Shown here one piece after another: positions 1 to 64,000 of a DNA stretch of 64,000 bases. A program made the position numbers and the translations under genes. Position 1 is the first letter of the stretch. The number at the start of each line of letters is the position of its first letter. The stretch lies in contig NZ_JAENZZ010000001.1 in assembly GCF_016612865.1 (NCBI RefSeq), forward strand, positions 1,116,001 through 1,180,000, read 5' to 3'. Under the pieces are notes generated by a model. That model had not been told where the DNA came from. It saw nothing but the letters and a program-made list of their open reading frames with translations, and searched no databases. The stretch comes from Blastococcus sp. TML/M2B. Its GTDB lineage: Bacteria > Actinomycetota > Actinomycetes > Mycobacteriales > Geodermatophilaceae.

Positions 1-189
1 GACGGCGACACCGTCACCAGCGACGCCGCGGCCCTGGCCAAGGTGACCGTGACCGGCGAGATCGTCGAGCACGGCAAGGGTCCGAAGATCCGCATCCACA
101 AGTTCAAGAACAAGACCGGCTACCACAAGCGGCAGGGGCACCGTCAGCCCCTGACCAGCGTCGTGGTCCGCGACATCTCGAAGGGCTGA
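1..189 (+). CDS. rplU: 50S ribosomal protein L21, C-terminal part
   Basis: Frame 1 is open from the window edge to the TGA at 187-189 and encodes the last 62 residues of L21, a 23S rRNA-binding protein of the large subunit. The signature lies in the stretches [18 protein letters not shown] and KRQGHRQ, which form the basic C-terminal half of the family. The 5' end is outside the window. rpmA follows after 7 nt, the universal rplU-rpmA pair. Identification is firm from sequence plus context. Confidence 0.95.
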
Positions 190-196
190 CCTCGAC

Positions 197-454
197 ATGG
201 CACACAAGAAGGGCGCATCGTCGTCCCGCAACGGTCGCGACTCGAACGCCCAGCGCCTCGGCGTGAAGCGCTTCGGTGGCCAGGTCGTCAAGGCCGGCGA
301 GATCATCGTCCGCCAGCGCGGCACCCACTTCCACCCGGGTCTCGGCGTCGGCCGCGGCAGCGACGACACGCTGTTCGCGCTCGCCCCCGGTGCGGTCACC
401 TTCGGCACCCGCCGCGGCCGCAAGACGATCTCCATCAGCGCCGTCGAGGCCTGA
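197..454 (+). CDS. rpmA: 50S ribosomal protein L27
   Basis: An 85-residue protein with the L27 start [16 protein letters not shown] and the conserved core [16 protein letters not shown]27 sits at the base of the central protuberance, and its N-terminal tail reaches the peptidyl-transferase centre. The length is normal for the family. No cleavable N-terminal extension, as known in Firmicutes, is visible. It is cotranscribed with rplU, and a strong hairpin separates it from obgE. Confidence 0.97.
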
Positions 455-506
455 GCACGCTCCCTGCTCCGGCAGGGCGGGCCCCTCGGGCCCAGCACAT
501 TCGTGT

Positions 507-547
507 CGCCACGAGCGCACGGGCGACCTGCCCGTGCGCTCGTGGCG
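507..547 (+). terminator. Perfect 18-bp hairpin between rpmA and obgE
   Basis: Bases 507-524 are exactly complementary to 530-547 around a 5-nt loop (GACCT). No T-tract follows, which is common for actinobacterial terminators. It may end rplU-rpmA transcripts or attenuate read-through into obgE, whose ribosome binding site (AGGTAGGAGG) begins 5 nt downstream. Confidence 0.65.
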
Positions 548-572
548 CTAGCAGGTAGGAGGCGGTGCGGGT

Positions 573-2063
573 ATGGCCGCTTTCGTCGACCGGGTGGTCG
601 TGCACGTGGCGGCCGGCAACGGCGGGCACGGCGTCGCCTCGATCCACCGCGAGAAGTTCAAGCCCCTCGGCGGGCCCGACGGCGGCAACGGCGGTGACGG
701 CGGCGACGTCGTCCTCGAGGTCGATCCCAACGTGCACACGCTGCTGGACTTCCACCACCGCCCGCACCAGAAGGCCGGCAACGGCCGCCCGGGCGAGGGC
801 AGCAACCGGCACGGCGGCAAGGGCGAGGACCGCGTCCTGCGGGTCCCGGCCGGCACGGTCGTCAGCGCCCCGGACGGCCGCGTGGTCGCCGACCTCGTCG
901 GCGCCGGCACCCGCGTGGTGCTCGCCAAGGGCGGCCGGGGCGGGCTCGGCAACGCCGCGCTGGCCAACTCCCGGCGCAAGGCGCCCGGCTTCGCGCTGCT
1001 CGGTGAGCCCGGCGAGGCGTTCGACGCCGTCATCGAGCTCAAGAGCATCGCCGACGTCGGCCTGGTCGGGTTCCCGTCGGCGGGCAAGTCCTCGCTGATC
1101 GCGGCGATGTCCGCGGCCCGGCCGAAGATCGCCGACTACCCGTTCACCACGCTGGTGCCCAACCTCGGCGTGATCCGCTCCGGCGACACCGTCTACACGA
1201 TGGCCGACGTCCCGGGCCTGATCCCGGGCGCCTCCACCGGCAAGGGCCTCGGCGTGCAGTTCCTCCGCCACGTCGAGCGCTGCGCCGTGCTCGTGCACGT
1301 CGTCGACATGGCCACGATGGAGCCCGGGCGCGACCCGGAGAGCGACATCGAGGCGCTCGAGCACGAGCTGGCGGAATACGGCGGCGATGAGCTCGACCTC
1401 GTCGGCCGGCTGCAGATCGCCGTCCTCAACAAGATCGACGTCCCGGACGCCCGTGAGCTGGTCGACCTGGTCCGCGCGACCCTCGAGGCGCGCGGCCTGG
1501 CCGTCTACCCGGTGAGCGCCGCGACCGGCGAGGGGCTCAAGGAGTTCGGCTTCGCCCTCGCCGCCGCCGTCGAGCAGCACCGCGCCAGCCTGCCGCCCAT
1601 GGAGCCCGCGCGGGTCACGGTGACCCCCAGGGCGGTGGACGACTCCGGGTTCACCGTGGAGCGCGACACCGAGTTCGACACCGGCGGCTTCCTCGTGCAC
1701 GGCGTCCGGCCCGAGCGCTGGGTGCGCCAGACCGACTTCAGCAACGACGAGGCCGTCGGCTTCCTCGCCGACCGGCTCAACCGGCTCGGCGTGGAGGACG
1801 CGCTGGCCAAGGCCGGTGCGGTCGCCGGGGACGCGGTCACCATCGGCGGGGTCACCTTCGACTGGGAGCCCTCGCTGCCGGCCGGCACGCTCACCGTCGA
1901 GGAGTCCGCGGGCCTCGGGGGCCGCGGCACCGACAGCCGCATCGACGCCCCGCACCGCGTGCGGGCCGAGGAGCGGCTGGCCGCCAAGCGCGCCCGCCGC
2001 GTCCCGTACGAGCTCAGCGAGTCGGGGTGGACCGAGGACGACCTGCCGGAGGACCTGCCGTGA
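573..2063 (+). CDS. obgE: Obg family GTPase (ribosome assembly / stress)
   Basis: A 496-residue Obg/CgtA GTPase acting in late 50S assembly and linked to the stringent response. It has a glycine-rich N-terminal Obg fold, a G domain with P-loop GFPSAGKSS near residue 166, the switch element [10 protein letters not shown] and NKID. A C-terminal OCT domain contains [13 protein letters not shown]. The ATG at 573 has a good upstream AGGTAGGAGG. The last 65 or so residues are an acidic/basic tail of low conservation. The stop overlaps the proB GTG, so the two are probably translationally coupled. Confidence 0.97.
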
Positions 2064-3175
2064 CCGCTCGACCCGAGATCAGCGGCGCCCGCCGGGTCGT
2101 GGTCAAGGTCGGCTCCTCCTCGCTCACCACGCTGCCCGGCGGCCTGGACACCGAGCGGCTGACCGCGCTGGTGGACGTCCTCGGCGCGGCGCGTGCCGCC
2201 GGCCGCGAGGTCGTGCTGGTCTCGTCGGGGGCGATCGCCGCCGGGCTGGCACCGCTCGGGCTGGACGGCCGGCCGCGGGACCTCGCCACCGCGCAGGCCG
2301 CCGCCAGCGTCGGCCAGCTGCGCCTGGTGCAGACCTACGCCGACGCCTTCGCCGCGCACGGCGTCACCGTCGGCCAGGTGCTGCTCACCGCCGACGACCT
2401 CACCCGGCGCGGGCACTACCGCAACGCGCGCCGGACCGTGGAGCGGCTGCTGACCCTCGGCGTGCTGCCGGTCGTCAACGAGAACGACACGGTCGCCACC
2501 GAGGAGATCCGCTTCGGCGACAACGACCGGCTCGCCGCGCTCGTGGCGCACGTCGCGCAGGCCGATGCCCTCGTGCTGCTCTCCGACGTCGACGGCGTCT
2601 ACGACGGCGACCCCCGCTCCGGCCCGGCCTCGCTGGTGGACACCGTGCGCGACCCCGCGGACCTCGCCGCCGTCACCCTCGGCACCGCCCGCCGCAACGG
2701 CGTGGGCACCGGCGGCATGGCGACCAAGGTGGAGGCGGCCTTCATCGCCGCGCACGCCGGGGTCCCCGTCGTCGTCACCTCCACGCCCCAGGCCGGCGCG
2801 GCGCTGGCCGGCGAGCAGGTCGGCACGCTCTTCCAGCCGATGGGCCGGCGGCCCAGCGCCCGCCAGTTCTGGCTGCGCTATGCCAGCCGCCCGCGCGGCC
2901 GGCTGACCCTGGACGACGGCGCGGTGGAGGCCGTCCGCGAGCGGCACGCCTCGCTGCTCGCCGCCGGCATCACGGCGGTGTCGGGGGAGTTCGTCGCCGA
3001 CGACCCGGTCGAGCTGATCGGCCTCGACGGCACCGTCGTCGCCCGCGGGCTGGTCGCCTACGACGCCTCGGAGCTGCCCCGGCTGCTCGGCCACAAGACC
3101 GGCGACCTGCCACCGGAGTACCGCCGCGAGGTCGTGCACCGCGACGAGATGGTGCTGGTCCGCCGCCGTCCCTGA
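2060..3175 (+). CDS. proB: Glutamate 5-kinase
   Basis: A 371-residue ProB that phosphorylates glutamate as the first step of proline synthesis. The amino-acid-kinase fold starts with [10 protein letters not shown] near residue 13 and includes NENDTVA and [12 protein letters not shown]. The C-terminal third is a PUA domain ([13 protein letters not shown] onward). I place the start at GTG 2060, which overlaps the obgE stop as GTGA. An in-frame ATG at 2027 lies inside obgE and is unlikely. The next enzyme, ProA, is encoded at 7001, split off by def and the zinc operon. Confidence 0.96.
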
Positions 3176-3217
3176 GCCCGGGACCGGCCCGCCCGGCCCG
3201 GCTGAGAGACTGCCGGG

Positions 3218-3700
3218 GTGACGATCCGCCCCATCCGCGAGTTCGGTGACCCGGTCCTGCGCACCCCGTCCGACGAGGTGACCGACTTCGACGGCTGGCT
3301 GGCCGCGCTGGTGCGCGACCTGGAGGAGACCGTGGACAACCCCGGCCGCGCCGGGGTGGCCGCACCGCAGATCGGTGTCAACGTCCGCGCGTTCTCCTAC
3401 AACGTCGACGGCGTGATCGGGCACATGGTCAACCCGGTGATCGTCGAGCGCTCCGACGAGATCCAGGACGGCGACGAGGGCTGCCTGTCGGTGCCCGGCA
3501 TCTGGGCGCCGACCGTGCGGGCGCTGCGCTGCGTCGCCGAGGGCTTCGACGTCACCGGCAAGCCGCTGCGGATCGAGGGCGAGGGGCTGATGGCCCGCGC
3601 CCTCCAGCACGAGGTCGACCACCTCGACGGGAAGCTCTTCCTCGACCGGCTCACCGGCGACGCCCGGAAGTCCGCGCTGCGGGCGCTGCGCGAGCGCTGA
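3218..3700 (+). CDS. def: Peptide deformylase
   Basis: A 160-residue metallo-hydrolase that removes the formyl group from nascent peptides. All three family motifs are present: GVAAPQIGV (motif 1), DEGCLS with the metal-binding Cys (motif 2), and QHEVDHLDG with the HExxH metal site and catalytic Glu (motif 3). The start is GTG 3218, 6 nt after GAGACT, a -10-like hexamer, so the mRNA may be leaderless. It converges with zur. Confidence 0.95.
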   Translation: MTIRPIREFGDPVLRTPSDEVTDFDGWLAALVRDLEETVDNPGRAGVAAPQIGVNVRAFSYNVDGVIGHMVNPVIVERSDEIQDGDEGCLSVPGIWAPTVRALRCVAEGFDVTGKPLRIEGEGLMARALQHEVDHLDGKLFLDRLTGDARKSALRALRER

Positions 3701-3712
3701 GCGGCCGCGGGG

Positions 3713-4108
3713 TCAGCCCGCGCAGTCGGCGCAGGTGCCGAACAGCTCCATCCGGTGGCCGACGTCGGCGAACCCGTGCTCGGCGGCCACCTTGCGGGCC
3801 CAGCGCTCCACCGGCGGGTCGCTGATCTCCACCGCGCGGCCGCACACGCGGCACACCAGGTGGTGGTGGTGCACCGTCGAGCAGCGGCGGTAGGAGGCCT
3901 CGCCGTCGTCGCCGCGCAGGACGTCGACCCGGCCGTCCTCGACCAGGCACTGCAGGCCGCGGTAGACCGTGGCCAGCCCGACCCGCTCGCCGCGCTCGGC
4001 CAGCAGGCCGTGCAGCTCCTGCGCGCTGCGGAAGCCGTCGAGCTCCTCGAGCAGCGCCAGCAGAGCGCTGCGCTGGCGGGTGGCCGGCCGGGAGGAGGGG
4101 GCGTTCAC
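3713..4108 (-). CDS. zur: Fur-family zinc uptake regulator (Zur)
   Basis: A 131-residue Fur-family repressor. A winged-helix DNA-binding half (SAQELHGLLAERG, GLATVYRGLQ) is followed by a dimerisation half with a histidine run, CRVC, and a second CxxC (CADC) that would hold the structural zinc. It is the last gene of the znuACB operon: its GTG overlaps the znuB stop as GTGA. That placement makes zinc the likely corepressor, with feedback through the operator at 6925-6939. Fur proper is less likely because a furA-type gene sits next to katG. Confidence 0.9.
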   Translation of the reverse strand: MNAPSSRPATRQRSALLALLEELDGFRSAQELHGLLAERGERVGLATVYRGLQCLVEDGRVDVLRGDDGEASYRRCSTVHHHHLVCRVCGRAVEISDPPVERWARKVAAEHGFADVGHRMELFGTCADCAG

Positions 4109-5133
4109 CGGGCGCTCCCGGGCGGCGTGGCGGCGGGGTGCTCGTGGGCGTCCCCGTGCTCGTCGTAGTGCACGCCCGTGCCGGTCCGGTGCGGTGCGTG
4201 CCGGTGGCCGTCGTGGTCGTAGTCGACGTGGTCGTCGTGGGGGACCGGCGGGTGGCCGCACCCCTCGCCGTGCTCGTGCGGGTGCGCGGCGTGCACGTCG
4301 GCGCGGCGGCGGTGCCGGCGCCGGGCGGTCGCATCGCGCACCGCCACGGCCACCGAGACGACGAGGAACAGCGCGATCGCCAGCAGCACGATCGTGCCGC
4401 CCGACGGGGTGCCCGTGTAGTACGACGTCGCCGTGCCGGAGAGGCTGACCAGCAGGCCGATGGCGCAGGCGAGGAACACCGTCTGCCGGAAGCTGCGGGC
4501 GACCAGCTGGGCCACCGCGCACGGCACGATCATCAGCGCGCTGATCAGCAGCAGGCCGACCACGCGCATGGAGAGCACGACGGTGGAGGCCACCAGGGCG
4601 GCCAGCACGACGTTGAGGGCGAGGACCGGCAGGCCGACGGCGCGGGCGTACTCCTCGTCGTCGCTGACCGCGTAGAGCCGCTGCCCGAGCAGCCCGACCA
4701 CGGCGAGCACGACGACGGCGATCGCGGCGAACACCGCCACGTCGGAGCTGCTGGTGGTGGTGATCGCGCCGAACAGGTAGGCGTCGAGGTTGGTCGCCTG
4801 CCCGCGGGGCGCGAGGCTCAGCAGCACCACGCCGCCGGCGATCCCGCCGTAGAACAGGACGGCGAGGGCGACGTCGCCGCTGGTCCGGCCGCGGGCGCGG
4901 ACCAGCTCGATGAGCACCGCTCCGAGGACGGCCGCGACCAGCGCGGTGCCCACCGGGGCGGTCGAGGTGAGGACGCCGACGGCGACGCCGGTGAGCGCGA
5001 CGTGGCCCAGGCCGTCGCCGAGCAGCGACAGCCGGCGCTGCACCAGGAAGATCCCCACGGCGGGGGCGACGAGCCCGACCATCAGCGAGGCCAGCAGCGC
5101 GCGCTGCATGAAGGAGTAGTCGAGGATCTCCAC
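4105..5133 (-). CDS. znuB: Zinc ABC transporter permease
   Basis: A 342-residue ABC-3 family permease with about eight hydrophobic segments and the conserved [17 protein letters not shown]. It forms the membrane channel for zinc brought by ZnuA and powered by ZnuC. Roughly the last 70 residues form a hydrophilic tail rich in His, Asp and Glu ([27 protein letters not shown]), a probable cytoplasmic metal-binding tail that not all homologues have. The GTG start is 1 nt after the znuC stop. Confidence 0.93.
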
Positions 5134-5134
5134 G

Positions 5135-5947
5135 TCAGGCTCCTGCGGTGCGGGGTCGGTTCGGCGGAGCGGTGACCGTCGGCTGGTCGAGCCGGTAGCC
5201 GGGCCGGCCGGCGGGGCGGCCGGTGTCCTCGCCGTGGTGGTGGCCGCCGCCGGGCTCGGCCGCGGCGCCGGCCAGCGGGCCGTCGTAGGTGATCAGGCCG
5301 GACTCGACGACGACGGCGCGGTGCAGCACCCCGGCCAGCGGTCCCGCCTCGTGCGTGACCACCAGCAACGTCGTCCCGGCGGCGGAGACGCGGGCCAGCA
5401 CGCCGGCGAGCGCGTCCTGGCTGGCGGCGTCCACCCCGGCGGTCGGCTCGTCCATGATCAGCAGCTCCGGTTCGGCGGCGAGCGCGCGGGCGACGAGCAC
5501 CCGCCGCTGCTGGCCGCCGGACAGCGACGCGACCGGGTCCTCCATGCGGTCGGTCATGCCGACGGCGTCCACCGCGTCGGCGACGGCGCGGCGGTCGACC
5601 GCGCCCAGCCGGCGGAACAGGCCCAGCCGGGCGAGCCGGCCCACCGAGACCACCTCGCGCACCGTCGCCGGTGCGGTGCCGCTGACCGTGTGCCGCTGCG
5701 GCACGTAGCCGACCCGGCCGCGCTCGTGCAGCCGGCCGACCGGGGCGCCGAGGACGGTGACCTCCCCGGCGAGCACGGTGGCCAGCCCGAGCAGGCCGCG
5801 GGCGAGCGTCGTCTTGCCGGAGCCGTTGGAGCCCAGGACCGCCACGGCCTCGCCGGCGTCGACGGTCAGGTCGACGCCGCGGACGATCGGCACCTCGCCG
5901 TAGCCGATGCTCGCCGCGCGCAGCTGGATGGCGGGTCCACCGGTCAC
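5135..5947 (-). CDS. znuC: Zinc ABC transporter ATP-binding protein
   Basis: A 270-residue ABC ATPase with Walker [10 protein letters not shown], signature SLSGGQQRR, Walker [14 protein letters not shown] and the H-loop VVTHEAG. The start is placed at GTG 5947, which would overlap the natural TGA of znuA (5944-5946) as GTGA. In the sequence as given, an extra base in znuA throws its reading frame straight into znuC, creating a misleading fused frame. The His/Gly-rich C-terminus ([11 protein letters not shown]) echoes the His-rich tails of its partners. Confidence 0.93.
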
Positions 5948-6925
5948 GAGCAGGACTGCCCGTCGCGCAGCGTGGCCAGGTTCGACCGCATGACCTCGAA
6001 GGTAGTCCTCGCCGGCGGAGTCGTCGCTCAGCCCCTCGACCGGATCGAGGACGGCGGTGCGGGCACCGGCCTCCGACGCCACCGTCTCGGCCACGGCCGG
6101 GTCGACCAGCGCCTCGGTGTAGACCGTGGTCACACCCCGCTCGGAGACGAGCCGGGAGATGGTGGCCAGCTGCGCAGGCGAGGGCTCCGCCGACGGGCTC
6201 AGCCCGTTGATGCCGACCACCTCGAGACCGTAGCGCTCGGCGAGGTAGCCGAAGGCGTCGTGCGCGGTGACCACGGTGCTCACCGCGCAGTCGGCCAGGC
6301 CGGCGCGCAGCTCGTCGTCGAGCGCCTCGAGGTCCGCGCGCAGCGCCGCCGCGTTGGTGGTGAAGGTGTCCGCGCCCTCGGGGTCGAGCTCGGTCAGCCG
6401 GTCGGCCAGGGCGTCGGCGACGTCGGCCAGCCGGGCGGGGTCCAGCCAGAAGTGCGGGTCGACGACGTCGTCGCCGTGGTCGTGGCCGTGGTCCTCGCCG
6501 TCCTCGTGCCCGGCGTCCTCCTCGGCGTCGTGCTCGGCGTCGTGCTCGTCGTCGTGGGCGTCGCCGGTCAGCAGGTCGGCGGCGTCCCCGGCGTCCCAGG
6601 TGTGGTCGCCGCCGGCGGTCTCGGCGGCCTCGTCCAGCGCGGGCTGGAATCCGGCCAGGTAGACCAGCAGGTCGGCGTCCTCGACGGCGGCGACGTCGCG
6701 CGGGGTGAGCTCGAGGTCGTGCGGCTCGCCCCCGGGCGGCGTGAGCGCCTCGACCGAGACGCGGTCCCCGCCGACCCGCTCGGCCGCCCACTCGAGGGGG
6801 TAGAAGCCGGCGAGCACCTGCACGCCGTCGTCGGTCGCGGCGTCGTCGCTCCCGCAGCCGGTGGTGATCGCCAGCACGGCGGTGGTGAGCGCGACGCCGG
6901 CCCAGCGGGACCTTCTCGTGAACAT
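5944..6925 (-). CDS. znuA: Zinc ABC transporter substrate-binding lipoprotein (one frame break)
   Basis: A cluster A-I metal-binding lipoprotein of about 326 residues once the frame is restored. The N-terminus is a lipoprotein signal with Cys24 (ITTGC). Candidate zinc ligands sit in [19 protein letters not shown] and [10 protein letters not shown] long acidic His-rich loop ([20 protein letters not shown]) is typical of zinc binders. An extra A at 5999-6000 (plus strand GAAGG) shifts the frame after GEDYL. Without it the protein ends [17 protein letters not shown]. The ATG at 6925 lies at the edge of the Zur operator. Confidence 0.9.
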
Positions 6926-6939
6926 GAGAACCATTCTCA
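6925..6939 (-). promoter_or_regulatory. Zur operator upstream of znuA
   Basis: TGAGAA-CCA-TTCTCA is a perfect 6-3-6 inverted repeat. It fits the actinobacterial 15-bp Zur box pattern (TGAnAAnnnnTTnTCA). It overlaps the znuA start codon region, so bound repressor would block both promoter and initiation. zur is the last gene of the same operon, which gives autoregulation. Confidence 0.8.
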
Positions 6940-6987
6940 CATGGCGGCCGTGCGTGCGGCTCGCGCAGGGGCTCGGGCGGGCACGCG

Positions 6988-6993
6988 TAGTCT
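6988..6993 (+). promoter_or_regulatory. -10 hexamer of a probable leaderless proA mRNA
   Basis: TAGTCT lies 7 nt before the GTG at 7001. With transcription starting about 7 nt after the hexamer, the mRNA would begin at the start codon. This supports the GTG over the in-frame ATG at 6941. Confidence 0.5.
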
Positions 6994-7000
6994 CGCGGAC

Positions 7001-8266
7001 GTGTTCGACGTCACGGAGCTGCCGCTGATCGGCGCTGCCGCGCTGCGTGCCCGGTCGGCGGCGCGCGTGCTGCGCACCCTGCCCACCGACGCCAAGGACG
7101 CCGCGCTGACCGCGATGGCCGAGGCGCTGGTGGAGCGGACCGAGGAGATCCTCGCCGCGAACGCCACCGACGTGGCCGCCGCGCGCGCCGACGGCACGCC
7201 CGAGTCGACCGTCGACCGGCTGCGCCTGGACGCCGACCGGATCGCCGGTGTGGCGGCCGCGCTGCGCCAGCTCGTCGCGCTGCCCGACCCGGTCGGCGAC
7301 GTCGTCCGCGGGTCGCGGCTGGCCAACGGGCTGGAGCTGCGCCAGGTGCGGGTGCCCCTCGGCGTCGTCGGCATCGTCTACGAGGCGCGGCCCAACGTGA
7401 CCGTGGACGCCGCCGGCCTGTGCCTGAAGAGCGGCAACGCCGCCCTGCTGCGCGGCTCGGCCTCGGCCTTCACCACCAACACCGCGCTGATCGCAGTGCT
7501 GACCGAGGCGGGGGAGAAGGCCGGCCTGCCGGCCGGGTTCGTGGAGCTGCTGCCCGCCGACCGCGCGTCGGTCGGCGAGCTGCTGAACGCCCGTGGTCTG
7601 GTCGACGTGGTCATCCCGCGCGGCGGCGCCTCGCTCATCCAGCGGGTCGTGCGCGAGTCCCGGGTGCCGGTCATCGAGACCGGCGAGGGCAACTGCCACG
7701 TCTACGTGGACGCCTCCGCCGACCCCGCGATCGCCGAGGCCGTCGTCCTCAACTCCAAGACCCACCGGGTGAGCGTGTGCAACTCGGCGGAGACGCTGCT
7801 GGTGCACCGCGACTTCCCGCACCTGCGCCGGCTGCTGGGCGCCCTGACCGACGCCGGGGTGACGGTGCACGGCGACCCCGCCGTCCTCGAGGCCGTCGGC
7901 GCCGGCGCGCCCGCCGTCCTGCCTGCCACCGACGAGGACTGGGCCGCGGAGTACCTGTCGATGGACATGGCGGTGCGCGTGGTCGACGACCTGCCGCAGG
8001 CTCTGGAGCACATCGCGCGCTGGACCACCGGGCACACCGAGGCGATCGTGGCCGACTCGGCGGGCGCCATCGCCGCCTTCACCGCCGGCGTCGACGCCGC
8101 CGCGGTGCTCGTCAACGCCTCCACCCGGTTCACCGACGGGGGAGAGTTCGGATTCGGCGCCGAGATCGGCATCTCGACGCAGAAGTTGCACGCCCGTGGC
8201 CCGCTCGGCCTGCCCGAGCTGACCTCGACCACCTACGTCGTCACCGGCCGAGGCCACATCCGCTGA
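7001..8266 (+). CDS. proA: Gamma-glutamyl phosphate reductase
   Basis: A 421-residue aldehyde-dehydrogenase-fold enzyme that reduces glutamyl-5-phosphate to the semialdehyde in proline synthesis. Diagnostic stretches are [29 protein letters not shown] and the catalytic cysteine in [14 protein letters not shown]. The C-terminus [19 protein letters not shown] is standard. The chosen start gives the normal family length. It is transcribed away from znuA, 75 bp from the znuA start, so the two promoters are close. Confidence 0.96.
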
Positions 8267-8325
8267 GCGGTCCGTCCGGCCCGCGCCACCACGCCGGCCC
8301 ACCCCCACCACCCGTAGGAGCTGTC

Positions 8326-9213
8326 TTGCCCCGTCCGCCGTCGCAGTCCCCGCACTTCTCCTCGGTCACCGACGTGTCCAAGCGGCTGAGCGAAGCGGGC
8401 TACCTGCCCGACGCCCAGATCGCCACCACGGTGTTCCTCGCCGACCGGCTCGGCAAGCCGCTGCTGGTCGAGGGGCCCGCGGGCACCGGCAAGACCGAGC
8501 TGGCCAAGGCGCTGGCCGCCGCGACGGAGTCGGACCTGATCCGGCTGCAGTGCTACGAGGGCCTGGACGAGGCCCGCGCGCTCTACGAGTGGAACTACAA
8601 GAAGCAGCTGCTGCGGATCCAGGCCTCGCAGGCCGAGGGCGGCGCGGACTGGGACACCGTCCACGACGACATCTTCGGTGACGAGTTCCTGCTCTCCCGC
8701 CCGCTGCTCACCGCCATCCGGCGCACCGACCCGACCGTGCTGCTCATCGACGAGACCGACAAGGCCGACGTCGAGGTCGAGGGCCTGCTGCTGGAGGTCC
8801 TGTCGGACTTCCAGGTGACCATCCCCGAGCTCGGCACGATCACCGCCACCCGCCGGCCGATGGTCATCCTGACCTCCAACGCCACCCGCGAGCTCTCCGA
8901 GGCGCTCAAGCGCCGCTGCCTCTACCTCGCCCTGGACTACCCCTCGGCCGACCGCGAGCGCGAGATCGTGCTGTCGCGGGTGCCCGACCTGGCGCCGGGG
9001 CTGGCCGACCAGCTGGTCAAGACCGTGCGGGCGCTGCGCGCGCTGGAGCTCAAGAAGTCGCCGTCGATCTCCGAGACGCTGGACTGGGCGCAGACCCTGC
9101 TGGAGCTGGGCCTGGACACCCTCGACGAGGGGGCCATGGCCTCGACCCTCGGGGTGGTGCTCAAGCACGCCAGTGACCAGGAGCGCGCCGCCGCCGAGCT
9201 CCGGCTGAACTGA
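8326..9213 (+). CDS. MoxR-type AAA+ ATPase
   Basis: A 295-residue MoxR-family ATPase with Walker [10 protein letters not shown], Walker B LLIDETDK and sensor-1 LTSNATRELS. MoxR ATPases act as chaperones that remodel or insert metal centres in partner enzymes, usually with a VWA protein, and one follows here. The start is TTG 8326, 5 nt after TAGGAG; no ATG or GTG fits as well. Its stop overlaps the next ATG. The client enzyme is unknown, and no carbon monoxide dehydrogenase subunits lie nearby. Confidence 0.88.
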   Translation: MPRPPSQSPHFSSVTDVSKRLSEAGYLPDAQIATTVFLADRLGKPLLVEGPAGTGKTELAKALAAATESDLIRLQCYEGLDEARALYEWNYKKQLLRIQASQAEGGADWDTVHDDIFGDEFLLSRPLLTAIRRTDPTVLLIDETDKADVEVEGLLLEVLSDFQVTIPELGTITATRRPMVILTSNATRELSEALKRRCLYLALDYPSADREREIVLSRVPDLAPGLADQLVKTVRALRALELKKSPSISETLDWAQTLLELGLDTLDEGAMASTLGVVLKHASDQERAAAELRLN

Positions 9214-10649
9214 TGAGCGCCCCGGTGAGCCGCTCGCAGGAGCTCGGCGGGCTGGCCGGGCACCTCGACGGGTTCGTGCGCGCGGTGCGTGCGGCCGGTA
9301 TCCCCGTCGGCATCAGCCAGGCCGTCGACGCCGCGGAGATCCTCACCGTGGTGGACCTGCTCGACCGCGAGCAGCTGCGGCACGGGCTGGCGGCGGTGCT
9401 GCTGCAGCGCGGCGCCCAGCGCCCGGCCTACGACGTCCTGTTCGACCTGTGGTGGCCGCTGTCGGACCGGCCGACGGCCTCGGACTCCGAGGAGTCGGAG
9501 GAGGGGGACGGCGAGCCGGGTGAGCCGCAGCAGGGCGGTCCGCGTCGGGACGACGCCGCGCTGGCCAAGGCGATGCGGGACCAGCTGTTCCAGTTGCTGC
9601 TCGAGGGCGACGAGGACGCGATCCGCCGCTTCGCCCGGCTGGCCGTGGACCGGCTCGGCAGCGGGCAGCCCAGCCCGACCGGGCAGTCGTACTTCAGCTA
9701 CCGGGTCATGCGGGCGCTGTCGCCGGACACCCTCGTCGCGCAGCTGCTGGCCGGGCTGCTCGCCGAGGGCGACCGGGGCGGGCTCAACGAGCAGGTGGCC
9801 CGCCAGACGGTGCGCGAGCGGGTGGACGCGTTCAAGAACGCCGTCGAGACCGAGGTGCGGCGGCGGACGGCGGACGAGAAGGGCCGCGACCGCGTCGCCA
9901 AGAACGCGGTGCGCCCGCTGGCCGACCAGATCGACTTCCTGCGGGCGCAGTCCACCGACCTCGCCGAGCTGCGGCGGACGGTCGCGCCCCTGGCGCGCCG
10001 GCTCGCGGTGCGGCTCTCCGCCCGCCGCAAGATCGGGCGCCAGGGCCGGCTGGACTTCCGCAAGACGGTGCGGGCCTCGCTCGGCACCGGGGGTGTGCCG
10101 GTGGTGACCCACCACCGGCCGCGCAAGGTGCACAAGCCCGAGCTGGTCGTGCTTTGCGACGTCAGCGGCTCGGTGGCCGGGTTCAGCCACTTCACGCTGA
10201 TGCTCACCCAGGCGCTGCGGGAGCACTTCACCGGCGTGCGCGCGTTCGCCTTCGTCGACTCGACCGACGAGGTCACCCGGTTCTTCAGCCCGGGGGCCGA
10301 CGTCGCCGACGCGGTGCGGCGGATCGGGCAGGAGGCGAAGGTGGTGGCCTTCGACGGGCACAGCGACTACGGGACGGCGTTCGAGGTGTTCGCCGACAAG
10401 TACGCCTCGGCGATCGGGCCGAAGACTTCGCTGCTCGTGCTGGGCGACGCCCGGACGAACTACCGGCCGGCCGCGGTGCCGCTGCTGGCCAGCATGGTGC
10501 GCCGGTCCCGCTCGGCGCACTGGCTCAACCCGGAGCCGCAGCGGCAGTGGGGGAGCGGGGACTCCGCCGCCGACCGCTACGGCGAGGTCATCGACATGGT
10601 GGAGTGCCGCAACGCCGCCCAGCTGGCGGACTTCATCACCACGCTCTGA
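9213..10649 (+). CDS. VWA domain protein, CoxE-like
   Basis: A 478-residue protein whose C-terminal half is a von Willebrand A domain with the MIDAS motif DVSGS at residues 316-320 and ARTNYRPA further on. The N-terminal half is helical with a charged Glu/Asp/Gly linker around residues 88-115. CoxE-like proteins pair with MoxR ATPases. The 1-nt overlap (TGATGA) with the ATPase supports a joint complex. What they mature or remodel cannot be told from this window. Confidence 0.85.
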   Translation: MSAPVSRSQELGGLAGHLDGFVRAVRAAGIPVGISQAVDAAEILTVVDLLDREQLRHGLAAVLLQRGAQRPAYDVLFDLWWPLSDRPTASDSEESEEGDGEPGEPQQGGPRRDDAALAKAMRDQLFQLLLEGDEDAIRRFARLAVDRLGSGQPSPTGQSYFSYRVMRALSPDTLVAQLLAGLLAEGDRGGLNEQVARQTVRERVDAFKNAVETEVRRRTADEKGRDRVAKNAVRPLADQIDFLRAQSTDLAELRRTVAPLARRLAVRLSARRKIGRQGRLDFRKTVRASLGTGGVPVVTHHRPRKVHKPELVVLCDVSGSVAGFSHFTLMLTQALREHFTGVRAFAFVDSTDEVTRFFSPGADVADAVRRIGQEAKVVAFDGHSDYGTAFEVFADKYASAIGPKTSLLVLGDARTNYRPAAVPLLASMVRRSRSAHWLNPEPQRQWGSGDSAADRYGEVIDMVECRNAAQLADFITTL

Positions 10650-10768
10650 CCTCCTGCACCACGCCCGACCTGCTTCACGCTCGACCCTGCACCACGCGAC
10701 GGCCGCCGGCGGTCGGACCCGGCACCCGCCCGGTCCGGCCGCCGCTCCGCGTCGAGCAGTCGATCCGC

Positions 10769-10819
10769 CGACGTGGCGCCTCGTCGACGTGCCGCCGCGT
10801 CGACGTGGCGCCTCGTCGA
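10769..10819 (+). repeat. Two identical 19-bp direct repeats
   Basis: The 19-mer starting CGACGTGGCGCC occurs at 10769-10787 and again at 10801-10819, 32 bp apart, amid further GTCGACGTG-like words up to 10834. The tract is rich in TCGA and could be a regulator binding array or simple local duplication. Confidence 0.6.
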
Positions 10820-11021
10820 TCTGTCGACGTGTCGACCCGACGGTGGATCGACTCCGGTGCGCCGACCCGGTGCGCGGCTGTGCACGTGGGCCCGGCGCGC
10901 GCGTGGGCGCAGCAGTTTGTCTGTACCCGTGCGTAACCCCCGGGCGCGGCGGCCGTTGGTCAGGGCGGTGCCGGTGCTCCCGAGGGCCGGCACCGCTCGA
11001 CCGCGGTAGGGCGGAGACGCC

Positions 11022-11050
11022 CGCGACCGGCTGCACGGGGGAGCCGGTCG
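11022..11050 (+). other. Perfect 10-bp hairpin upstream of nadD
   Basis: Bases 11022-11031 (GCGACCGGCT) pair perfectly with 11041-11050 around a 9-nt loop containing five G residues. It is 117 bp before the nadD start and upstream of the proposed nadD -10. It may be a terminator for an upstream transcript or part of a small RNA. There is no T-tract. Confidence 0.4.
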
Positions 11051-11155
11051 CCGCGGGGCGGAGCGCTCTCCGGCCGGCGCGGAGCGGGCGCGCCCGGGCC
11101 GCTCGTCCGGGGGAGCCCGACCGGTGCGGGCACGGCCCGTTCCGGCGCTCCCGGA

Positions 11156-11161
11156 TACGCT
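11156..11161 (+). promoter_or_regulatory. -10 hexamer of a probable leaderless nadD mRNA
   Basis: TACGCT ends 6 nt before the nadD GTG (11168). No Shine-Dalgarno sequence is present at that start. Confidence 0.5.
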
Positions 11162-11167
11162 CGGTCG

Positions 11168-11914
11168 GTGACAGGCGGGCGGATCGGTGTGATGGGTGGG
11201 ACGTTCGACCCCATCCACCACGGGCACCTCGTGGCGGCGAGCGAGGTCGCCGGGCTCTTCGGGCTCGACGAGGTCGTCTTCGTGCCGACCGGCCAGCCCT
11301 GGCAGAAGAGCGACCGGCAGGTGAGCCCGGCCGAGGACCGCTATCTCATGACGGTCATCGCCACCGCGTCCAACCCGCGCTTCTCGGTGAGCCGGGTCGA
11401 CATCGACCGCGGCGGCCCGACCTACACGATCGACACGCTCGTCGACCTGCGTGCCCAGCGGCCGGACGCCGAGCTGTTCTTCATCACCGGCGCCGACGCC
11501 CTCGCCCAGATCATGACCTGGCGCGACGGGGACCGGTGCTTCGACCTCGCGCACTTCATCGGCGTGACCCGGCCCGGCTACACCCTCGCCGACCTGGACC
11601 TGCCCGACGGGCGGGTCAGCCTGGTCGAGATCCCGGCGCTGGCCATCAGCTCGAGCGACTGCCGCGGGCGCGTCGCCCGCGGGATGCCGGTCTGGTACCT
11701 GGTGCCCGACGGCGTCGTCCAGTACATCGAGAAGCGGGGTCTCTACCGGGAGGGCACGCGTCGTCGCCCGCCGGCCGCGGTCACCGGCGGCGAGCAGGCC
11801 GGCCCGGCCGGGCCCCCGGTGGGCGACCGGCCCTCGTACGACCGACCGCCGGCCGGCTCGGCTGCTCCGCACGACCCCACCACTTCACCCACGTTCCAGG
11901 AGGTACCCCGATGA
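11168..11914 (+). CDS. nadD: Nicotinate-nucleotide adenylyltransferase
   Basis: A 248-residue NadD that adenylates nicotinate mononucleotide in NAD synthesis. The nucleotidyltransferase motif [12 protein letters not shown] is at the N-terminus, and the C-terminal ISSSDCRGR matches the ISxTxIR element. The catalytic domain ends near residue 196 ([10 protein letters not shown]). The remaining 50 or so residues are a Pro/Arg-rich, low-complexity tail that runs to the ribosome binding site of rsfS. The stop overlaps the rsfS ATG. Confidence 0.93.
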
Positions 11915-12387
11915 CCGCCTCGGCCGAGGCGCGGGACACCGCGCAGCTCGCCGCTCAGGCGGCCGCCGACAAGCTCGCCACCGACGTCTCGATCGTCGAC
12001 GTCAGCGAGCGGTTGGCGATCACCGATGCGTTCGTCCTCGCATCCGCGCCCAACGAGCGCCAGGTGCAGGCGATCGTGGACGCGGTCGAGGAGCGCCTCC
12101 GCGAGCACGGCATCAAGCCGGTGCGCCGCGAGGGCATGACCGAGAACCGCTGGGTGCTGCTCGACTTCGTCGACGTCGTGGTCCACGTCCAGCACGCCGA
12201 GGAGCGCGCCTACTACGCCCTCGAGCGGCTGTGGAAGGACTGCCCGACGATCCCGTTCGTCGACAGCGCCCTGCCGGCGCAGGCGGCGGCCGAGCCGTCA
12301 GCCGCAGCGGACGGGGCGTCTGCGGCGGAGGGCGAGCCGGCGACCCCGGAGGACGCGGCACCCGCCGAGGACGACGCCGACCGGTGA
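11911..12387 (+). CDS. rsfS: Ribosomal silencing factor
   Basis: A 158-residue RsfS/Iojap protein that binds L14 and keeps ribosomal subunits apart under starvation. Core motifs are [35 protein letters not shown], and [14 protein letters not shown]. The last 35 or so residues are an Ala/Glu-rich acidic tail. The ATG follows AGGAGGT by 7 nt. The order nadD-rsfS-phosphatase matches mycobacteria and is typical of actinobacteria. Confidence 0.95.
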
Positions 12388-13115
12388 GCTCCGACGCGCC
12401 CCTCGCCCTGCCCGTCCGCCGGCTGATCCTCTGGCGGCACGGACGGACCGAGTGGAACGCCGCAGGACGCTTCCAGGGCCGGATGGACCCGCCGCTGGAC
12501 GAGGTCGGTCGGCGGCAGGCCGTCGAGGCCGCGCCGCACCTCGCAGCCGCCGGGCGGCTGTCCGCCGACACGCTCGTGGTGTCGAGCGACCTGGACCGGG
12601 CTGCCGACACCGCCGCCGCGCTGACCCGTCTGCTGGGCGTGCAGCTCCGGCTGGACCCCCGGCTGCAGGAGCACGGCATGGGCTCGTGGGAGGGGCTCAC
12701 GCGGGACGAGGTGGCCGAGCGGTACCCCGACCAGTTCGCGGACTGGCTGGCCGGCCGCCCGGTCCTCGGCCGCGGAGGCGAGGAGCCCGAGGAGGTCGCC
12801 GAGCGCGCTCTCGCCGCGCTGGCGGACCTGCCCCCGGCACCGGTCGCGGTCGTGGTGACGCACGGCGGCACCAGCGGCCGGCTCATCGAGCGGCTCCTGG
12901 GGCTCGGGTCGGGGCAGCGCCGGGTGTTCGGGCCGCTGGGCAACTGCGCCTGGAGCGAGCTGCGCGAGCAGTCCGGCTCCTGGCGGCTCATGCACCACAA
13001 CGCATCGGCCCCGGCCCCGCTCGCGGCAGGCCCCGAGGGCGTGCCCGCGCGGGCCGACGGCAACCCCGAGGACGGCGCCGCGGGGCCGGTCGGGGACGCG
13101 GATGCGGTCGTCTGA
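12384..13115 (+). CDS. Histidine phosphatase, probable glucosyl-3-phosphoglycerate phosphatase
   Basis: A 243-residue histidine phosphatase superfamily member with the catalytic LILWRHGRTEWN near residue 15, the acid/base region LQEHGMGSWEG and the second His in VVVTHGGTSG. In mycobacteria the phosphatase right after rsfS is GpgP, which dephosphorylates glucosyl-3-phosphoglycerate in methylglucose lipopolysaccharide synthesis. The position here suggests the same job, but the family is broad. The GTG start overlaps the rsfS stop. The C-terminal 35 residues are a Gly/Ala/Pro tail. Confidence 0.8.
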   Translation: MSSDAPLALPVRRLILWRHGRTEWNAAGRFQGRMDPPLDEVGRRQAVEAAPHLAAAGRLSADTLVVSSDLDRAADTAAALTRLLGVQLRLDPRLQEHGMGSWEGLTRDEVAERYPDQFADWLAGRPVLGRGGEEPEEVAERALAALADLPPAPVAVVVTHGGTSGRLIERLLGLGSGQRRVFGPLGNCAWSELREQSGSWRLMHHNASAPAPLAAGPEGVPARADGNPEDGAAGPVGDADAVV

Positions 13116-13137
13116 CCGGTTCTCCACGGGCGGGCGA

Positions 13138-13143
13138 TAACCT
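13138..13143 (+). promoter_or_regulatory. -10 hexamer of a probable leaderless degV mRNA
   Basis: TAACCT lies 7 nt before the GTG at 13151. There is no purine-rich ribosome binding site. Confidence 0.5.
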
Positions 13144-13150
13144 TCGCCGC

Positions 13151-14062
13151 GTGCCCGTTGCCGTCGTGACCGATTCGACGGCGTACCTCCCGGCGGAGCT
13201 GCTCGAGCGGTACCGCATCGAGGTCGTCCCGCTGTACGTCGTCCTCGCGGGTCGCTCTGGGACCGAGGGCGGCTCGGTGGGGCCCGACGACGTGGCGCGG
13301 GTGCTCGGCACCCGCGGTGGACGGGTCTCCACCTCGCGCCCCACCCCCGGGGACTTCGTCGCGGCCTACCGGCGGCTGCTCGACGCGGGGGCGGACCGGC
13401 TGGTGTCCATCCACCTCTCCGCCGAGCTGTCGGGCACGTGGGACGCCGCCCGCCTGGCCGCCTCGCAGGTCGGCGAGCACGTCGTGACCGTCGTCGACAG
13501 CCGGTCGGCCGCCATGGGCAACGGCTTCGCCGTGCTGGCCGCCGCCCGCGCCGCGGACGCGGGTGCCGACGCCGCCGAGGTGGCCGAGACGGCCCGGCGC
13601 ACGGCCGCGGCGACCCGGACCTTCTTCGTGGTCGACACCCTCGAGCACCTGCGTCGCGGCGGGCGGATCGGGCCGGCGGCCGCCCTCCTCGGTTCCGCGC
13701 TCGCCGTCAAGCCGGTGCTCCACGTGGAGGACGGGCGGGTGGTCCCGCTGGAGAAGGTGCGCACGTCCGCGCGCGCCCTGCACCGGCTGGTGCAGCGAGT
13801 CGTCGAGGTGGTGGACGGCCAGCCCGCCGCGCTCGCGGTGCACCACCTCGCGGCGCCGGAGCGGGCGGAGCGGCTGGCCGCCGAGCTGCGCGAGCACGTG
13901 CCGACGGCGCACGAACTGCACGTCAGCGAACTCGGCGCCGCCATCGGCGCGCACGTGGGCCCCGGGGCGGTCGGTGTCGTCGTCGCGCCGGCGCCGGAGG
14001 ACCCCACCGAGCTGCAGGACGGCCGGGAGCAGGACGACCCGGAGCAGGGCGCCGACGGGTGA
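13151..14062 (+). CDS. DegV family fatty-acid-binding protein
   Basis: A 303-residue DegV protein. The family binds fatty acids and, in Firmicutes, serves as FakB in a fatty-acid kinase; no FakA partner is seen nearby. Typical features are VTDSTAYLPAELL at the N-terminus, STSRPTPGDF (fatty-acid carboxylate contact), VDSRSAAMGNG, and DTLEHLRRGGRIG followed by KPVLHVEDGRV. A DegV gene in this neighbourhood is also found in mycobacteria. Function in actinobacteria is not settled. Confidence 0.88.
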   Translation: MPVAVVTDSTAYLPAELLERYRIEVVPLYVVLAGRSGTEGGSVGPDDVARVLGTRGGRVSTSRPTPGDFVAAYRRLLDAGADRLVSIHLSAELSGTWDAARLAASQVGEHVVTVVDSRSAAMGNGFAVLAAARAADAGADAAEVAETARRTAAATRTFFVVDTLEHLRRGGRIGPAAALLGSALAVKPVLHVEDGRVVPLEKVRTSARALHRLVQRVVEVVDGQPAALAVHHLAAPERAERLAAELREHVPTAHELHVSELGAAIGAHVGPGAVGVVVAPAPEDPTELQDGREQDDPEQGADG

Positions 14063-14145
14063 CCGCCGTCGGGGTCGGGGGCCAGGAGCGCTGAGCGGTG
14101 GCATGCGCGCACCCTGCCCCGGACGGCCGACCCGGCGCCGGCTGA

Positions 14146-14174
14146 CGTCCACAGGCCGGCCCTCCGTCCACAGG
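14146..14174 (+). repeat. Two CGTCCACAGG boxes upstream of comEA
   Basis: The 10-mer CGTCCACAGG occurs at 14146-14155 and 14165-14174 (19-bp period). Its TCCACA core is that of DnaA boxes, but the leading TT is missing. They lie 36-77 bp before the proposed comEA -10 and may bind a regulator. Confidence 0.4.
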
Positions 14175-14210
14175 TTCCGCAGACGGCCCCCGCGCGCCGG
14201 GCGGGCTGCC

Positions 14211-14216
14211 TAGCGT
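14211..14216 (+). promoter_or_regulatory. -10 hexamer of a probable leaderless comEA mRNA
   Basis: TAGCGT lies 7 nt before the GTG at 14224. Confidence 0.5.
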
Positions 14217-14223
14217 CCGCGGG

Positions 14224-15057
14224 GTGCGCCAGACCTCCCGCCGTCCCGACGACGCCGACGTCATCCGTGCCCGGCTCCGCGCCCTGCTCGACGACGGGTT
14301 CCGCGGCGGGTGGGTTCCCGAGGAGGAGGACGAGGAGGACCGGCACGAGGCCGACCGACCGGCGCGACCGCCGGTCGCGTCGCCCGACGGGCCGGACCGC
14401 CAGGTGCCGTCGGGGCTGGGCCGGCACCGGGCGCCCGGGCCCGCGGTGCGGTGGAACCCCGGCCGGCCCGGTGCCCGCGCACTCTGGATCGCGGGCCTCC
14501 TCACCGGCCTGCTGGTCGTCGCCGGTACGTGGCTGGACCGCCCCCGCGTGGAGCCCGTGCCGCCGGTCCGGGCCGGCAGCGCGGCGACGACCGCACCCGT
14601 GCCCGCCCCCGAGGTGGGTGAGGTCGCCGGGACCGCGGCTCCCGTCGTCGTCGCGGTCGTGGGCCTGGTCGGCCGCCCGGGCCTGGTCACCCTGCCCACG
14701 GGCGCTCGGGTGGCCGACGCCGTGGAGGCGGCCGGGGGCCTGCTGCCGGGCACCGACCCGGCCGCGGTGAACCTCGCGGCCCTCGTCAGCGACGGGCAGC
14801 AGATCGCGGTGGGCGTGCCCCCGGCAGCGGGGGCGCCCCCGGCGAGCGCCGGAGGCGCAGGCGCCGGGCTGGTGGACCTGAACACCGCGACCGTTCAGGA
14901 CCTCGACGCGCTCCCCGGGATCGGTCCCGTCCTCGCCCAGCGGATCGTCGAGCACCGGAGCAGCCAGGGGCCGTTCCGCAGCGTCGACCAGCTGGACGAC
15001 GTCCCGGGCATCGGACCGGCGATCGCGGCGGAGCTGGTCGAACTGGTGACCGTGTGA
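14224..15057 (+). CDS. comEA: ComEA-like DNA-binding protein
   Basis: A 277-residue protein with an acidic cytoplasmic N-terminus, one membrane segment around residues 86-104 (ALWIAGLLTGLLVVAGTW), a SLBB-like domain (VVGLVGRPGLVTLPTGARV), a Gly/Ala linker, and a C-terminal double helix-hairpin-helix. The last contains VDLNTATVQDLDALPGIG and VDQLDDVPGIGPAIA. ComEA binds incoming DNA outside the membrane for uptake through ComEC. Its stop overlaps the comEC GTG. Whether the host is naturally competent is unknown. Confidence 0.93.
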   Translation: MRQTSRRPDDADVIRARLRALLDDGFRGGWVPEEEDEEDRHEADRPARPPVASPDGPDRQVPSGLGRHRAPGPAVRWNPGRPGARALWIAGLLTGLLVVAGTWLDRPRVEPVPPVRAGSAATTAPVPAPEVGEVAGTAAPVVVAVVGLVGRPGLVTLPTGARVADAVEAAGGLLPGTDPAAVNLAALVSDGQQIAVGVPPAAGAPPASAGGAGAGLVDLNTATVQDLDALPGIGPVLAQRIVEHRSSQGPFRSVDQLDDVPGIGPAIAAELVELVTV

Positions 15058-17403
15058 CCGCGCCCGGGCAGCAGCGGAGCGATCGCGCAGAGGGCCGCTG
15101 GCAGTGGACGGACCTGCGTCTGGTGCCCGCGGCCGGCGCCGTGTGGGCGGTCAGCCTGGCAGCGCCGCACCTGGCTCCCGCGCTGCTGGCCGGGGTGTCG
15201 GTCGCCGCGGTGGCCGCGGCGTGGAAGGCCCGCGACCACCGGAGCGCGGGAGCCACCGTGCTCCTGACCGTGCTCGCCGCGCTGGCCGTGACCGGCGGGA
15301 CGGCGGCCGTCCGGGGCATGGACCGCGAGTCCTCGCCCCTGCGCCTCATCGCCGACGACCGGGGCACCGTGACCGTGGACCTTCGGCTGGACGGCGATCC
15401 GCACCTGCTCACCGGCAGCGGGCGCCCCCGGGTGGTCGTCGACGCGACCGTCACGGCGCTGCACGACGGGGCGCTGGTCCGGCGGCTGGACGCGAGCGTG
15501 CTGCTCTTCGCTCCGGAGGAGGGCTGGCGGGACCTGCTCCCGGGCCGACCGGTGCGCACCGAGGCGCGGGTGGCCCCGCCGCAGTCGGGCGACGAGGTCG
15601 TCGCCGTGCTCTCCGCCCGCGGGCCACCGACGGTCCTGGGGGACACCGCCGGCTGGCAACGGGTCGCCGGCGGGCTGCGGAACGGGCTGGCCGAATCAGC
15701 GGCGCGGGTGCTCGATCCGCGACCCGCCGGGCTGCTCCCCGGTCTCGTGGTCGGCGACACCCGCGGGATGGATCCCGTCCTGGACGAGGACTTCCGGCGG
15801 GCCGGCCTCGCGCACCTGACGGCCGTCTCGGGCGCCAACGTGGCGATCACGATCGCCGCCGTGCTGTGGCCGCTGCGCCGGAGGGCCGTCGACCGCAGGG
15901 TCCAGGCCGCGGTCGGGAGCGCAGCCCTGGTCTGCTTCGTGGTCCTGGCCCGCCCGGAGCCGAGCGTGGTGCGGGCCGCCGCGATGGGCGCGGTGACGTT
16001 GCTGGCGCTGGCCTCGGGCCGGGTGCGGATGGCGGTACCGGCCCTCGCGGCGGCGGTCTGCGTGCTCCTGCTGCTCGACCCCGGCCTGGCGAGGGACCCC
16101 GGCTTCGCGCTCTCCGTGCTCGCCACCGCCGCGATCGTGCTGCTGGCACCCGGCTGGTCCCGGCGGCTCCGGGAACGGGGCTGGCCGGCACCGGTCGCCG
16201 ACGCGCTCGCCGTCAGCGCCGCCGCCGGGCTCGCGACGGCGCCGCTGATCGCCGCGCTGTCCGGGACGGTGAGCCTGGTGTCCCTGCCGGCGAACCTGCT
16301 CGCCGCACCGGCCGTGGCCCCGGCGACGGTGCTCGGGCTGCTGGCCACCCTCGTGGCACCGGCGCTGCCGCCGGTCGCGGACCTCCTCGTCCGGGGAGCC
16401 GGCTGGCCCACACGGTGGCTGGTGCTGGTGGCCGAACGGGCGGCGCAGCTGCCCGACGCGGCACCCGGCTGGCCCGCGGGCCTCGAGGGCGCGGGTGCTG
16501 CTGGCGGCGATCCTGCTGGGCGGCAGCTGGGCTCTGTGGCGGTTCCGCCGCCTCCGGCCGCTGGCGCTGGCGGTCCTGCTCGGGCTGGTCGTGATCGGGT
16601 GGCCGGTCCGGCAGGCGGTCCGCGGCTGGCCGCCGCCGGGCACCGTGGTCGTCGCCTGCGACGTGGGGCAGGGCGATGCGCTGGTGCTGCCGACCGGGCC
16701 GGGGGAGGCCGTGCTCGTGGACGCGGGACCGGACGTCGCGGCCGTCGACCGGTGCCTGGACGACCTCGGCGTGGACCGGCTGCCGCTGGTCCTCCTGACG
16801 CACCTGGACGCCGACCACGTGGGCGGCCTCGCCGGCGCGTTCGGCGGTCGGGCCGTCGGGGTGGTCGCGACCGGTGTCCTCCCGCCGGCCGAGGACCGGC
16901 TGCCCGCCGTCGACGCCCTGGTGCGCCGGACCGGCGCCGAGCGGGTCCGGCTGGTGGCGGGGGAGCGGCGGACGCAGGGCGCGGTGCTGATCGAGGTGCT
17001 GGCGCCCGCGCCGGAGCGGGCGACCGCGGGCGCGGAGGCCAACGACCTCTCGCTGGTCGTGCGCGCCACCGTCCGCGGCCTGCGCGTGCTGCTGACCGGC
17101 GACCTGGGGGCGGAGGCGGAGGCCCGGTTGCGCCGCGACGGGACCGACCTGGCCGCCGACGTCCTCAAGGTGCCGCACCACGGCAGCGCGGACGCCGATC
17201 CGGCGTTCCTGGCCGCCACCGCGGCGCGGGTCGCACTGGTCTCGGTGGGCGCCGACAACACCTACGGGCACCCCGCACGGACGCTCCTCGAGACGCTCGC
17301 GCGCACCGGGATGACCGTGCACCGCACCGACCGGCAGGGCGACCTGGCCGTCGTCGGCTCGGCCGACGGGTGGGGCGTCGCCGCGCGCGGCCGCAGCCCG
17401 TGA
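15054..17403 (+). CDS. comEC: ComEC/Rec2 DNA-uptake channel (one frame break)
   Basis: A ComEC protein of about 782 residues after repair of one break. It has an N-terminal OB-like region with membrane spans, then the Competence domain (GLLPGLVVGDTRGMD, LTAVSGANVAITIAA) with about eight spans. A C-terminal metallo-beta-lactamase-like domain (CDVGQGDALVLPTGPG, LLTHLDADHVGGL, LKVPHHGS) is thought to degrade the non-transported strand. Near 16489-16494 the text reads GGGCGCGGGTG, where one fewer base joins GLEG to RVLLAAILLGG. The first frame otherwise reads on into holA. Confidence 0.9.
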
Positions 17404-17468
17404 CGGCAGCCCGTGACCGCCGACCGTCGGCGGCCGGTCGTGTCGGTCCCGCGTGGCACCATGCAGGC

Positions 17469-18470
17469 GTGCCTGCCGCTCCCGTGCCACCGACCTCGCG
17501 GCTGCGGGTGGTGACCGGGGAGGAGGAACTGCTCCGGTCCCGCGCGGTCTCCGCGGTGCGGGCCGCGGTCGTGGCCCGCCACCCGGACGCCGAGCTGCAC
17601 GAGCTCGCCGCCCTCGGGTTGCCCCCGGGCCAGCTGGCCGACGTGCTGGCGCCCTCGCTGTTCGGCGGCCACCGCCTCGTGGTCGTCACCGGTGTGCACG
17701 AGTGCGCCGCGGTGCTGGCCGAGGCCCTGACCAGCTATGCGAAGGACCCGGATCCCGAGATCACGCTGGTCATCGTCCACTCGGGCGGCAAGCGCAACGA
17801 GGCGCTGGTCAAGGCGTTCGTCGCCGCCGGCGCCGCCGTCGACGAGTGCCCGAAGATCAGCTCCGCCGGCGACCGGGCGGCGTTCGTCCGCAACGAGGTC
17901 CGCACCTTCGGTGGCCGGATCACCGGCGACGCGCTCACCGCCCTGGTCGACGCCGTCGGCAACGACCTGCGCGCGCTGTCGGCGGCCGCCAGCCAGCTGG
18001 TCTCGGACTTCGGCGGCACGATCGACGGGGACGCGGTCGCCCGGTTCCACCGCGGGCAGGCGGAGGTCACCGGCTTCACCGTCGCCGAGCGGGTGCTGGT
18101 GGGGGACCGGCAGGGCTCGATAGAGATGCTGCGCTGGGCGCTGCAGCGCGGGGTCGCGCACGTGCTCATCGCCGACGCCCTGGCCGACGGGGTGCGCACC
18201 GCGGCGCGGGTCGCCTCGCTCAGCTCCACCAACCCGGGCGAGCTGGCCCGCACGCTCAAGATGCCGCCGTGGAAGGTCAAGAAGGCGCAGGCCCAGGCGC
18301 GGGGCTGGAGCATCGACGGGCTGCAGCAGGCACTGGGCGTCGTCGCCGAGCTCAACGCCGACGTCAAGGGCGTCGCGGCCAGCGCCGACTACGCGCTGGA
18401 GAGCGCGGTCCGCCGGATCGTCGAGATCCGCGCCTCCACCGGCCGCGGCCGGGTGCCCGCCGGCCGCTGA
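17469..18470 (+). CDS. holA: DNA polymerase III subunit delta
   Basis: A 333-residue HolA, the clamp-loader subunit that opens the beta sliding clamp. It has the AAA-like N-terminus LRVVTGEEELLRSRAV, the middle LVIVHSGGKRNEALVKAF and the C-terminal collar region with LKMPPWKVKKAQAQARGWS. The start is GTG 17469, following CACCAT by 6 nt, with no ribosome binding site. The comEC-holA-rpsT order (rpsT opposite) is standard in actinobacteria. Because comEC is frame-broken, its open frame merges with holA in this sequence. Confidence 0.93.
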   Translation: MPAAPVPPTSRLRVVTGEEELLRSRAVSAVRAAVVARHPDAELHELAALGLPPGQLADVLAPSLFGGHRLVVVTGVHECAAVLAEALTSYAKDPDPEITLVIVHSGGKRNEALVKAFVAAGAAVDECPKISSAGDRAAFVRNEVRTFGGRITGDALTALVDAVGNDLRALSAAASQLVSDFGGTIDGDAVARFHRGQAEVTGFTVAERVLVGDRQGSIEMLRWALQRGVAHVLIADALADGVRTAARVASLSSTNPGELARTLKMPPWKVKKAQAQARGWSIDGLQQALGVVAELNADVKGVAASADYALESAVRRIVEIRASTGRGRVPAGR

Positions 18471-18491
18471 CCGCCGGCTCCACCAACGCGA

Positions 18492-18526
18492 ACGAGCCCC
18501 CGTCCCGCGAGGGGAGGAGGGCTCGT
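18492..18526. terminator. Bidirectional terminator between holA and rpsT
   Basis: ACGAGCCC (18492-18499) pairs with GGGCTCGT (18519-18526), with additional C/G pairing inside the loop. It sits between the convergent stops of holA and rpsT and can serve both. No T-tract. Confidence 0.65.
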
Positions 18527-18560
18527 GCGCGTCCGCGTCACAAGGACGCGGGCTGCCGGA

Positions 18561-18821
18561 TCAGAGACCGGCGGTGAGCTTCGCCAGACCCGACTTGCGG
18601 TTGGCGGCCTGGTTCTTGTGGATGACGCCCTTGCTGGCGGCCTTGTCCAGCGCCTTGTTGGCGGTGCTCAGAGCGGTGGCCGCAGCGGCGGCGTCCCCGG
18701 ACTCGGCAGCCGTGCGGACGCGCCGGACGGCCGTCTTGAGGGCGGACTTGACCGCGACGTTGCGCTGACGCGCCTTCTCGTTGGTCTTGATCCGCTTCAT
18801 CTGGGACTTGATGTTCGCCAC
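18561..18821 (-). CDS. rpsT: 30S ribosomal protein S20
   Basis: An 86-residue S20 with the family start [20 protein letters not shown] and the C-terminal [19 protein letters not shown]. It binds 16S rRNA early in 30S assembly. The start codon is GTG at 18821; upstream in-frame codons to 18989 are not S20-like. Divergent from lepA with about 218 bp between them. Confidence 0.95.
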
Positions 18822-18892
18822 GCGTGAGCCTCGGTGTCTCGACAGGAGGGAGTACTTCTGACAATCGTGCTGAAGTTCTGCGTCCGGGCGCT

Positions 18893-18904
18893 GTGCGTAC
18901 GCAC
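18893..18904. promoter_or_regulatory. 12-bp perfect palindrome between rpsT and lepA
   Basis: GTGCGTACGCAC is a perfect palindrome in the shared upstream region of the divergent rpsT and lepA genes, about 72 bp from the rpsT start. It could be an operator for either gene. No regulator is suggested by the sequence alone. Confidence 0.35.
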
Positions 18905-19039
18905 GACGATGCGCACACGGACCGGCCTGCCAAGATACCAGCGTCCCGGCGCCCGCCCCAACCCGCGGGTGCGGAGGCGCAGCACACATCGCCGGTGGTG
19001 TGCCGCGCCGGCGGGAGGACGTGGGACGATGGCCGCACT

Positions 19040-20869
19040 GTGACGACTCCCGCTACCACCGACCCGGCCCTCATCCGGAACTTCTGCATCATCGCCCACA
19101 TCGACCACGGCAAGTCGACGTTGGCCGACCGGATGCTGGAAGTCACCGGGATCGTCGAGGCCCGGCAGATGCGCGCCCAGTACCTCGACCGCATGGACAT
19201 CGAGCGCGAGCGCGGTATCACCATCAAGGCGCAGAACGTGCGCCTCCCGTGGCAGGTCGAGGGCACCGAGTACGTGCTCGACATGATCGACACCCCGGGG
19301 CACGTGGACTTCACCTACGAGGTGTCCCGGTCGCTGGCCGCCTGCGAGGGCGCGGTGCTGCTGGTCGACGCCGCGCAGGGCATCGAGGCGCAGACCCTGG
19401 CCAACCTCTACCTGGCCATGGAGAACGACCTCACGATCATCCCGGTCCTGAACAAGATCGACCTGCCGGCCGCCCAGCCGGAGAAGTACGCCGCGGAGAT
19501 CGCGCACATCATCGGCTGCGAGCCCGACGACGTCCTCCGGGTCAGCGGCAAGACCGGTGAGGGCGTGCCGGCCCTGCTGGACGCGATCGTCGCGCAGATC
19601 CCCGCGCCCGTCGGCGAGGCGGCGTCGCCGGCCCGGGCGATGATCTTCGACTCGGTCTACGACATCTACCGCGGCGTCATCACCTACGTCCGCGTCGTCG
19701 ACGGCCGGATCTCCGCCCGCGACCGGATCAAGATGATGTCCACCGGCGCGACGCACGAGCTGCTCGAGATCGGCGTCATCTCCCCGGAGCCCAAGCCGGT
19801 CGACAGCCTCGGCGTCGGCGAGGTCGGCTACTTCATCACCGGCGTGAAGGACGTCCGACAGTCGCGCGTCGGTGACACCGTCACCCACCAGCACAAGCCG
19901 GCCGCGGAGCCGATCGGCGGCTACAGCGACCCCAAGCCGATGGTCTACTCCGGCCTGTATCCCATCGACGGCAGCGACTACCCGCTGCTGCGCGAGGCCT
20001 TGGACAAGCTGCTGCTCAACGACGCCGCGCTGACCTACGAGCCGGAGACCTCCGCCGCGCTGGGCTTTGGCTTCCGCGTGGGTTTCCTAGGCCTGCTGCA
20101 CCTGGAGATCGTGCGCGAGCGCCTCGAGCGCGAGGCCGGGATCAGCCTCATCTCGACCGCGCCCAACGTCGTCTACCGCGTGATCATGGAGGACCGCTCC
20201 GAGATCACCGTGACCAACCCGAGCGACTGGCCCGAGGGCAAGATCGACAAGGTCTACGAGCCGGTCGTGAACGCCACGATCATCGCGCCGAGTGACTACA
20301 CCGGCGCGATCATGGAGCTCTGCCAGGGCCGCCGCGGGCAGCTCGGTGGGATGGACTACCTGAGCGAGTCCCGGGTCGAGCTGCGCTACTCGCTGCCGCT
20401 CGGCGAGATCATCTTCGACTTCTTCGACGCGCTGAAGTCCAAGACCCGCGGCTACGCGAGCCTGGACTACCAGGAGGCCGGCGAGCAGGAGTCCTCCCTG
20501 GTCAAGGTGGACATCCTGCTGCAGGGCGAGGCGGTCGACGCGTTCAGCGCCATCGTGCACAAGGACAAGGCGTACAGCTACGGCGTGATGATGGCCGGCA
20601 AGCTGCGCGAGCTCATCCCGCGCCAGCAGTTCGAGGTGCCGATCCAGGCCGCCGTCGGCTCCCGGGTCATCGCCCGCGAGACGGTGCGCGCCATCCGCAA
20701 GGACGTCCTCGCCAAGTGCTACGGCGGTGACATCACCCGCAAGCGGAAGCTGCTGGAGAAGCAGAAGGAGGGCAAGAAGCGGATGAAGATGGTCGGCCGC
20801 GTCGAGGTCCCCCAGGAGGCCTTCGTGGCCGCGCTCTCCACCAACGAGTCCACCGCCTCCAAGAAGTGA
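19040..20869 (+). CDS. lepA: Elongation factor 4 (back-translocating GTPase)
   Basis: A 609-residue LepA with G1 [15 protein letters not shown], the switch element [17 protein letters not shown]3 DTPGHVDF and G4 NKIDLP. It also has the LepA-specific C-terminal domain ([22 protein letters not shown]). It binds stalled ribosomes and can move tRNAs back one codon. The start is GTG 19040; the upstream frame to 18824 is intergenic in character. GACGAT 9 nt upstream may be its -10. The next gene overlaps its stop. Confidence 0.96.
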
Positions 20870-21525
20870 GGCTGCCGGGCCCCGGCCGGGTGGACGCGGT
20901 CTGCGTCTCGGGCACGGACCTGCCCGCGGTCGAGGGCCGCAAGCCGCTGCGCACCGGGATCGACAAGCGGCCGGTGACCGGCCGGGTCGCCGTCCACCCG
21001 CTGGGGCTGGAGGGCGACGTCCAGGTCAACCGCCGGCACCACGGCGGCGAGGGGCAGGCGGTCTACGCCTACGCGCAGGAGGACGCCGACCACTGGGCCG
21101 CCGAGCTGGACCGCGAGCTCCCCGCCGGCCGCTTCGGCGAGAACCTGCGCACCACCGGCCTGGACCTGCGCAACGCCGTCCTCGGCGAGCGGTGGCGGAT
21201 CGGGACGGCGCTGTTCGAGGTCACCGCCTGGCGCACCCCGTGCGCCAACTTCGCCCGCTTCTGGGACGTGCCGGACCTGGTCAGGCGCTTCGCCGCGCAC
21301 GGCGCCACCGGCGCCTACCTGCGCGTGCTCGAGACCGGTGAGCTCGGCGCCGGCGACGCCGTCGAGATCGTGTCCCGCCCCGAGCACGGCATCACCGTCG
21401 AGACCGGTTTTCGCATCGTCATGACCCAGCAGCACCGGCTGCCCGAGCTGGCGCCGGCGCTCGCCCACCTGCCGTTCAAGGACCAGCCGAAGCTCGCGGG
21501 GAAGATCGCCGCGCGCCTCGGGTGA
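20866..21525 (+). CDS. MOSC domain protein (YiiM-like)
   Basis: A 219-residue MOSC-domain protein of the YiiM type. It shows [26 protein letters not shown] at the N-terminal half, the [12 protein letters not shown] element, and the conserved cysteine in [13 protein letters not shown] that in the family handles sulfur or molybdenum cofactor sulfuration. YiiM enzymes reduce N-hydroxylated compounds with molybdenum cofactor. The GTG start overlaps the lepA stop, so it is probably cotranscribed with lepA by position, not by function. Confidence 0.85.
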
Positions 21526-21599
21526 CCGATCTGACCGCCCTGCACGCGTCCGGGGGCCCGGCCGCCTGAGAGAGTGGGGGAGAGCCGTTCTCCCGGCTC

Positions 21600-21642
21600 C
21601 CGGACGAGCGGTGCCGTACCCGGTGTGCGACAAGACGGCGCC
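21600..21642 (+). promoter_or_regulatory. Guanidine-III riboswitch (ykkC-III class)
   Basis: The segment holds the class hallmarks in order: CCGGACGAG, GTGCCGTACCCGG and CGACAAGACGGCGCC. The first CCGG can pair with the CCGG at 21620-21623. Bases 21610-21617 can pair with 21635-21642 as the pseudoknot (one G-U pair). The pseudoknot 3' strand ends 2 nt before the AGGAG of the downstream guanidine exporter gene, so ligand binding likely acts on translation or transcript start-up of that gene. Confidence 0.88.
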
Positions 21643-21656
21643 AGAGGAGTCCTGCG

Positions 21657-21971
21657 ATGTCGTGGCTCGTGCTCGTCGTGTCCGGGTTGTTCGAGGCCGT
21701 GTGGGCCACCGCCCTGGGCCGGTCCGAGGGGTTCACCCGGCTGGTGCCGTCGGTCGTGTTCAGCGTGGCGATGGTGTTCAGCATGGTCGGGCTGGCCTAC
21801 GCCATGCGTGAGCTGCCCGTCGGCACCGCCTACGCGGTCTGGGTGGGCATCGGGGCGTCGGTCACGGTCGTCTACGCGATGGCGACCGGAACCGAGCCGG
21901 TGTCGCTGGCCAAGGTGCTACTGATCCTCGGCCTGATCAGCTGCGTCGTCGGCCTCAAGGTCGTGCACTAG
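21657..21971 (+). CDS. gdx: Guanidinium exporter, SMR family (Gdx/SugE type)
   Basis: A 104-residue four-helix small multidrug resistance protein. The ion-coupling Glu13 sits in VSGLFEAVWATALG, and ELPVGTAYAVWVGIGA is the Gdx/SugE form, not the EmrE form. Gdx exports guanidinium in exchange for protons as a dimer. The guanidine-III riboswitch directly upstream supports this role strongly. The gene ends with TAG, the only TAG stop in the window not shared with a convergent gene. The start ATG follows AGGAG by 7 nt. Confidence 0.92.
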   Translation: MSWLVLVVSGLFEAVWATALGRSEGFTRLVPSVVFSVAMVFSMVGLAYAMRELPVGTAYAVWVGIGASVTVVYAMATGTEPVSLAKVLLILGLISCVVGLKVVH

Positions 21972-21998
21972 GGCAGACCCCGGGGCCGACGACGGCGG

Positions 21999-22964
21999 TC
22001 AGAGGGTGAAGACGATCTTCCCGTTGGTCCGGCCCTCGGCCATCCGGGCGAAGCCTTCCCGGGCCTCGGTGAGCGGGAGCTCGACGTCGATCTGCGGGCG
22101 GACGCCGGTGACGGCGCACATCCGGATGAGCGCCTCGAGCTCGTCCTTGGTGCCCATCGTCGACCCGATCACCGACAGCTGGGTGAAGAACACCCGGTTG
22201 AGCTCGGCGCCGGGGTCGAAACCGGTGGTCGCGCCGGAGGTGACCAGCACCCCGCCGGGCTTGAGCGACTTGATGCTGTGGCTCCAGGTCGCCTTGCCGA
22301 CGGTCTCCATGACGCCGTCGACCCGCTCGGGCAGCCGGGCGCCGCTCTCGAACGCCTGCTCGGCGCCGAGCGCCAGGGCCGCGGCGCGCTTCTCCTCGCT
22401 GCGGCCGGTCACCCAGATCCGGTAACCGGCGGCGCGGCCGAGCACGATGAGCGCCGTCGCGACGCCGCCGCTGGCGCCCTGCACGAGCACCGTCTGCCCG
22501 GGCCGCAGGCCCGAGCGGACGAACAGCATCCGGTAGGCGGTGAGCCACGCGGTGGGCAGGCAGGCCGCCTCGGCGAACGAGAGGTCGGCGGGCTTGGGCA
22601 GCAGGTTGCGCTTGGGGACGGCGACCCGCTCGGCCATCGAGCCCTGGTGCACCTCGGAGAGCAGCGAGCGCTTCGGGTCCAGCGTCTCGTCGCCCATCCA
22701 GTCGGGGCTGGCGATGACCCCGTGGACGACCACCTCGTTGCCGTCCTCGTCGATCCCGGCGGCGTCGGTGCCCAGGATCATCGGCATCTTCTCCTGCGGC
22801 AGGCCGATGCCCTGCAGGCTGAACAGGTCGTGGTGGTTGAGCGACACGGCCTTGACCTGGATCGTCGTCCAGCCGTCGGGGACCACGGGCTCCGGGCGCT
22901 CACCGACCTCGAGGACGGAGAGCGGGTCCTTCGGGGCGGGCGTGGAGACGAAGGCAGCGAGCAT
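21999..22964 (-). CDS. Zinc-type alcohol dehydrogenase-like / quinone oxidoreductase family protein
   Basis: A 321-residue MDR-superfamily oxidoreductase with GroES-like N-terminus (VKAVSLNHHDLFSLQG) and a Rossmann domain (VLVQGASGGVATALI). The conserved LGTDAAGI is present, but the structural-zinc cysteine cluster is missing. It would use NAD(P)H, and the substrate is unknown. It runs convergent to the guanidinium exporter, with 27 bp between the two stops. Confidence 0.85.
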   Translation of the reverse strand: MLAAFVSTPAPKDPLSVLEVGERPEPVVPDGWTTIQVKAVSLNHHDLFSLQGIGLPQEKMPMILGTDAAGIDEDGNEVVVHGVIASPDWMGDETLDPKRSLLSEVHQGSMAERVAVPKRNLLPKPADLSFAEAACLPTAWLTAYRMLFVRSGLRPGQTVLVQGASGGVATALIVLGRAAGYRIWVTGRSEEKRAAALALGAEQAFESGARLPERVDGVMETVGKATWSHSIKSLKPGGVLVTSGATTGFDPGAELNRVFFTQLSVIGSTMGTKDELEALIRMCAVTGVRPQIDVELPLTEAREGFARMAEGRTNGKIVFTL

Positions 22965-23068
22965 GACCGGACGCTAACCGAGGTGCGGCGGGGGCAGCGA
23001 CGCGGGTGGCGCAGCGCACCCCTAGCCTGTGGTCCGGCTCACCCGACCGACGGCAAGGGGTTCCTCCG

Positions 23069-23911
23069 ATGGCGACACGTGCACTCGTTCTCGGTGGCGG
23101 CGGCGTCGCCGGCATCGCCTGGGAGCTCGGCCTGCTCAGCGGCTGGGCCGCCGAGGGCGTCGACGTGACCGCGGCCGACCTGGTCGTCGGCACCTCGGCC
23201 GGCTCCGTGGTGGGCGCCCAGGTGCGCCTCGACGGCGACCTGCAGGCCCTCTACGCCCGTCAGCTGCTCCCGCCGGTCGGCGAGATGAAGGTCGACTTCG
23301 ACGGGGTGTCGGCGATGACCGTCTTCGCCGACGCGATGAAGGGCGCGACGGGGGAGCAGGACGCACGGGCCCGCCTCGGCGCGGTGGCCCTCTCGATCGA
23401 CGCCGTCCCCGAGGCGGAGCGCCGGGCCATCATCGAGGGCCGGATCGGCGACCCCGAGTGGCCCTCCGGCCGGCTGGTGATCACCGCCGTCGACACCGCC
23501 GACGGCGAGTTCCTGCCGTTCGACTCGACCTCGGGCGTGCGGCTGCTCGACGCGGTCACCGCCAGCTGCGCGGTCCCCGGCGTCTGGCCGCCGGTCACCG
23601 TGGACGGCCGCCGGCTGATGGACGGCGGGATGCGCTCGGTCACCAACGCCGACCTGGCCGCCGGCTGCGAGAAGGTGCTGATCGTGACCCCGACCCGCGG
23701 CATGCCCGGTGGCCTGCTCGGGCCCGGCCTCGACCGGGAGATCGAGATCCTGGAGAAGGAGGCCGAGGTGCTCGTGGTCACCGCCGACGAGGCCTCGCTG
23801 GCCGCCTTCGGCAGCAACGTGCTGGACCCGGCGACCCGCGAGCCCTCGGCCCGCGCCGGCCGGGCCCAGGCCGCCACCACGATCGAGGCGGCCCGCGCCT
23901 TCTGGGGCTAG
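23069..23911 (+). CDS. Patatin-like phospholipase family protein
   Basis: A 280-residue patatin-domain protein with oxyanion-hole LGGGGVAGIAW near the N-terminus, nucleophile motif VGTSAGSVVGAQ, and catalytic DGGMRS. These form the Ser-Asp dyad of the family, expected to hydrolyse acyl esters of lipids. No signal peptide is seen, so it is likely cytoplasmic or membrane-associated. ATG 23069 follows AAGGGG by 8 nt; the upstream in-frame ATG at 23006 is less likely. Its TAG stop is the same CTAG that stops selD on the other strand. Confidence 0.88.
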   Translation: MATRALVLGGGGVAGIAWELGLLSGWAAEGVDVTAADLVVGTSAGSVVGAQVRLDGDLQALYARQLLPPVGEMKVDFDGVSAMTVFADAMKGATGEQDARARLGAVALSIDAVPEAERRAIIEGRIGDPEWPSGRLVITAVDTADGEFLPFDSTSGVRLLDAVTASCAVPGVWPPVTVDGRRLMDGGMRSVTNADLAAGCEKVLIVTPTRGMPGGLLGPGLDREIEILEKEAEVLVVTADEASLAAFGSNVLDPATREPSARAGRAQAATTIEAARAFWG

Positions 23912-24915
23912 CCCCGGATGACCACCACGTGCTCCCCGCGGGGCACGAACTCCCCGATCACCGGGGCGCCGGGCACCTCGCCGCCGAGCAGCAGGCCACC
24001 GGATGTCTGCGCGTCGGCGAGCAGCAGCGCCTCGTCCTCGGTCACCGCGGACAGGTCGGTGTGCGGGCGGACCCAGTCCAGGTTGCGCCGGGTGCCTCCG
24101 GAGACGAAGCCGTCGGCCAGCGCCTGCCGGGCCCCGGCCAGGTAGGGGACGGCGGCGGCGTCCACGACAGCGGTGACGCCGCTGGCGCGGGCCATCTTGT
24201 AGAGGTGCCCGAGCAGGCCGAACCCGGTCACGTCGGTGCCCGCCCGGATGCCGGCGGCGACCGCGGCCTGCCCGGCCTCGCGGTTGAGCGCGGTCATCGA
24301 GGCGACCGCCTCCTCCGACACCTCGCCGGTGGCCTTCATCCGGCTGTTGAGCACCCCGACGCCCAGCGGCTTGGTGAGGCTGAGCGGGGTGCCGGCGACC
24401 GCGCCGGAGTTGGTGATGATCCGGTCGACGTCGACCACGCCGGTGACGGCCATGCCGTACTTCGGCTCCGGGTCGTCGATCGAGTGCCCGCCGCCGACGT
24501 GGCAGCCGGCCTCGTGCGCCACCTCGAGGCCGCCGCGCAGCACCTCGGCGGCCAGCTCGGCCGGCAGCACGTCGCGCGGCCAGCCCAGCAGGTTCACCGC
24601 GACGACCGGGGTGCCGCCCATGGCGTAGACGTCGGAGAGCGCGTTGGCCGCGGCGATCCGGCCAAAGGTGTACGCGTCGTCCACGACGGGGGTGAAGAAG
24701 TCGGTGGTCAGCACCAGGCCCTGGCCGCCGGCGATCCGCACCACAGCGGCGTCGTCCCCGTCGTCCAGGCCGACCACGAGCTCGGCAGCGGGATCCGCGG
24801 GGCCGCGGTCGGTGAGCCCGGCGACGACGGACTCAAGCTCGCCGGGCGGGATCTTGCAGGCGCACCCGCCGCCGTGCGCGAACTGGGTGAGCCGGATGGC
24901 AGGCGCGATCGTCAC
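23908..24915 (-). CDS. selD: Selenide, water dikinase
   Basis: A 335-residue SelD that makes selenophosphate from selenide and ATP, the selenium donor for Sec-tRNA. The N-terminal catalytic loop is HGGGCACKIPP, with Cys rather than Sec in the active-site position. DFFTPVVDDAYTFGRIAAANALSDVYAMGG-type sequence and TDVTGFGLLGH follow as in the family. The start is GTG 24915, 7 nt after TACGGT, with no ribosome binding site. It is divergent from tRNA-Sec/selA/selB and shares its TAG stop with the patatin gene. Confidence 0.95.
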   Translation of the reverse strand: MTIAPAIRLTQFAHGGGCACKIPPGELESVVAGLTDRGPADPAAELVVGLDDGDDAAVVRIAGGQGLVLTTDFFTPVVDDAYTFGRIAAANALSDVYAMGGTPVVAVNLLGWPRDVLPAELAAEVLRGGLEVAHEAGCHVGGGHSIDDPEPKYGMAVTGVVDVDRIITNSGAVAGTPLSLTKPLGVGVLNSRMKATGEVSEEAVASMTALNREAGQAAVAAGIRAGTDVTGFGLLGHLYKMARASGVTAVVDAAAVPYLAGARQALADGFVSGGTRRNLDWVRPHTDLSAVTEDEALLLADAQTSGGLLLGGEVPGAPVIGEFVPRGEHVVVIRG

Positions 24916-24922
24916 GCCACCG

Positions 24923-24928
24923 ACCGTA
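24923..24928 (-). promoter_or_regulatory. -10 hexamer of a probable leaderless selD mRNA
   Basis: On the minus strand TACGGT ends 7 nt before the selD GTG. It lies in the 40 bp between selD and the upstream minus-strand gene. Confidence 0.5.
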
Positions 24929-24955
24929 GTCGCGGACGACCCGCCGGGCCGCCGG

Positions 24956-25279
24956 TCAGGCCCGCCCACCCGGCAGCAGCACCAGCCGCGGCGGGACCGG
25001 CTGCTCCGGCTGGGCGCGTCGGGCCCGGCCGGCGGGGTGCCGCGAGCGCTCGCCGGCCGCCCGCAGCTCCGCCCGCCGTTGCGGGTCGGGCTCCAGCGCG
25101 GCGAGGACCTTCTCCAGCGCGCCGCGGCCGGCCTCGGCGAAGGGGCCCTCGGGCCGGGCGGTGAGCGCCACGGCGACGGCGGCCGCCTCCTCAGGGGTGA
25201 GGGTCACCGGCGGCAGGAGCGCGGGGGAGCGGGACTCGGTGCGGTTCACGGTCGGGATGCTGGCAGCGACCTCCGACAC
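24956..25279 (-). CDS. Short WYL/YafY-regulator-like protein, probably a fragment
   Basis: A 107-residue open frame. Residues 20-65 (LLPPVTLTPEEAAAVAVAL, GRGALEKVLAALEP) resemble the middle helical segment of YafY/WYL transcription regulators. The N-terminal helix-turn-helix and the WYL domain are both absent, and only 40 bp separate the end from selD. The C-terminus is Arg/Pro-rich. It may be a remnant of a longer regulator or a small conserved protein in its own right. Function unknown. Confidence 0.45.
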   Translation of the reverse strand: MSEVAASIPTVNRTESRSPALLPPVTLTPEEAAAVAVALTARPEGPFAEAGRGALEKVLAALEPDPQRRAELRAAGERSRHPAGRARRAQPEQPVPPRLVLLPGGRA

Positions 25280-25311
25280 TTTCCGGGGTCCCGGCCCGTA
25301 GGCTGCCCGGC

Positions 25312-25407
25312 GGAGGCGTCAGGGTGTCTGGTGACCCCCGCGGCCTCTAAAGCCGACGTGGCCGAGCAGCTCGGCCAGGCGGGTTCGATTCCCGTCCGCC
25401 TCCGCCA
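25312..25407 (+). tRNA. selC: tRNA-Sec with anticodon CUA (reads UAG)
   Basis: Acceptor GGAGGCG (25312-25318) pairs with CGCCTCC (25397-25403), and an eighth position is a T-C mismatch. G and an encoded CCA (25405-25407) follow. The D arm can form the 6-bp stem with 4-nt loop TGGT typical of tRNA-Sec if T25325 is bulged. The anticodon loop CTCTAAA (25345-25351) gives anticodon CTA, stem 4-6 bp with bulged A25356. The variable arm is long, 8 bp at 25359-25366/25370-25377. The T loop is TTCGATT. It lies just upstream of selA-selB, so it is the selenocysteine tRNA, recoded from TCA. Confidence 0.88.
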
Positions 25408-25423
25408 CACCTCCTCGCCCGCC

Positions 25424-25429
25424 TACGCT
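25424..25429 (+). promoter_or_regulatory. -10 hexamer before selA
   Basis: TACGCT lies 8 nt before the selA ATG and 17 nt after the tRNA-Sec CCA end. selA-selB may therefore have their own leaderless transcript, besides read-through from the tRNA. Confidence 0.45.
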
Positions 25430-25437
25430 GCGGAGCG

Positions 25438-26770
25438 ATGTCCGACGACGCGCGCACCGACGACCCGCGGCGCGCGGTGCCGCGCACCGACGCGTTGCTG
25501 GCCGACCCGGCGCTCCGCGCCGCCGAGCAGCGGCTGGGCCGGGCGCTGGTGAAGGACGCCGTCGCCCGCGTCCAGCAGCGCATCCGCACCGGTGCGCTGG
25601 CGCCCGAGCGGGCGGTGCCCGCCGTCCTCGACGACCTGCCGACCACGGCCGGCAGCCTGCGCCCGGTCCTCAACGCCACCGGGGTGCTCGTGCACACCAA
25701 CCTCGGGCGGGCGCCGCTCTCCGCGGCCGCGGTCGAGGCGATCGCCGCCGCCGCGGGCACCACCGACGTCGAGCTCGACCTGGCCACCGGGCGGCGCGGC
25801 CCGCGCGGGGAGGCGGCCCTGGGCGCCCTGCTGGACGCCGTCCCCGCCGCGGAGGCCGCGCTCGTCGTCGGCAACTGCGCCGCGGCGCTGGCGCTGGTCG
25901 CCACCGCGCTCGGGCAGGGCCGCGAGCTGGTCCTCGCGCGTGGCGAGCTGGTCGAGATCGGCGACGGCTTCCGCATCCCCGACCTGCTCCAGTCCACCGG
26001 CGCCCGCCTGCGCGAGGTCGGGACGACCAACCGGGTCACCGTCGAGGACTACCGCGCCGCGCTCTCGCCGGACACCGGTGCCGTGCTCAAGGTCCACCCC
26101 TCCAACTTCGTCGTCCGCGGCTTCACGCGGTCGGCCGACGTGGGCGAGCTGGCCGCGGCGCTGGCCGGCACCGGGGTGCCGCTCGTCGCCGACGTCGGCT
26201 CGGGCCTGCTCCGCGCCCACCCGCTGCTGCCGGACGAGCCCGACCTCCAGTCGACCCTCGCCGCCGGTGCGGACCTCGTGCTGGCCAGCGGGGACAAGCT
26301 GCTCGGCGGGCCGCAGGCGGGGCTCGTGCTCGGGCGGGCCGACCTCGTCCAGCGGTTGCGCCGGCACCCGCTCTACCGCGCGCTCCGGGTCGACAAGACC
26401 ACCCTCGCCGCCCTGGAGGCGACGCTGCGCGGCCCGACGCCGCCGGTCCGGCAGCTGCTGGAGACCGGGGTCGAGGAGCTGCGCACCCGCGCCACCGGCG
26501 GTGGCCGGGCGGCTCGCCGCCGCCGGCGTCGACGCACGCGTCGTGGACGCCCCCGGCCGCGTCGGCGGGGGAGGAGCCCCCGAGCACCCGTTGCCCGGCG
26601 TCGCGGTCTCGCTGCCCGACGGGTTCGCCGAACCGCTGCGTCGGGCGACCGTGCCGGTGGTCGGCTACGTGGAGGAGGACCGCACGCTGCTCAACCTGCG
26701 CAGCCTGCTCCCCGCCGACGACGACGCCCTGGTCGGCGCCGTGCTGGAGGTGGCCCGGCGGTGGACGTGA
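25438..26770 (+). CDS. selA: L-seryl-tRNA(Sec) selenium transferase (one frame break)
   Basis: About 443 residues after repair. SelA is a PLP enzyme that converts Ser-tRNA(Sec) to Sec-tRNA(Sec) with selenophosphate. It shows the N-terminal [20 protein letters not shown], the PLP lysine K287 in [14 protein letters not shown] and [15 protein letters not shown]. Near 26494-26499 the text reads ACCGGCGGTGG; removing one G restores the family C-terminus ([32 protein letters not shown]). Its stop overlaps the selB start region. Confidence 0.92.
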
Positions 26771-28506
26771 TCGCCACGGCCGGGCACGTCGACCACGGCA
26801 AGTCCGCGCTGGTGCGCGCGCTGACCGGGATGGAGCCCGACCGCTGGGCCGAGGAGCGCCGCCGCGGCCTGACCATCGACCTCGGGTTCGCCTGGACCGA
26901 CCTGCCCTCGGGGCGCACGGTCGCCGTCGTCGACGTGCCGGGGCACGAGCGGTTCATCGGCAACATGCTGGCCGGGATCGGCCCGGTGCCGGCCGCGCTG
27001 CTGGTGGTCGCGGCGGACGACGGGTGGTCGGCGCAGACCGAGGAGCACGTCGCCGTGCTGGACGCGCTCGGGGTGCGGCACGCGCTGCTCGCGGTCACGA
27101 AGTCCGACCTCGCCGACCCCGCCCCGGTGCTCGCCGACGCCACGGAGCGGCTCGCGGCGACGTCGATGGGCGCGGTGCCCGGGCTCGCGGTCAGCGCCCT
27201 CACCGGGTCCGGCCTGCCGGAGCTCTCCGCCGCGCTGGAGCAGTTGCTCGCCGGGCTGCCCGCGCCGGACACCGCGGCGCCGGTGCGGCTCTGGATCGAC
27301 CGCGCCTTCACCATCAAGGGGGCCGGCACGGTGGTCACCGGCACGCTCGCCGGCGGGACGGTGGCCCCGGAGGACCGGCTGCGGCTGGGGGACCGCGACG
27401 TCGTCGTCCGCGGCGTGCAGTCCCTCGGCCGACCGGTCGAGCGGGCACAGGCCACCGCCCGCGTCGCCCTGAACCTGCGCGGGATCGCGGTCGAGGAGAT
27501 CCGCCGCGGCGACGCGCTGTTGACCCCGGGTGCCTTCCGCAGCACCACCGAGGTCGACGTGACGCTGGTCGGCGCTCCCGAGGGCCGGCTCCCCGGCGAG
27601 GCGGTGGTGCACGTCGGCTCCGCGACGGTCGGCGCCCGGGTGCGCCCGCTCGACGGCGCCGTCGTGCGACTGCGCCTGGACGCCGCCCTCCCGCTGCGGA
27701 TCGGCGACCGGCTGATCCTGCGCGACCCCGGCGCCCGGCGGGTGCTGGGTGCCGACGTGCGGGACGTCGACCCGCCGGAACTGCGCCGACGCGGCGCGGC
27801 CCGGGCGCGGGCGGCGGAGCTCGCCGCGCGGCCCGCGGGCGCCGACGGCGCGGCCGCGGAGCTGGCCCGGCGCGGGATCGTCCGCACCGCCGAGTTCACC
27901 GCCATGGGCTGGACCCTCCCCGCGGAGGCGGTCGAGCACGGCCCGTGGCTGCTCGCGGCCGAGCTCGCCGGAACGCTGGCCGACCGGGTGCCCGACGTCG
28001 TCGCTCGCTACCGCCGGCTGCGCCCGCTGGAGCCGGGCCCGCCGGTGGACGTCGTGCGTCGCGCCCTGGAGCTGCCCGACGTCGAGCTGGTGCGCGCCCT
28101 GGTGCGCCCGCCGCTGGCGCTGCGCGACGGCCGGGTCGCCGACGCCGGGGCCGAGCTGCCCCCGGAGGTGCAGCGCGCCGTGGACACCGTCCGCGCCCGG
28201 CTGGCCGACGACCCGTTCGCCGCACCCGAGGTGCCCGAGCTGGCCGCCGCGGCGCTGGGTCCGCGCGAGCTGGCCGCGGCGGTGCGCAGCGGGCAGCTGG
28301 TCCGGATCGCCGAGGGCGTGTACCTGGCGCCGGGCATCGCCGAGGTCGCGCGCGCCCGGCTGGCCGCGCTGCCGCAGCCGTTCACCCTCAGCCAGGCCCG
28401 CCAGGCGTGGGGGACCAGTCGCCGCGTCGCCGTGCCGCTCATGGAGTGGCTCGACGCGCAGGGGATCACCGCGCGGTTGCCGGACAACACCCGCCGGCTG
28501 CGCTGA
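26761..28506 (+). CDS. selB: Selenocysteine-specific elongation factor
   Basis: A 581-residue SelB with G1 [17 protein letters not shown] at residue 7 on, [25 protein letters not shown] and TKSDLAD. Domains II-III follow, then C-terminal winged-helix repeats ([27 protein letters not shown]) that bind the mRNA SECIS hairpin. It delivers Sec-tRNA to a recoded stop codon; here the partner tRNA should read UAG. GTG 26761 is chosen, and an in-frame GTG at 26767 is also possible. It overlaps the selA stop by 10 nt. Confidence 0.95.
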
Positions 28507-28508
28507 CC

Positions 28509-28961
28509 TCAGCGGTAGGGGTCGGTGATCTCGCGCAGGTCGGTCAGCGCCGCCCGCAGCTGCCGCCACCGTCGCTCGCCCAAGTGCGCCCGCCACCCGG
28601 CCTCGACCTCGGCCACGACGGCGGCGGCGACCGGCTGGGCGGCGGTGCCGCGCTCGGCCAGGCGGACCAGGCGGGCGCGGGCGTCGGTCGGGTCCGGGGT
28701 GCGCCGCACGTAGCCGGTCCGCTCGAGCTGGTCGACCAGGTGGCTGGCGGTCTGCTTGGTCACCTGCGCCGCCTCGGCGAGCTCGGTCAGCCGGGTGCCG
28801 TCGGGTCCGATCCGCTGCATCACCCGCGCCTGGGCGAGGGTGAAGTCGTCGAAGCCGGCCTGCGCCAGCGCGGCGAAGATGCGGTTCTCCATCGCGCGGT
28901 AGGGGAGGAACAGCAGCAGGCCGACGTTGAGCTCCTCGGTGTCCGCACCCGACTCGGCCAC
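28509..28961 (-). CDS. MarR family transcription regulator
   Basis: A 150-residue winged-helix MarR protein. The recognition region is LTELAEAAQVTKQTASHLVDQLERTGYV, and the wing contains RRTPDPTDARARLV. MarR proteins bind palindromes as dimers and are released by small aromatic or phenolic ligands. It is transcribed away from the next gene. The 80-bp shared upstream region holds a promoter and inverted repeats (see 28976-29010), so control of that neighbour and itself is likely. Confidence 0.9.
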   Translation of the reverse strand: MAESGADTEELNVGLLLFLPYRAMENRIFAALAQAGFDDFTLAQARVMQRIGPDGTRLTELAEAAQVTKQTASHLVDQLERTGYVRRTPDPTDARARLVRLAERGTAAQPVAAAVVAEVEAGWRAHLGERRWRQLRAALTDLREITDPYR

Positions 28962-28975
28962 GGCGCTCCCCGTTC

Positions 28976-29010
28976 TTGACGATGGTCAGAAGTCCGAACT
29001 ATCTTGGTTC
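28976..29010 (+). promoter_or_regulatory. Sigma-70-type promoter with inverted repeats
   Basis: TTGACG (28976-28981) and TATCTT (29000-29005) are 18 bp apart, a good -35/-10 pair for the gene at 29042. A near-palindrome AGTCCGAACT (28991-29000) lies between them, and GAAC/GTTC arms (28996-28999, 29007-29010) flank the -10. They are candidate operators for the divergent MarR protein. Confidence 0.6.
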
Positions 29011-29041
29011 GATCATCGTACGGGTTCCCGCGGAGTGCGCC

Positions 29042-29689
29042 ATGGACCAGCGACCGATCGACACCCTGCCCACCGACGCCGTGTGGGCCACCATCGACGC
29101 CGAGCGGGCGGACCTCGCGGGCCTGCTCGACGACCTGTCACCCGACGAGTGGGCGCACCCGTCGCTCTGCGCCGGCTGGCGGGTGCGCGACGTCGTCGCG
29201 CACCTGGCGCTGGCGCAGACCGGTCCCGGGCGCGCGACCCTCGACCTCGTCCGCGCGCGGGGCAGCCTGCCGCGGATGATCCACGACAGCGCGGTCCGGC
29301 ACGCGGTCGCGCCACCGGAGCAGCTGACGGCGGAGATCCGCGCGATGGTGGGATCCCGGCGCCGGGCGCCGGGGGTCACGCCGATGGAGCCGCTGCTCGA
29401 CGTCCTGGTGCACGGGCAGGACGTCGCCGTCCCGCTGGGCCGGGAACGGCACATGCCGGTCGCCGCGGCCGTTCCGGCTGCGACGCGGGTGTGGACCATG
29501 CCCTGGCCGATGTCCACGACGTTCCCCCGGGTGCGGGGCGTGCGGTTGGTCGCCACCGACGCCGACTGGTCGGCCGGCGAGGGCGACATCGTCGAGGCCC
29601 CGATCGAGGCGCTGCTCCTGGTGCTCACCGGACGCACCGCCGCCGTGCGGGACCGGCTCGCCGGCCCGGGGGTGGCGCGGCTGCGCTAG
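29042..29689 (+). CDS. Maleylpyruvate isomerase-like (TIGR03083/DinB fold) protein
   Basis: A 215-residue protein of the actinobacterial TIGR03083 type: a DinB-like helical bundle with LSPDEWAHPSLCAGWRVRDVVAHLA, where WRVRDVVAH supplies a metal-binding His, and PLLDVLVHGQDVA. Members include mycothiol-dependent enzymes, but most are uncharacterised. The ATG at 29042 gives the normal length. It is divergent from the MarR gene, its likely regulator. The TAG stop is shared with the convergent enoyl-CoA hydratase gene at CTAG 29686-29689. Confidence 0.78.
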   Translation: MDQRPIDTLPTDAVWATIDAERADLAGLLDDLSPDEWAHPSLCAGWRVRDVVAHLALAQTGPGRATLDLVRARGSLPRMIHDSAVRHAVAPPEQLTAEIRAMVGSRRRAPGVTPMEPLLDVLVHGQDVAVPLGRERHMPVAAAVPAATRVWTMPWPMSTTFPRVRGVRLVATDADWSAGEGDIVEAPIEALLLVLTGRTAAVRDRLAGPGVARLR

Positions 29690-30465
29690 CTGCCCTGCTC
29701 GGCCGCCGGCACCCAGCGGGCCGGGCGCTTCTCGCGGAACGACGCGATCCCCTCCTGGCCCTCCTCGCCGGCGAAGAACCGCGCGGACAGCGTCAGCAGC
29801 TCGCCGAACTCCAGCTCGGGCTGCCGGGCCCGCAGCATCCGCTTGGTCTCGGCCAGGGCGACGGGGGCGCCGGCGGCGAGCGCGGTCAGCTGCCCGGCGA
29901 CGACGGCGTCGAGCTCGTCGGGTTCGGCGACCAGGTCGACCAGCCCGCCCGCGGCGGCGGCCGCGGCGTCGAAGACCTCGCCGGTGAGCATCAACCGGTG
30001 CGCCACGTGCGGCGTCATCCGCGGCAGCACGACGGCCGAGATGACCGCCGGCACGAGCCCGAGGCGGACCTCGGAGAAGGCGAAGCTCGCCGAGGAGGCG
30101 GCGACGACGACGTCGCAGGCGGCGACCAGGCCGACCCCACCGGCGCGCGCCGGACCGCGCACGACCGCGACGACCGGCTTGGGGGAGGACCAGATCAGCC
30201 GGAGCAGCTCGGGGAACTCGTTGACGCCCTGCTCCTGCGACGAGCCGCCGGCGGCCTCGGCGAGGTCCATGCCGGAGCAGAAGACCCGGCCGGTGTGGTC
30301 CAGCACGACGACGCGGACGGCGTCGTCGGCGAGCGCGTCGGTGAGCGCCTGGCGCAGCTGCCCGCGCAGCGCCCGGGACAGCGCGTTGCGGTTCTCCGGG
30401 GAGTCGAGGGTGAGCGTCGCGACGCCGGCGGACACGGACACCTGGATCACTCGGTCGTGGGTCAC
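29686..30465 (-). CDS. Enoyl-CoA hydratase/isomerase family protein
   Basis: A 259-residue crotonase-fold protein. It has the oxyanion-hole segments CSGMDLAEAAGGS and VRGPARAGGVGLVAACDVVVA. The acidic catalytic residue at the usual second site (SEVRLGLVPAVIS) has Glu at the E-V-R position only, so the exact reaction is uncertain. Expected substrates are acyl-CoA thioesters. The start is GTG 30465, with CAGGAT 6 nt upstream. It is divergent from hemW. Confidence 0.88.
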   Translation of the reverse strand: MTHDRVIQVSVSAGVATLTLDSPENRNALSRALRGQLRQALTDALADDAVRVVVLDHTGRVFCSGMDLAEAAGGSSQEQGVNEFPELLRLIWSSPKPVVAVVRGPARAGGVGLVAACDVVVAASSASFAFSEVRLGLVPAVISAVVLPRMTPHVAHRLMLTGEVFDAAAAAAGGLVDLVAEPDELDAVVAGQLTALAAGAPVALAETKRMLRARQPELEFGELLTLSARFFAGEEGQEGIASFREKRPARWVPAAEQGS

Positions 30466-30513
30466 AGCCGCATCCTGCCGCGCCGCCGCCCCGGCGCGGC
30501 ACACTGGGAGCAG

Positions 30514-31734
30514 ATGAACACCGTCCTGCCCCTCGTCGAGCGCGCCGTGCCCCCGCTCGAGCTGCCGGAGTCCGCCCGCGACGGCCTGGCGAGCACGCCG
30601 TTCGGCCTCTACGTGCACGTGCCGTTCTGCGCCACGCGCTGCGGCTACTGCGACTTCAACACCTACACCTCCGACGAGCTCGGCCCCGGCGCCAACCGGG
30701 CGGAGTACGCGGGGACGGCGATCGACGAGCTGCGCCGGGCCGCCCGCGTCCTGGGCCCGGACCTGCCGACGGTCTCCACCGTCTTCGTCGGCGGCGGCAC
30801 CCCCACGCTGCTGCCCGCCACCGACCTGACCGCCGTCCTGGCCGAGGTGCGCCGCCTGTTCCCGGTGGCCGACGACGTCGAGATCACCACCGAGGCCAAC
30901 CCCGAGACCGTGGACCGCGGCTACCTGGCGCAGCTGCGCGAGGGCGGGTTCACCCGGGTCAGCCTCGGCATGCAGTCCGCCGCCGAGCACGTCCTCGCCG
31001 TCCTCGACCGGCGGCACACCCCCGGCCGGGCGGTGCAGGCCGCGCACGACGCCCGCGCCGCGGGGTTCGAGCACGTCAACCTCGACCTCATCTACGGCAC
31101 CCCCGGCGAGACCGACGCCGACTGGGCGACCTCGCTGGACGCCGTCCTCGCCGCGCCGGTCGACCACGTCAGCGCCTACGCGCTGATCGTCGAGGAGGGC
31201 ACCCGGCTGGCCCGGCGGATCAGCCGCGGCGAGCTCCCGATGCCCGATGACGACGTCCTCGCCGACCGCTACGAGCTGGCCGACGCGACCCTGCGCCGCG
31301 CCGGCTTCGACTGGTACGAGGTGTCCAACTGGGCCACCTCGGAGGCCGCCCGCTGCCGGCACAACGAGCTGTACTGGGCCAACGCCAACTGGTGGGGCGT
31401 CGGCCCCGGCGCGCACAGCCACGTCGGCGGGCTGCGCTGGTGGAACGTCAAGCACCCGGCCGCGTACGCCGACCGGCTGGCGAGCGGCGAGAGCCCGCAC
31501 GCCGATGCCGAGCTGCTCGACGACGACGACCGCGCCCTGGAGACCGTGATGCTCGGCCTGCGGCTGCGCGAGGGCCTGCCGCTGACCCTGTTGAGCGAGC
31601 TGGGCCGGCGCCGGGCGGCCGACGCCGTCACCCGCGGGTTGCTGGACCCGGACGCGCACGCGGCGGGCCGCGCGGTGCTCACCGATCCCGGCCGGCTGCT
31701 GGCCGACGCGCTGGTCCGCGACCTCACCGACTGA
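30514..31734 (+). CDS. hemW: HemW-type radical SAM protein (heme chaperone)
   Basis: A 406-residue radical SAM protein with the cluster motif VPFCATRCGYCDF (CxxxCxxC) near residue 38, GGGTPTLLP and NPETVDRGYL. The C-terminal HemW domain contains NELYWANANWWGVGPGAHS. These proteins were formerly labelled coproporphyrinogen III oxidase HemN, but HemW lacks that activity and delivers heme. Position upstream of hrcA-dnaJ (with insertions here) is typical. ATG 30514 follows CACACT by 8 nt and GGGAG by 3 nt. Confidence 0.93.
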   Translation: MNTVLPLVERAVPPLELPESARDGLASTPFGLYVHVPFCATRCGYCDFNTYTSDELGPGANRAEYAGTAIDELRRAARVLGPDLPTVSTVFVGGGTPTLLPATDLTAVLAEVRRLFPVADDVEITTEANPETVDRGYLAQLREGGFTRVSLGMQSAAEHVLAVLDRRHTPGRAVQAAHDARAAGFEHVNLDLIYGTPGETDADWATSLDAVLAAPVDHVSAYALIVEEGTRLARRISRGELPMPDDDVLADRYELADATLRRAGFDWYEVSNWATSEAARCRHNELYWANANWWGVGPGAHSHVGGLRWWNVKHPAAYADRLASGESPHADAELLDDDDRALETVMLGLRLREGLPLTLLSELGRRRAADAVTRGLLDPDAHAAGRAVLTDPGRLLADALVRDLTD

Positions 31735-31837
31735 CCCCGCGCGGAAATCCGGCGCACGGTCGGCGTTCCTGCACTATGGTGTCCGTTTTCCAGGTGACTC
31801 CGCCGGCAACGGCGCCGCGGGTGAGGAGGTGGTCGGT

Positions 31838-32020
31838 GTGCACGCGCTCGCGTCCGCTGCCGCCCCGAGCTCCCCGCCGGGCGTTCCCACCACCGGCGCC
31901 GCGCCCGCGCTGACCGGCGGCATGCTGCTGGCCCTGGCGCTGAACCGCCGGGCCCGAGGGCTGCGCGGGCTGGACGTGCTCCGCCGCAGCCAGGACAGGG
32001 CCCCGCCGCAGCTCGCCTGA
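31838..32020 (+). CDS. Small hypothetical protein
   Basis: A possible 60-residue protein starting at GTG 31838, 8 nt after GAGGAGG. It is Ala/Pro-rich with one short hydrophobic stretch (TGGMLLALALN) followed by an Arg-rich segment. A TATGGT hexamer (31775-31780) about 60 nt upstream and a small GCAA-tetraloop hairpin at 31801-31814 suggest a true leader. I do not recognise a family. The good ribosome binding site is the main evidence. Confidence 0.4.
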   Translation: MHALASAAAPSSPPGVPTTGAAPALTGGMLLALALNRRARGLRGLDVLRRSQDRAPPQLA

Positions 32021-32108
32021 CCCGCTCCCGCGAGTCGCCGCCGCACCCCTGTCCTGACGCGCACCCACCGGGTGACCGCGTCTTTCTGCGTACCCCTGAG
32101 GAATTCTG

Positions 32109-32435
32109 ATGACCAGCACGCTCGACACCCGCGACCTGTCCGCCGACGACGCCCGCTGGGGCGCCTTCCGCACCCTGCTCGAGGACCAGCGCGGTGACTG
32201 CGTCCGCCAGCGCGAGGCCGCGCTGGAGGAGTGCGCCCAGTCGGTTCCCGACCCGGTCGCGCTGCGCCGCAGCGCCTCCCTGCAGGAGACCATCACCGCC
32301 ATCGACGAGGCGCTCGCCCGGATCACCGACGGCACCTACGGCTCCTGCGTCCACTGCGGCGCCGGCATCCCCGAGGAGCGGCTCGAGCTGCGCCCCTACG
32401 CCGGGGCCTGCGTCGCCTGCACCGACCGGCGCTGA
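32109..32435 (+). CDS. TraR/DksA family zinc-finger protein
   Basis: A 108-residue DksA/TraR-like protein: a helical coiled-coil region (QRGDCVRQREAALEECAQS) and a C-terminal zinc finger CVHCGAGIPEERLELRPYAG then CVAC. Such proteins enter the RNA polymerase secondary channel. Short actinobacterial versions are common and mostly uncharacterised. ATG 32109 follows TGAGGA by 6 nt. It is cotranscribed with or just upstream of the FAD oxidoreductase. Confidence 0.88.
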   Translation: MTSTLDTRDLSADDARWGAFRTLLEDQRGDCVRQREAALEECAQSVPDPVALRRSASLQETITAIDEALARITDGTYGSCVHCGAGIPEERLELRPYAGACVACTDRR

Positions 32436-32462
32436 CCCGGCGGTGGAGGAGGGAGCGCGACC

Positions 32463-33711
32463 ATGTCGGTCCACCCCCGGTCCGTCGCCGTCGTTGGGCG
32501 CCGGGATGGTCGGCCTGGCCACCGCCTGGTTCCTGCAGGAGAGCGGCGCGGAGGTCACCGTCTACGAGCAGGACGTCGTGGCGGCCGGCGCCTCGTGGGG
32601 CAACGCCGGCTGGCTCACCCCGAGCCTGACCGCGCCGCTGCCGGAACCCGCGGTGCTCCGCTACGGCCTGCGCGCCGTGCTGAGCCCGCGGTCTCCGGTC
32701 TACGTGCCGCCGCGAGCCGACGCCCGGCTGCTGCGGTTCCTCGCCCGGTTCGCCCGGAACAGCACGCCCGGCCGGTGGCGCCGGGGCATGACCGCCTACG
32801 TGCCGCTCAACGAGCGGGCGCTGGAGGCCTTCGACGCCCTCGCCGCCGGCGGGGTGGAGGCGGTCACCCACCGCGCCTCGCCCTTCCTGGCGCTCTACCG
32901 CACCGAGCGGGAGCGCTCCGGCCTGCTCGCCGAGCTGCAGGCCATCCGGGACAGCGGCCAGTCCGAGGTCGTCTTCGGGCAGCTGACCGGCGAGCAGGCG
33001 CGCGCCCTCGAGCCGGTGCTCACCGACCGGGTCGGGGCCGGCGTGCAGCTCTACGGCCAGCGGTACCTGCACCCACCGGAGTTCGTCGGCGCGCTCGCGG
33101 CCTCGGTGCGGGCTCGCGGGGGAGAGGTCCTCGAGGGCTCGGGCGTCCGCAGCGTCCGGGAGACCCCGCAGGGCGTCGTCCTCGACCTGGGGGACCGGGA
33201 GCGCCGGCACGACGCCGTCATCGTCGCGACCGGAGCCTGGTCGGAGCGGCTGACCCGGCGGTTCGGCGTGCGCGAGCCGGTGCAGGCCGGCCGCGGTTAC
33301 AGCTTCAGCGTGCCGGTCGAGCGGATGCCCGGCGGCCCGCTGTACTTCCCGCAGCAACGGGTGGCGGTCACGCCGCTGGGCGACCGGCTGCGGGTCGCCG
33401 GGATGATGGAGTTCCGCCGTCCCGACGCGCCGCTGGACGCCCGCCGGATCGACGCCGTCGTGGACGCCGTCCGGCCGTTCCTCGCCGGGGTCGACCTCGA
33501 CGACCGGCAGGACGAGTGGGTCGGCTCCCGGCCGGTCACCGGTGACGGGCTGCCGCTGATCGGGCGCACGTCGTCCGAGCGGGTGTTCGTCGCCGGCGGG
33601 CACGGGATGTGGGGGATCGCGCTCGGCCCGGTCACCGGCATGCTCCTCGCCGAGGCCGTGCTCAAGGGCGAGACGCCGGAGGTGCTCCGGCCGTTCGACC
33701 CGCTGCGCTGA
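32463..33711 (+). CDS. FAD-dependent oxidoreductase, DadA-like (one frame break)
   Basis: About 415 residues after repair. A DAO/DadA-type flavoprotein with the dinucleotide-binding motif VAVVGAGMVGLATAWFL, an internal VIVATGAWSERLTRRFG and the C-terminal FVAGGHGMWGIALGPVTG. It probably oxidises a D-amino acid or similar amine. At 32496-32498 there is a GGG run where GG restores the glycine motif, so this is a +1 insertion 11 codons into the gene. Starting from a later codon would remove the nucleotide-binding site. Confidence 0.85.
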
Positions 33712-33713
33712 GG

Positions 33714-35069
33714 ATGCGCCGACCCCTGCGACCGGTGCCGGTGCTCCGGCTGGCCTCGGTCGGGTACCGCTTCCGGGAGAGCCTGTTCCTCCTCCCGGCG
33801 CTGATCGTCGTCGGTGGCGTGCTGCTCGCCGAGGGCACCCGTGCCCTCGACCGCGCCACCGGCGACGGCGGTGATCCGCCGTTCACGCTGCACATGAGCA
33901 ACAACACGGCCACCTGGCTGCTGAGCACGGTGGCCGGCGCGATGATCACCACCGCCGGCGTGGTGTTCTCGCTGACGGTGGTGAGCCTGCAGCTGGCGAG
34001 CAGCCAGTTCTCGCCGCGCGTCATGCGGTCGTTCATCCGGGACCGCCTGGCGCAGGTGGTGATCGGGTCGCTGGTCGCGACCTTCGTCTACAGCGTGCTC
34101 ACCCTGCGCGTGGTGAGCGGGCCCGAGGAGGAGACGGCCGCACCGGTGCCGGTCACCGTGGCCGTCGTCCTGACCGTCGTCACGGTGCTGCTCATCGTGG
34201 CCTACCTCGACCACCTGGCTCACGGGATGCAGGTCGGCGAGGTGGTGCGGCGGATCACCGGCGAGGCCGAGGCGGTGCTGGCGGCCGTCGCGCGCCGGAC
34301 TGCCGCCGAACGCCCGGAGGAGGACGCCGTGCCGGCAGCCGAGCCCGGGCTGACGGTGTTCGCCGCCGCGGACGGCTGGGTGACCCAGGCGCCGGTCGAC
34401 CGGCTGCTCCGGGCGTTGCCCGTCGGCGCGACCATCCGGCTGGAGACGCGGGTCGGTGCCTACATCCACGAGGGCGAGCCGCTGGCGCACGTCTGGCCGC
34501 GTCCGGAGCGGCCGGAGCGGGTCGAGGCCCGGGTGCAGGCGAGCGTCCTCGTCGGCGACGTCCGCACGATGCAGGACGACGTCGACTTCGCGTTGCGGCA
34601 GCTGGTCGACATCGGGCTGCGGGCGCTCAGCCCGGCGGTCAACGACCCGACGACAGCGGTCGAGGTGATCCTGCGGATCGGCAGCCTGCTGCGCCGGCTG
34701 CTGCCCGCCGAGCTGCCGCAGCCGGTGGTGGCGGGCCCGGACGGGCGGCGCCTGGTCCGCCCGTGGGAGCTGAGCGCGGCGGAGTACGTCACCCACGGCT
34801 TCGAGCAGCTCCGCCAGGCCGCGGCTCCCCAGCACCAGGTGGTCGCCGCGCTGGCCCGCGTGCTGCGGATGCTGGTGCTGCACCTGGAGGAGGCGGGCCG
34901 GACCGACGCGCTGCCCGAGCTGCGGCGCCAGCTGCGCCTGCTCCTGGACATGGTGGAGCGGGAGCCCGAGCTGCACGTCGAGGACGTCGCCCACCTCCGG
35001 GCCGTGGCGGAGGACCCGGTCGACCCGGCCGACCACACCGGCCGGGCGGACGTGGTCCCGCCGGCCTGA
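33714..35069 (+). CDS. DUF2254 membrane protein
   Basis: A 451-residue DUF2254 family protein. Four hydrophobic segments lie in the first 180 residues (LFLLPALIVVGGVLLAEG, STVAGAMITTAGVVFSLTVV, VVIGSLVATFVYSVL, VAVVLTVVTVLLIVAYL). A large soluble C-terminal region contains RTMQDDVDFALRQLVDIGLRALSPAVNDPTTAV, here quoted only in part as the family signature around ALSPAVNDP. The ATG is 2 nt past the preceding stop. No biochemical function is established for the family. Confidence 0.85.
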   Translation: MRRPLRPVPVLRLASVGYRFRESLFLLPALIVVGGVLLAEGTRALDRATGDGGDPPFTLHMSNNTATWLLSTVAGAMITTAGVVFSLTVVSLQLASSQFSPRVMRSFIRDRLAQVVIGSLVATFVYSVLTLRVVSGPEEETAAPVPVTVAVVLTVVTVLLIVAYLDHLAHGMQVGEVVRRITGEAEAVLAAVARRTAAERPEEDAVPAAEPGLTVFAAADGWVTQAPVDRLLRALPVGATIRLETRVGAYIHEGEPLAHVWPRPERPERVEARVQASVLVGDVRTMQDDVDFALRQLVDIGLRALSPAVNDPTTAVEVILRIGSLLRRLLPAELPQPVVAGPDGRRLVRPWELSAAEYVTHGFEQLRQAAAPQHQVVAALARVLRMLVLHLEEAGRTDALPELRRQLRLLLDMVEREPELHVEDVAHLRAVAEDPVDPADHTGRADVVPPA

Positions 35070-35074
35070 GCGGC

Positions 35075-35494
35075 TCAGCCGCGGCGCGACCCGGGGACGG
35101 GCGGCTGGGCCGGGATGGCCTCGGTGGACGGGCCGGTCGCCTGCACCGGGCTGAGGGCGTCCAGGTCCAGCACCCGGACGTGGATGACGTTGCGCTGCTG
35201 GAGCGCAGCGCGCAGCGCCCGGTGCAGGCCGTCCTCCAGGTACAGCTCGCCGTGCCACTGGACGGCGTGCGGAAACAGGTCGCCGTAGAAGGTGGAGTCG
35301 TCGGCCAGGAGCGTGTCCAGGGCCAGCTGCCGCTTCGTCGTCGTCAGCGTGTCCATGCGCACCTGGCGGGGCGGGATCATCGCCCAGTCACGGGCGGACA
35401 ACCCGTGCTCGGGGTAGGGGCGCCCGTCTCGAACCGCCTTGAAGATCAGGGGGACCGTCTCCGCTCTCTGTCCGCCGGGCGCCGACCGCTCCAC
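35075..35494 (-). CDS. Conserved actinobacterial protein, VapB-antitoxin-like annotation
   Basis: Up to 139 residues. The conserved part ([51 protein letters not shown]) belongs to a short actinobacterial family often labelled VapB-type antitoxin, although no toxin gene is adjacent. The start is uncertain: GTG 35494 is the only good in-frame codon, yet the conserved region begins 15 residues later. It is divergent from hrcA, across the CIRCE region. Confidence 0.6.
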
Positions 35495-35579
35495 ACCTAT
35501 CGGCCGGGGGTGCCGGGCGTCGCGCCCTCGGCCTGCCCGGGCGGACCGCGAGCCACGCGACGACGGCGCCCGGCGGTCG

Positions 35580-35585
35580 TATGCT
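35580..35585 (+). promoter_or_regulatory. Probable -10 element of the hrcA-dnaJ operon
   Basis: TATGCT sits 3 nt before CIRCE, so transcription would start inside the operator and HrcA binding would block it. No clear -35 is seen. Confidence 0.45.
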
Positions 35586-35588
35586 GGC

Positions 35589-35615
35589 TTGGCACTCCCA
35601 CCGTGCGAGTGCCAG
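35589..35615 (+). promoter_or_regulatory. CIRCE operator (HrcA binding site)
   Basis: TTGGCACTC-N9-GAGTGCCAG is a 9-9-9 inverted repeat matching CIRCE (TTAGCACTC-N9-GAGTGCTAA) at seven of nine positions in each arm. It is 71 bp before the hrcA start, the expected site for autoregulation by HrcA. Confidence 0.92.
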
Positions 35616-35686
35616 CAGGAACCGGCCCCGGGTAGCAGCCCGCGGTTCCCGCGCGCGGTGGGCCGACCGGTACGGGGAGGTGTCTC

Positions 35687-36710
35687 GTGGCGCACGACGA
35701 ACGCCGCCTGGAGGTCCTCCGGGCGATCGTCCAGGACTACGTCTCGACCAACGACCCGGTGGGCAGCAAGGCGCTGGCCGACCGGCACGACCTGGGCGTC
35801 TCCCCGGCGACGATCCGCAACGACATGGCGGTGCTGGAGGAGCAGGGCTACATCACCCAGCCGCACACCAGCGCCGGCCGGGTGCCCACCGACAAGGGCT
35901 ACCGGCTCTTCGTCGACCGGCTCTCGGCGGTCAAGCCGCTGTCGGTGGCCGAGCGGCGGGCCATCGAGCGGTTCCTCGACGGCGCCGTCGACCTGCCACG
36001 ACGTGCTGGGTCGCACCGTCCGGCTGCTCGCGCAGCTCACCCGCCAGGTCGCCGTCGTCCAGTACCCGACGCTGTCCCGCAGCGCGGTGCGCCACCTCGA
36101 GGTGGTGCAGGTCGGTGCCGCCCGGCTCATGCTGGTGCTCATCACCGACACCGGCCGCGTCGAGCAGCGGGTCGTCGACGTCCCGGTCGACACCGACGCC
36201 GGCGCGGTCGCCGAACTGCGCACGCTGCTCAACTCCGCGTTCAGCGGCGTCAAGCTCACCGAGGCCGGGGACAAGGTGCCCGACCTGCTGGAGACCGCGC
36301 CGCAGCACCTGCGCGGCCTGGTCGCCACGGTCAGCTCCACGCTGCTGGAGACACTCGTCGAGCCCAGCGAGGACAGGCTGGTCATCGGCGGGACGGCGAA
36401 CCTGGCCCGGGGCAGTGCCCTGGACTTCCAGGGCACCGTCAGCCCGCTGCTGGAGGCGCTCGAGGAGCAGGTCGTCGTGCTCCGCCTGATCAGCGAGGTC
36501 GACGCCGGCACCGTGCTGGTGCGCATCGGCGAGGAGAACGCCCATGAGGCGCTGACCGGCGCCTCGCTGGTCACCGTCGGCTACGGCTCCCCGGACCGGG
36601 CGCTGGGCGGCCTGGGCATCGTCGGCCCGACCCGCATGGACTACCCCACGAACATGGCCGCGGTTCGCGCCGTGGCCCGCTACGTCGGCCAGATCCTGGC
36701 CGAGAGCTGA
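35687..36710 (+). CDS. hrcA: Heat-inducible transcription repressor HrcA (one frame break)
   Basis: About 340 residues after repair. The N-terminal winged helix has [23 protein letters not shown]-type sequence and [18 protein letters not shown]. The C-terminal half includes [17 protein letters not shown] and [20 protein letters not shown]. It represses heat-shock genes through CIRCE and is recycled by GroEL. At 35996-35997 the text reads CTGCCACGACG; one fewer C restores [21 protein letters not shown] 35687 follows GGGGAGGTG. The repressor would be truncated if the break were real. Confidence 0.93.
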
Positions 36711-36724
36711 GGACGACACACTCG

Positions 36725-37858
36725 ATGGCAACCGACTACTTCGGCGTCCTGGGCCTGGCCCGCGAGGCCAGCGACTCCGACATCAAGCGCGCCTACCGGC
36801 GGCTGGCGCGGGACCTGCACCCCGACGTCAACCCGGACCCGGAGGCCAAGGAGCGCTTCCAGGAGGTCACCCGCGCCTACGAGGCGCTCACCGACCCGGA
36901 GAAGCGCCGGATCGTCGACCTCGGCGGCGACCCGTTCGAGACCGGCGGCGGCGAGGGCAACGGGTTCGGCGGCGCCGGCTTCGGTGGCGGCCTGGGCGAC
37001 ATCATGGACGCCTTCTTCGGCGGGGCCACCACCCGCGGCCCGCGCGGCCGCACCCGGGCCGGCCGGGACGCGCTCATCCCCGTCGAGCTCGAGCTGGACG
37101 AGGCGGTGTTCGGCACCGTCAAGGAGCTCACCGTCGACACCGCCGTCCTCTGCGACGTCTGCGCCGGCGCGGGCACCGCCCCCGGCACGCACGTCACCAC
37201 CTGCACGACCTGCTCCGGCCGCGGCGAGGTGCAGAGCGTGCAGCGCAGCTTCCTCGGCCAGGTGATGACCAGCCGCCCCTGCCCGACCTGCTCGGGCACC
37301 GGCCAGGTCATCCCCGAGCCGTGCGCGAAGTGCGCCGGCGACGGCCGCGTGCGGGCCCGCCGCACCATCTCGGTGAAGGTGCCCGCCGGCGTCGAGGACG
37401 GCATGCGCATCCGGCTGACCGGCCAGGGCGAGGTCGGCCCCGGCGGCGGCCCGGCCGGCGACCTCTACGTCGAGGTGCACGAGCGGCCGCACGACGTCTT
37501 CACCCGGGACGGCGAGGACCTGCACTGCCGCGTCACCCTGCCCATGACCTCCGCCGCGCTGGGCACCACGCTCAACCTCAAGACGCTCGACGGCGAGGAG
37601 GAGCTGGCGATCGCGCCGGGCACGCAGTCCGGCAGCGTCCTCACGCTGCGGGCGCACGGAGCTCCGCGGCTGCGGGCCACCGGCCGCGGCAATCTGGTGG
37701 TGCACGTCGACGTCGTCACGCCCACCAAGCTCGACGGCGAGCAGGAGCGGCTGATGCGCGAGCTGGCGGCACTGCGCGGCGAGGACCAGCCCGAGTCCAA
37801 CCGCGAGGCCCAGGGCGGGCTGTTCTCGCGCGTGCGCGACGCCTTCCACGGGCGCTGA
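36725..37858 (+). CDS. dnaJ: Chaperone DnaJ (second actinobacterial copy, HrcA operon)
   Basis: A 377-residue type I J-protein: J domain with HPD ([12 protein letters not shown]), Gly-rich linker, then four zinc-binding repeats [32 protein letters not shown] and the C-terminal substrate domains. It recruits DnaK to unfolded clients. The hrcA-dnaJ-rsmE order marks it as the DnaJ2-type copy; a dnaK-linked copy would lie elsewhere. It starts 14 nt after hrcA and is expected to be under CIRCE control. Confidence 0.95.
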
Positions 37859-37863
37859 GTCCC

Positions 37864-38616
37864 ATGAGCACCGACGGCCCGGAGCTCGACGGCGCCCCGC
37901 TGTTCCTCCTCGACGAGCTGCCCGGCACCGCCGAGGTGCTCGTCGACGGCGCCGAGGGCCGGCACGCCGTCGACGTGCTGCGGCTGGAGCCGGGGGAGCG
38001 GGTGCGCGTCGGCGACGGCCGGGGTGCGGTGGCCGAGGGTGAGGTCGTCGCCGCCTCCGCGCAGGGGCTGCGGGTGGCGGTCACCGCCCGCTTCGAGGTG
38101 CCCGCGCCGCAGCCGGAGTTCGTGCTGGTGCAGGCCCTGCCGAAGGGCGACCGCGGGCCGCTGGCCGTGGACCTCGCCACCGAGCTCGGTGTCGACCGGA
38201 TCGTGCCGTGGACGGCGGCGCGTTGCGTCACCCGCTGGCGCGACGACCGCGTGGCCAAGGGCGTCGCCAAGTGGCGGGCGGCGGCGCGGGCGGCCAGCAA
38301 GCAGTCCCGACGGCCGCGGGTGCCCGAGGTGACCGAGCCGATGTCGACCCGAGAGGTGTGCGGGCTGCTCGGCGACGTCGAGCTCGCGGTGGTGCTGCAC
38401 GAGCAGGCCCGCCGTCCCCTCGCCGAGCTGACCGTGCCCTCGACCGGCACCGTGGCCGTCGTCGTCGGGCCGGAGGGCGGGATCACCGACGGCGAGGTCG
38501 TCGCCTTCCGCGCGGCGGGCGCCGAGCCGGTGCGCCTGGGCCCCGAGGTGCTCCGCACCTCCACCGCCGGCGCCGCCGCCCTCGCCGCGCTGTCCGCCCG
38601 CACCCGCTGGGCATGA
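37864..38616 (+). CDS. rsmE: 16S rRNA (uracil1498-N3)-methyltransferase
   Basis: A 250-residue SPOUT-class RsmE. It has the N-terminal PUA-like part (GAEGRHAVDVLRLEPGERV), then ALPKGDRGPLAVDLATELGV and RWRAAARAASKQSRRPRVP. The SAM-binding knot VVVGPEGGITDGEV and LGPEVLRTSTAGAAAL follow. It methylates U1498 in the 30S subunit. It starts 5 nt after dnaJ and ends the heat-shock operon. A perfect hairpin follows at 38652-38693. Confidence 0.94.
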   Translation: MSTDGPELDGAPLFLLDELPGTAEVLVDGAEGRHAVDVLRLEPGERVRVGDGRGAVAEGEVVAASAQGLRVAVTARFEVPAPQPEFVLVQALPKGDRGPLAVDLATELGVDRIVPWTAARCVTRWRDDRVAKGVAKWRAAARAASKQSRRPRVPEVTEPMSTREVCGLLGDVELAVVLHEQARRPLAELTVPSTGTVAVVVGPEGGITDGEVVAFRAAGAEPVRLGPEVLRTSTAGAAALAALSARTRWA

Positions 38617-38651
38617 CCGCCACCCGCGCTGGGATCAGGTGACCTGATCGT

Positions 38652-38693
38652 CGAGCGTCCTCCCTCGTGGTGTGCGGTGAGGGAGGACGCTCG
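38652..38693. terminator. Perfect 15-bp hairpin downstream of rsmE
   Basis: CGAGCGTCCTCCCTC (38652-38666) pairs perfectly with 38679-38693 around a 12-nt loop. It fits a terminator of the hrcA operon. The 3' arm is part of a tandem duplication (38674-38710). Confidence 0.65.
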
Positions 38694-38710
38694 GCGGTGA
38701 GGGAGGACGC
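38674..38710 (+). repeat. 17-bp tandem repeat with 20-bp period
   Basis: GCGGTGAGGGAGGACGC occurs at 38674-38690 and 38694-38710, separated by TCG. The first copy overlaps the hairpin 3' arm, so two alternative stems are possible with the 5' arm. It may be a member of an interspersed repeat family. Confidence 0.6.
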
Positions 38711-38776
38711 CGCCCGGTCAGGTGACGGGTGGCCTTCCGGCTCGCTGCCGGCGGGGGTCACCGCGACGATCGACCG

Positions 38777-38935
38777 GTGACGGAGACCGGGCGGCGGCGA
38801 TGGTCCGGAACCGCCCTCGCCGGGCTCGCCTACGCCGTCGCGGCCCGGCGATTGTGCGGGTACCGCGGTCTCCGGCTGCTGGACAGCCCGGAACGTGCAC
38901 ACGACGCAGGCGACGGCGTCAGCAGCAGCGGGTGA
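38777..38935 (+). CDS. Possible small protein, low support
   Basis: A 52-residue frame from GTG 38777, preceded by GACGAT 6 nt upstream, in the otherwise empty stretch between rsmE and ybdD. It is Arg/Ala-rich (SGTALAGLAYAVAARRLCGY) with no recognised domain. Its 3' end overlaps the convergent ybdD stop by 17 nt, which weighs against it. The stretch 38617-38776 holds only the hairpin and repeat listed. Confidence 0.25.
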   Translation: MTETGRRRWSGTALAGLAYAVAARRLCGYRGLRLLDSPERAHDAGDGVSSSG

Positions 38936-39108
38936 CCGGGTTCCGCTCCAGCGCGTCGGAGCGCAGCCGCTCGAAGGCGCGCCGGCTCATCGGCTACGTG
39001 CCCGTGCGCGGCGCAGTGCTCGAGGTAGCGGTCCCAGCGGGCCTCGCCGGTGAACTCGCGCAGGTACCAGCGCACGCCGTGCCAGGCCCGGGCCAGCGGG
39101 ACGGTCAC
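38919..39108 (-). CDS. YbdD/YjiX family protein (one frame break)
   Basis: About 62 residues after repair: WHGVRWYLREFTGEARWDRY at the N-terminus, and MSRRAFERLRSDALERNPVT then RCC at the C-terminus, the hallmark of this short family encoded with CstA/BtsT transporters. An extra base at 38996 (plus strand GGCTACGTG) breaks the frame between HGH and EPMSRR. Its GTG overlaps the cstA stop as GTGA. It may assist or regulate pyruvate or peptide uptake; its mechanism is unknown. Confidence 0.85.
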
Positions 39109-41330
39109 TTCTCCTCCGCCTCGGGCCGCCCGGCTCCGGCGCCGACGAGCCGCCGGTGCTCGGCGACGGCCTCGCGCTCCTCCGCGGTCGGGAAGAAGCC
39201 GGCCGGTTCGACCAGCGTCGAGGGCACGTGCGGCTCCTCCGTCGTCGGCAGCCGGCCGCCGGCGCGCAGCGCGCGGGAGATGACCACGGCCGCGTCCACC
39301 ACGACGACGAGCACCAGCACCGCGAACGTCGCCTGCAGGATCCCGTTGAGCGTGGAGTTGAAGACGATCTGGTCCATCTGCCCGCGGTCGGTCGCCGGGG
39401 CGAGCAGCTCCCCGGCGGCGCGGGCGTCGGCGTAGCGGGCGCGCTGCGCGAAGTACCCGACGGCGGGGTCGCCGGAGAAGACCTTCTGCCAGCTCGCCGT
39501 CATCGTGACCACGAGGTCCCACACCAGCGGGACCGCCGTCACCCAGGCGTAGCGCAGCTTCCCGTGCTTGATCAGCAACACCGTGACCAGCGTCAGCGCG
39601 ATCGCCGCGAGCAGCTGGTTGGCGATGCCGAACAGCGGGAAGAGCTGGTTCACCCCGCCCAGCGGGTCGGTGACGCCCACGTAGAGCACATAGCCCCAGA
39701 GCCCGACGACGACGGCGCTGGCCATCACGTTGCCCGGCCGCCAGGAGAGGTCGCCGAACTTCTTCCAGACGTTGCCGATCGTGTCCTGCAGCATGAACCG
39801 CCCGACGCGGGTGCCGGCGTCGACGGCGGTGAGGATGAACAGCGCCTCGAACATGATCGCGAAGTGGTACCAGAACGCCTGCAGGTTGCCGCCGAACGCG
39901 TTGTGGAAGATGTCGGAGATCCCGACGGCCAGGGTCGGCGCGCCGCCGGTGCGCGAGATCAGGCTCGGTTCCTGCACCGCCGCGGCGGCGGCCGCGAGGT
40001 CGTCGGCGGAGGTGTCGAAGCCCAGCCCGCCGATGAACGCCGCCGCCGAGCCCGGGTCGCCACCGGTGGCGCCGGCCGGGGCGTTCATCGCGAAGTAGAG
40101 CCCCTGGTCGATCACGCATGCGGCGATGAGCGCGCTGATCGCGACGAAGGACTCCATGAGCATCCCGCCGTAGCCGATCAGCCGGACCTGGTTCTCCTTG
40201 GCCACCATCTTCGGGGTCGTCCCGGACGAGATGAGCGCGTGGAACCCCGACAGCGCGCCGCAGGCGATGGTGATGAAGACGAACGGGAACAGCGAGCCGG
40301 CGAACACCGGCCCGGTGCCCTCGCGGGCGAAGTCGGTGACCGCCTCGGCCTGCAGCACCGGCCGCGCGATGAGCAGCCCGATCGCCAGCAGCACGATGAC
40401 GCCGACCTTCATGAAGGTCGACAGGTAGTCGCGCGGGGTGAGCAGCATCCAGACCGGCAGCACCGAGGCGACGAAGCCGTAGACCACCAGCGCGAGCACC
40501 AGCCACTCGCGGGAGAGGGTGAGGGCGTCGCCGAGGCCGGTGTCGTCGATCCAGCCGCCGCCGATGATCGCCAGCAGCAGCAGGGCGACGCCGATGCCGG
40601 TGGCCTCCAGCACCCGCCCGGGCCGCAGCACCCGCAGGTAGAAGCCCATGAACAGCGCGATCGGGATGGTCAGCGCGATGGAGAAGACGCCCCACGGCGA
40701 CTCGGCCAGCGCGTTGACCACGATCAGCGCGAGCACCGCCAGGATGATGATCATGATCGCGAAGACGGCGATCAGCGCGGCGATCCCGCCGACGACGCCG
40801 ATCTCCTCGCGCACCATCTGGCCCAGGCTCTTGCCGTTGCGCCGCATGGAGAAGAACAGCACCGTCAGGTCCTGCACGGCCCCGGCGAAGATGACGCCGA
40901 CGATGATCCAGATCGTGCCGGGCAGGTAGCCCATCTGCGCGGCCAGCACCGGCCCCACCAGCGGGCCCGCCCCGGCGATCGCGGCGAAGTGGTGGCCGAA
41001 CAGGACGCGACGGTCGGTGACGTCGAAGTCGACGCCGTTCTCCAGCCGCTCGGCGGGGGTGGCGCGGGTGTCGTCGGCCTCCAGCACCCGCCGGACGATG
41101 AACCGCGCGTAGAAGCGGTAGGCGATGGCGTAGGAGGACAGCGCCGCGAACAGGATCCACAGCGCCGAGATGGTCTCGCCGCGGGCCAGCGCCAGCACCG
41201 CCCAGCAGACGGCGCCGACCGCGGCGACCAGCGCCCAGATGCCGACCTGTGCCGGGGACATCCGCCGGCCGGCCGGGGGTGCGGGGGAGCGGCCGCTCGA
41301 CGAGCTCCCCGCGGTGACAGTTCCGGACAT
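39105..41330 (-). CDS. cstA: CstA family carbon-starvation transporter (pyruvate/peptide)
   Basis: A 741-residue polytopic protein of the CstA/BtsT family with about 16-18 membrane segments. Signatures include [40 protein letters not shown] and SGFHALISSGTTPKM. E. coli relatives import pyruvate or peptides in carbon starvation. The start ATG at 41330 has GGAGGACGTC just upstream. The C-terminal 35 residues are hydrophilic and end AEEK. It is cotranscribed with ybdD. Confidence 0.93.
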   Translation of the reverse strand: MSGTVTAGSSSSGRSPAPPAGRRMSPAQVGIWALVAAVGAVCWAVLALARGETISALWILFAALSSYAIAYRFYARFIVRRVLEADDTRATPAERLENGVDFDVTDRRVLFGHHFAAIAGAGPLVGPVLAAQMGYLPGTIWIIVGVIFAGAVQDLTVLFFSMRRNGKSLGQMVREEIGVVGGIAALIAVFAIMIIILAVLALIVVNALAESPWGVFSIALTIPIALFMGFYLRVLRPGRVLEATGIGVALLLLAIIGGGWIDDTGLGDALTLSREWLVLALVVYGFVASVLPVWMLLTPRDYLSTFMKVGVIVLLAIGLLIARPVLQAEAVTDFAREGTGPVFAGSLFPFVFITIACGALSGFHALISSGTTPKMVAKENQVRLIGYGGMLMESFVAISALIAACVIDQGLYFAMNAPAGATGGDPGSAAAFIGGLGFDTSADDLAAAAAAVQEPSLISRTGGAPTLAVGISDIFHNAFGGNLQAFWYHFAIMFEALFILTAVDAGTRVGRFMLQDTIGNVWKKFGDLSWRPGNVMASAVVVGLWGYVLYVGVTDPLGGVNQLFPLFGIANQLLAAIALTLVTVLLIKHGKLRYAWVTAVPLVWDLVVTMTASWQKVFSGDPAVGYFAQRARYADARAAGELLAPATDRGQMDQIVFNSTLNGILQATFAVLVLVVVVDAAVVISRALRAGGRLPTTEEPHVPSTLVEPAGFFPTAEEREAVAEHRRLVGAGAGRPEAEEK

Positions 41331-41460
41331 GACGTCCTCCGTCCCGACACCGGCTCCGCTGCCGGCCCCCGTCGGTTACGCGTCCGAGCATAAGGACGCC
41401 GAGGGGTTCCGGCTGGCTGGAACCGGGGGCTCCGGAGGGCGGGCGCGGCCGGTCGGGCCC

Positions 41461-41466
41461 TAGGGT
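41461..41466 (+). promoter_or_regulatory. -10 hexamer of a probable leaderless HIT-gene mRNA
   Basis: TAGGGT lies 7 nt before GTG 41474, which favours this start over the in-frame GTG at 41465 inside the hexamer. Confidence 0.5.
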
Positions 41467-41473
41467 GCGGACC

Positions 41474-41833
41474 GTGTCCGACTGCCTGTTCTGCCGCATG
41501 GTCGCCGGGGAGATCCCCGCCGACGTCGTCCACTCGACCGACCGCGTGCTGGCCTTCCGGGACATCAACCCGCAGGCGCCCACGCACGTGCTGGTGATCC
41601 CCAAGGAGCACCACCGCAACTTCGGTGCCCTCGCGGCGGCCGACCCCGCGCTGCTGGGGGAGGTGGCGAACGCCGCGCACGCCGTCGCCGTCCAGGAGGG
41701 GCTGGTCGCCGACGGCGGCAACGAGCCCGGCTACCGCGTCGTCACCAACACCGGGCCGCAGGCCGGGCAGTCGGTCGACCACCTCCACCTGCACGTCCTC
41801 GGCGGCCGCGGCCTCGGGTGGCCCCCCGGCTGA
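41474..41833 (+). CDS. HIT family nucleotide hydrolase
   Basis: A 119-residue histidine-triad protein (HINT branch). The triad is VDHLHLHVLGGRGLGWPPG, and SDCLFCRMVAGEIPAD at the start carries the CxxC of this branch. It hydrolyses purine nucleotide phosphoramidates such as adenylated lysine. It precedes the phoH-ybeY gene group, as in many actinobacteria, with an enoyl-CoA hydratase homologue in between. Confidence 0.93.
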   Translation: MSDCLFCRMVAGEIPADVVHSTDRVLAFRDINPQAPTHVLVIPKEHHRNFGALAAADPALLGEVANAAHAVAVQEGLVADGGNEPGYRVVTNTGPQAGQSVDHLHLHVLGGRGLGWPPG

Positions 41834-41858
41834 CGCCGGCGGGTGACAGGGTGGGGGC

Positions 41859-42683
41859 GTGACCGAGCAGACCGCCGCCCCCGTCCGCATCGAGCGGGAC
41901 GGCGACGTCGCCGTCGTCGTCCTCGACAACCCGCCGCTGAACCTGTTCACCCCGGCGGTGTTCCAGGCGCTGGACGCCGTGGTGACCCAGCTGGTCGCGC
42001 TCACCGACCCGCAGCGCACCGACCGGGCGCGGGCCGTGCTGTTCGAGGCGCGCGGCAAGGTCGTCTCCGGCGGCGTCGACGTCACCTTCTTCCGCGACAT
42101 CGCCGAGGGGCCGGATCCCGCCGGCCGGGGCGGCGAGCTGTGGGCCCAGCTGCTGCGGGTGGCGCAGACCGTGGAGGACCTGCCGGTGCCCACGGTGTTC
42201 GCCGCGCACGGGCTCACGCTGACGGCCGCCTTCGAGCTCTCCCTGGCCTGCGACATCCTGCTGGCCGCCGAGAAGGCGTCGTTCGGGCTGGTGGAGATCG
42301 TCGTCGGGCTCACCCCGTCGATGGGCGGCCCGCAGCGGCTGGCCGAGCGGGCCGGCGCGGCCCGGGCCCGCGAGCTGGTGTTCACCGGCGAGCGCTACCC
42401 GGCCGCCGTCCTCGAGCGGTGGAACGTGGTCAACCGGGTGCTGCCGGACGACGGCTTCGCCGCGGCCGCCCGCGCCTACGCCCACCAGGTCGCTGCGGGG
42501 CCGACGCTCGCGCACGCCGCGACGAAGCGGCTGGTCGCCACCTCGGTCCGGGACGGTGCCCGGGCCGCCGACGCGCTGGTCCCGGAGGTGTCGGGCGCGC
42601 TGTTCGCCACCGAGGACCTGCGCGGTGCGGTGCGCTCCTTCCTCACCGACGGGCCCGGCAAGGCGACGTACTCCGGGCGCTGA
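41859..42683 (+). CDS. Enoyl-CoA hydratase/isomerase family protein
   Basis: A 274-residue crotonase-fold protein with FEARGKVVSGGVDVTFFRD (first oxyanion segment), AAHGLTLTAAFELSLACDIL (second) and FGLVEIVVGLTPSMGGPQRL, in which a glutamate is at the catalytic position. Substrates are acyl-CoA thioesters; which pathway is not clear from neighbours. The GTG 41859 has CAGGGT 6 nt upstream. Confidence 0.88.
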   Translation: MTEQTAAPVRIERDGDVAVVVLDNPPLNLFTPAVFQALDAVVTQLVALTDPQRTDRARAVLFEARGKVVSGGVDVTFFRDIAEGPDPAGRGGELWAQLLRVAQTVEDLPVPTVFAAHGLTLTAAFELSLACDILLAAEKASFGLVEIVVGLTPSMGGPQRLAERAGAARARELVFTGERYPAAVLERWNVVNRVLPDDGFAAAARAYAHQVAAGPTLAHAATKRLVATSVRDGARAADALVPEVSGALFATEDLRGAVRSFLTDGPGKATYSGR

Positions 42684-42775
42684 CCCCATCGGGCGATCGG
42701 CGCTTCGCGGTGCCGCGCGCGGGTAGCATCGAACGGTCCGCCACTCCCCAGCCAGGAAGGCAGGGTCGAGGGTTC

Positions 42776-43906
<1,131 letters not shown>

Positions 43907-43911
43907 ACCCG

Positions 43912-44415
43912 ATGCCCGTCGAGGTGTCCAACGAGTCCGAGATCGCCGTCGACGAGGCGGAGCTGGCCGGCATCTGCCGCTTCGTGCTCGGCGAGATGGA
44001 CGTCAACCCGATGGCCGAGCTCTCGGTCCTCTGCGTCGACGTCGAGTACATGAGCAGCCTGCACGAGCGCTGGATGGGGGAGAAGGGCCCGACCGACGTC
44101 CTCGCCTTCCCCATGGACGAGCTCGACACCGCCCGCCCGGACGACCCCGATCCGGGTCCCGCGCTGCTCGGCGACGTCGTGCTGTGCCCCGCCGTCGCCG
44201 TCCGCCAGGCCCGCGCCGCCGGCCACACGATGGACGACGAGCTGGTGCTGCTGGCCACGCACGGCGTGCTGCACCTGCTCGGCTACGACCACATGGAGCC
44301 GGACGAGGAGAAGGAGATGTTCGGCCTCCAGTCGCAGCTCATCGAGGCCTGGCGCTCGGCGTCGCGGGAGCCCGTGACGGGCGAGGCGGTCGACAAGGGG
44401 CAGAACCCCCGATGA
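43912..44415 (+). CDS. ybeY: Endoribonuclease YbeY
   Basis: A 167-residue single-strand endoribonuclease for 16S 3'-end maturation and ribosome quality control. The metal site is [20 protein letters not shown] (HGxLHLxGYDH). [13 protein letters not shown] and LLGDVVLCP are also conserved. ATG 43912 is 5 nt after the phoH stop, and the stop overlaps the ATG of the CNNM gene. Confidence 0.95.
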
Positions 44416-45761
44416 GCTCGGGTGCGGTCGTCCTCCTGGTGATCGCGGTCTGCCTGGTCCCGCTCGCGGGCCTGTTCGGAGCCATGGACGCCGCCCTGCA
44501 GCGGGTGTCCAAGGCTCGGGTCGAGGAGCTCCGGCGCGAAGGTGCCAAGCGCGCCGTCGCGCTCGAGGAGGTCGTCGGCGAGCGCGCCCGCCACGTGTCG
44601 CTGCTGCTCCTGCTGCGCATCGCCTGCGAGATGGTCGCCGCGGTGCTGGGCACCGTCCTGCTCTACGACGCCTGGGGCGGCGGCTGGCGCACCGTGCTGA
44701 CCGCGGCCGGGATCATGACCGTCGTCAGCTACGTGCTGATCGGCGTCGGCCCGCGCACCCTGGGCCGCCAGCACGCCTACTCCGTGGCGCTGGCCAGCGC
44801 CGGCGTCGTCCGCTTCCTGGGCCGCGTGCTCGGGCCGGTCGCCACCCTGCTCATCCTGGTCGGCAACATGATCACGCCCGGACGCGGCTTCCGCGACGGC
44901 CCGTTCTCCTCCGAGGTGGAGCTGCGCGAGCTGGTCGACATGGCCGAGGAGCGCGGCGTCGTGGAGTCCGGCGAGCGCAACATGATCCACTCGGTGTTCG
45001 AGCTCGGCGACACGATCGCCCGCGAGGTCATGGTGCCGCGCACCGACGTCGTCTGGATCGAGCGCGGCAAGACCGTCCGCCAGGCCCTCGCGCTGGCCCT
45101 GCGCAGCGGGTTCAGCCGCATCCCGGTCATCGGCGAGAACGTCGACGACGTGGTGGGCGTGGTCTACCTCAAGGACCTCGTCCGCCGGTCGCAGAACGCC
45201 GGCGACGGCCGCGGGCCCAGGGTCGAGGAGCTGATGCGCACCCCGGCGTTCGTGCCGGAGTCCAAGCCGGTCGACGAGCTGCTGCGCGACATGCAGGCCC
45301 GGCGCATCCACATCGCGATCGTGGTCGACGAGTACGGCGGCTTCGCCGGGCTGGTCACCATCGAGGACATCCTCGAGGAGATCGTCGGCGAGATCGCCGA
45401 TGAGCACGACGCCGTCCAGCGCCCGCCGGTCGAGGAGCTGGCCGACGGCTCCATGCGGGTCACCGCCCGCCTGCCCGTGGAGGACCTCGCCGCGCTGTTC
45501 GGCGTCGAGCTGCCCGAGGACGACGACGTCGAGACCGTCGGCGGCCTGCTCGCCCGCGAGCTGGGCCTGGTGCCCATCGAGGGCGCCTCGGCCGAGATCG
45601 GCGGGCTGCGGCTGGTCGCCGAGAGCAGCGGCGGCCGGCGCAACCGGATCGACACGATGCTGGTCTGCCGGGTCGAGCCGCCGGAGGACGACGAGGAGAC
45701 CGACAGCCGCGGCCGGGCCGCCACCCGCGACCAGGAGCCGGCCGTCGGCGTGGAAGGCTGA
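44412..45761 (+). CDS. CNNM/CorC family membrane protein (hemolysin family)
   Basis: A 449-residue protein with three or four hydrophobic spans in the first 150 residues (DUF21), then a CBS pair ([66 protein letters not shown]) and a C-terminal CorC/HlyC domain. Relatives export magnesium or other cations; they are not toxins despite the historical name. It overlaps ybeY by 4 nt. The equivalent in mycobacteria lies in the same order before era. Confidence 0.9.
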
Positions 45762-45765
45762 TCCG

Positions 45766-46098
45766 GTGCCCGACCTGCAGCCCGAGGACGCCAAGCTCGT
45801 CACCCTCGCCCGCTCCGCGCGCGCCCGCACCGGTGCGGCGGAGGGAGCCGCGGTCCGTGACACCGACGGCCGCACCTACGTCGCCGCGGGCGTCGCGCTG
45901 CCCTCGCTGAAGCTGTCGGCGCTGCAGGCCGCGGTCGCCGCCGCCGTCTCCAGCGGCGTCGAGGGGCTCGAGGCCGCGGCGATCGTCTCCGAAGCCGACG
46001 CGGTCGAGCAGGAGGGGCTCGCCGCCGTCCGCGACCTCACGCCGTCGGCGCCGGTGCACCTCGCCGGCCCCGACGGCACCCTGCGCACCACCGCCTGA
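45766..46098 (+). CDS. Cytidine-deaminase-like protein lacking the zinc site
   Basis: A 110-residue protein in the slot between the CNNM gene and era where actinobacteria carry a deaminase-like gene. The N-terminus ([39 protein letters not shown]) follows the deaminase fold. The HAE and PCxxC metal motifs are missing ([15 protein letters not shown] in their place), so catalysis is unlikely. It could be structural or regulatory. GTG 45766 gives the normal length. Confidence 0.75.
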
Positions 46099-46142
46099 CC
46101 GGGCCGGCCGCTGGTGTCAGCCGTCGGTGGGAGACTGTCCGG

Positions 46143-47060
46143 GTGAGCACACCCGAGCAGACGCCGCACCGCAGCGGCTTCGTCGCCCTGGTGGGCCGCC
46201 CGAACGCCGGCAAGACCACCCTGACCAACGCGCTGGTCGGCGAGAAGGTCGGCATCGTCAGCAACCGCCCGCAGACCACCCGGCACGCCATCCGCGGCGT
46301 GGTGCACCGGCCCGAGGGCCAGATCGTGCTGGTCGACACCCCGGGCCTGCACAAGCCGAAGAGCCTGCTGGGCAAGCGGCTCAACGACGTCGTCCGGGAC
46401 ACGCTCTCCGACGTCGACGTGGTGGTGTTCTGCGTCCCGGCCGACCAGCCCGTGGGCACCGGCGACAAGTTCATCGCCCGCCAGCTGCGCGAGATCAAGG
46501 CCCCGATCGTCGTGGTGGTGACCAAGACCGACGCGACCGGCAAGAAGCAGGTCGCCGAGCAGCTGATCGCCGCCAGCCAGCTGGTCGAGGCGGCCGAGAT
46601 CGTGCCGATCAGCGCGGTGAAGGGCGACCAGGTCGACCTGCTGGAGCAGCTGCTCATCGGCCTGCTGCCGGAGGGCCCGCCGCTGTACCCGGAAGAGCAG
46701 ACCACCGACGAGGACGTCGAGCGCCAGCTCGCCGAGCTGGTCCGCGAGGCGGCGCTGGAGAAGGTGTTCCAGGAGGTGCCGCACTCGCTGGCGGTCACCA
46801 TCGAGGAGATGACCCGCCGGCCCGACCCCAAGCAGGCCGGCCGCGACCTGGTCGAGGTGCACGCCCTGCTGCACTGCGAGCGGGCCAGCCAGAAGCCGAT
46901 GCTGCTGGGCAAGGGCGGGTCGATCATCAAGGCGATCGGCAGCGAGGCGCGCGTGGGCATGGAGACGCTGCTCGACGCCCGCGTCCACCTCGCCCTGCAC
47001 GTCACCGTGCTCGGCGAGTGGCAGGACGACCCGAAGAAGCTCAACCGGCTGGGCTACTGA
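46143..47060 (+). CDS. era: GTPase Era
   Basis: A 305-residue Era with G1 [14 protein letters not shown], switch [12 protein letters not shown]3 DTPGLHKPK and a G4 variant TKTD in place of NKxD. The C-terminal KH domain ([17 protein letters not shown]) binds the 16S 3' end. It works in 30S assembly. The GTG 46143 follows GAGACT by 6 nt and has no clear ribosome binding site. recO begins at its final base. Confidence 0.95.
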
Positions 47061-47867
47061 TGAGCGCGCACACCCCGAAGGCCCTGTACCGGGACGAGGG
47101 CATCGTGCTGCGCACCCAGAAGCTGGGCGAGGCCGACCGGATCGTCACGGTCCTCACCCGCCGCACCGGCAAGGTGCGCGCCGTCGCCAAGGGGGTGCGC
47201 CGCACGAAGAGCAAGTTCGGTGCCCGGCTCGAGCCGTTCACCCACGTCGACCTGCAGCTCTACACCGGCCGGAACCTCGACATCGTGAGCCAGGTCGAGT
47301 CGATCCGCTCCTACGGCCAGGAGGTCGTCACCGACTACCCGGCGTACACCGCCGGCACCGCGGTGCTGGAGACCGCCGACCGGCTCACCGCCGAGGAGAA
47401 GGAGCCCGCGCTGCGGATGTTCCTGCTCGTCGTCGGTGCGCTGCGGACGCTGGGCGAGCGCACCCACTCACCCGGCCTGGTGCTGGACGCGTTTCCTGCT
47501 GCGCGCGATGTCGGTGGCCGGCTGGGAGCCCGCGCTGGGCGACTGCGCCCGCTGCGGTGAGGTCGGCCCGCACCGGCACTTCTCCGTCCCGGCCGGCGGC
47601 ACGGTGTGCCCGGCGTGCCGGCCCACCGGCTCGGCGATGCCGAGCCCGGTCACCCTCGAGCTCATGGAGGCCCTCCTGACCGGCGACTGGGCGCGCGCGG
47701 ATGCCAGCCAGGGCATCAACCGCCGCGAGAGCAGCGGCCTGGTCGCCGCGATGCTGCAGTGGCACCTCGAGCGCGGGCTGCGCTCGCTGCCGCTGGTCGA
47801 CCGGTCCGACGCCCGCCCCGCGGTGGTGCAGCCGGCCGCGCCGATCGTCGTCGGGACCGGCGCGTGA
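47060..47867 (+). CDS. recO: DNA repair protein RecO (one frame break)
   Basis: About 268 residues after repair. The N-terminal OB fold ([39 protein letters not shown]) binds single-stranded DNA, followed by a helical domain with a zinc finger ([12 protein letters not shown]). RecO loads RecA with RecR. At 47491-47493 a TTT run reads where TT restores [20 protein letters not shown]. The ATG overlaps the era stop as TGATG, and the stop overlaps uppS. Confidence 0.92.
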
Positions 47868-48628
47868 CGCGCGCCGTCCGGCCGCCGAACCCGCACCCCT
47901 CCGGCGCGCGCCCGCCGCAGCTGCCCGCCGACAAGGTGCCCGGCCACGTCGCGATCGTCATGGACGGCAACGGCCGCTGGGCCAAGCAGCGCGGGCTGCC
48001 CCGCACCGCCGGGCACGAGGCGGGGGAGTCCTCGCTGTTCGACTGCGTCGAGGGCGCCATCGAGCTCGGCGTGACCGCGATCAGCGCCTACGCGTTCTCC
48101 ACCGAGAACTGGCGGCGCAGCCCCGACGAGGTGCGCTTCCTCATGGGGTTCAACCGCGACGTCATCCGCCGGCGCCGCGACGAGATGCACGAGCTCGGGG
48201 TGCGGGTGCGCTGGGCGGGTCGTCGTCCCCGGTTGTGGCGTTCGGTGATCAAGGAGCTGGAGATCGCCGAGGAGCTCACGAAGGACAACGACGTCCTCAC
48301 CCTCACCATGTGCGTCAACTACGGCGGCCGGGCCGAGATCGCCGACGCCGCCGCGGCCATCGGCCGCGAGGTCGCCGCCGGCCGGCTGAACCCGGACAAG
48401 ATCGACGAGAAGACGATCGCCCGGTTCCTCGACGAGCCGGACATGCCCGACGTCGACCTGTTCGTGCGCAGCTCCGGGGAGAACCGCACCAGCAACTTCC
48501 TGCTGTGGCAGTCGGCCTACGCGGAGATGGTCTTCCTGGACACGCTGTGGCCCGACTTCGACCGCCGGCACCTGTGGGCCGCCTGCGAGGAGTACGCCTC
48601 CCGCCAGCGCCGCTTCGGCTCCGCCTAG
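47864..48628 (+). CDS. uppS: Polyprenyl diphosphate synthase (cis type)
   Basis: A 254-residue cis-prenyltransferase with [19 protein letters not shown] (catalytic Asp, pyrophosphate site), [17 protein letters not shown] and the C-terminal [18 protein letters not shown]. It makes the long polyprenyl diphosphate carrier for wall synthesis, probably decaprenyl in this phylum. The GTG overlaps the recO stop. The stop TAG shares CTAG 48625-48628 with the convergent CoA-transferase gene. Confidence 0.94.
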
Positions 48629-49842
48629 GACTCCGTCGCCGGCCGGCCGGCGACGCCGCTGGCGAGCAGTCGCTCCACCGTCTGGTCGTCGTAGCCGAAC
48701 TCCGCCAGGACGGCGGCGGTGTGCTCGCCGAGGTCGGGGACCGCGCCCATCGCCAGCTCCACGTCGGTGAACGTCATCGGCGGCAGGATGGCGCGCACCG
48801 GCCCGACCGGAGTGTCCACCTCGCGCCACCGGTCCCGGGCGCTGAGCTGGGGGTGGTCGATCAGGCCCTGCAGCTCGTTGATCTGCGCCGCGGGCACGCC
48901 GGCCTCCGCGAGGCGGGCGTCGAGGTCGGCGGTCGACCACTGCTGGGTCTCGGTGGAGACCACCGCGTCGCACTCCTCGCGGTGGGCCACCCGCAGCACG
49001 TTCGTGCGCAGCCGCGGGTGGTCGGCGAGGTCCGGGCGGTCGAACACCTTGGTCACGAGGTCCTGCCACCCCCGGTCGTTCTGCACCCCGATCAGGATCT
49101 GCCCGTCCTTGGTCGGGTAGGCGTCGTAGGGCGCGATCGCGGCGTGGCTCAGGCCCATCCGCGGCACCTGCCGGTCGGCGTACATCTGCATGTACATCTG
49201 GTGGCCCAGCCACTCGGCTGTCGCGTCGAACATCGACACCTCGACGGTGGCGCCCTCGCCGGTGCGCTCCCGCCGGAACAGCGCGGCCAGCACCGACTGG
49301 GACGCGTACAGGCCGGCGGCGATGTCGGAGGTCGGGATGCCGGTCTTGGTGGCGGTCTCGGGAGTGCCGGTCACGGACACCAGTCCGGTCTCGGCCTGGA
49401 TGAGCATGTCGTAGGCCTTGCGGTCCCGCCGCGGTCCGTCGGTGCCGTAGCCGGACATGTTGACGACGACGAGCCGCGGGTCCGCCGCCCGCAGCGCCTC
49501 GCCGTCCAGGCCCAGCCGGGCCGCCGCGCCGGGCGCGAGGTTCTGCAGGAAGACGTCGGCCCGGGAGACGAGGGCGCGCACCGCGGCCACGCCGTCGGGG
49601 GACTTCAGGTCCAGCGCCACCGACTCCTTGCCCAGGTTGAGCCACACGAAGTGCGACGCCATCCCGCGCACCGCGCCGTCGTAGTGGCGGGCGAAGTCGC
49701 CCTCGCCGACGCGCTCGACCTTGATGACCCGGGCGCCCAGGTCAGCGAGGTGCCGGGTGGCGATCGGGGCGGCCACCGCCTGCTCCAGCGCCACCACGGT
49801 GATCCCGGTGAGCGGCAGGGACGGGTCTGTGGCGGCGGTCAT
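48625..49842 (-). CDS. CaiB/BaiF-type CoA-transferase (class III)
   Basis: A 405-residue family III CoA-transferase. Typical segments are [54 protein letters not shown] and [17 protein letters not shown]. It moves CoA between carboxylic acids, often to activate a substrate for beta-oxidation. It is divergent from the acyl-CoA dehydrogenase gene with 25 bp between starts. TATGTT 8 nt before its ATG suggests a leaderless mRNA. Confidence 0.9.
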
Positions 49843-49867
49843 AGGCGCACAACATAGTGTCCCGGCC
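49843..49867. promoter_or_regulatory. Overlapping divergent leaderless promoters
   Basis: Only 25 bp separate the two start codons. TAGTGT (plus, 49855-49860) is 7 nt before ATG 49868. TATGTT (minus, 49856-49851) is 8 nt before ATG 49842. The hexamers share 2 bp, so polymerase could serve only one direction at a time. Confidence 0.55.
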
Positions 49868-51031
49868 ATGAGCTCCCTGACAGCCGACGAGCAGGACATG
49901 GTCGCCCTGGTCGCGCAGTTCGTCGACGAGCGGGTCGCCCCCCGCGTGCGCGAGTTCGAGTCGGTCGACCAGTACCCGGAGGAGTTCATCGAGGAGATGA
50001 AGGAGCTCGGCTTCTTCGGTCTCCTCGGCCCCGTGGAGCACGGCGGCTCCGACGTCAGCGCCGCGTGCTTCGCCCGCGTCACCGAGGAGCTGGCCCGCGG
50101 CTGGATGAGCCTGGCCGGCGCCATCGGCGGGCACTCGGTCATCACCTACCTGATCCGGACCTTCGGCACCGAGGACCAGCAGCAGCGCTACCTGCCGGCG
50201 ATGGCCGAGGGGCGCATCCGCGCGACCATGGCGCTCACCGAGCCCTCGGGCGGCAGCGACCTGCAGGGCATGCGCACCCACGCCGTCGCCGACGGCGACG
50301 ACCTGGTCATCTCCGGCTCGAAGACCTGGATCTCCAACGCCCAGCACTCCGGCCTCATCGGCCTGCTCTGCAAGACCGACCGCACCGCCCAGCCGGCACA
50401 CGCGGGGATGAGCGTGGTGCTGGTCGAGCCGGGCGAGGGCCTGACCGTGTCGGGCAAGATCCCCAAGCTCGGCTACCGCGGAGTGGAGGCCTGCGAGCTC
50501 TCCTTCGACGCGATGCGGGTGCCCGCCTCCGCCGTCCTCGGGGGCGAGCCCGGCCACGGCTGGCGGCACATGATGCGCGGGCTCGAGGTCGGCCGGATCC
50601 AGGTCGCCGCCCGAGCGGTCGGCGTCGCCCAGGCCGCGCTCACCGCGGCGCTGCGCTACGCCCAGGACCGGGAGACCTTCGGCAAGCCGATCTGGCAGCA
50701 CCAGTCGGTCGGCAACCTGCTCGCCGACATGGCGACGAAGACCCGGGCCGCCCGCCTGATGACCCTCGACGCCGCCGCCGTGCTCGACAGCGGCAGGCGC
50801 GCCGACCTCGAGGCCGGCATGGCCAAGCTGTTCGCCTCCGAGACCGCCATGCAGGTAGCCCTCGACGCCATGCGCGTGCACGGCGGCTACGGCTTCTCCC
50901 GTGAGTACGACGTCGAGCGCTACTTCCGCGACGCCCCGCTGATGATCCTCGGCGAGGGCACCAACGAGGTGCAGCGCAACGTCATCGCCGCCCAGCTCGT
51001 CGCCCGTGACCGCAACCGAGAAGGAATCTGA
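49868..51031 (+). CDS. Acyl-CoA dehydrogenase
   Basis: A 387-residue flavoprotein of the acyl-CoA dehydrogenase family: GFFGLLGPVEHGGSDVS, MALTEPSGGSDLQGMRT (FAD contact) and KTWISNAQHSG. The C-terminal ILGEGTNEVQRNVIA carries the glutamate placed as catalytic base in this family. It takes two hydrogens from the alpha-beta bond of an acyl-CoA and passes electrons to ETF. The SDR gene starts 3 nt after its stop, so the two form an operon. Confidence 0.93.
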   Translation: MSSLTADEQDMVALVAQFVDERVAPRVREFESVDQYPEEFIEEMKELGFFGLLGPVEHGGSDVSAACFARVTEELARGWMSLAGAIGGHSVITYLIRTFGTEDQQQRYLPAMAEGRIRATMALTEPSGGSDLQGMRTHAVADGDDLVISGSKTWISNAQHSGLIGLLCKTDRTAQPAHAGMSVVLVEPGEGLTVSGKIPKLGYRGVEACELSFDAMRVPASAVLGGEPGHGWRHMMRGLEVGRIQVAARAVGVAQAALTAALRYAQDRETFGKPIWQHQSVGNLLADMATKTRAARLMTLDAAAVLDSGRRADLEAGMAKLFASETAMQVALDAMRVHGGYGFSREYDVERYFRDAPLMILGEGTNEVQRNVIAAQLVARDRNREGI

Positions 51032-51034
51032 CCC

Positions 51035-51800
51035 ATGCAGCTCAACGGACTCGTCACCGCCGTCACCGGCGGCGCCTCGGGCCTCGGCCTGGCCACCGCC
51101 CAGCGCCTGGTCGCCGCCGGCGGCCGGGTCACCATCATCGACCTGCCGAGCTCGGCCGGTGAGCAGGTCGCGGCCGACCTCGGCGACGCCGCCCGCTTCG
51201 CCCCGGCCGACGTCACCGACGCCGACCAGTTCGCGGCGGCCCTCGACGCGGCCGGCGAGGACGGCCCGCTGCGCGGGCTCGTGCACTGCGCCGGTGCCGG
51301 CCGCCGGCTGCGCGTCCTGGACAAGGACGGCGAGCCCGGCTCGCTCGAGGACTTCGAGTGGGTGATGAAGCTCAACGTCACCGGTTCCTTCAACGCCCTG
51401 CGGCTGGGGGCGGCGCGCATGGCCCGCACCGAGCCCGTCGACGGCGAGCGCGGCGCGATCGTGCTCACCGCCTCGGTGGCCGCCTACGAGGCGCCAGATC
51501 GGTCAGCTGCCCTACACCGCGTCCAAGGCCGCCATCGTCGGCATGACCCTCAACGCCGCCCGCGACCTGGCGAGCAAGGCGATCCGGGTCTGCACCATCG
51601 CGCCCGGGATCATGGACACCCCGCTGCTGGCGCGGCTGCGCGAGGACGTGCGGGCCTCCCTGGAGGCCTCGGTGCCGAACCCGGCGCGGCTGGGCCACAC
51701 CTCGGAGTTCGCCCAGCTGGCCGGCCAGATCCTGGAGAACGGCTACCTCAACGGCGAGACGATCCGCCTCGACGGCGCCATCCGGATGGCACCGCGCTGA
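51035..51800 (+). CDS. SDR family 3-hydroxyacyl-CoA dehydrogenase-like protein (one frame break)
   Basis: About 254 residues after repair. It is a classical short-chain dehydrogenase with [16 protein letters not shown] (cofactor), NVTGSFN, and catalytic YTASK in [13 protein letters not shown]. It resembles the HSD10 type that oxidises 3-hydroxyacyl-CoA, which fits the acyl-CoA dehydrogenase just upstream. Near 51490-51494 the text reads GAGGCGCCAGATC, one base too long for EGQIGQLPY. The catalytic Tyr and Lys lie after the break. Confidence 0.88.
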
Positions 51801-51826
51801 TCGGCGGGACGGCAGGGGACGTCGGC

Positions 51827-52099
51827 ATGTTCGCGGTGACCCGCCTGCGGGCGACCGGGGCGGACGCCGACGCCCTGGTGGCCGCGGTCGGTCCGCTGCT
51901 CGAGGCGCTCGGCGCGCAACCCGGCTTCCGGGGCGGGGACTTCGGGCGCGCGGCCGACGACCCCGCCCTGTTCGCCCTGGTGACCCGCTGGGACGGCGTC
52001 GGCGCCTACCGGCGCGGGCTGTCGGCCGCCGCGGTCAAGATCGCCGGGGCGCCGGTGTGGGTGCACGCCGTCGACGAGCCGGGTGCGTACGTCCCGTGA
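51827..52099 (+). CDS. Antibiotic-biosynthesis-monooxygenase-like small protein
   Basis: A 90-residue protein with the ferredoxin-like ABM pattern: FAVTRLRATG, LVAAVGPLLEALGAQPGFRG, ALVTRWDGVGAYRRGLS. Related proteins oxidise quinoid compounds or bind heme, but many small members have unknown roles. ATG 51827 is 27 nt after the SDR stop. Its stop overlaps the rhodanese start as GTGA, so it belongs to the same operon. Confidence 0.7.
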   Translation: MFAVTRLRATGADADALVAAVGPLLEALGAQPGFRGGDFGRAADDPALFALVTRWDGVGAYRRGLSAAAVKIAGAPVWVHAVDEPGAYVP

Positions 52100-52494
52100 C
52101 GGGGATCGACGCCCTGCTGGCCGCCAGCCGCGCGGGCGTGCACCGCCCCGGCCCCGCCGAGGTCGTCGCGGCGCAGGCCCGCGGGGCGCTGGTCGTGGAC
52201 ACCCGCACCGAGGCCCAGCGCCGCCGGCAGGGCGAGCTGCCCGGCGCGCTGGTCATCGACCGCACCGTCCTCGAGTGGCGGTTGGACCCGACGAGCGACG
52301 CGAGGATCCCCGAGGCGACCGGCTGGGACGTCGAGGTGGTCGTCGTCTGCCGGCAGGGCTACAGCTCCAGCCTGGCCGCGGCCTCGCTGCGCGCGATCGG
52401 CCTGCACCGCGCCACCGACCTCGCCGGCGGGGTCGAGGCGTGGCTGGCCGCCGGGCTGCCGGTGACCTGCGGCCCGGCCGACGTGCGGGAGTGA
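52096..52494 (+). CDS. Rhodanese-like domain protein
   Basis: A 132-residue single-domain rhodanese with the catalytic loop VVVVCRQGYSSSLAAASL (active Cys in CRQGYS) and the conserved ALVVDTRTEAQRRRQGELPG. Such proteins carry sulfur as a persulfide. The GTG overlaps the preceding stop. Linking of a sulfurtransferase to the acyl-CoA genes upstream may be positional only. Confidence 0.85.
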   Translation: MTGIDALLAASRAGVHRPGPAEVVAAQARGALVVDTRTEAQRRRQGELPGALVIDRTVLEWRLDPTSDARIPEATGWDVEVVVVCRQGYSSSLAAASLRAIGLHRATDLAGGVEAWLAAGLPVTCGPADVRE

Positions 52495-52528
52495 CGCGGC
52501 GGTCCCACGCCCGGCGCCGGTCAGCGCC

Positions 52529-52534
52529 TACGGT
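52529..52534 (+). promoter_or_regulatory. -10 hexamer of a probable leaderless HNH-gene mRNA
   Basis: TACGGT lies 6 nt before GTG 52541. Confidence 0.5.
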
Positions 52535-52540
52535 CGGCCC

Positions 52541-52915
52541 GTGGTCAGCCGCACCCGCACCGCCCGGTACGCCCGCCGGCGCAAGCGCCGGATGGACGCC
52601 GTCGAGCACGACCTGAGCCCGGAGCAGTGGAGCGCGCTGCAGGCGGCCTGGGGCGGCTGCGCGTACTGCCGTGCCACCGGGGTCCCGCTGCAGCGGGACT
52701 GCGTGCTGCCGATCTCCCGCGGCGGCCGCTACACGCTGGACAACATCGCGCCGGCCTGCGGCTCGTGCAACGCCAGCAAGTGCAACGACGAGGTGACCGG
52801 CTGGCTGCGCCGGAAGAAGCTGGACGAGCGCGCCTTCCTGGTGCGGCACGCCGAGATCAGGATGGCGCTGACCCCGCAGTCCGCGGGGGAGCCGGCGGCG
52901 GTGGTCACCGACTGA
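52541..52915 (+). CDS. HNH endonuclease domain protein
   Basis: A 124-residue stand-alone HNH protein. A basic N-terminus ([11 protein letters not shown]) leads to the zinc knuckle CAYC and CGSC, flanking [19 protein letters not shown], the core of the HNH fold. Such orphan genes are common in actinobacteria and can be nicking nucleases of unknown role. No phage genes are nearby, so a packaging role is unlikely here. Confidence 0.85.
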
Positions 52916-52986
52916 CGACGCCGCGGACGGGGGAACTACCGTGGGCAGGTCAACCGCCGACCGCCAGCCGGATGGAGCCTCTCGCC

Positions 52987-54390
<1,404 letters not shown>

Positions 54391-54394
54391 TTCG

Positions 54395-54967
54395 TCAGCG
54401 TCGGCGGTGGAGGTCGCGCAGCAGGGCGATCTCCGCGCCGTGGTGGATGACCTCCCGGTTGATGTGCAGGACCAGCGTTGCCATCGGTGCCTCGGCGTAG
54501 GGCCCCTCGGCCGGGCCGCACGGCCGGCGCATCCCCTCCTCGTCCAGTCCCCGCACTCCGGCGCTCCACGCCGCGTACCCGGCATCCAGCTGGAGGAGCG
54601 CGGTCGCGGCGTCGCCGGGGAAGGCATGACTGTCGTAGTCCACCGGCGACCCGCCGAAGTGCGATGCGACCCGCATGCCCAGCACGCCGACGACGACGTC
54701 CCCCAGACGCCAGGCGATCGTCGTCACCGGGGCCGGGTCGGGTTCGGGGAACTCGAAGTCGATGGTGAACGGCCCCTGACCGGCGGTGATCGGTGCCGAC
54801 GACGTCCCGCGTGGGCGGACGCTCCACATCCCGCCGACCGGCTCCCACAGGTACTCGTCGTCGGTCAGCCCCTCGAGCCGGGGGCGCAGCTGGTTGCGCC
54901 AGTGCCAGTCCAGCTGCTCGGCGATCTCGTGCGGCCAGCCGAGCCGGCCCGGGGCCCTCTCGTCCAT
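54395..54967 (-). CDS. DinB family protein
   Basis: A 190-residue DinB-fold four-helix protein. The conserved metal-binding histidines would be in QLDWHWRNQLRPRLEGL and LVLHINREVIHHGAEIALLR. In actinobacteria such proteins include mycothiol-dependent S-transferases. The gene converges with glyS, and its stop is 5 nt beyond the glyS stop. Exact substrate unknown. Confidence 0.82.
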   Translation of the reverse strand: MDERAPGRLGWPHEIAEQLDWHWRNQLRPRLEGLTDDEYLWEPVGGMWSVRPRGTSSAPITAGQGPFTIDFEFPEPDPAPVTTIAWRLGDVVVGVLGMRVASHFGGSPVDYDSHAFPGDAATALLQLDAGYAAWSAGVRGLDEEGMRRPCGPAEGPYAEAPMATLVLHINREVIHHGAEIALLRDLHRRR

Positions 54968-54992
54968 GCCCGCGAGACTAGGGCCGATCCGA

Positions 54993-55661
54993 TCAGGCGG
55001 GCTTGCGCCAGACCAGCAGGTAGCGCCAGAACAGCAGCTGCCGCACGCGGACGCCGGGCAGCACCGCCGCCGCCTGCGCCCGGACCTCGCGGGTGCTCAG
55101 CGTCGCGTCCTGGATCGGCATCGCGCCGTGGCTGTCCTCGTGGCGGAACAGCTCCGCCCCGGTGAGCGGGCGGGCGGCGGCGAACGCCAGCCCGAGCCCG
55201 TGGTGGCCGAGGGACGACGCCACCTGCAGCGGCAGCTCGCGGGGCAGCTCGGCGCGGGGCAGCGCGACCGCGGTCAGCACGCCACCGGGCCGGAGCCAGC
55301 CGGCCATGCGCGGCAGCGCCTCGGCCAGCGGCAGGTGGTGCAGCACCGCGACGCTGACGACGGCGTCGTACGTCTCGGGCGGGACGTCGACGGTGAGCGC
55401 GTCGGCCACCCGGAGCGACAGGTTCGCCGGCGCGTCCTTCCGCGCCTCGGCGATCATCTCCGGCGACAGGTCGAAGCCGTCGACCTGCGGCACCGTCGCC
55501 GCGAGCCGGCGGGCGAGCGTGCCCGAGCCGCAGCCGACGTCGAGCACCCGCCGCGCGCCCGCGGGGACCTGCCGCTGGAGCAGGGAGTGGTACCAGCTGT
55601 TGTGGCTCCAGTCGGTCAGCACCCGGGCAGGCTGGCAGACGGTGACCCGGGTGTCACGCAC
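54993..55661 (-). CDS. Class I SAM-dependent methyltransferase
   Basis: A 222-residue methyltransferase with motif I VLDVGCGSGTLARRLA, VDGFDLSPEMIAEA and VAVLHHLPLAEALPRMAGWL. The substrate is not evident; the fold family includes small-molecule methylases. GTG 55661 lies 21 bp from the divergent dusB start, so the two genes share a very short promoter region. Confidence 0.85.
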   Translation of the reverse strand: MRDTRVTVCQPARVLTDWSHNSWYHSLLQRQVPAGARRVLDVGCGSGTLARRLAATVPQVDGFDLSPEMIAEARKDAPANLSLRVADALTVDVPPETYDAVVSVAVLHHLPLAEALPRMAGWLRPGGVLTAVALPRAELPRELPLQVASSLGHHGLGLAFAAARPLTGAELFRHEDSHGAMPIQDATLSTREVRAQAAAVLPGVRVRQLLFWRYLLVWRKPA

Positions 55662-55670
55662 CGCGCCGCC

Positions 55671-55676
55671 TACCCT
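55671..55676 (+). promoter_or_regulatory. -10 hexamer of a probable leaderless dusB mRNA
   Basis: TACCCT lies 6 nt before GTG 55683, within the 21 bp between the divergent methyltransferase and dusB starts. Confidence 0.5.
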
Positions 55677-55682
55677 GGAGAC

Positions 55683-56840
55683 GTGACCGCCACGCTCGAG
55701 CCGACGACGGCGCTCCCGCCGCTGCGGCTCGGGGCGCTGACGGTCGACCCCGCGGTGGTGCTCGCGCCGATGGCCGGCATCACCAACCCCGCCTTCCGCA
55801 CGCTGTGCCGCGAGTTCGGCGCCGGGCTCTACGTGTGCGAGATGATCACCACGCGGGCGCTGGTGGAGCGCAACGACAAGACGCTGCGGATGATCCGCGC
55901 GACCGCCGACGAGAAGGACGCCTTCTCCGTCCAGCTGTACGGGGTGGACCCGGCGACCGTCGGCCGCGCCGTCGAGATGCTGGTCGACGAGGGCGTCGCC
56001 GGCACCCGTCCGGCGCACATCGACCTCAACTTCGGCTGCCCGGTGCCCAAGGTGACCCGCAAGGGCGGTGGCTCGGCGCTGCCCTGGCACCGCGTCCTGC
56101 TGCGCGACATCGTGCGCGCGGCCGTCCGGGCGGCCGGTGACGTCCCGGTCACCATCAAGACCCGCATCGGCATCGATGCCGACCACGTCACCTACCTCGA
56201 CGCCGGCCGGATCGCCCAGGACGAGGGCGCCGCCGCGGTCACCCTGCACGGCCGCACCGCCGACCAGCTCTACAGCGGCACCGCCGACTGGGCGCCGATC
56301 GCGCGGCTGGTCGAGGCCGTCGACATCCCGGTGCTGGGCAACGGCGACATCTGGGAGGCCGACGACGCCCTGCGCATGGTCGCCGAGACCGGCTGCGCGG
56401 GCGTGGTCATCGGGCGGGGCTGCCTGGGCCGGCCGTGGCTGTTCGGCGACCTCGCCGCCGCCTTCGCGGGGGAGACCCGGCGCGCGCTGCCGACGATGCG
56501 CGAGGTCGGGGCGATCATGCACCGGCACGCCACCCTGCTCGCCGCCGAGCACGGGGAACGCCACGGCTGCAGCGACTTCCGCAAGCACGTCGCCTGGTAC
56601 CTCAAGGGCTTCTCGGTCGGGTCCGACGTCCGGCGCGCGCTGGCGATGGTCAGCGGTCTCGACGAGCTGGCCGAGCTGCTGGCCCGCATCCCCGACCAGC
56701 CCTATCCCACCGCCGTCCTCGGGGCTCCCCGGGGCCGGACCACCCCGCCCCGGCCGGTCGCCCTCCCCGAGGGCTGGCTGCTCGACCGGGACGACCCGAG
56801 GCCGCCGTCCGGCGCCGAACTGGAAGTGAGCGGCGGATGA
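55683..56840 (+). CDS. dusB: tRNA-dihydrouridine synthase
   Basis: A 385-residue FMN enzyme of the Dus family: VVLAPMAGITNPAFRTLCRE, IDLNFGCPVPKVTRKGGGSA with the catalytic Cys, TLHGRTADQLYSGTADW and LGNGDIWEADDA. It reduces uridines in tRNA D loops. The start is GTG 55683. The tail after residue 345 is Pro/Arg-rich. Confidence 0.93.
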   Translation: MTATLEPTTALPPLRLGALTVDPAVVLAPMAGITNPAFRTLCREFGAGLYVCEMITTRALVERNDKTLRMIRATADEKDAFSVQLYGVDPATVGRAVEMLVDEGVAGTRPAHIDLNFGCPVPKVTRKGGGSALPWHRVLLRDIVRAAVRAAGDVPVTIKTRIGIDADHVTYLDAGRIAQDEGAAAVTLHGRTADQLYSGTADWAPIARLVEAVDIPVLGNGDIWEADDALRMVAETGCAGVVIGRGCLGRPWLFGDLAAAFAGETRRALPTMREVGAIMHRHATLLAAEHGERHGCSDFRKHVAWYLKGFSVGSDVRRALAMVSGLDELAELLARIPDQPYPTAVLGAPRGRTTPPRPVALPEGWLLDRDDPRPPSGAELEVSGG

Positions 56841-56856
56841 GCACGCCTTTCGAGCC

Positions 56857-57285
56857 ATGAGCACGGGACCGTTCCTCTACGACGAGGGCCCGGCGCCGCT
56901 GCACACCGGCGTCCCGCAGCGCTCGGGGAAGCTCCTCGTGCTGATCATGGGCGGCACCGTGCTGGTGGCGCTGCTCGTCGTCGTCCTGGCCTACCTCATC
57001 CGGGGGTCGGGCAGCGACCAGGCGACGGAGGTCAGCGGTGTCTTCCTGACCGCGCTCGCCGCCGGCGACACCGAGACCGCGCACGCGCTGCTCTGCGAGG
57101 AGGAGCGCGCCCGGCTCGAGCCCACCGAGGTGGCCGACGCGTACCTGGGCCAGGGGGAGCCCGAGCTCGGTGAGGTGCGCCGGGACGGCGACGCCCGCGT
57201 CGTGCCGGTGCGCTGGTCCGGCGGCGGCTCGGCCGAGCTGACCGTCATCGGCCAGGACGGCCTGCGCATCTGCGGCGTCGGCTGA
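56857..57285 (+). CDS. Membrane-anchored protein with NTF2-like outer domain
   Basis: A 142-residue protein: a short cytoplasmic start, one membrane segment (VLIMGGTVLVALLVVVLAYL) and a roughly 85-residue extracytoplasmic part. The pattern VSGVFLTALAAGDTETAHAL is like the DUF4878/NTF2-like domains common in actinobacterial exported proteins. Function unknown. The ATG is 16 nt after dusB. Confidence 0.7.
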   Translation: MSTGPFLYDEGPAPLHTGVPQRSGKLLVLIMGGTVLVALLVVVLAYLIRGSGSDQATEVSGVFLTALAAGDTETAHALLCEEERARLEPTEVADAYLGQGEPELGEVRRDGDARVVPVRWSGGGSAELTVIGQDGLRICGVG

Positions 57286-57360
57286 CCCGGCCGCGCGCGC
57301 TCCGGTGCGGCACGATCGCCTCCAGGCGGTAGCCGGCCGACGAGCGCGGAGGTGCGGACG

Positions 57361-60063
57361 ATGTCCAGCGGGGACACCTGGGTCTACGACTTCAGCCAGG
57401 GCAGCAAGGAGCAGAAGGACCTGCTCGGCGGCAAGGGCGCCAACCTCGCCGAGATGACCACCCTGGGGCTGCCCGTCCCGCCGGGCTTCACGATCACCAC
57501 CGACGCCTGCCGGTACTACCTCGAGCACGGGACGACGCCCGACGAGCTCGGCGCGCAGGTCGGCGAGCACCTGGCCGCGCTCGAGCAGGCCATGGGCCGG
57601 ACGCTGGGCGACCCGGCCGACCCGCTGCTGGTGTCGGTCCGCTCCGGGGCGGCGGCGTCCATGCCCGGGATGATGGAGACCGTCCTCAACGTCGGCCTGA
57701 CCGACGAGTCGGTGCGCGGGCTGGCCGAGCAGGCCGGCAGCGAGCGGTTCGCCTGGGACTCCTACCGCCGGCTGATCCAGATGTTCGGCAAGACCGTGCT
57801 GGGCATCGACGGCGAGCTGTTCGACGAGGCGTTCGACGCGGTGAAGGCCGAGCAGGGCACGGAGTCCGACCTCGACCTGGACGCCGAGCACCTGCGCGAC
57901 GTCGTCGACCGGTTCAAGGCGATCGTGCGCGAGCACACCGGGCGCGACTTCCCGCAGGACCCGCGCGAGCAGATGGACCTGGCGATCACCGCCGTCTTCG
58001 ACTCCTGGAACTCCGACCGCGCGGTCATCTACCGCCGGCGCGAGCGCATCCCCAGCGACGCCGGCACCGCCGTCAACGTGTGCGCGATGGTGTTCGGCAA
58101 CCTCGGCATGGACTCCGGCACCGGCGTCGCCTTCACCCGCGACCCGGGCAGCGGCGCGCAGGGCGTGTACGGCGACTACCTGCAGAACGCGCAGGGGGAG
58201 GACGTCGTCGCCGGCATCCGCAACACCGTGCCGCTGGTCGACCTGCAGGAGATCGACCGGCCCGCCTACGACGAGCTCATGGGGATCATGGGCCGGCTCG
58301 AGCAGCACTACCGCGACCTGTGCGACATCGAGTTCACCGTCGAGCGCACCAAGCTGTGGATGCTGCAGACCCGGGTCGGCAAGCGCACCGCGGCGGCGGC
58401 GTTCGTCATCGCCGCCCAGCTGGTCGACGAGGGGCTCATCGACCTGGACGAGGCCGTCCGCCGGGTGACCGGTGACCAGCTGGCCCAGCTCATGTTCCCG
58501 CGGTTCGTCTCCGGCGGGGACGCCACGCAGCTCACCCAGGGCATGAACGCCTCGCCGGGCGCCGCCGTCGGCAGGGCGGTGTTCTCGTCGGAGACGGCGG
58601 TCGAGTGGACCGGCCGCGGGGAGAAGGTCGTGCTGGTCCGCCGCGAGACCAACCCCGACGACCTCGCCGGGATGATCGCCGCCGAGGGCGTGCTGACCAG
58701 CCGGGGCGGCAAGACCTCGCACGCGGCCGTCGTCGCGCGCGGCATGGGCAAGACCTGCGTCTGCGGCGCCGAGGAGCTCGACGTCGACACCAAGGCGCGC
58801 CGGTTCACCGCGCCCGGCGGCGCCGTCGTCGAGGAGGGCGACGTCGTCTCCATCGACGGGTCGACCGGCCGGGTGTGGCTGGGGGAGGTGCCGGTCGAGC
58901 CGTCGTCCGTCGTCCGCTACTTCGAGGGCGAGCTGGACCCCGGCGCCGACGACGCCGACGAGCTGGTGCGGGCCGTGCACCGGATCCTGGCGCACGCCGA
59001 CGAGGTGCGGCGGCTGGACGTCCGGACCAACGCCGACACCGCCGAGGACGCCGAGCGCGCCCGCCGGTTCGGCGCTCGCGGCATCGGGCTGTGCCGGACC
59101 GAGCACATGTTCCTCGGCGACCGGCGGCGGCACGTGGAGAAGCTGATCCTCGCCGAGGACGACGCCGACCGGCAGGCCGCGCTGGACGCCCTGGAGCCGC
59201 TGCAGAGGCAGGACTTCCTGGAGATCTTCGAGGCGATGGACGGGCTCCCGGTCACCGTCCGGCTGCTCGACCCGCCGCTGCACGAGTTCCTGCCCGACCT
59301 CACCGAGCTCTCCGTGCGGGTCGCGGTGGCCGAGGCGGAGGGCCACCACGACGAGGGGCAGCTCCGGCTGCTCGCCGCGGTGCGCCGCATGCACGAGGAG
59401 AACCCGATGCTCGGCCTGCGCGGGGTCCGGCTGGGCCTGGTGGTGCCCGGCCTGTTCGCGATGCAGGTGCGGGCGATCGCCGAGGCGGCCTGCGAGCGGA
59501 AGAGGGCCGGCGGCGACCCGCGACCGGAGATCATGATCCCGCTGGTCGGCGCCGTCCAGGAGCTGGAGGCGATCCGCGAGGAGGCGCGGGCGGTGCTCGC
59601 GCAGGTCTTCGAGGAGCAGGGCTGCGAGGTCGACGGCCTGCTGGGCACGATGATCGAGGTGCCGCGCGCCGCGCTCACGGCCGGCCAGATCGCGGGCTCG
59701 GCCGAGTTCTTCTCCTTCGGCACGAACGACCTCACCCAGATGACGTGGGGGTTCTCGCGGGACGACGTCGAGGCGGCGTTCTTCCACGCCTACCTGGACA
59801 AGGGGATCTTCGGCGTCTCGCCGTTCGAGTCCCTGGACCGGGACGGGGTGGGGGAGCTGGTCCGGATCGCGGTGGAGGCCGGGCGCGCCGCGCGGCCCGA
59901 CCTCAAGCTCGGCGTCTGCGGCGAGCACGGCGGGGACCCCGACTCGGTGCACTTCTTCCACGAGGTCGGGCTGGACTACGTGTCCTGCTCGCCGTTCCGG
60001 GTGCCGGTCGCCCGGCTGGAGGCGGCTCGCGCCGCGCTGGGCGGGGACCTGGCGGGCGGCTGA
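57361..60063 (+). CDS. ppdK: Pyruvate, phosphate dikinase
   Basis: A 900-residue PPDK that interconverts pyruvate + ATP + Pi with phosphoenolpyruvate + AMP + PPi. The N-terminal ATP-grasp part (LLGGKGANLAEMTTLGLPVP) is followed by the phosphohistidine domain GGKTSHAAVVARGMGKTCVC, whose His is swivelled between sites. The C-terminal PEP-binding barrel includes FGTNDLTQMTWGFSRDD and CGEHGGDPDSV. ATG 57361 follows GGAGGTG by 6 nt. It serves PEP supply or glycolysis depending on conditions. Confidence 0.95.
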   Translation: MSSGDTWVYDFSQGSKEQKDLLGGKGANLAEMTTLGLPVPPGFTITTDACRYYLEHGTTPDELGAQVGEHLAALEQAMGRTLGDPADPLLVSVRSGAAASMPGMMETVLNVGLTDESVRGLAEQAGSERFAWDSYRRLIQMFGKTVLGIDGELFDEAFDAVKAEQGTESDLDLDAEHLRDVVDRFKAIVREHTGRDFPQDPREQMDLAITAVFDSWNSDRAVIYRRRERIPSDAGTAVNVCAMVFGNLGMDSGTGVAFTRDPGSGAQGVYGDYLQNAQGEDVVAGIRNTVPLVDLQEIDRPAYDELMGIMGRLEQHYRDLCDIEFTVERTKLWMLQTRVGKRTAAAAFVIAAQLVDEGLIDLDEAVRRVTGDQLAQLMFPRFVSGGDATQLTQGMNASPGAAVGRAVFSSETAVEWTGRGEKVVLVRRETNPDDLAGMIAAEGVLTSRGGKTSHAAVVARGMGKTCVCGAEELDVDTKARRFTAPGGAVVEEGDVVSIDGSTGRVWLGEVPVEPSSVVRYFEGELDPGADDADELVRAVHRILAHADEVRRLDVRTNADTAEDAERARRFGARGIGLCRTEHMFLGDRRRHVEKLILAEDDADRQAALDALEPLQRQDFLEIFEAMDGLPVTVRLLDPPLHEFLPDLTELSVRVAVAEAEGHHDEGQLRLLAAVRRMHEENPMLGLRGVRLGLVVPGLFAMQVRAIAEAACERKRAGGDPRPEIMIPLVGAVQELEAIREEARAVLAQVFEEQGCEVDGLLGTMIEVPRAALTAGQIAGSAEFFSFGTNDLTQMTWGFSRDDVEAAFFHAYLDKGIFGVSPFESLDRDGVGELVRIAVEAGRAARPDLKLGVCGEHGGDPDSVHFFHEVGLDYVSCSPFRVPVARLEAARAALGGDLAGG

Positions 60064-60076
60064 TCCGCTGCCGCCC

Positions 60077-60082
60077 TAGCGT
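60077..60082 (+). promoter_or_regulatory. -10 hexamer before the BtuF-like gene
   Basis: TAGCGT lies 7 nt before GTG 60090, directly after the ppdK stop, again consistent with a leaderless mRNA. Confidence 0.5.
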
Positions 60083-60089
60083 GCTCGCC

Positions 60090-60971
60090 GTGCGCATCGT
60101 CTCCCTGCTGCCCTCGGCGACCGAGATCGTCTATGCCCTCGGGCTGGGCGACCAGCTCGTCGGCGTCACCTTCGAGTGCGACGAGCCGGCCGCGGCCCGG
60201 CAGGAGAAGTCCGTCGTCGTGGGCGGGCTGGACACCGCAGGCCTGGGCCCCGCGGAGATCGACGCGGCGGTGCGCGCCCGGGTGGCGGCGGGGGAGGACC
60301 CCTACACGCTGCACGCCGGCGCCCTCGCCGCACTCGATCCCGACGTCGTGCTGACCCAGGACCTGTGCCGGGTCTGCGCGCTGCCCGCCGGCCGGGTCGA
60401 CGAGGCGGTCGCGCACCTCGGCTGCCGGGCCGACGTCGTGACTCTCGACCCGCACACGCTGGAGGACGTCCTCGCCACGATCGGCACCGTCGGCGAGCGG
60501 GCCGGGGTGCCGGCTCGGGCCGACGAGCTGGTGACCGCGCTGCGGGCCCGGCTGGCCGCGGTCGGGGCGCGGGTGGCGGGCCGGCCGCGGCCGCGGGTCG
60601 CCGTCGTCGAGTGGGTCGACCCGCCGTTCCCGGCCGGGCACTGGGTCCCGGACCTCGTCACCGCGGCCGGCGGGGAGCCGGTGGCGTGCCGGCCGGGGCA
60701 GCGGTCGGCCCCCGTCGACTGGGCCGAGTTCGCCGCGGCGGACCCGGAGGTGGTGGTGGTCGCACCCTGCGGCTTCGGCCTGGGCGGGGCGGTCGAGCAG
60801 GCCGCGACGGTCGCCCAGCACCTGCCCGGCGTCCCGGTGTGGGCGGTCGACGGCAACGCCGTCGTCGTCCGGCCCGGACCGCGGCTGGTGGACGGCGTCG
60901 AGACGCTGGCCGCGGTGCTGCACCCCGAGCCGGGCGCCGCCCCGCCGCCGCTGGCCGTGCGGGTCGCCTGA
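60090..60971 (+). CDS. Cobalamin-binding (BtuF-like) protein without signal peptide
   Basis: A 293-residue periplasmic-binding-protein fold of the BtuF type (RIVSLLPSATEIVYALGLGD, VGVTFECDEPA, DVVLTQDLCRVCALPAGRVD). No signal peptide or lipobox precedes the domain, as in a known group of cytoplasmic-looking relatives. No transporter genes lie adjacent. It may therefore bind a corrinoid or other ligand inside the cell; the ligand is inferred only from family. Confidence 0.8.
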   Translation: MRIVSLLPSATEIVYALGLGDQLVGVTFECDEPAAARQEKSVVVGGLDTAGLGPAEIDAAVRARVAAGEDPYTLHAGALAALDPDVVLTQDLCRVCALPAGRVDEAVAHLGCRADVVTLDPHTLEDVLATIGTVGERAGVPARADELVTALRARLAAVGARVAGRPRPRVAVVEWVDPPFPAGHWVPDLVTAAGGEPVACRPGQRSAPVDWAEFAAADPEVVVVAPCGFGLGGAVEQAATVAQHLPGVPVWAVDGNAVVVRPGPRLVDGVETLAAVLHPEPGAAPPPLAVRVA

Positions 60972-60990
60972 CCGCGCCCGGACGCGCCGA

Positions 60991-61021
60991 CGCCCCGGCC
61001 CGCACGAGGCGGGCCGGGGCG
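60991..61021. terminator. Bidirectional terminator between the BtuF-like gene and katG
   Basis: CGCCCCGGCCCGC (60991-61003) pairs perfectly with 61009-61021 around ACGAG, a 13-bp GC stem between two convergent genes. No T-tract. Confidence 0.75.
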
Positions 61022-61034
61022 CCGGCGGGGTGGG

Positions 61035-63259
<2,225 letters not shown>

Positions 63260-63306
63260 GGTGAGCCTCTCTGTGCGGCGGATGGTGCGGGGTCGGGATG
63301 GATGTG

Positions 63307-63741
63307 TCAGGCGTCGGTGGGTCGTGCGAGGCAGTCCGGGCAGCGGCCCCAGTAGACGACCTCGGCCTCGTCGATCGCGAAGCCCGCGTCGTCGCTGACG
63401 GTCAGGCAGGGGGCCTCCCCGACCGCGCAGTCGACGTCGACGATGGCGCCGCACGACCGGCAGACCAGGTGGTGGTGGTTGTCGCCGATCCGGGCCTCGT
63501 AGCGTGCCACCGAGCCCTCCGGCTGGAAACGGCGGACCAGTCCCACGTCGGTGAGCGTCCGCAGCACGTCGTAGACGGCCTGGTGCGAGACCGGCCCCGA
63601 CGTCCGGCGCACGGCGCTGATGAGCGAGTCGGTGTCGGCGTGCGGGCTGGCGTGGACGGCGGCCAGGACGGCCAGCCGCGGCCGGGTCACCCGCAGCGCG
63701 GCGCTGCGCAGCATCGACTCGTACTCGGGGGGCGTCGGCAT
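63307..63741 (-). CDS. furA: Fur-family regulator, FurA type
   Basis: A 144-residue Fur protein: winged helix with [20 protein letters not shown], then [20 protein letters not shown] and a final CxxC (CPDC). It lies directly upstream of katG on the same strand (47 bp apart), the furA-katG pairing of actinobacteria in which FurA represses itself and katG and is released by oxidative stress. ATG 63741 gives the usual length. Confidence 0.92.
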
Positions 63742-63747
63742 GGGGTC

Positions 63748-63776
63748 GAGTCTGCCGTCCAATCCGGAATCATTCA
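63748..63776 (-). promoter_or_regulatory. furA-katG promoter with FurA-like box
   Basis: On the minus strand TTGAAT (-35) is 17 bp from CAGACT (-10), which ends 7 nt before the furA ATG. The 9-bp palindrome GAATGATTC (63767-63775) covers the -35 region, a natural place for FurA binding. Confidence 0.6.
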
Positions 63777-63824
63777 AGATGAGGTGCCGGCCCGCTCGTC
63801 GGACCCGCGTGGTACCCATGACGC

Positions 63825-64000
63825 GTGGGGGTGCGTGTGCGGAGCCTGGTGGCCCGGGTGGTCGGTGCCGCCGTCGTGGCCTCGCTGCTGCTCGTCGCCG
63901 CCACCGCGCTGGCCATCTGGTGGACGGCGCGGCAGGACTCCCGCCCGCCGTCCGACGCGATCGTGGTGCTCGGGTCCGCGCAGTACAACGGCGTCCCCTC
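63825..64000 (+). CDS. DUF218/YdcF (SanA-like) family protein, N-terminal part
   Basis: An open frame cut by the window end. After a basic start it has one membrane segment ([20 protein letters not shown], signal anchor) and then [15 protein letters not shown], the start of the DUF218 domain found in SanA and YdcF. These proteins affect envelope permeability; the activity is unknown. The start could be GTG 63825 or GTG 63831. Confidence 0.75.

Follow-up and report, generated by a model that had tools for sequence, protein, structure and literature searches.

Introduction

With few exceptions, the codon for selenocysteine (Sec) is UGA. UAG-programmed Sec has reportedly been confirmed by 75Se labeling or mass spectrometry, as the abstract of Mukai et al. 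2016 is said to state.

A tRNA-Sec with a CUA anticodon has been described in three Geodermatophilaceae genomes, Mukai et al. (2016) are cited for TAG in the genes for formate dehydrogenase (FDH) and for UGSC-family proteins, and a further TAG gene is named, the AhpC gene of Blastococcus saxobsidens (PMC5330540). PMC10778597 states that some species use UAG, UAA and ten sense codons for Sec. The original prediction for the DNA considered here, made from its letters, pointed to reports of UAG-reading tRNA-Sec in this family, and did so rightly (PMC5330540).

This DNA, the window, is a stretch of 64,000 nucleotides from Blastococcus sp. TML/M2B, whose genome carries the code G000. The locus is very probably the Sec machinery of a Geodermatophilaceae bacterium with UAG-encoded Sec, a reading drawn from sequence comparison.

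The tRNA-Sec gene and its neighbors

The tRNA-Sec gene (selC) lies at 25312..25407 on the forward strand. The covariance model RF01852 matches 25312-25403 on that strand with 69.5 bits, above the gathering score of 47 (E 7.4e-13, 12,001 bases searched). The alignment is full-length, covering model positions 1-91 of 91, and no other RNA family matched at the locus in the same 12,001 bases. G73 and an encoded CCA complete the gene, which ends at 25407. The minimum free energy fold (z -3.4 against shuffles) has a long variable arm of 8 bp, and an acceptor stem of 7 bp stacked on a T stem of 6 bp, together 13 bp. The anticodon loop is CTCTAAA, at 25344..25350 on the forward strand; both the sequence and the covariance-model alignment give the anticodon CTA (CUA), a variant known from PMC5330540, in place of the usual UCA. 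The original prediction of a tRNA-Sec with this loop and a long variable arm is borne out, also by the covariance-model check that it proposed. Its extended acceptor holds for the acceptor and T branch of 13 bp, but not for the acceptor stem of 7 bp alone. Its placement of the gene beside selA-selB agrees with profile matches, which put selD, selA and selB around the tRNA.

ARAGORN finds the gene at identical coordinates and labels it tRNA-Pyl(cta). The label and the CUA anticodon would suit a tRNA for pyrrolysine, or else a common amber suppressor of the Ser or Leu type, inserting Pyl, Ser or Leu at UAG, and G. obscurus is among the genomes with an Infernal-verified tRNA-Pyl in PMC3639795. 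A tRNA-Pyl identity was rejected on the long variable arm of 8 bp, which tRNA-Pyl lacks, on the RF01852 match and on the sel neighbors. These neighbors and the full-length match to RF01852 and to no other family speak equally against a suppressor, as do the TAG codons, whose positions are exactly those of catalytic Sec in two known families of selenoproteins. Insertion of Pyl, Ser or Leu is thus very improbable, and the tRNA-Pyl of G. obscurus in PMC3639795 looks like the same mislabel as ARAGORN's here.

The selenide water dikinase gene, selD, lies at 23908..24969 on the reverse strand and matches TIGR00476 (389.5 bits), PF00586 and PF02769. Its stop codon is TAG, and at the variable Sec/Cys site SelD has Cys. 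On the forward strand, the gene for the selenocysteine-specific elongation factor, selB (26767..28506), matches TIGR00475 with 286.5 bits (cut-off 242) and SelB-wing_3. The reading frames of selB and selD are open. The selenocysteine synthase gene, selA (25438..26770, forward strand; PF03841, 296 bits), is frame-broken. Its first frame, which matches positions 1-258 of the 367 of PF03841, runs to ...ELRTRA; a one-base break near 26,488-26,505 leaves the last quarter in another frame, where the remainder is encoded. In the translations of five relatives, compared frame by frame, SelA is in a single frame.

The predicted complete machinery is therefore present as to selB, selD and the tRNA, all open, and is incomplete as assembled in selA. 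The simplest reading of the break is an assembly error, and this assembly may accordingly hold errors. The frame change near 26,488 could also mean that the Sec system of this strain is decaying, with selA truly broken and the tRNA a relic. This is unlikely, as selB, selD, the tRNA and both genes with TAG are otherwise open and an error of assembly would account just as easily for one change of frame.

Elsewhere in the window (21579-21971), a Guanidine-III riboswitch (64.2 bits) lies 5' of a small ORF of 104 aa at 21657-21971, whose product, we presume, resembles an SMR guanidine exporter.

Selenoprotein genes with an in-frame TAG

Two genes of G000 contain one in-frame TAG each, the gene for FDH alpha at G000:C1:139997-143293 (NF041513, 1912 bits) and a UGSC-family gene at G000:C2:322232-322732 (PF24696, 144 bits). 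Aligned with solved structures, FDH alpha has its TAG at the X of 1h0h and 1kqf, the Sec of the FDH of D. gigas and E. coli, respectively. The TAG of the UGSC-family gene sits at the U of UGSC. Both genes have a hairpin 3' of the codon. A search of the genome for FDH or other selenoprotein genes with TAG and a hairpin, suggested at the outset, has thus succeeded, and the predicted decoding of UAG is supported in sequence by TAG rather than TGA at both Sec sites. Six AhpC-TSA matches in G000 contained no internal stop, and so no AhpC-type selenoprotein was found among them.

In the window itself, a codon-phase scan gave no candidates for TAG read-through, in agreement with the earlier statement that it holds no selenoprotein gene; the scan recovered both known TAG genes as positive controls. 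Its single TGA candidate looks like the junction of two genes. Codon-phase composition was used to pick 34 ORFs of the window; the stop codon is TGA in 29 of them and TAG in 5, including selD. UAG is therefore still a stop codon, and the recoding is one of context, not of reassignment.

The FDH hairpin has a stem of 7 bp and a loop that starts 18 nt after TAG; in G000 the loops of the FDH and UGSC hairpins begin 18-19 nt past TAG. At 22 FDH loci, with 14 distinct sequences, all 7 pairs form, none of them non-standard, and the loop GGUCU is invariant. One pair occurs as G-U (7), C-G (3), G-C (2) and U-A (2), and both partners are third codon positions. Pairs are also swapped in the UGSC hairpins (8 loci, 7 distinct sequences), the two lowest being broken in one divergent sequence. 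By folding energy, the FDH hairpin does no better than shuffles (z -0.60 and 0.34; 13% of shuffles equal it). Since energy does not separate it from shuffles, the case for the FDH hairpin rests on covariation, which is seen, as expected of a SECIS hairpin, in both the FDH and the UGSC hairpins.

The codon 5' of the FDH Sec-UAG is the rare AUA at 22 of 22 loci (for example L010 6562-6567); elsewhere in these genes AUA accounts for 19 of the 841 Ile codons counted. The FDH loci are related, and so these 22 cases are not independent events. This AUA rule may be new. The codon 5' of the UGSC TAG is GAC or GAT in the seven loci printed.

Codon and anticodon across Geodermatophilaceae

The survey comprised 112 Geodermatophilaceae genomes, and the anticodon was read at all 110 RF01852 loci of at least 64 bits. 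Weak matches (E up to 0.001) were discarded; they are present in 14 of 14 control genomes, five above the cut-off. CUA was found at 102 loci in 101 genomes. The remaining eight loci have UCA; one belongs to G058, where both anticodons occur, and the other seven to seven genomes of the genera g5, g6 and g7. Four genomes, G067, G071, G097 and G098, each at most 82% complete, have no tRNA-Sec locus of at least 64 bits, and an RF01852 match fetched from G071 was rejected, as it lacks a Sec-type loop. The pair that closes the anticodon loop is C-G in all CUA genes read and U-A in all UCA genes read. UCA is thus the anticodon of three genera, and CUA with the common change of closing pair that of the other nine.

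These numbers bear on the proposal that CUA is a sequencing or assembly error and that the true codon is UGA. The frame break in selA is the one observation found in its favor. Against it, 102 CUA loci in 101 genomes show that CUA is no sequencing error; the closing pair is C-G throughout, versus U-A in UCA genes, and the selenoprotein genes carry TAG, not TGA. The family-wide data refute this proposal, and we give it practically no weight.

FDH is present in 101 of the 112 genomes (E 1e-60). In 98 genomes the Sec site is covered by a match, and a count over the listed matches puts TAG within it in 98 of 98; when the gene was read base by base, TAG stood at the Sec site in 22 of 22 loci. Three genomes whose FDH matches do not span the site (G033, G079 and G096) were left out, and the loci L078 and L079 of G079 and L089 of G033, which have no readable site, were dropped. 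The stretch with the Sec codon and the hairpin is missing from both FDH copies of G079 (L078, L079), whose reading frames shift at that place. Seven genomes (G009, G023, G028, G051, G061, G107 and G098) appeared to have mixed FDH codons; TAG is at the Sec site in each, and TGA is at the gene end or upstream. G030 and G060 have a second FDH TAG, about 187 codons upstream of the Sec site. UGSC genes are present in 54 of the 112 genomes; 48 have TAG in at least one copy, six have only stop-free copies and none has TGA.

A CUA pattern applied within the order matched 75 of 75 Geodermatophilaceae genomes drawn and 1 of 322 genomes of other families, which places the switch inside Geodermatophilaceae. 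The simplest reading of the sequences would be a single origin of CUA in this family.

No FDH was found in the nine genomes of g5-g7 (E 1e-60), and FDH is therefore not comparable between UCA and CUA genomes. One UCA genome, G070, has a redoxin-like, AhpC/TSA-like gene (G070:C104:4544-4933; L257) with TGA in the context SFT-TGA-PGT. It reaches 24.3 bits against AhpC-TSA (cut-off 26), or 28.0 bits over a longer stretch, and is also near the deiodinase family, below the cut-off there. A hairpin loop begins 19 nt past the TGA. Among the nine g5-g7 genomes it is the one AhpC-TSA match with an internal TGA. A scan for TGA read-through at five UCA tRNA loci gave 16 hits by composition, none of which was judged convincing. 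The finding of UCA genera with a TGA gene may be new.

A genome with two tRNA-Sec anticodons

G058 (100% complete, 1% contamination) has a native CUA tRNA-Sec at C11:15836-15927. Beside it lies the one close SelB of this genome (C11:12711-14459, 79%); G000, too, has a counterpart of the other hit in the SelB search (36% over 263 aa). The FDH and UGSC genes of G058 carry TAG. At the start of contig C17 there is a second tRNA-Sec, of a different sequence lineage, with a UCA anticodon (L072 1173-1263, 81.8 bits). This end of C17 forms an island of lower GC content, with 64% in the first 5 kb versus 70-79% further in.

About 315 bp from the UCA tRNA-Sec lies a gene with TGA in the context CFY-TGA (L072 1579-2157). 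Its product is alkylhydroperoxidase-like and peroxidase-related (TIGR01926, 112.6 bits, cut-off 81.8); its score against NF041238, a '(seleno)protein' model, is 51.8 bits, far below the cut-off of 175. A hairpin loop begins 17 nt past the TGA. Cys takes the place of this TGA in 19 of 19 family loci read, from 19 further loci fetched out of a larger number. CMD matches (E 1e-8) occur in 73 of the 112 genomes, the best being 40% identical to the island protein, and among the matches listed from these 73 genomes no internal stop was seen beyond that of the island gene.

The island is flanked on its right side by IS110 and HTH/rve transposase genes, and on its left by an ORF without a Pfam match and the contig end. 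C17 could still be a misjoined contig, and the DNA between the island and the copied stretch described next is unique. From 6,814 onward, L072 has copies of 94-99% identity on four other contigs of G058 (C56, C44, C34 and C48), which favors C17 belonging to this genome. If it does, G058 would encode Sec by both UAG and UGA, and its lone close SelB would deliver both tRNA-Secs; we hold this tentatively, at slightly less than even confidence. A genome of this kind is possibly new: none using both Sec codons was found in the literature searched, which did not cover Mukai et al. (2016).

Were G058 to use both codons, it would represent a two-codon stage in a living organism and would test in nature whether one SelB serves two anticodons. 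A mobile cassette of a tRNA and a selenoprotein gene would then let a host that had abandoned UGA read it again, and a stage with two tRNAs could be a route of Sec codon change.

CUA and UUA tRNAs outside the family

The single match of the CUA pattern among the 322 genomes of other families was in G230, on a contig of 4.8 kb (G230:C194; L264). This contig carries sel DNA that resembles that of Geodermatophilaceae, with 74-85% identity over long stretches. For this reason the contig is taken as a probable MAG contaminant, and G230 was rejected as a case outside Geodermatophilaceae.

A second pattern, which left out the C-G closing pair of Geodermatophilaceae, was run on 84,980 species genomes; being exact, it misses variants. 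It gave 15 hits, one of which passes RF01852 (L069), while three are other tRNA genes with cta or tta anticodons (L063, L064 and L068). At the other 11 of the 15 there was no tRNA call.

The hit in L069 (1619-1710) is a tRNA-Sec with a UUA anticodon (58.7 bits) from a Clostridia MAG. It stands between selA and a sulfur/selenium-transport-like gene, with selD downstream, and is a candidate for a UAA-Sec system. In L064 (6712-6801), from a Terriglobia MAG, a tRNA with a TTA anticodon and a long variable arm has no Sec match and is perhaps an allo-tRNA. L063 contains a tRNA with a CTA anticodon (6454-6542) within an array of 16 tRNA genes, and L068 another with the same anticodon (2779-2868).

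Proposed mechanism and implications

By the established biochemistry, SerRS would charge tRNA-Sec(CUA) with serine, and SelA would convert the seryl-tRNA to the Sec form with selenophosphate from SelD. SelB-GTP would then bring the Sec-tRNA to the ribosome, anchored by the hairpin that lies some 18 nt past the codon. Sec would be inserted at one UAG in FDH alpha and one in the UGSC-family protein, and other UAGs would still terminate. With UAG rather than UGA as the codon, the competitor at the Sec site should be RF1, not RF2. The anticodon arm is not contacted by any tRNA-Sec-binding enzyme (PMC7609411), and a change of anticodon would therefore be cheap.

A codon that has moved within a bacterial family shows that what a recoding site means is set by SelB and the hairpin, not by the codon. 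With both UCA and CUA genera in one family, close relatives can be compared for the route that the codon change took. There is also a consequence for annotation: genes for FDH and UGSC-family proteins are truncated when annotation stops at TAG, and ARAGORN labels the tRNA as one for pyrrolysine.

Comparison with known systems

The canonical bacterial UGA-Sec system shares with G000 its four components (SelA, SelB, SelD and tRNA-Sec), the gene order and the dependence on a hairpin. It has the anticodon UCA and the codon UGA, whereas G000 has CUA and UAG. The pyrrolysine system has the CUA anticodon and UAG codon in common with G000, which differs from it in the long variable arm, the RF01852 match, the sel genes and the hairpin-dependent sites.

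The closest system is the UAG-Sec of Geodermatophilus and Blastococcus (Mukai et al., 2016; PMC5330540). The family is the same, as are the CUA tRNA-Sec, the TAG in FDH and UGSC genes and a bacterial hairpin 3' of the codon. Relative to these accounts, G000 departs in two details, its frame-broken selA and its AhpC-TSA matches, the six of which did not include the TAG AhpC of B. saxobsidens; no difference of kind was found. UAG-encoded Sec in Geodermatophilaceae is already published (PMC5330540), and the window is one further case of it.
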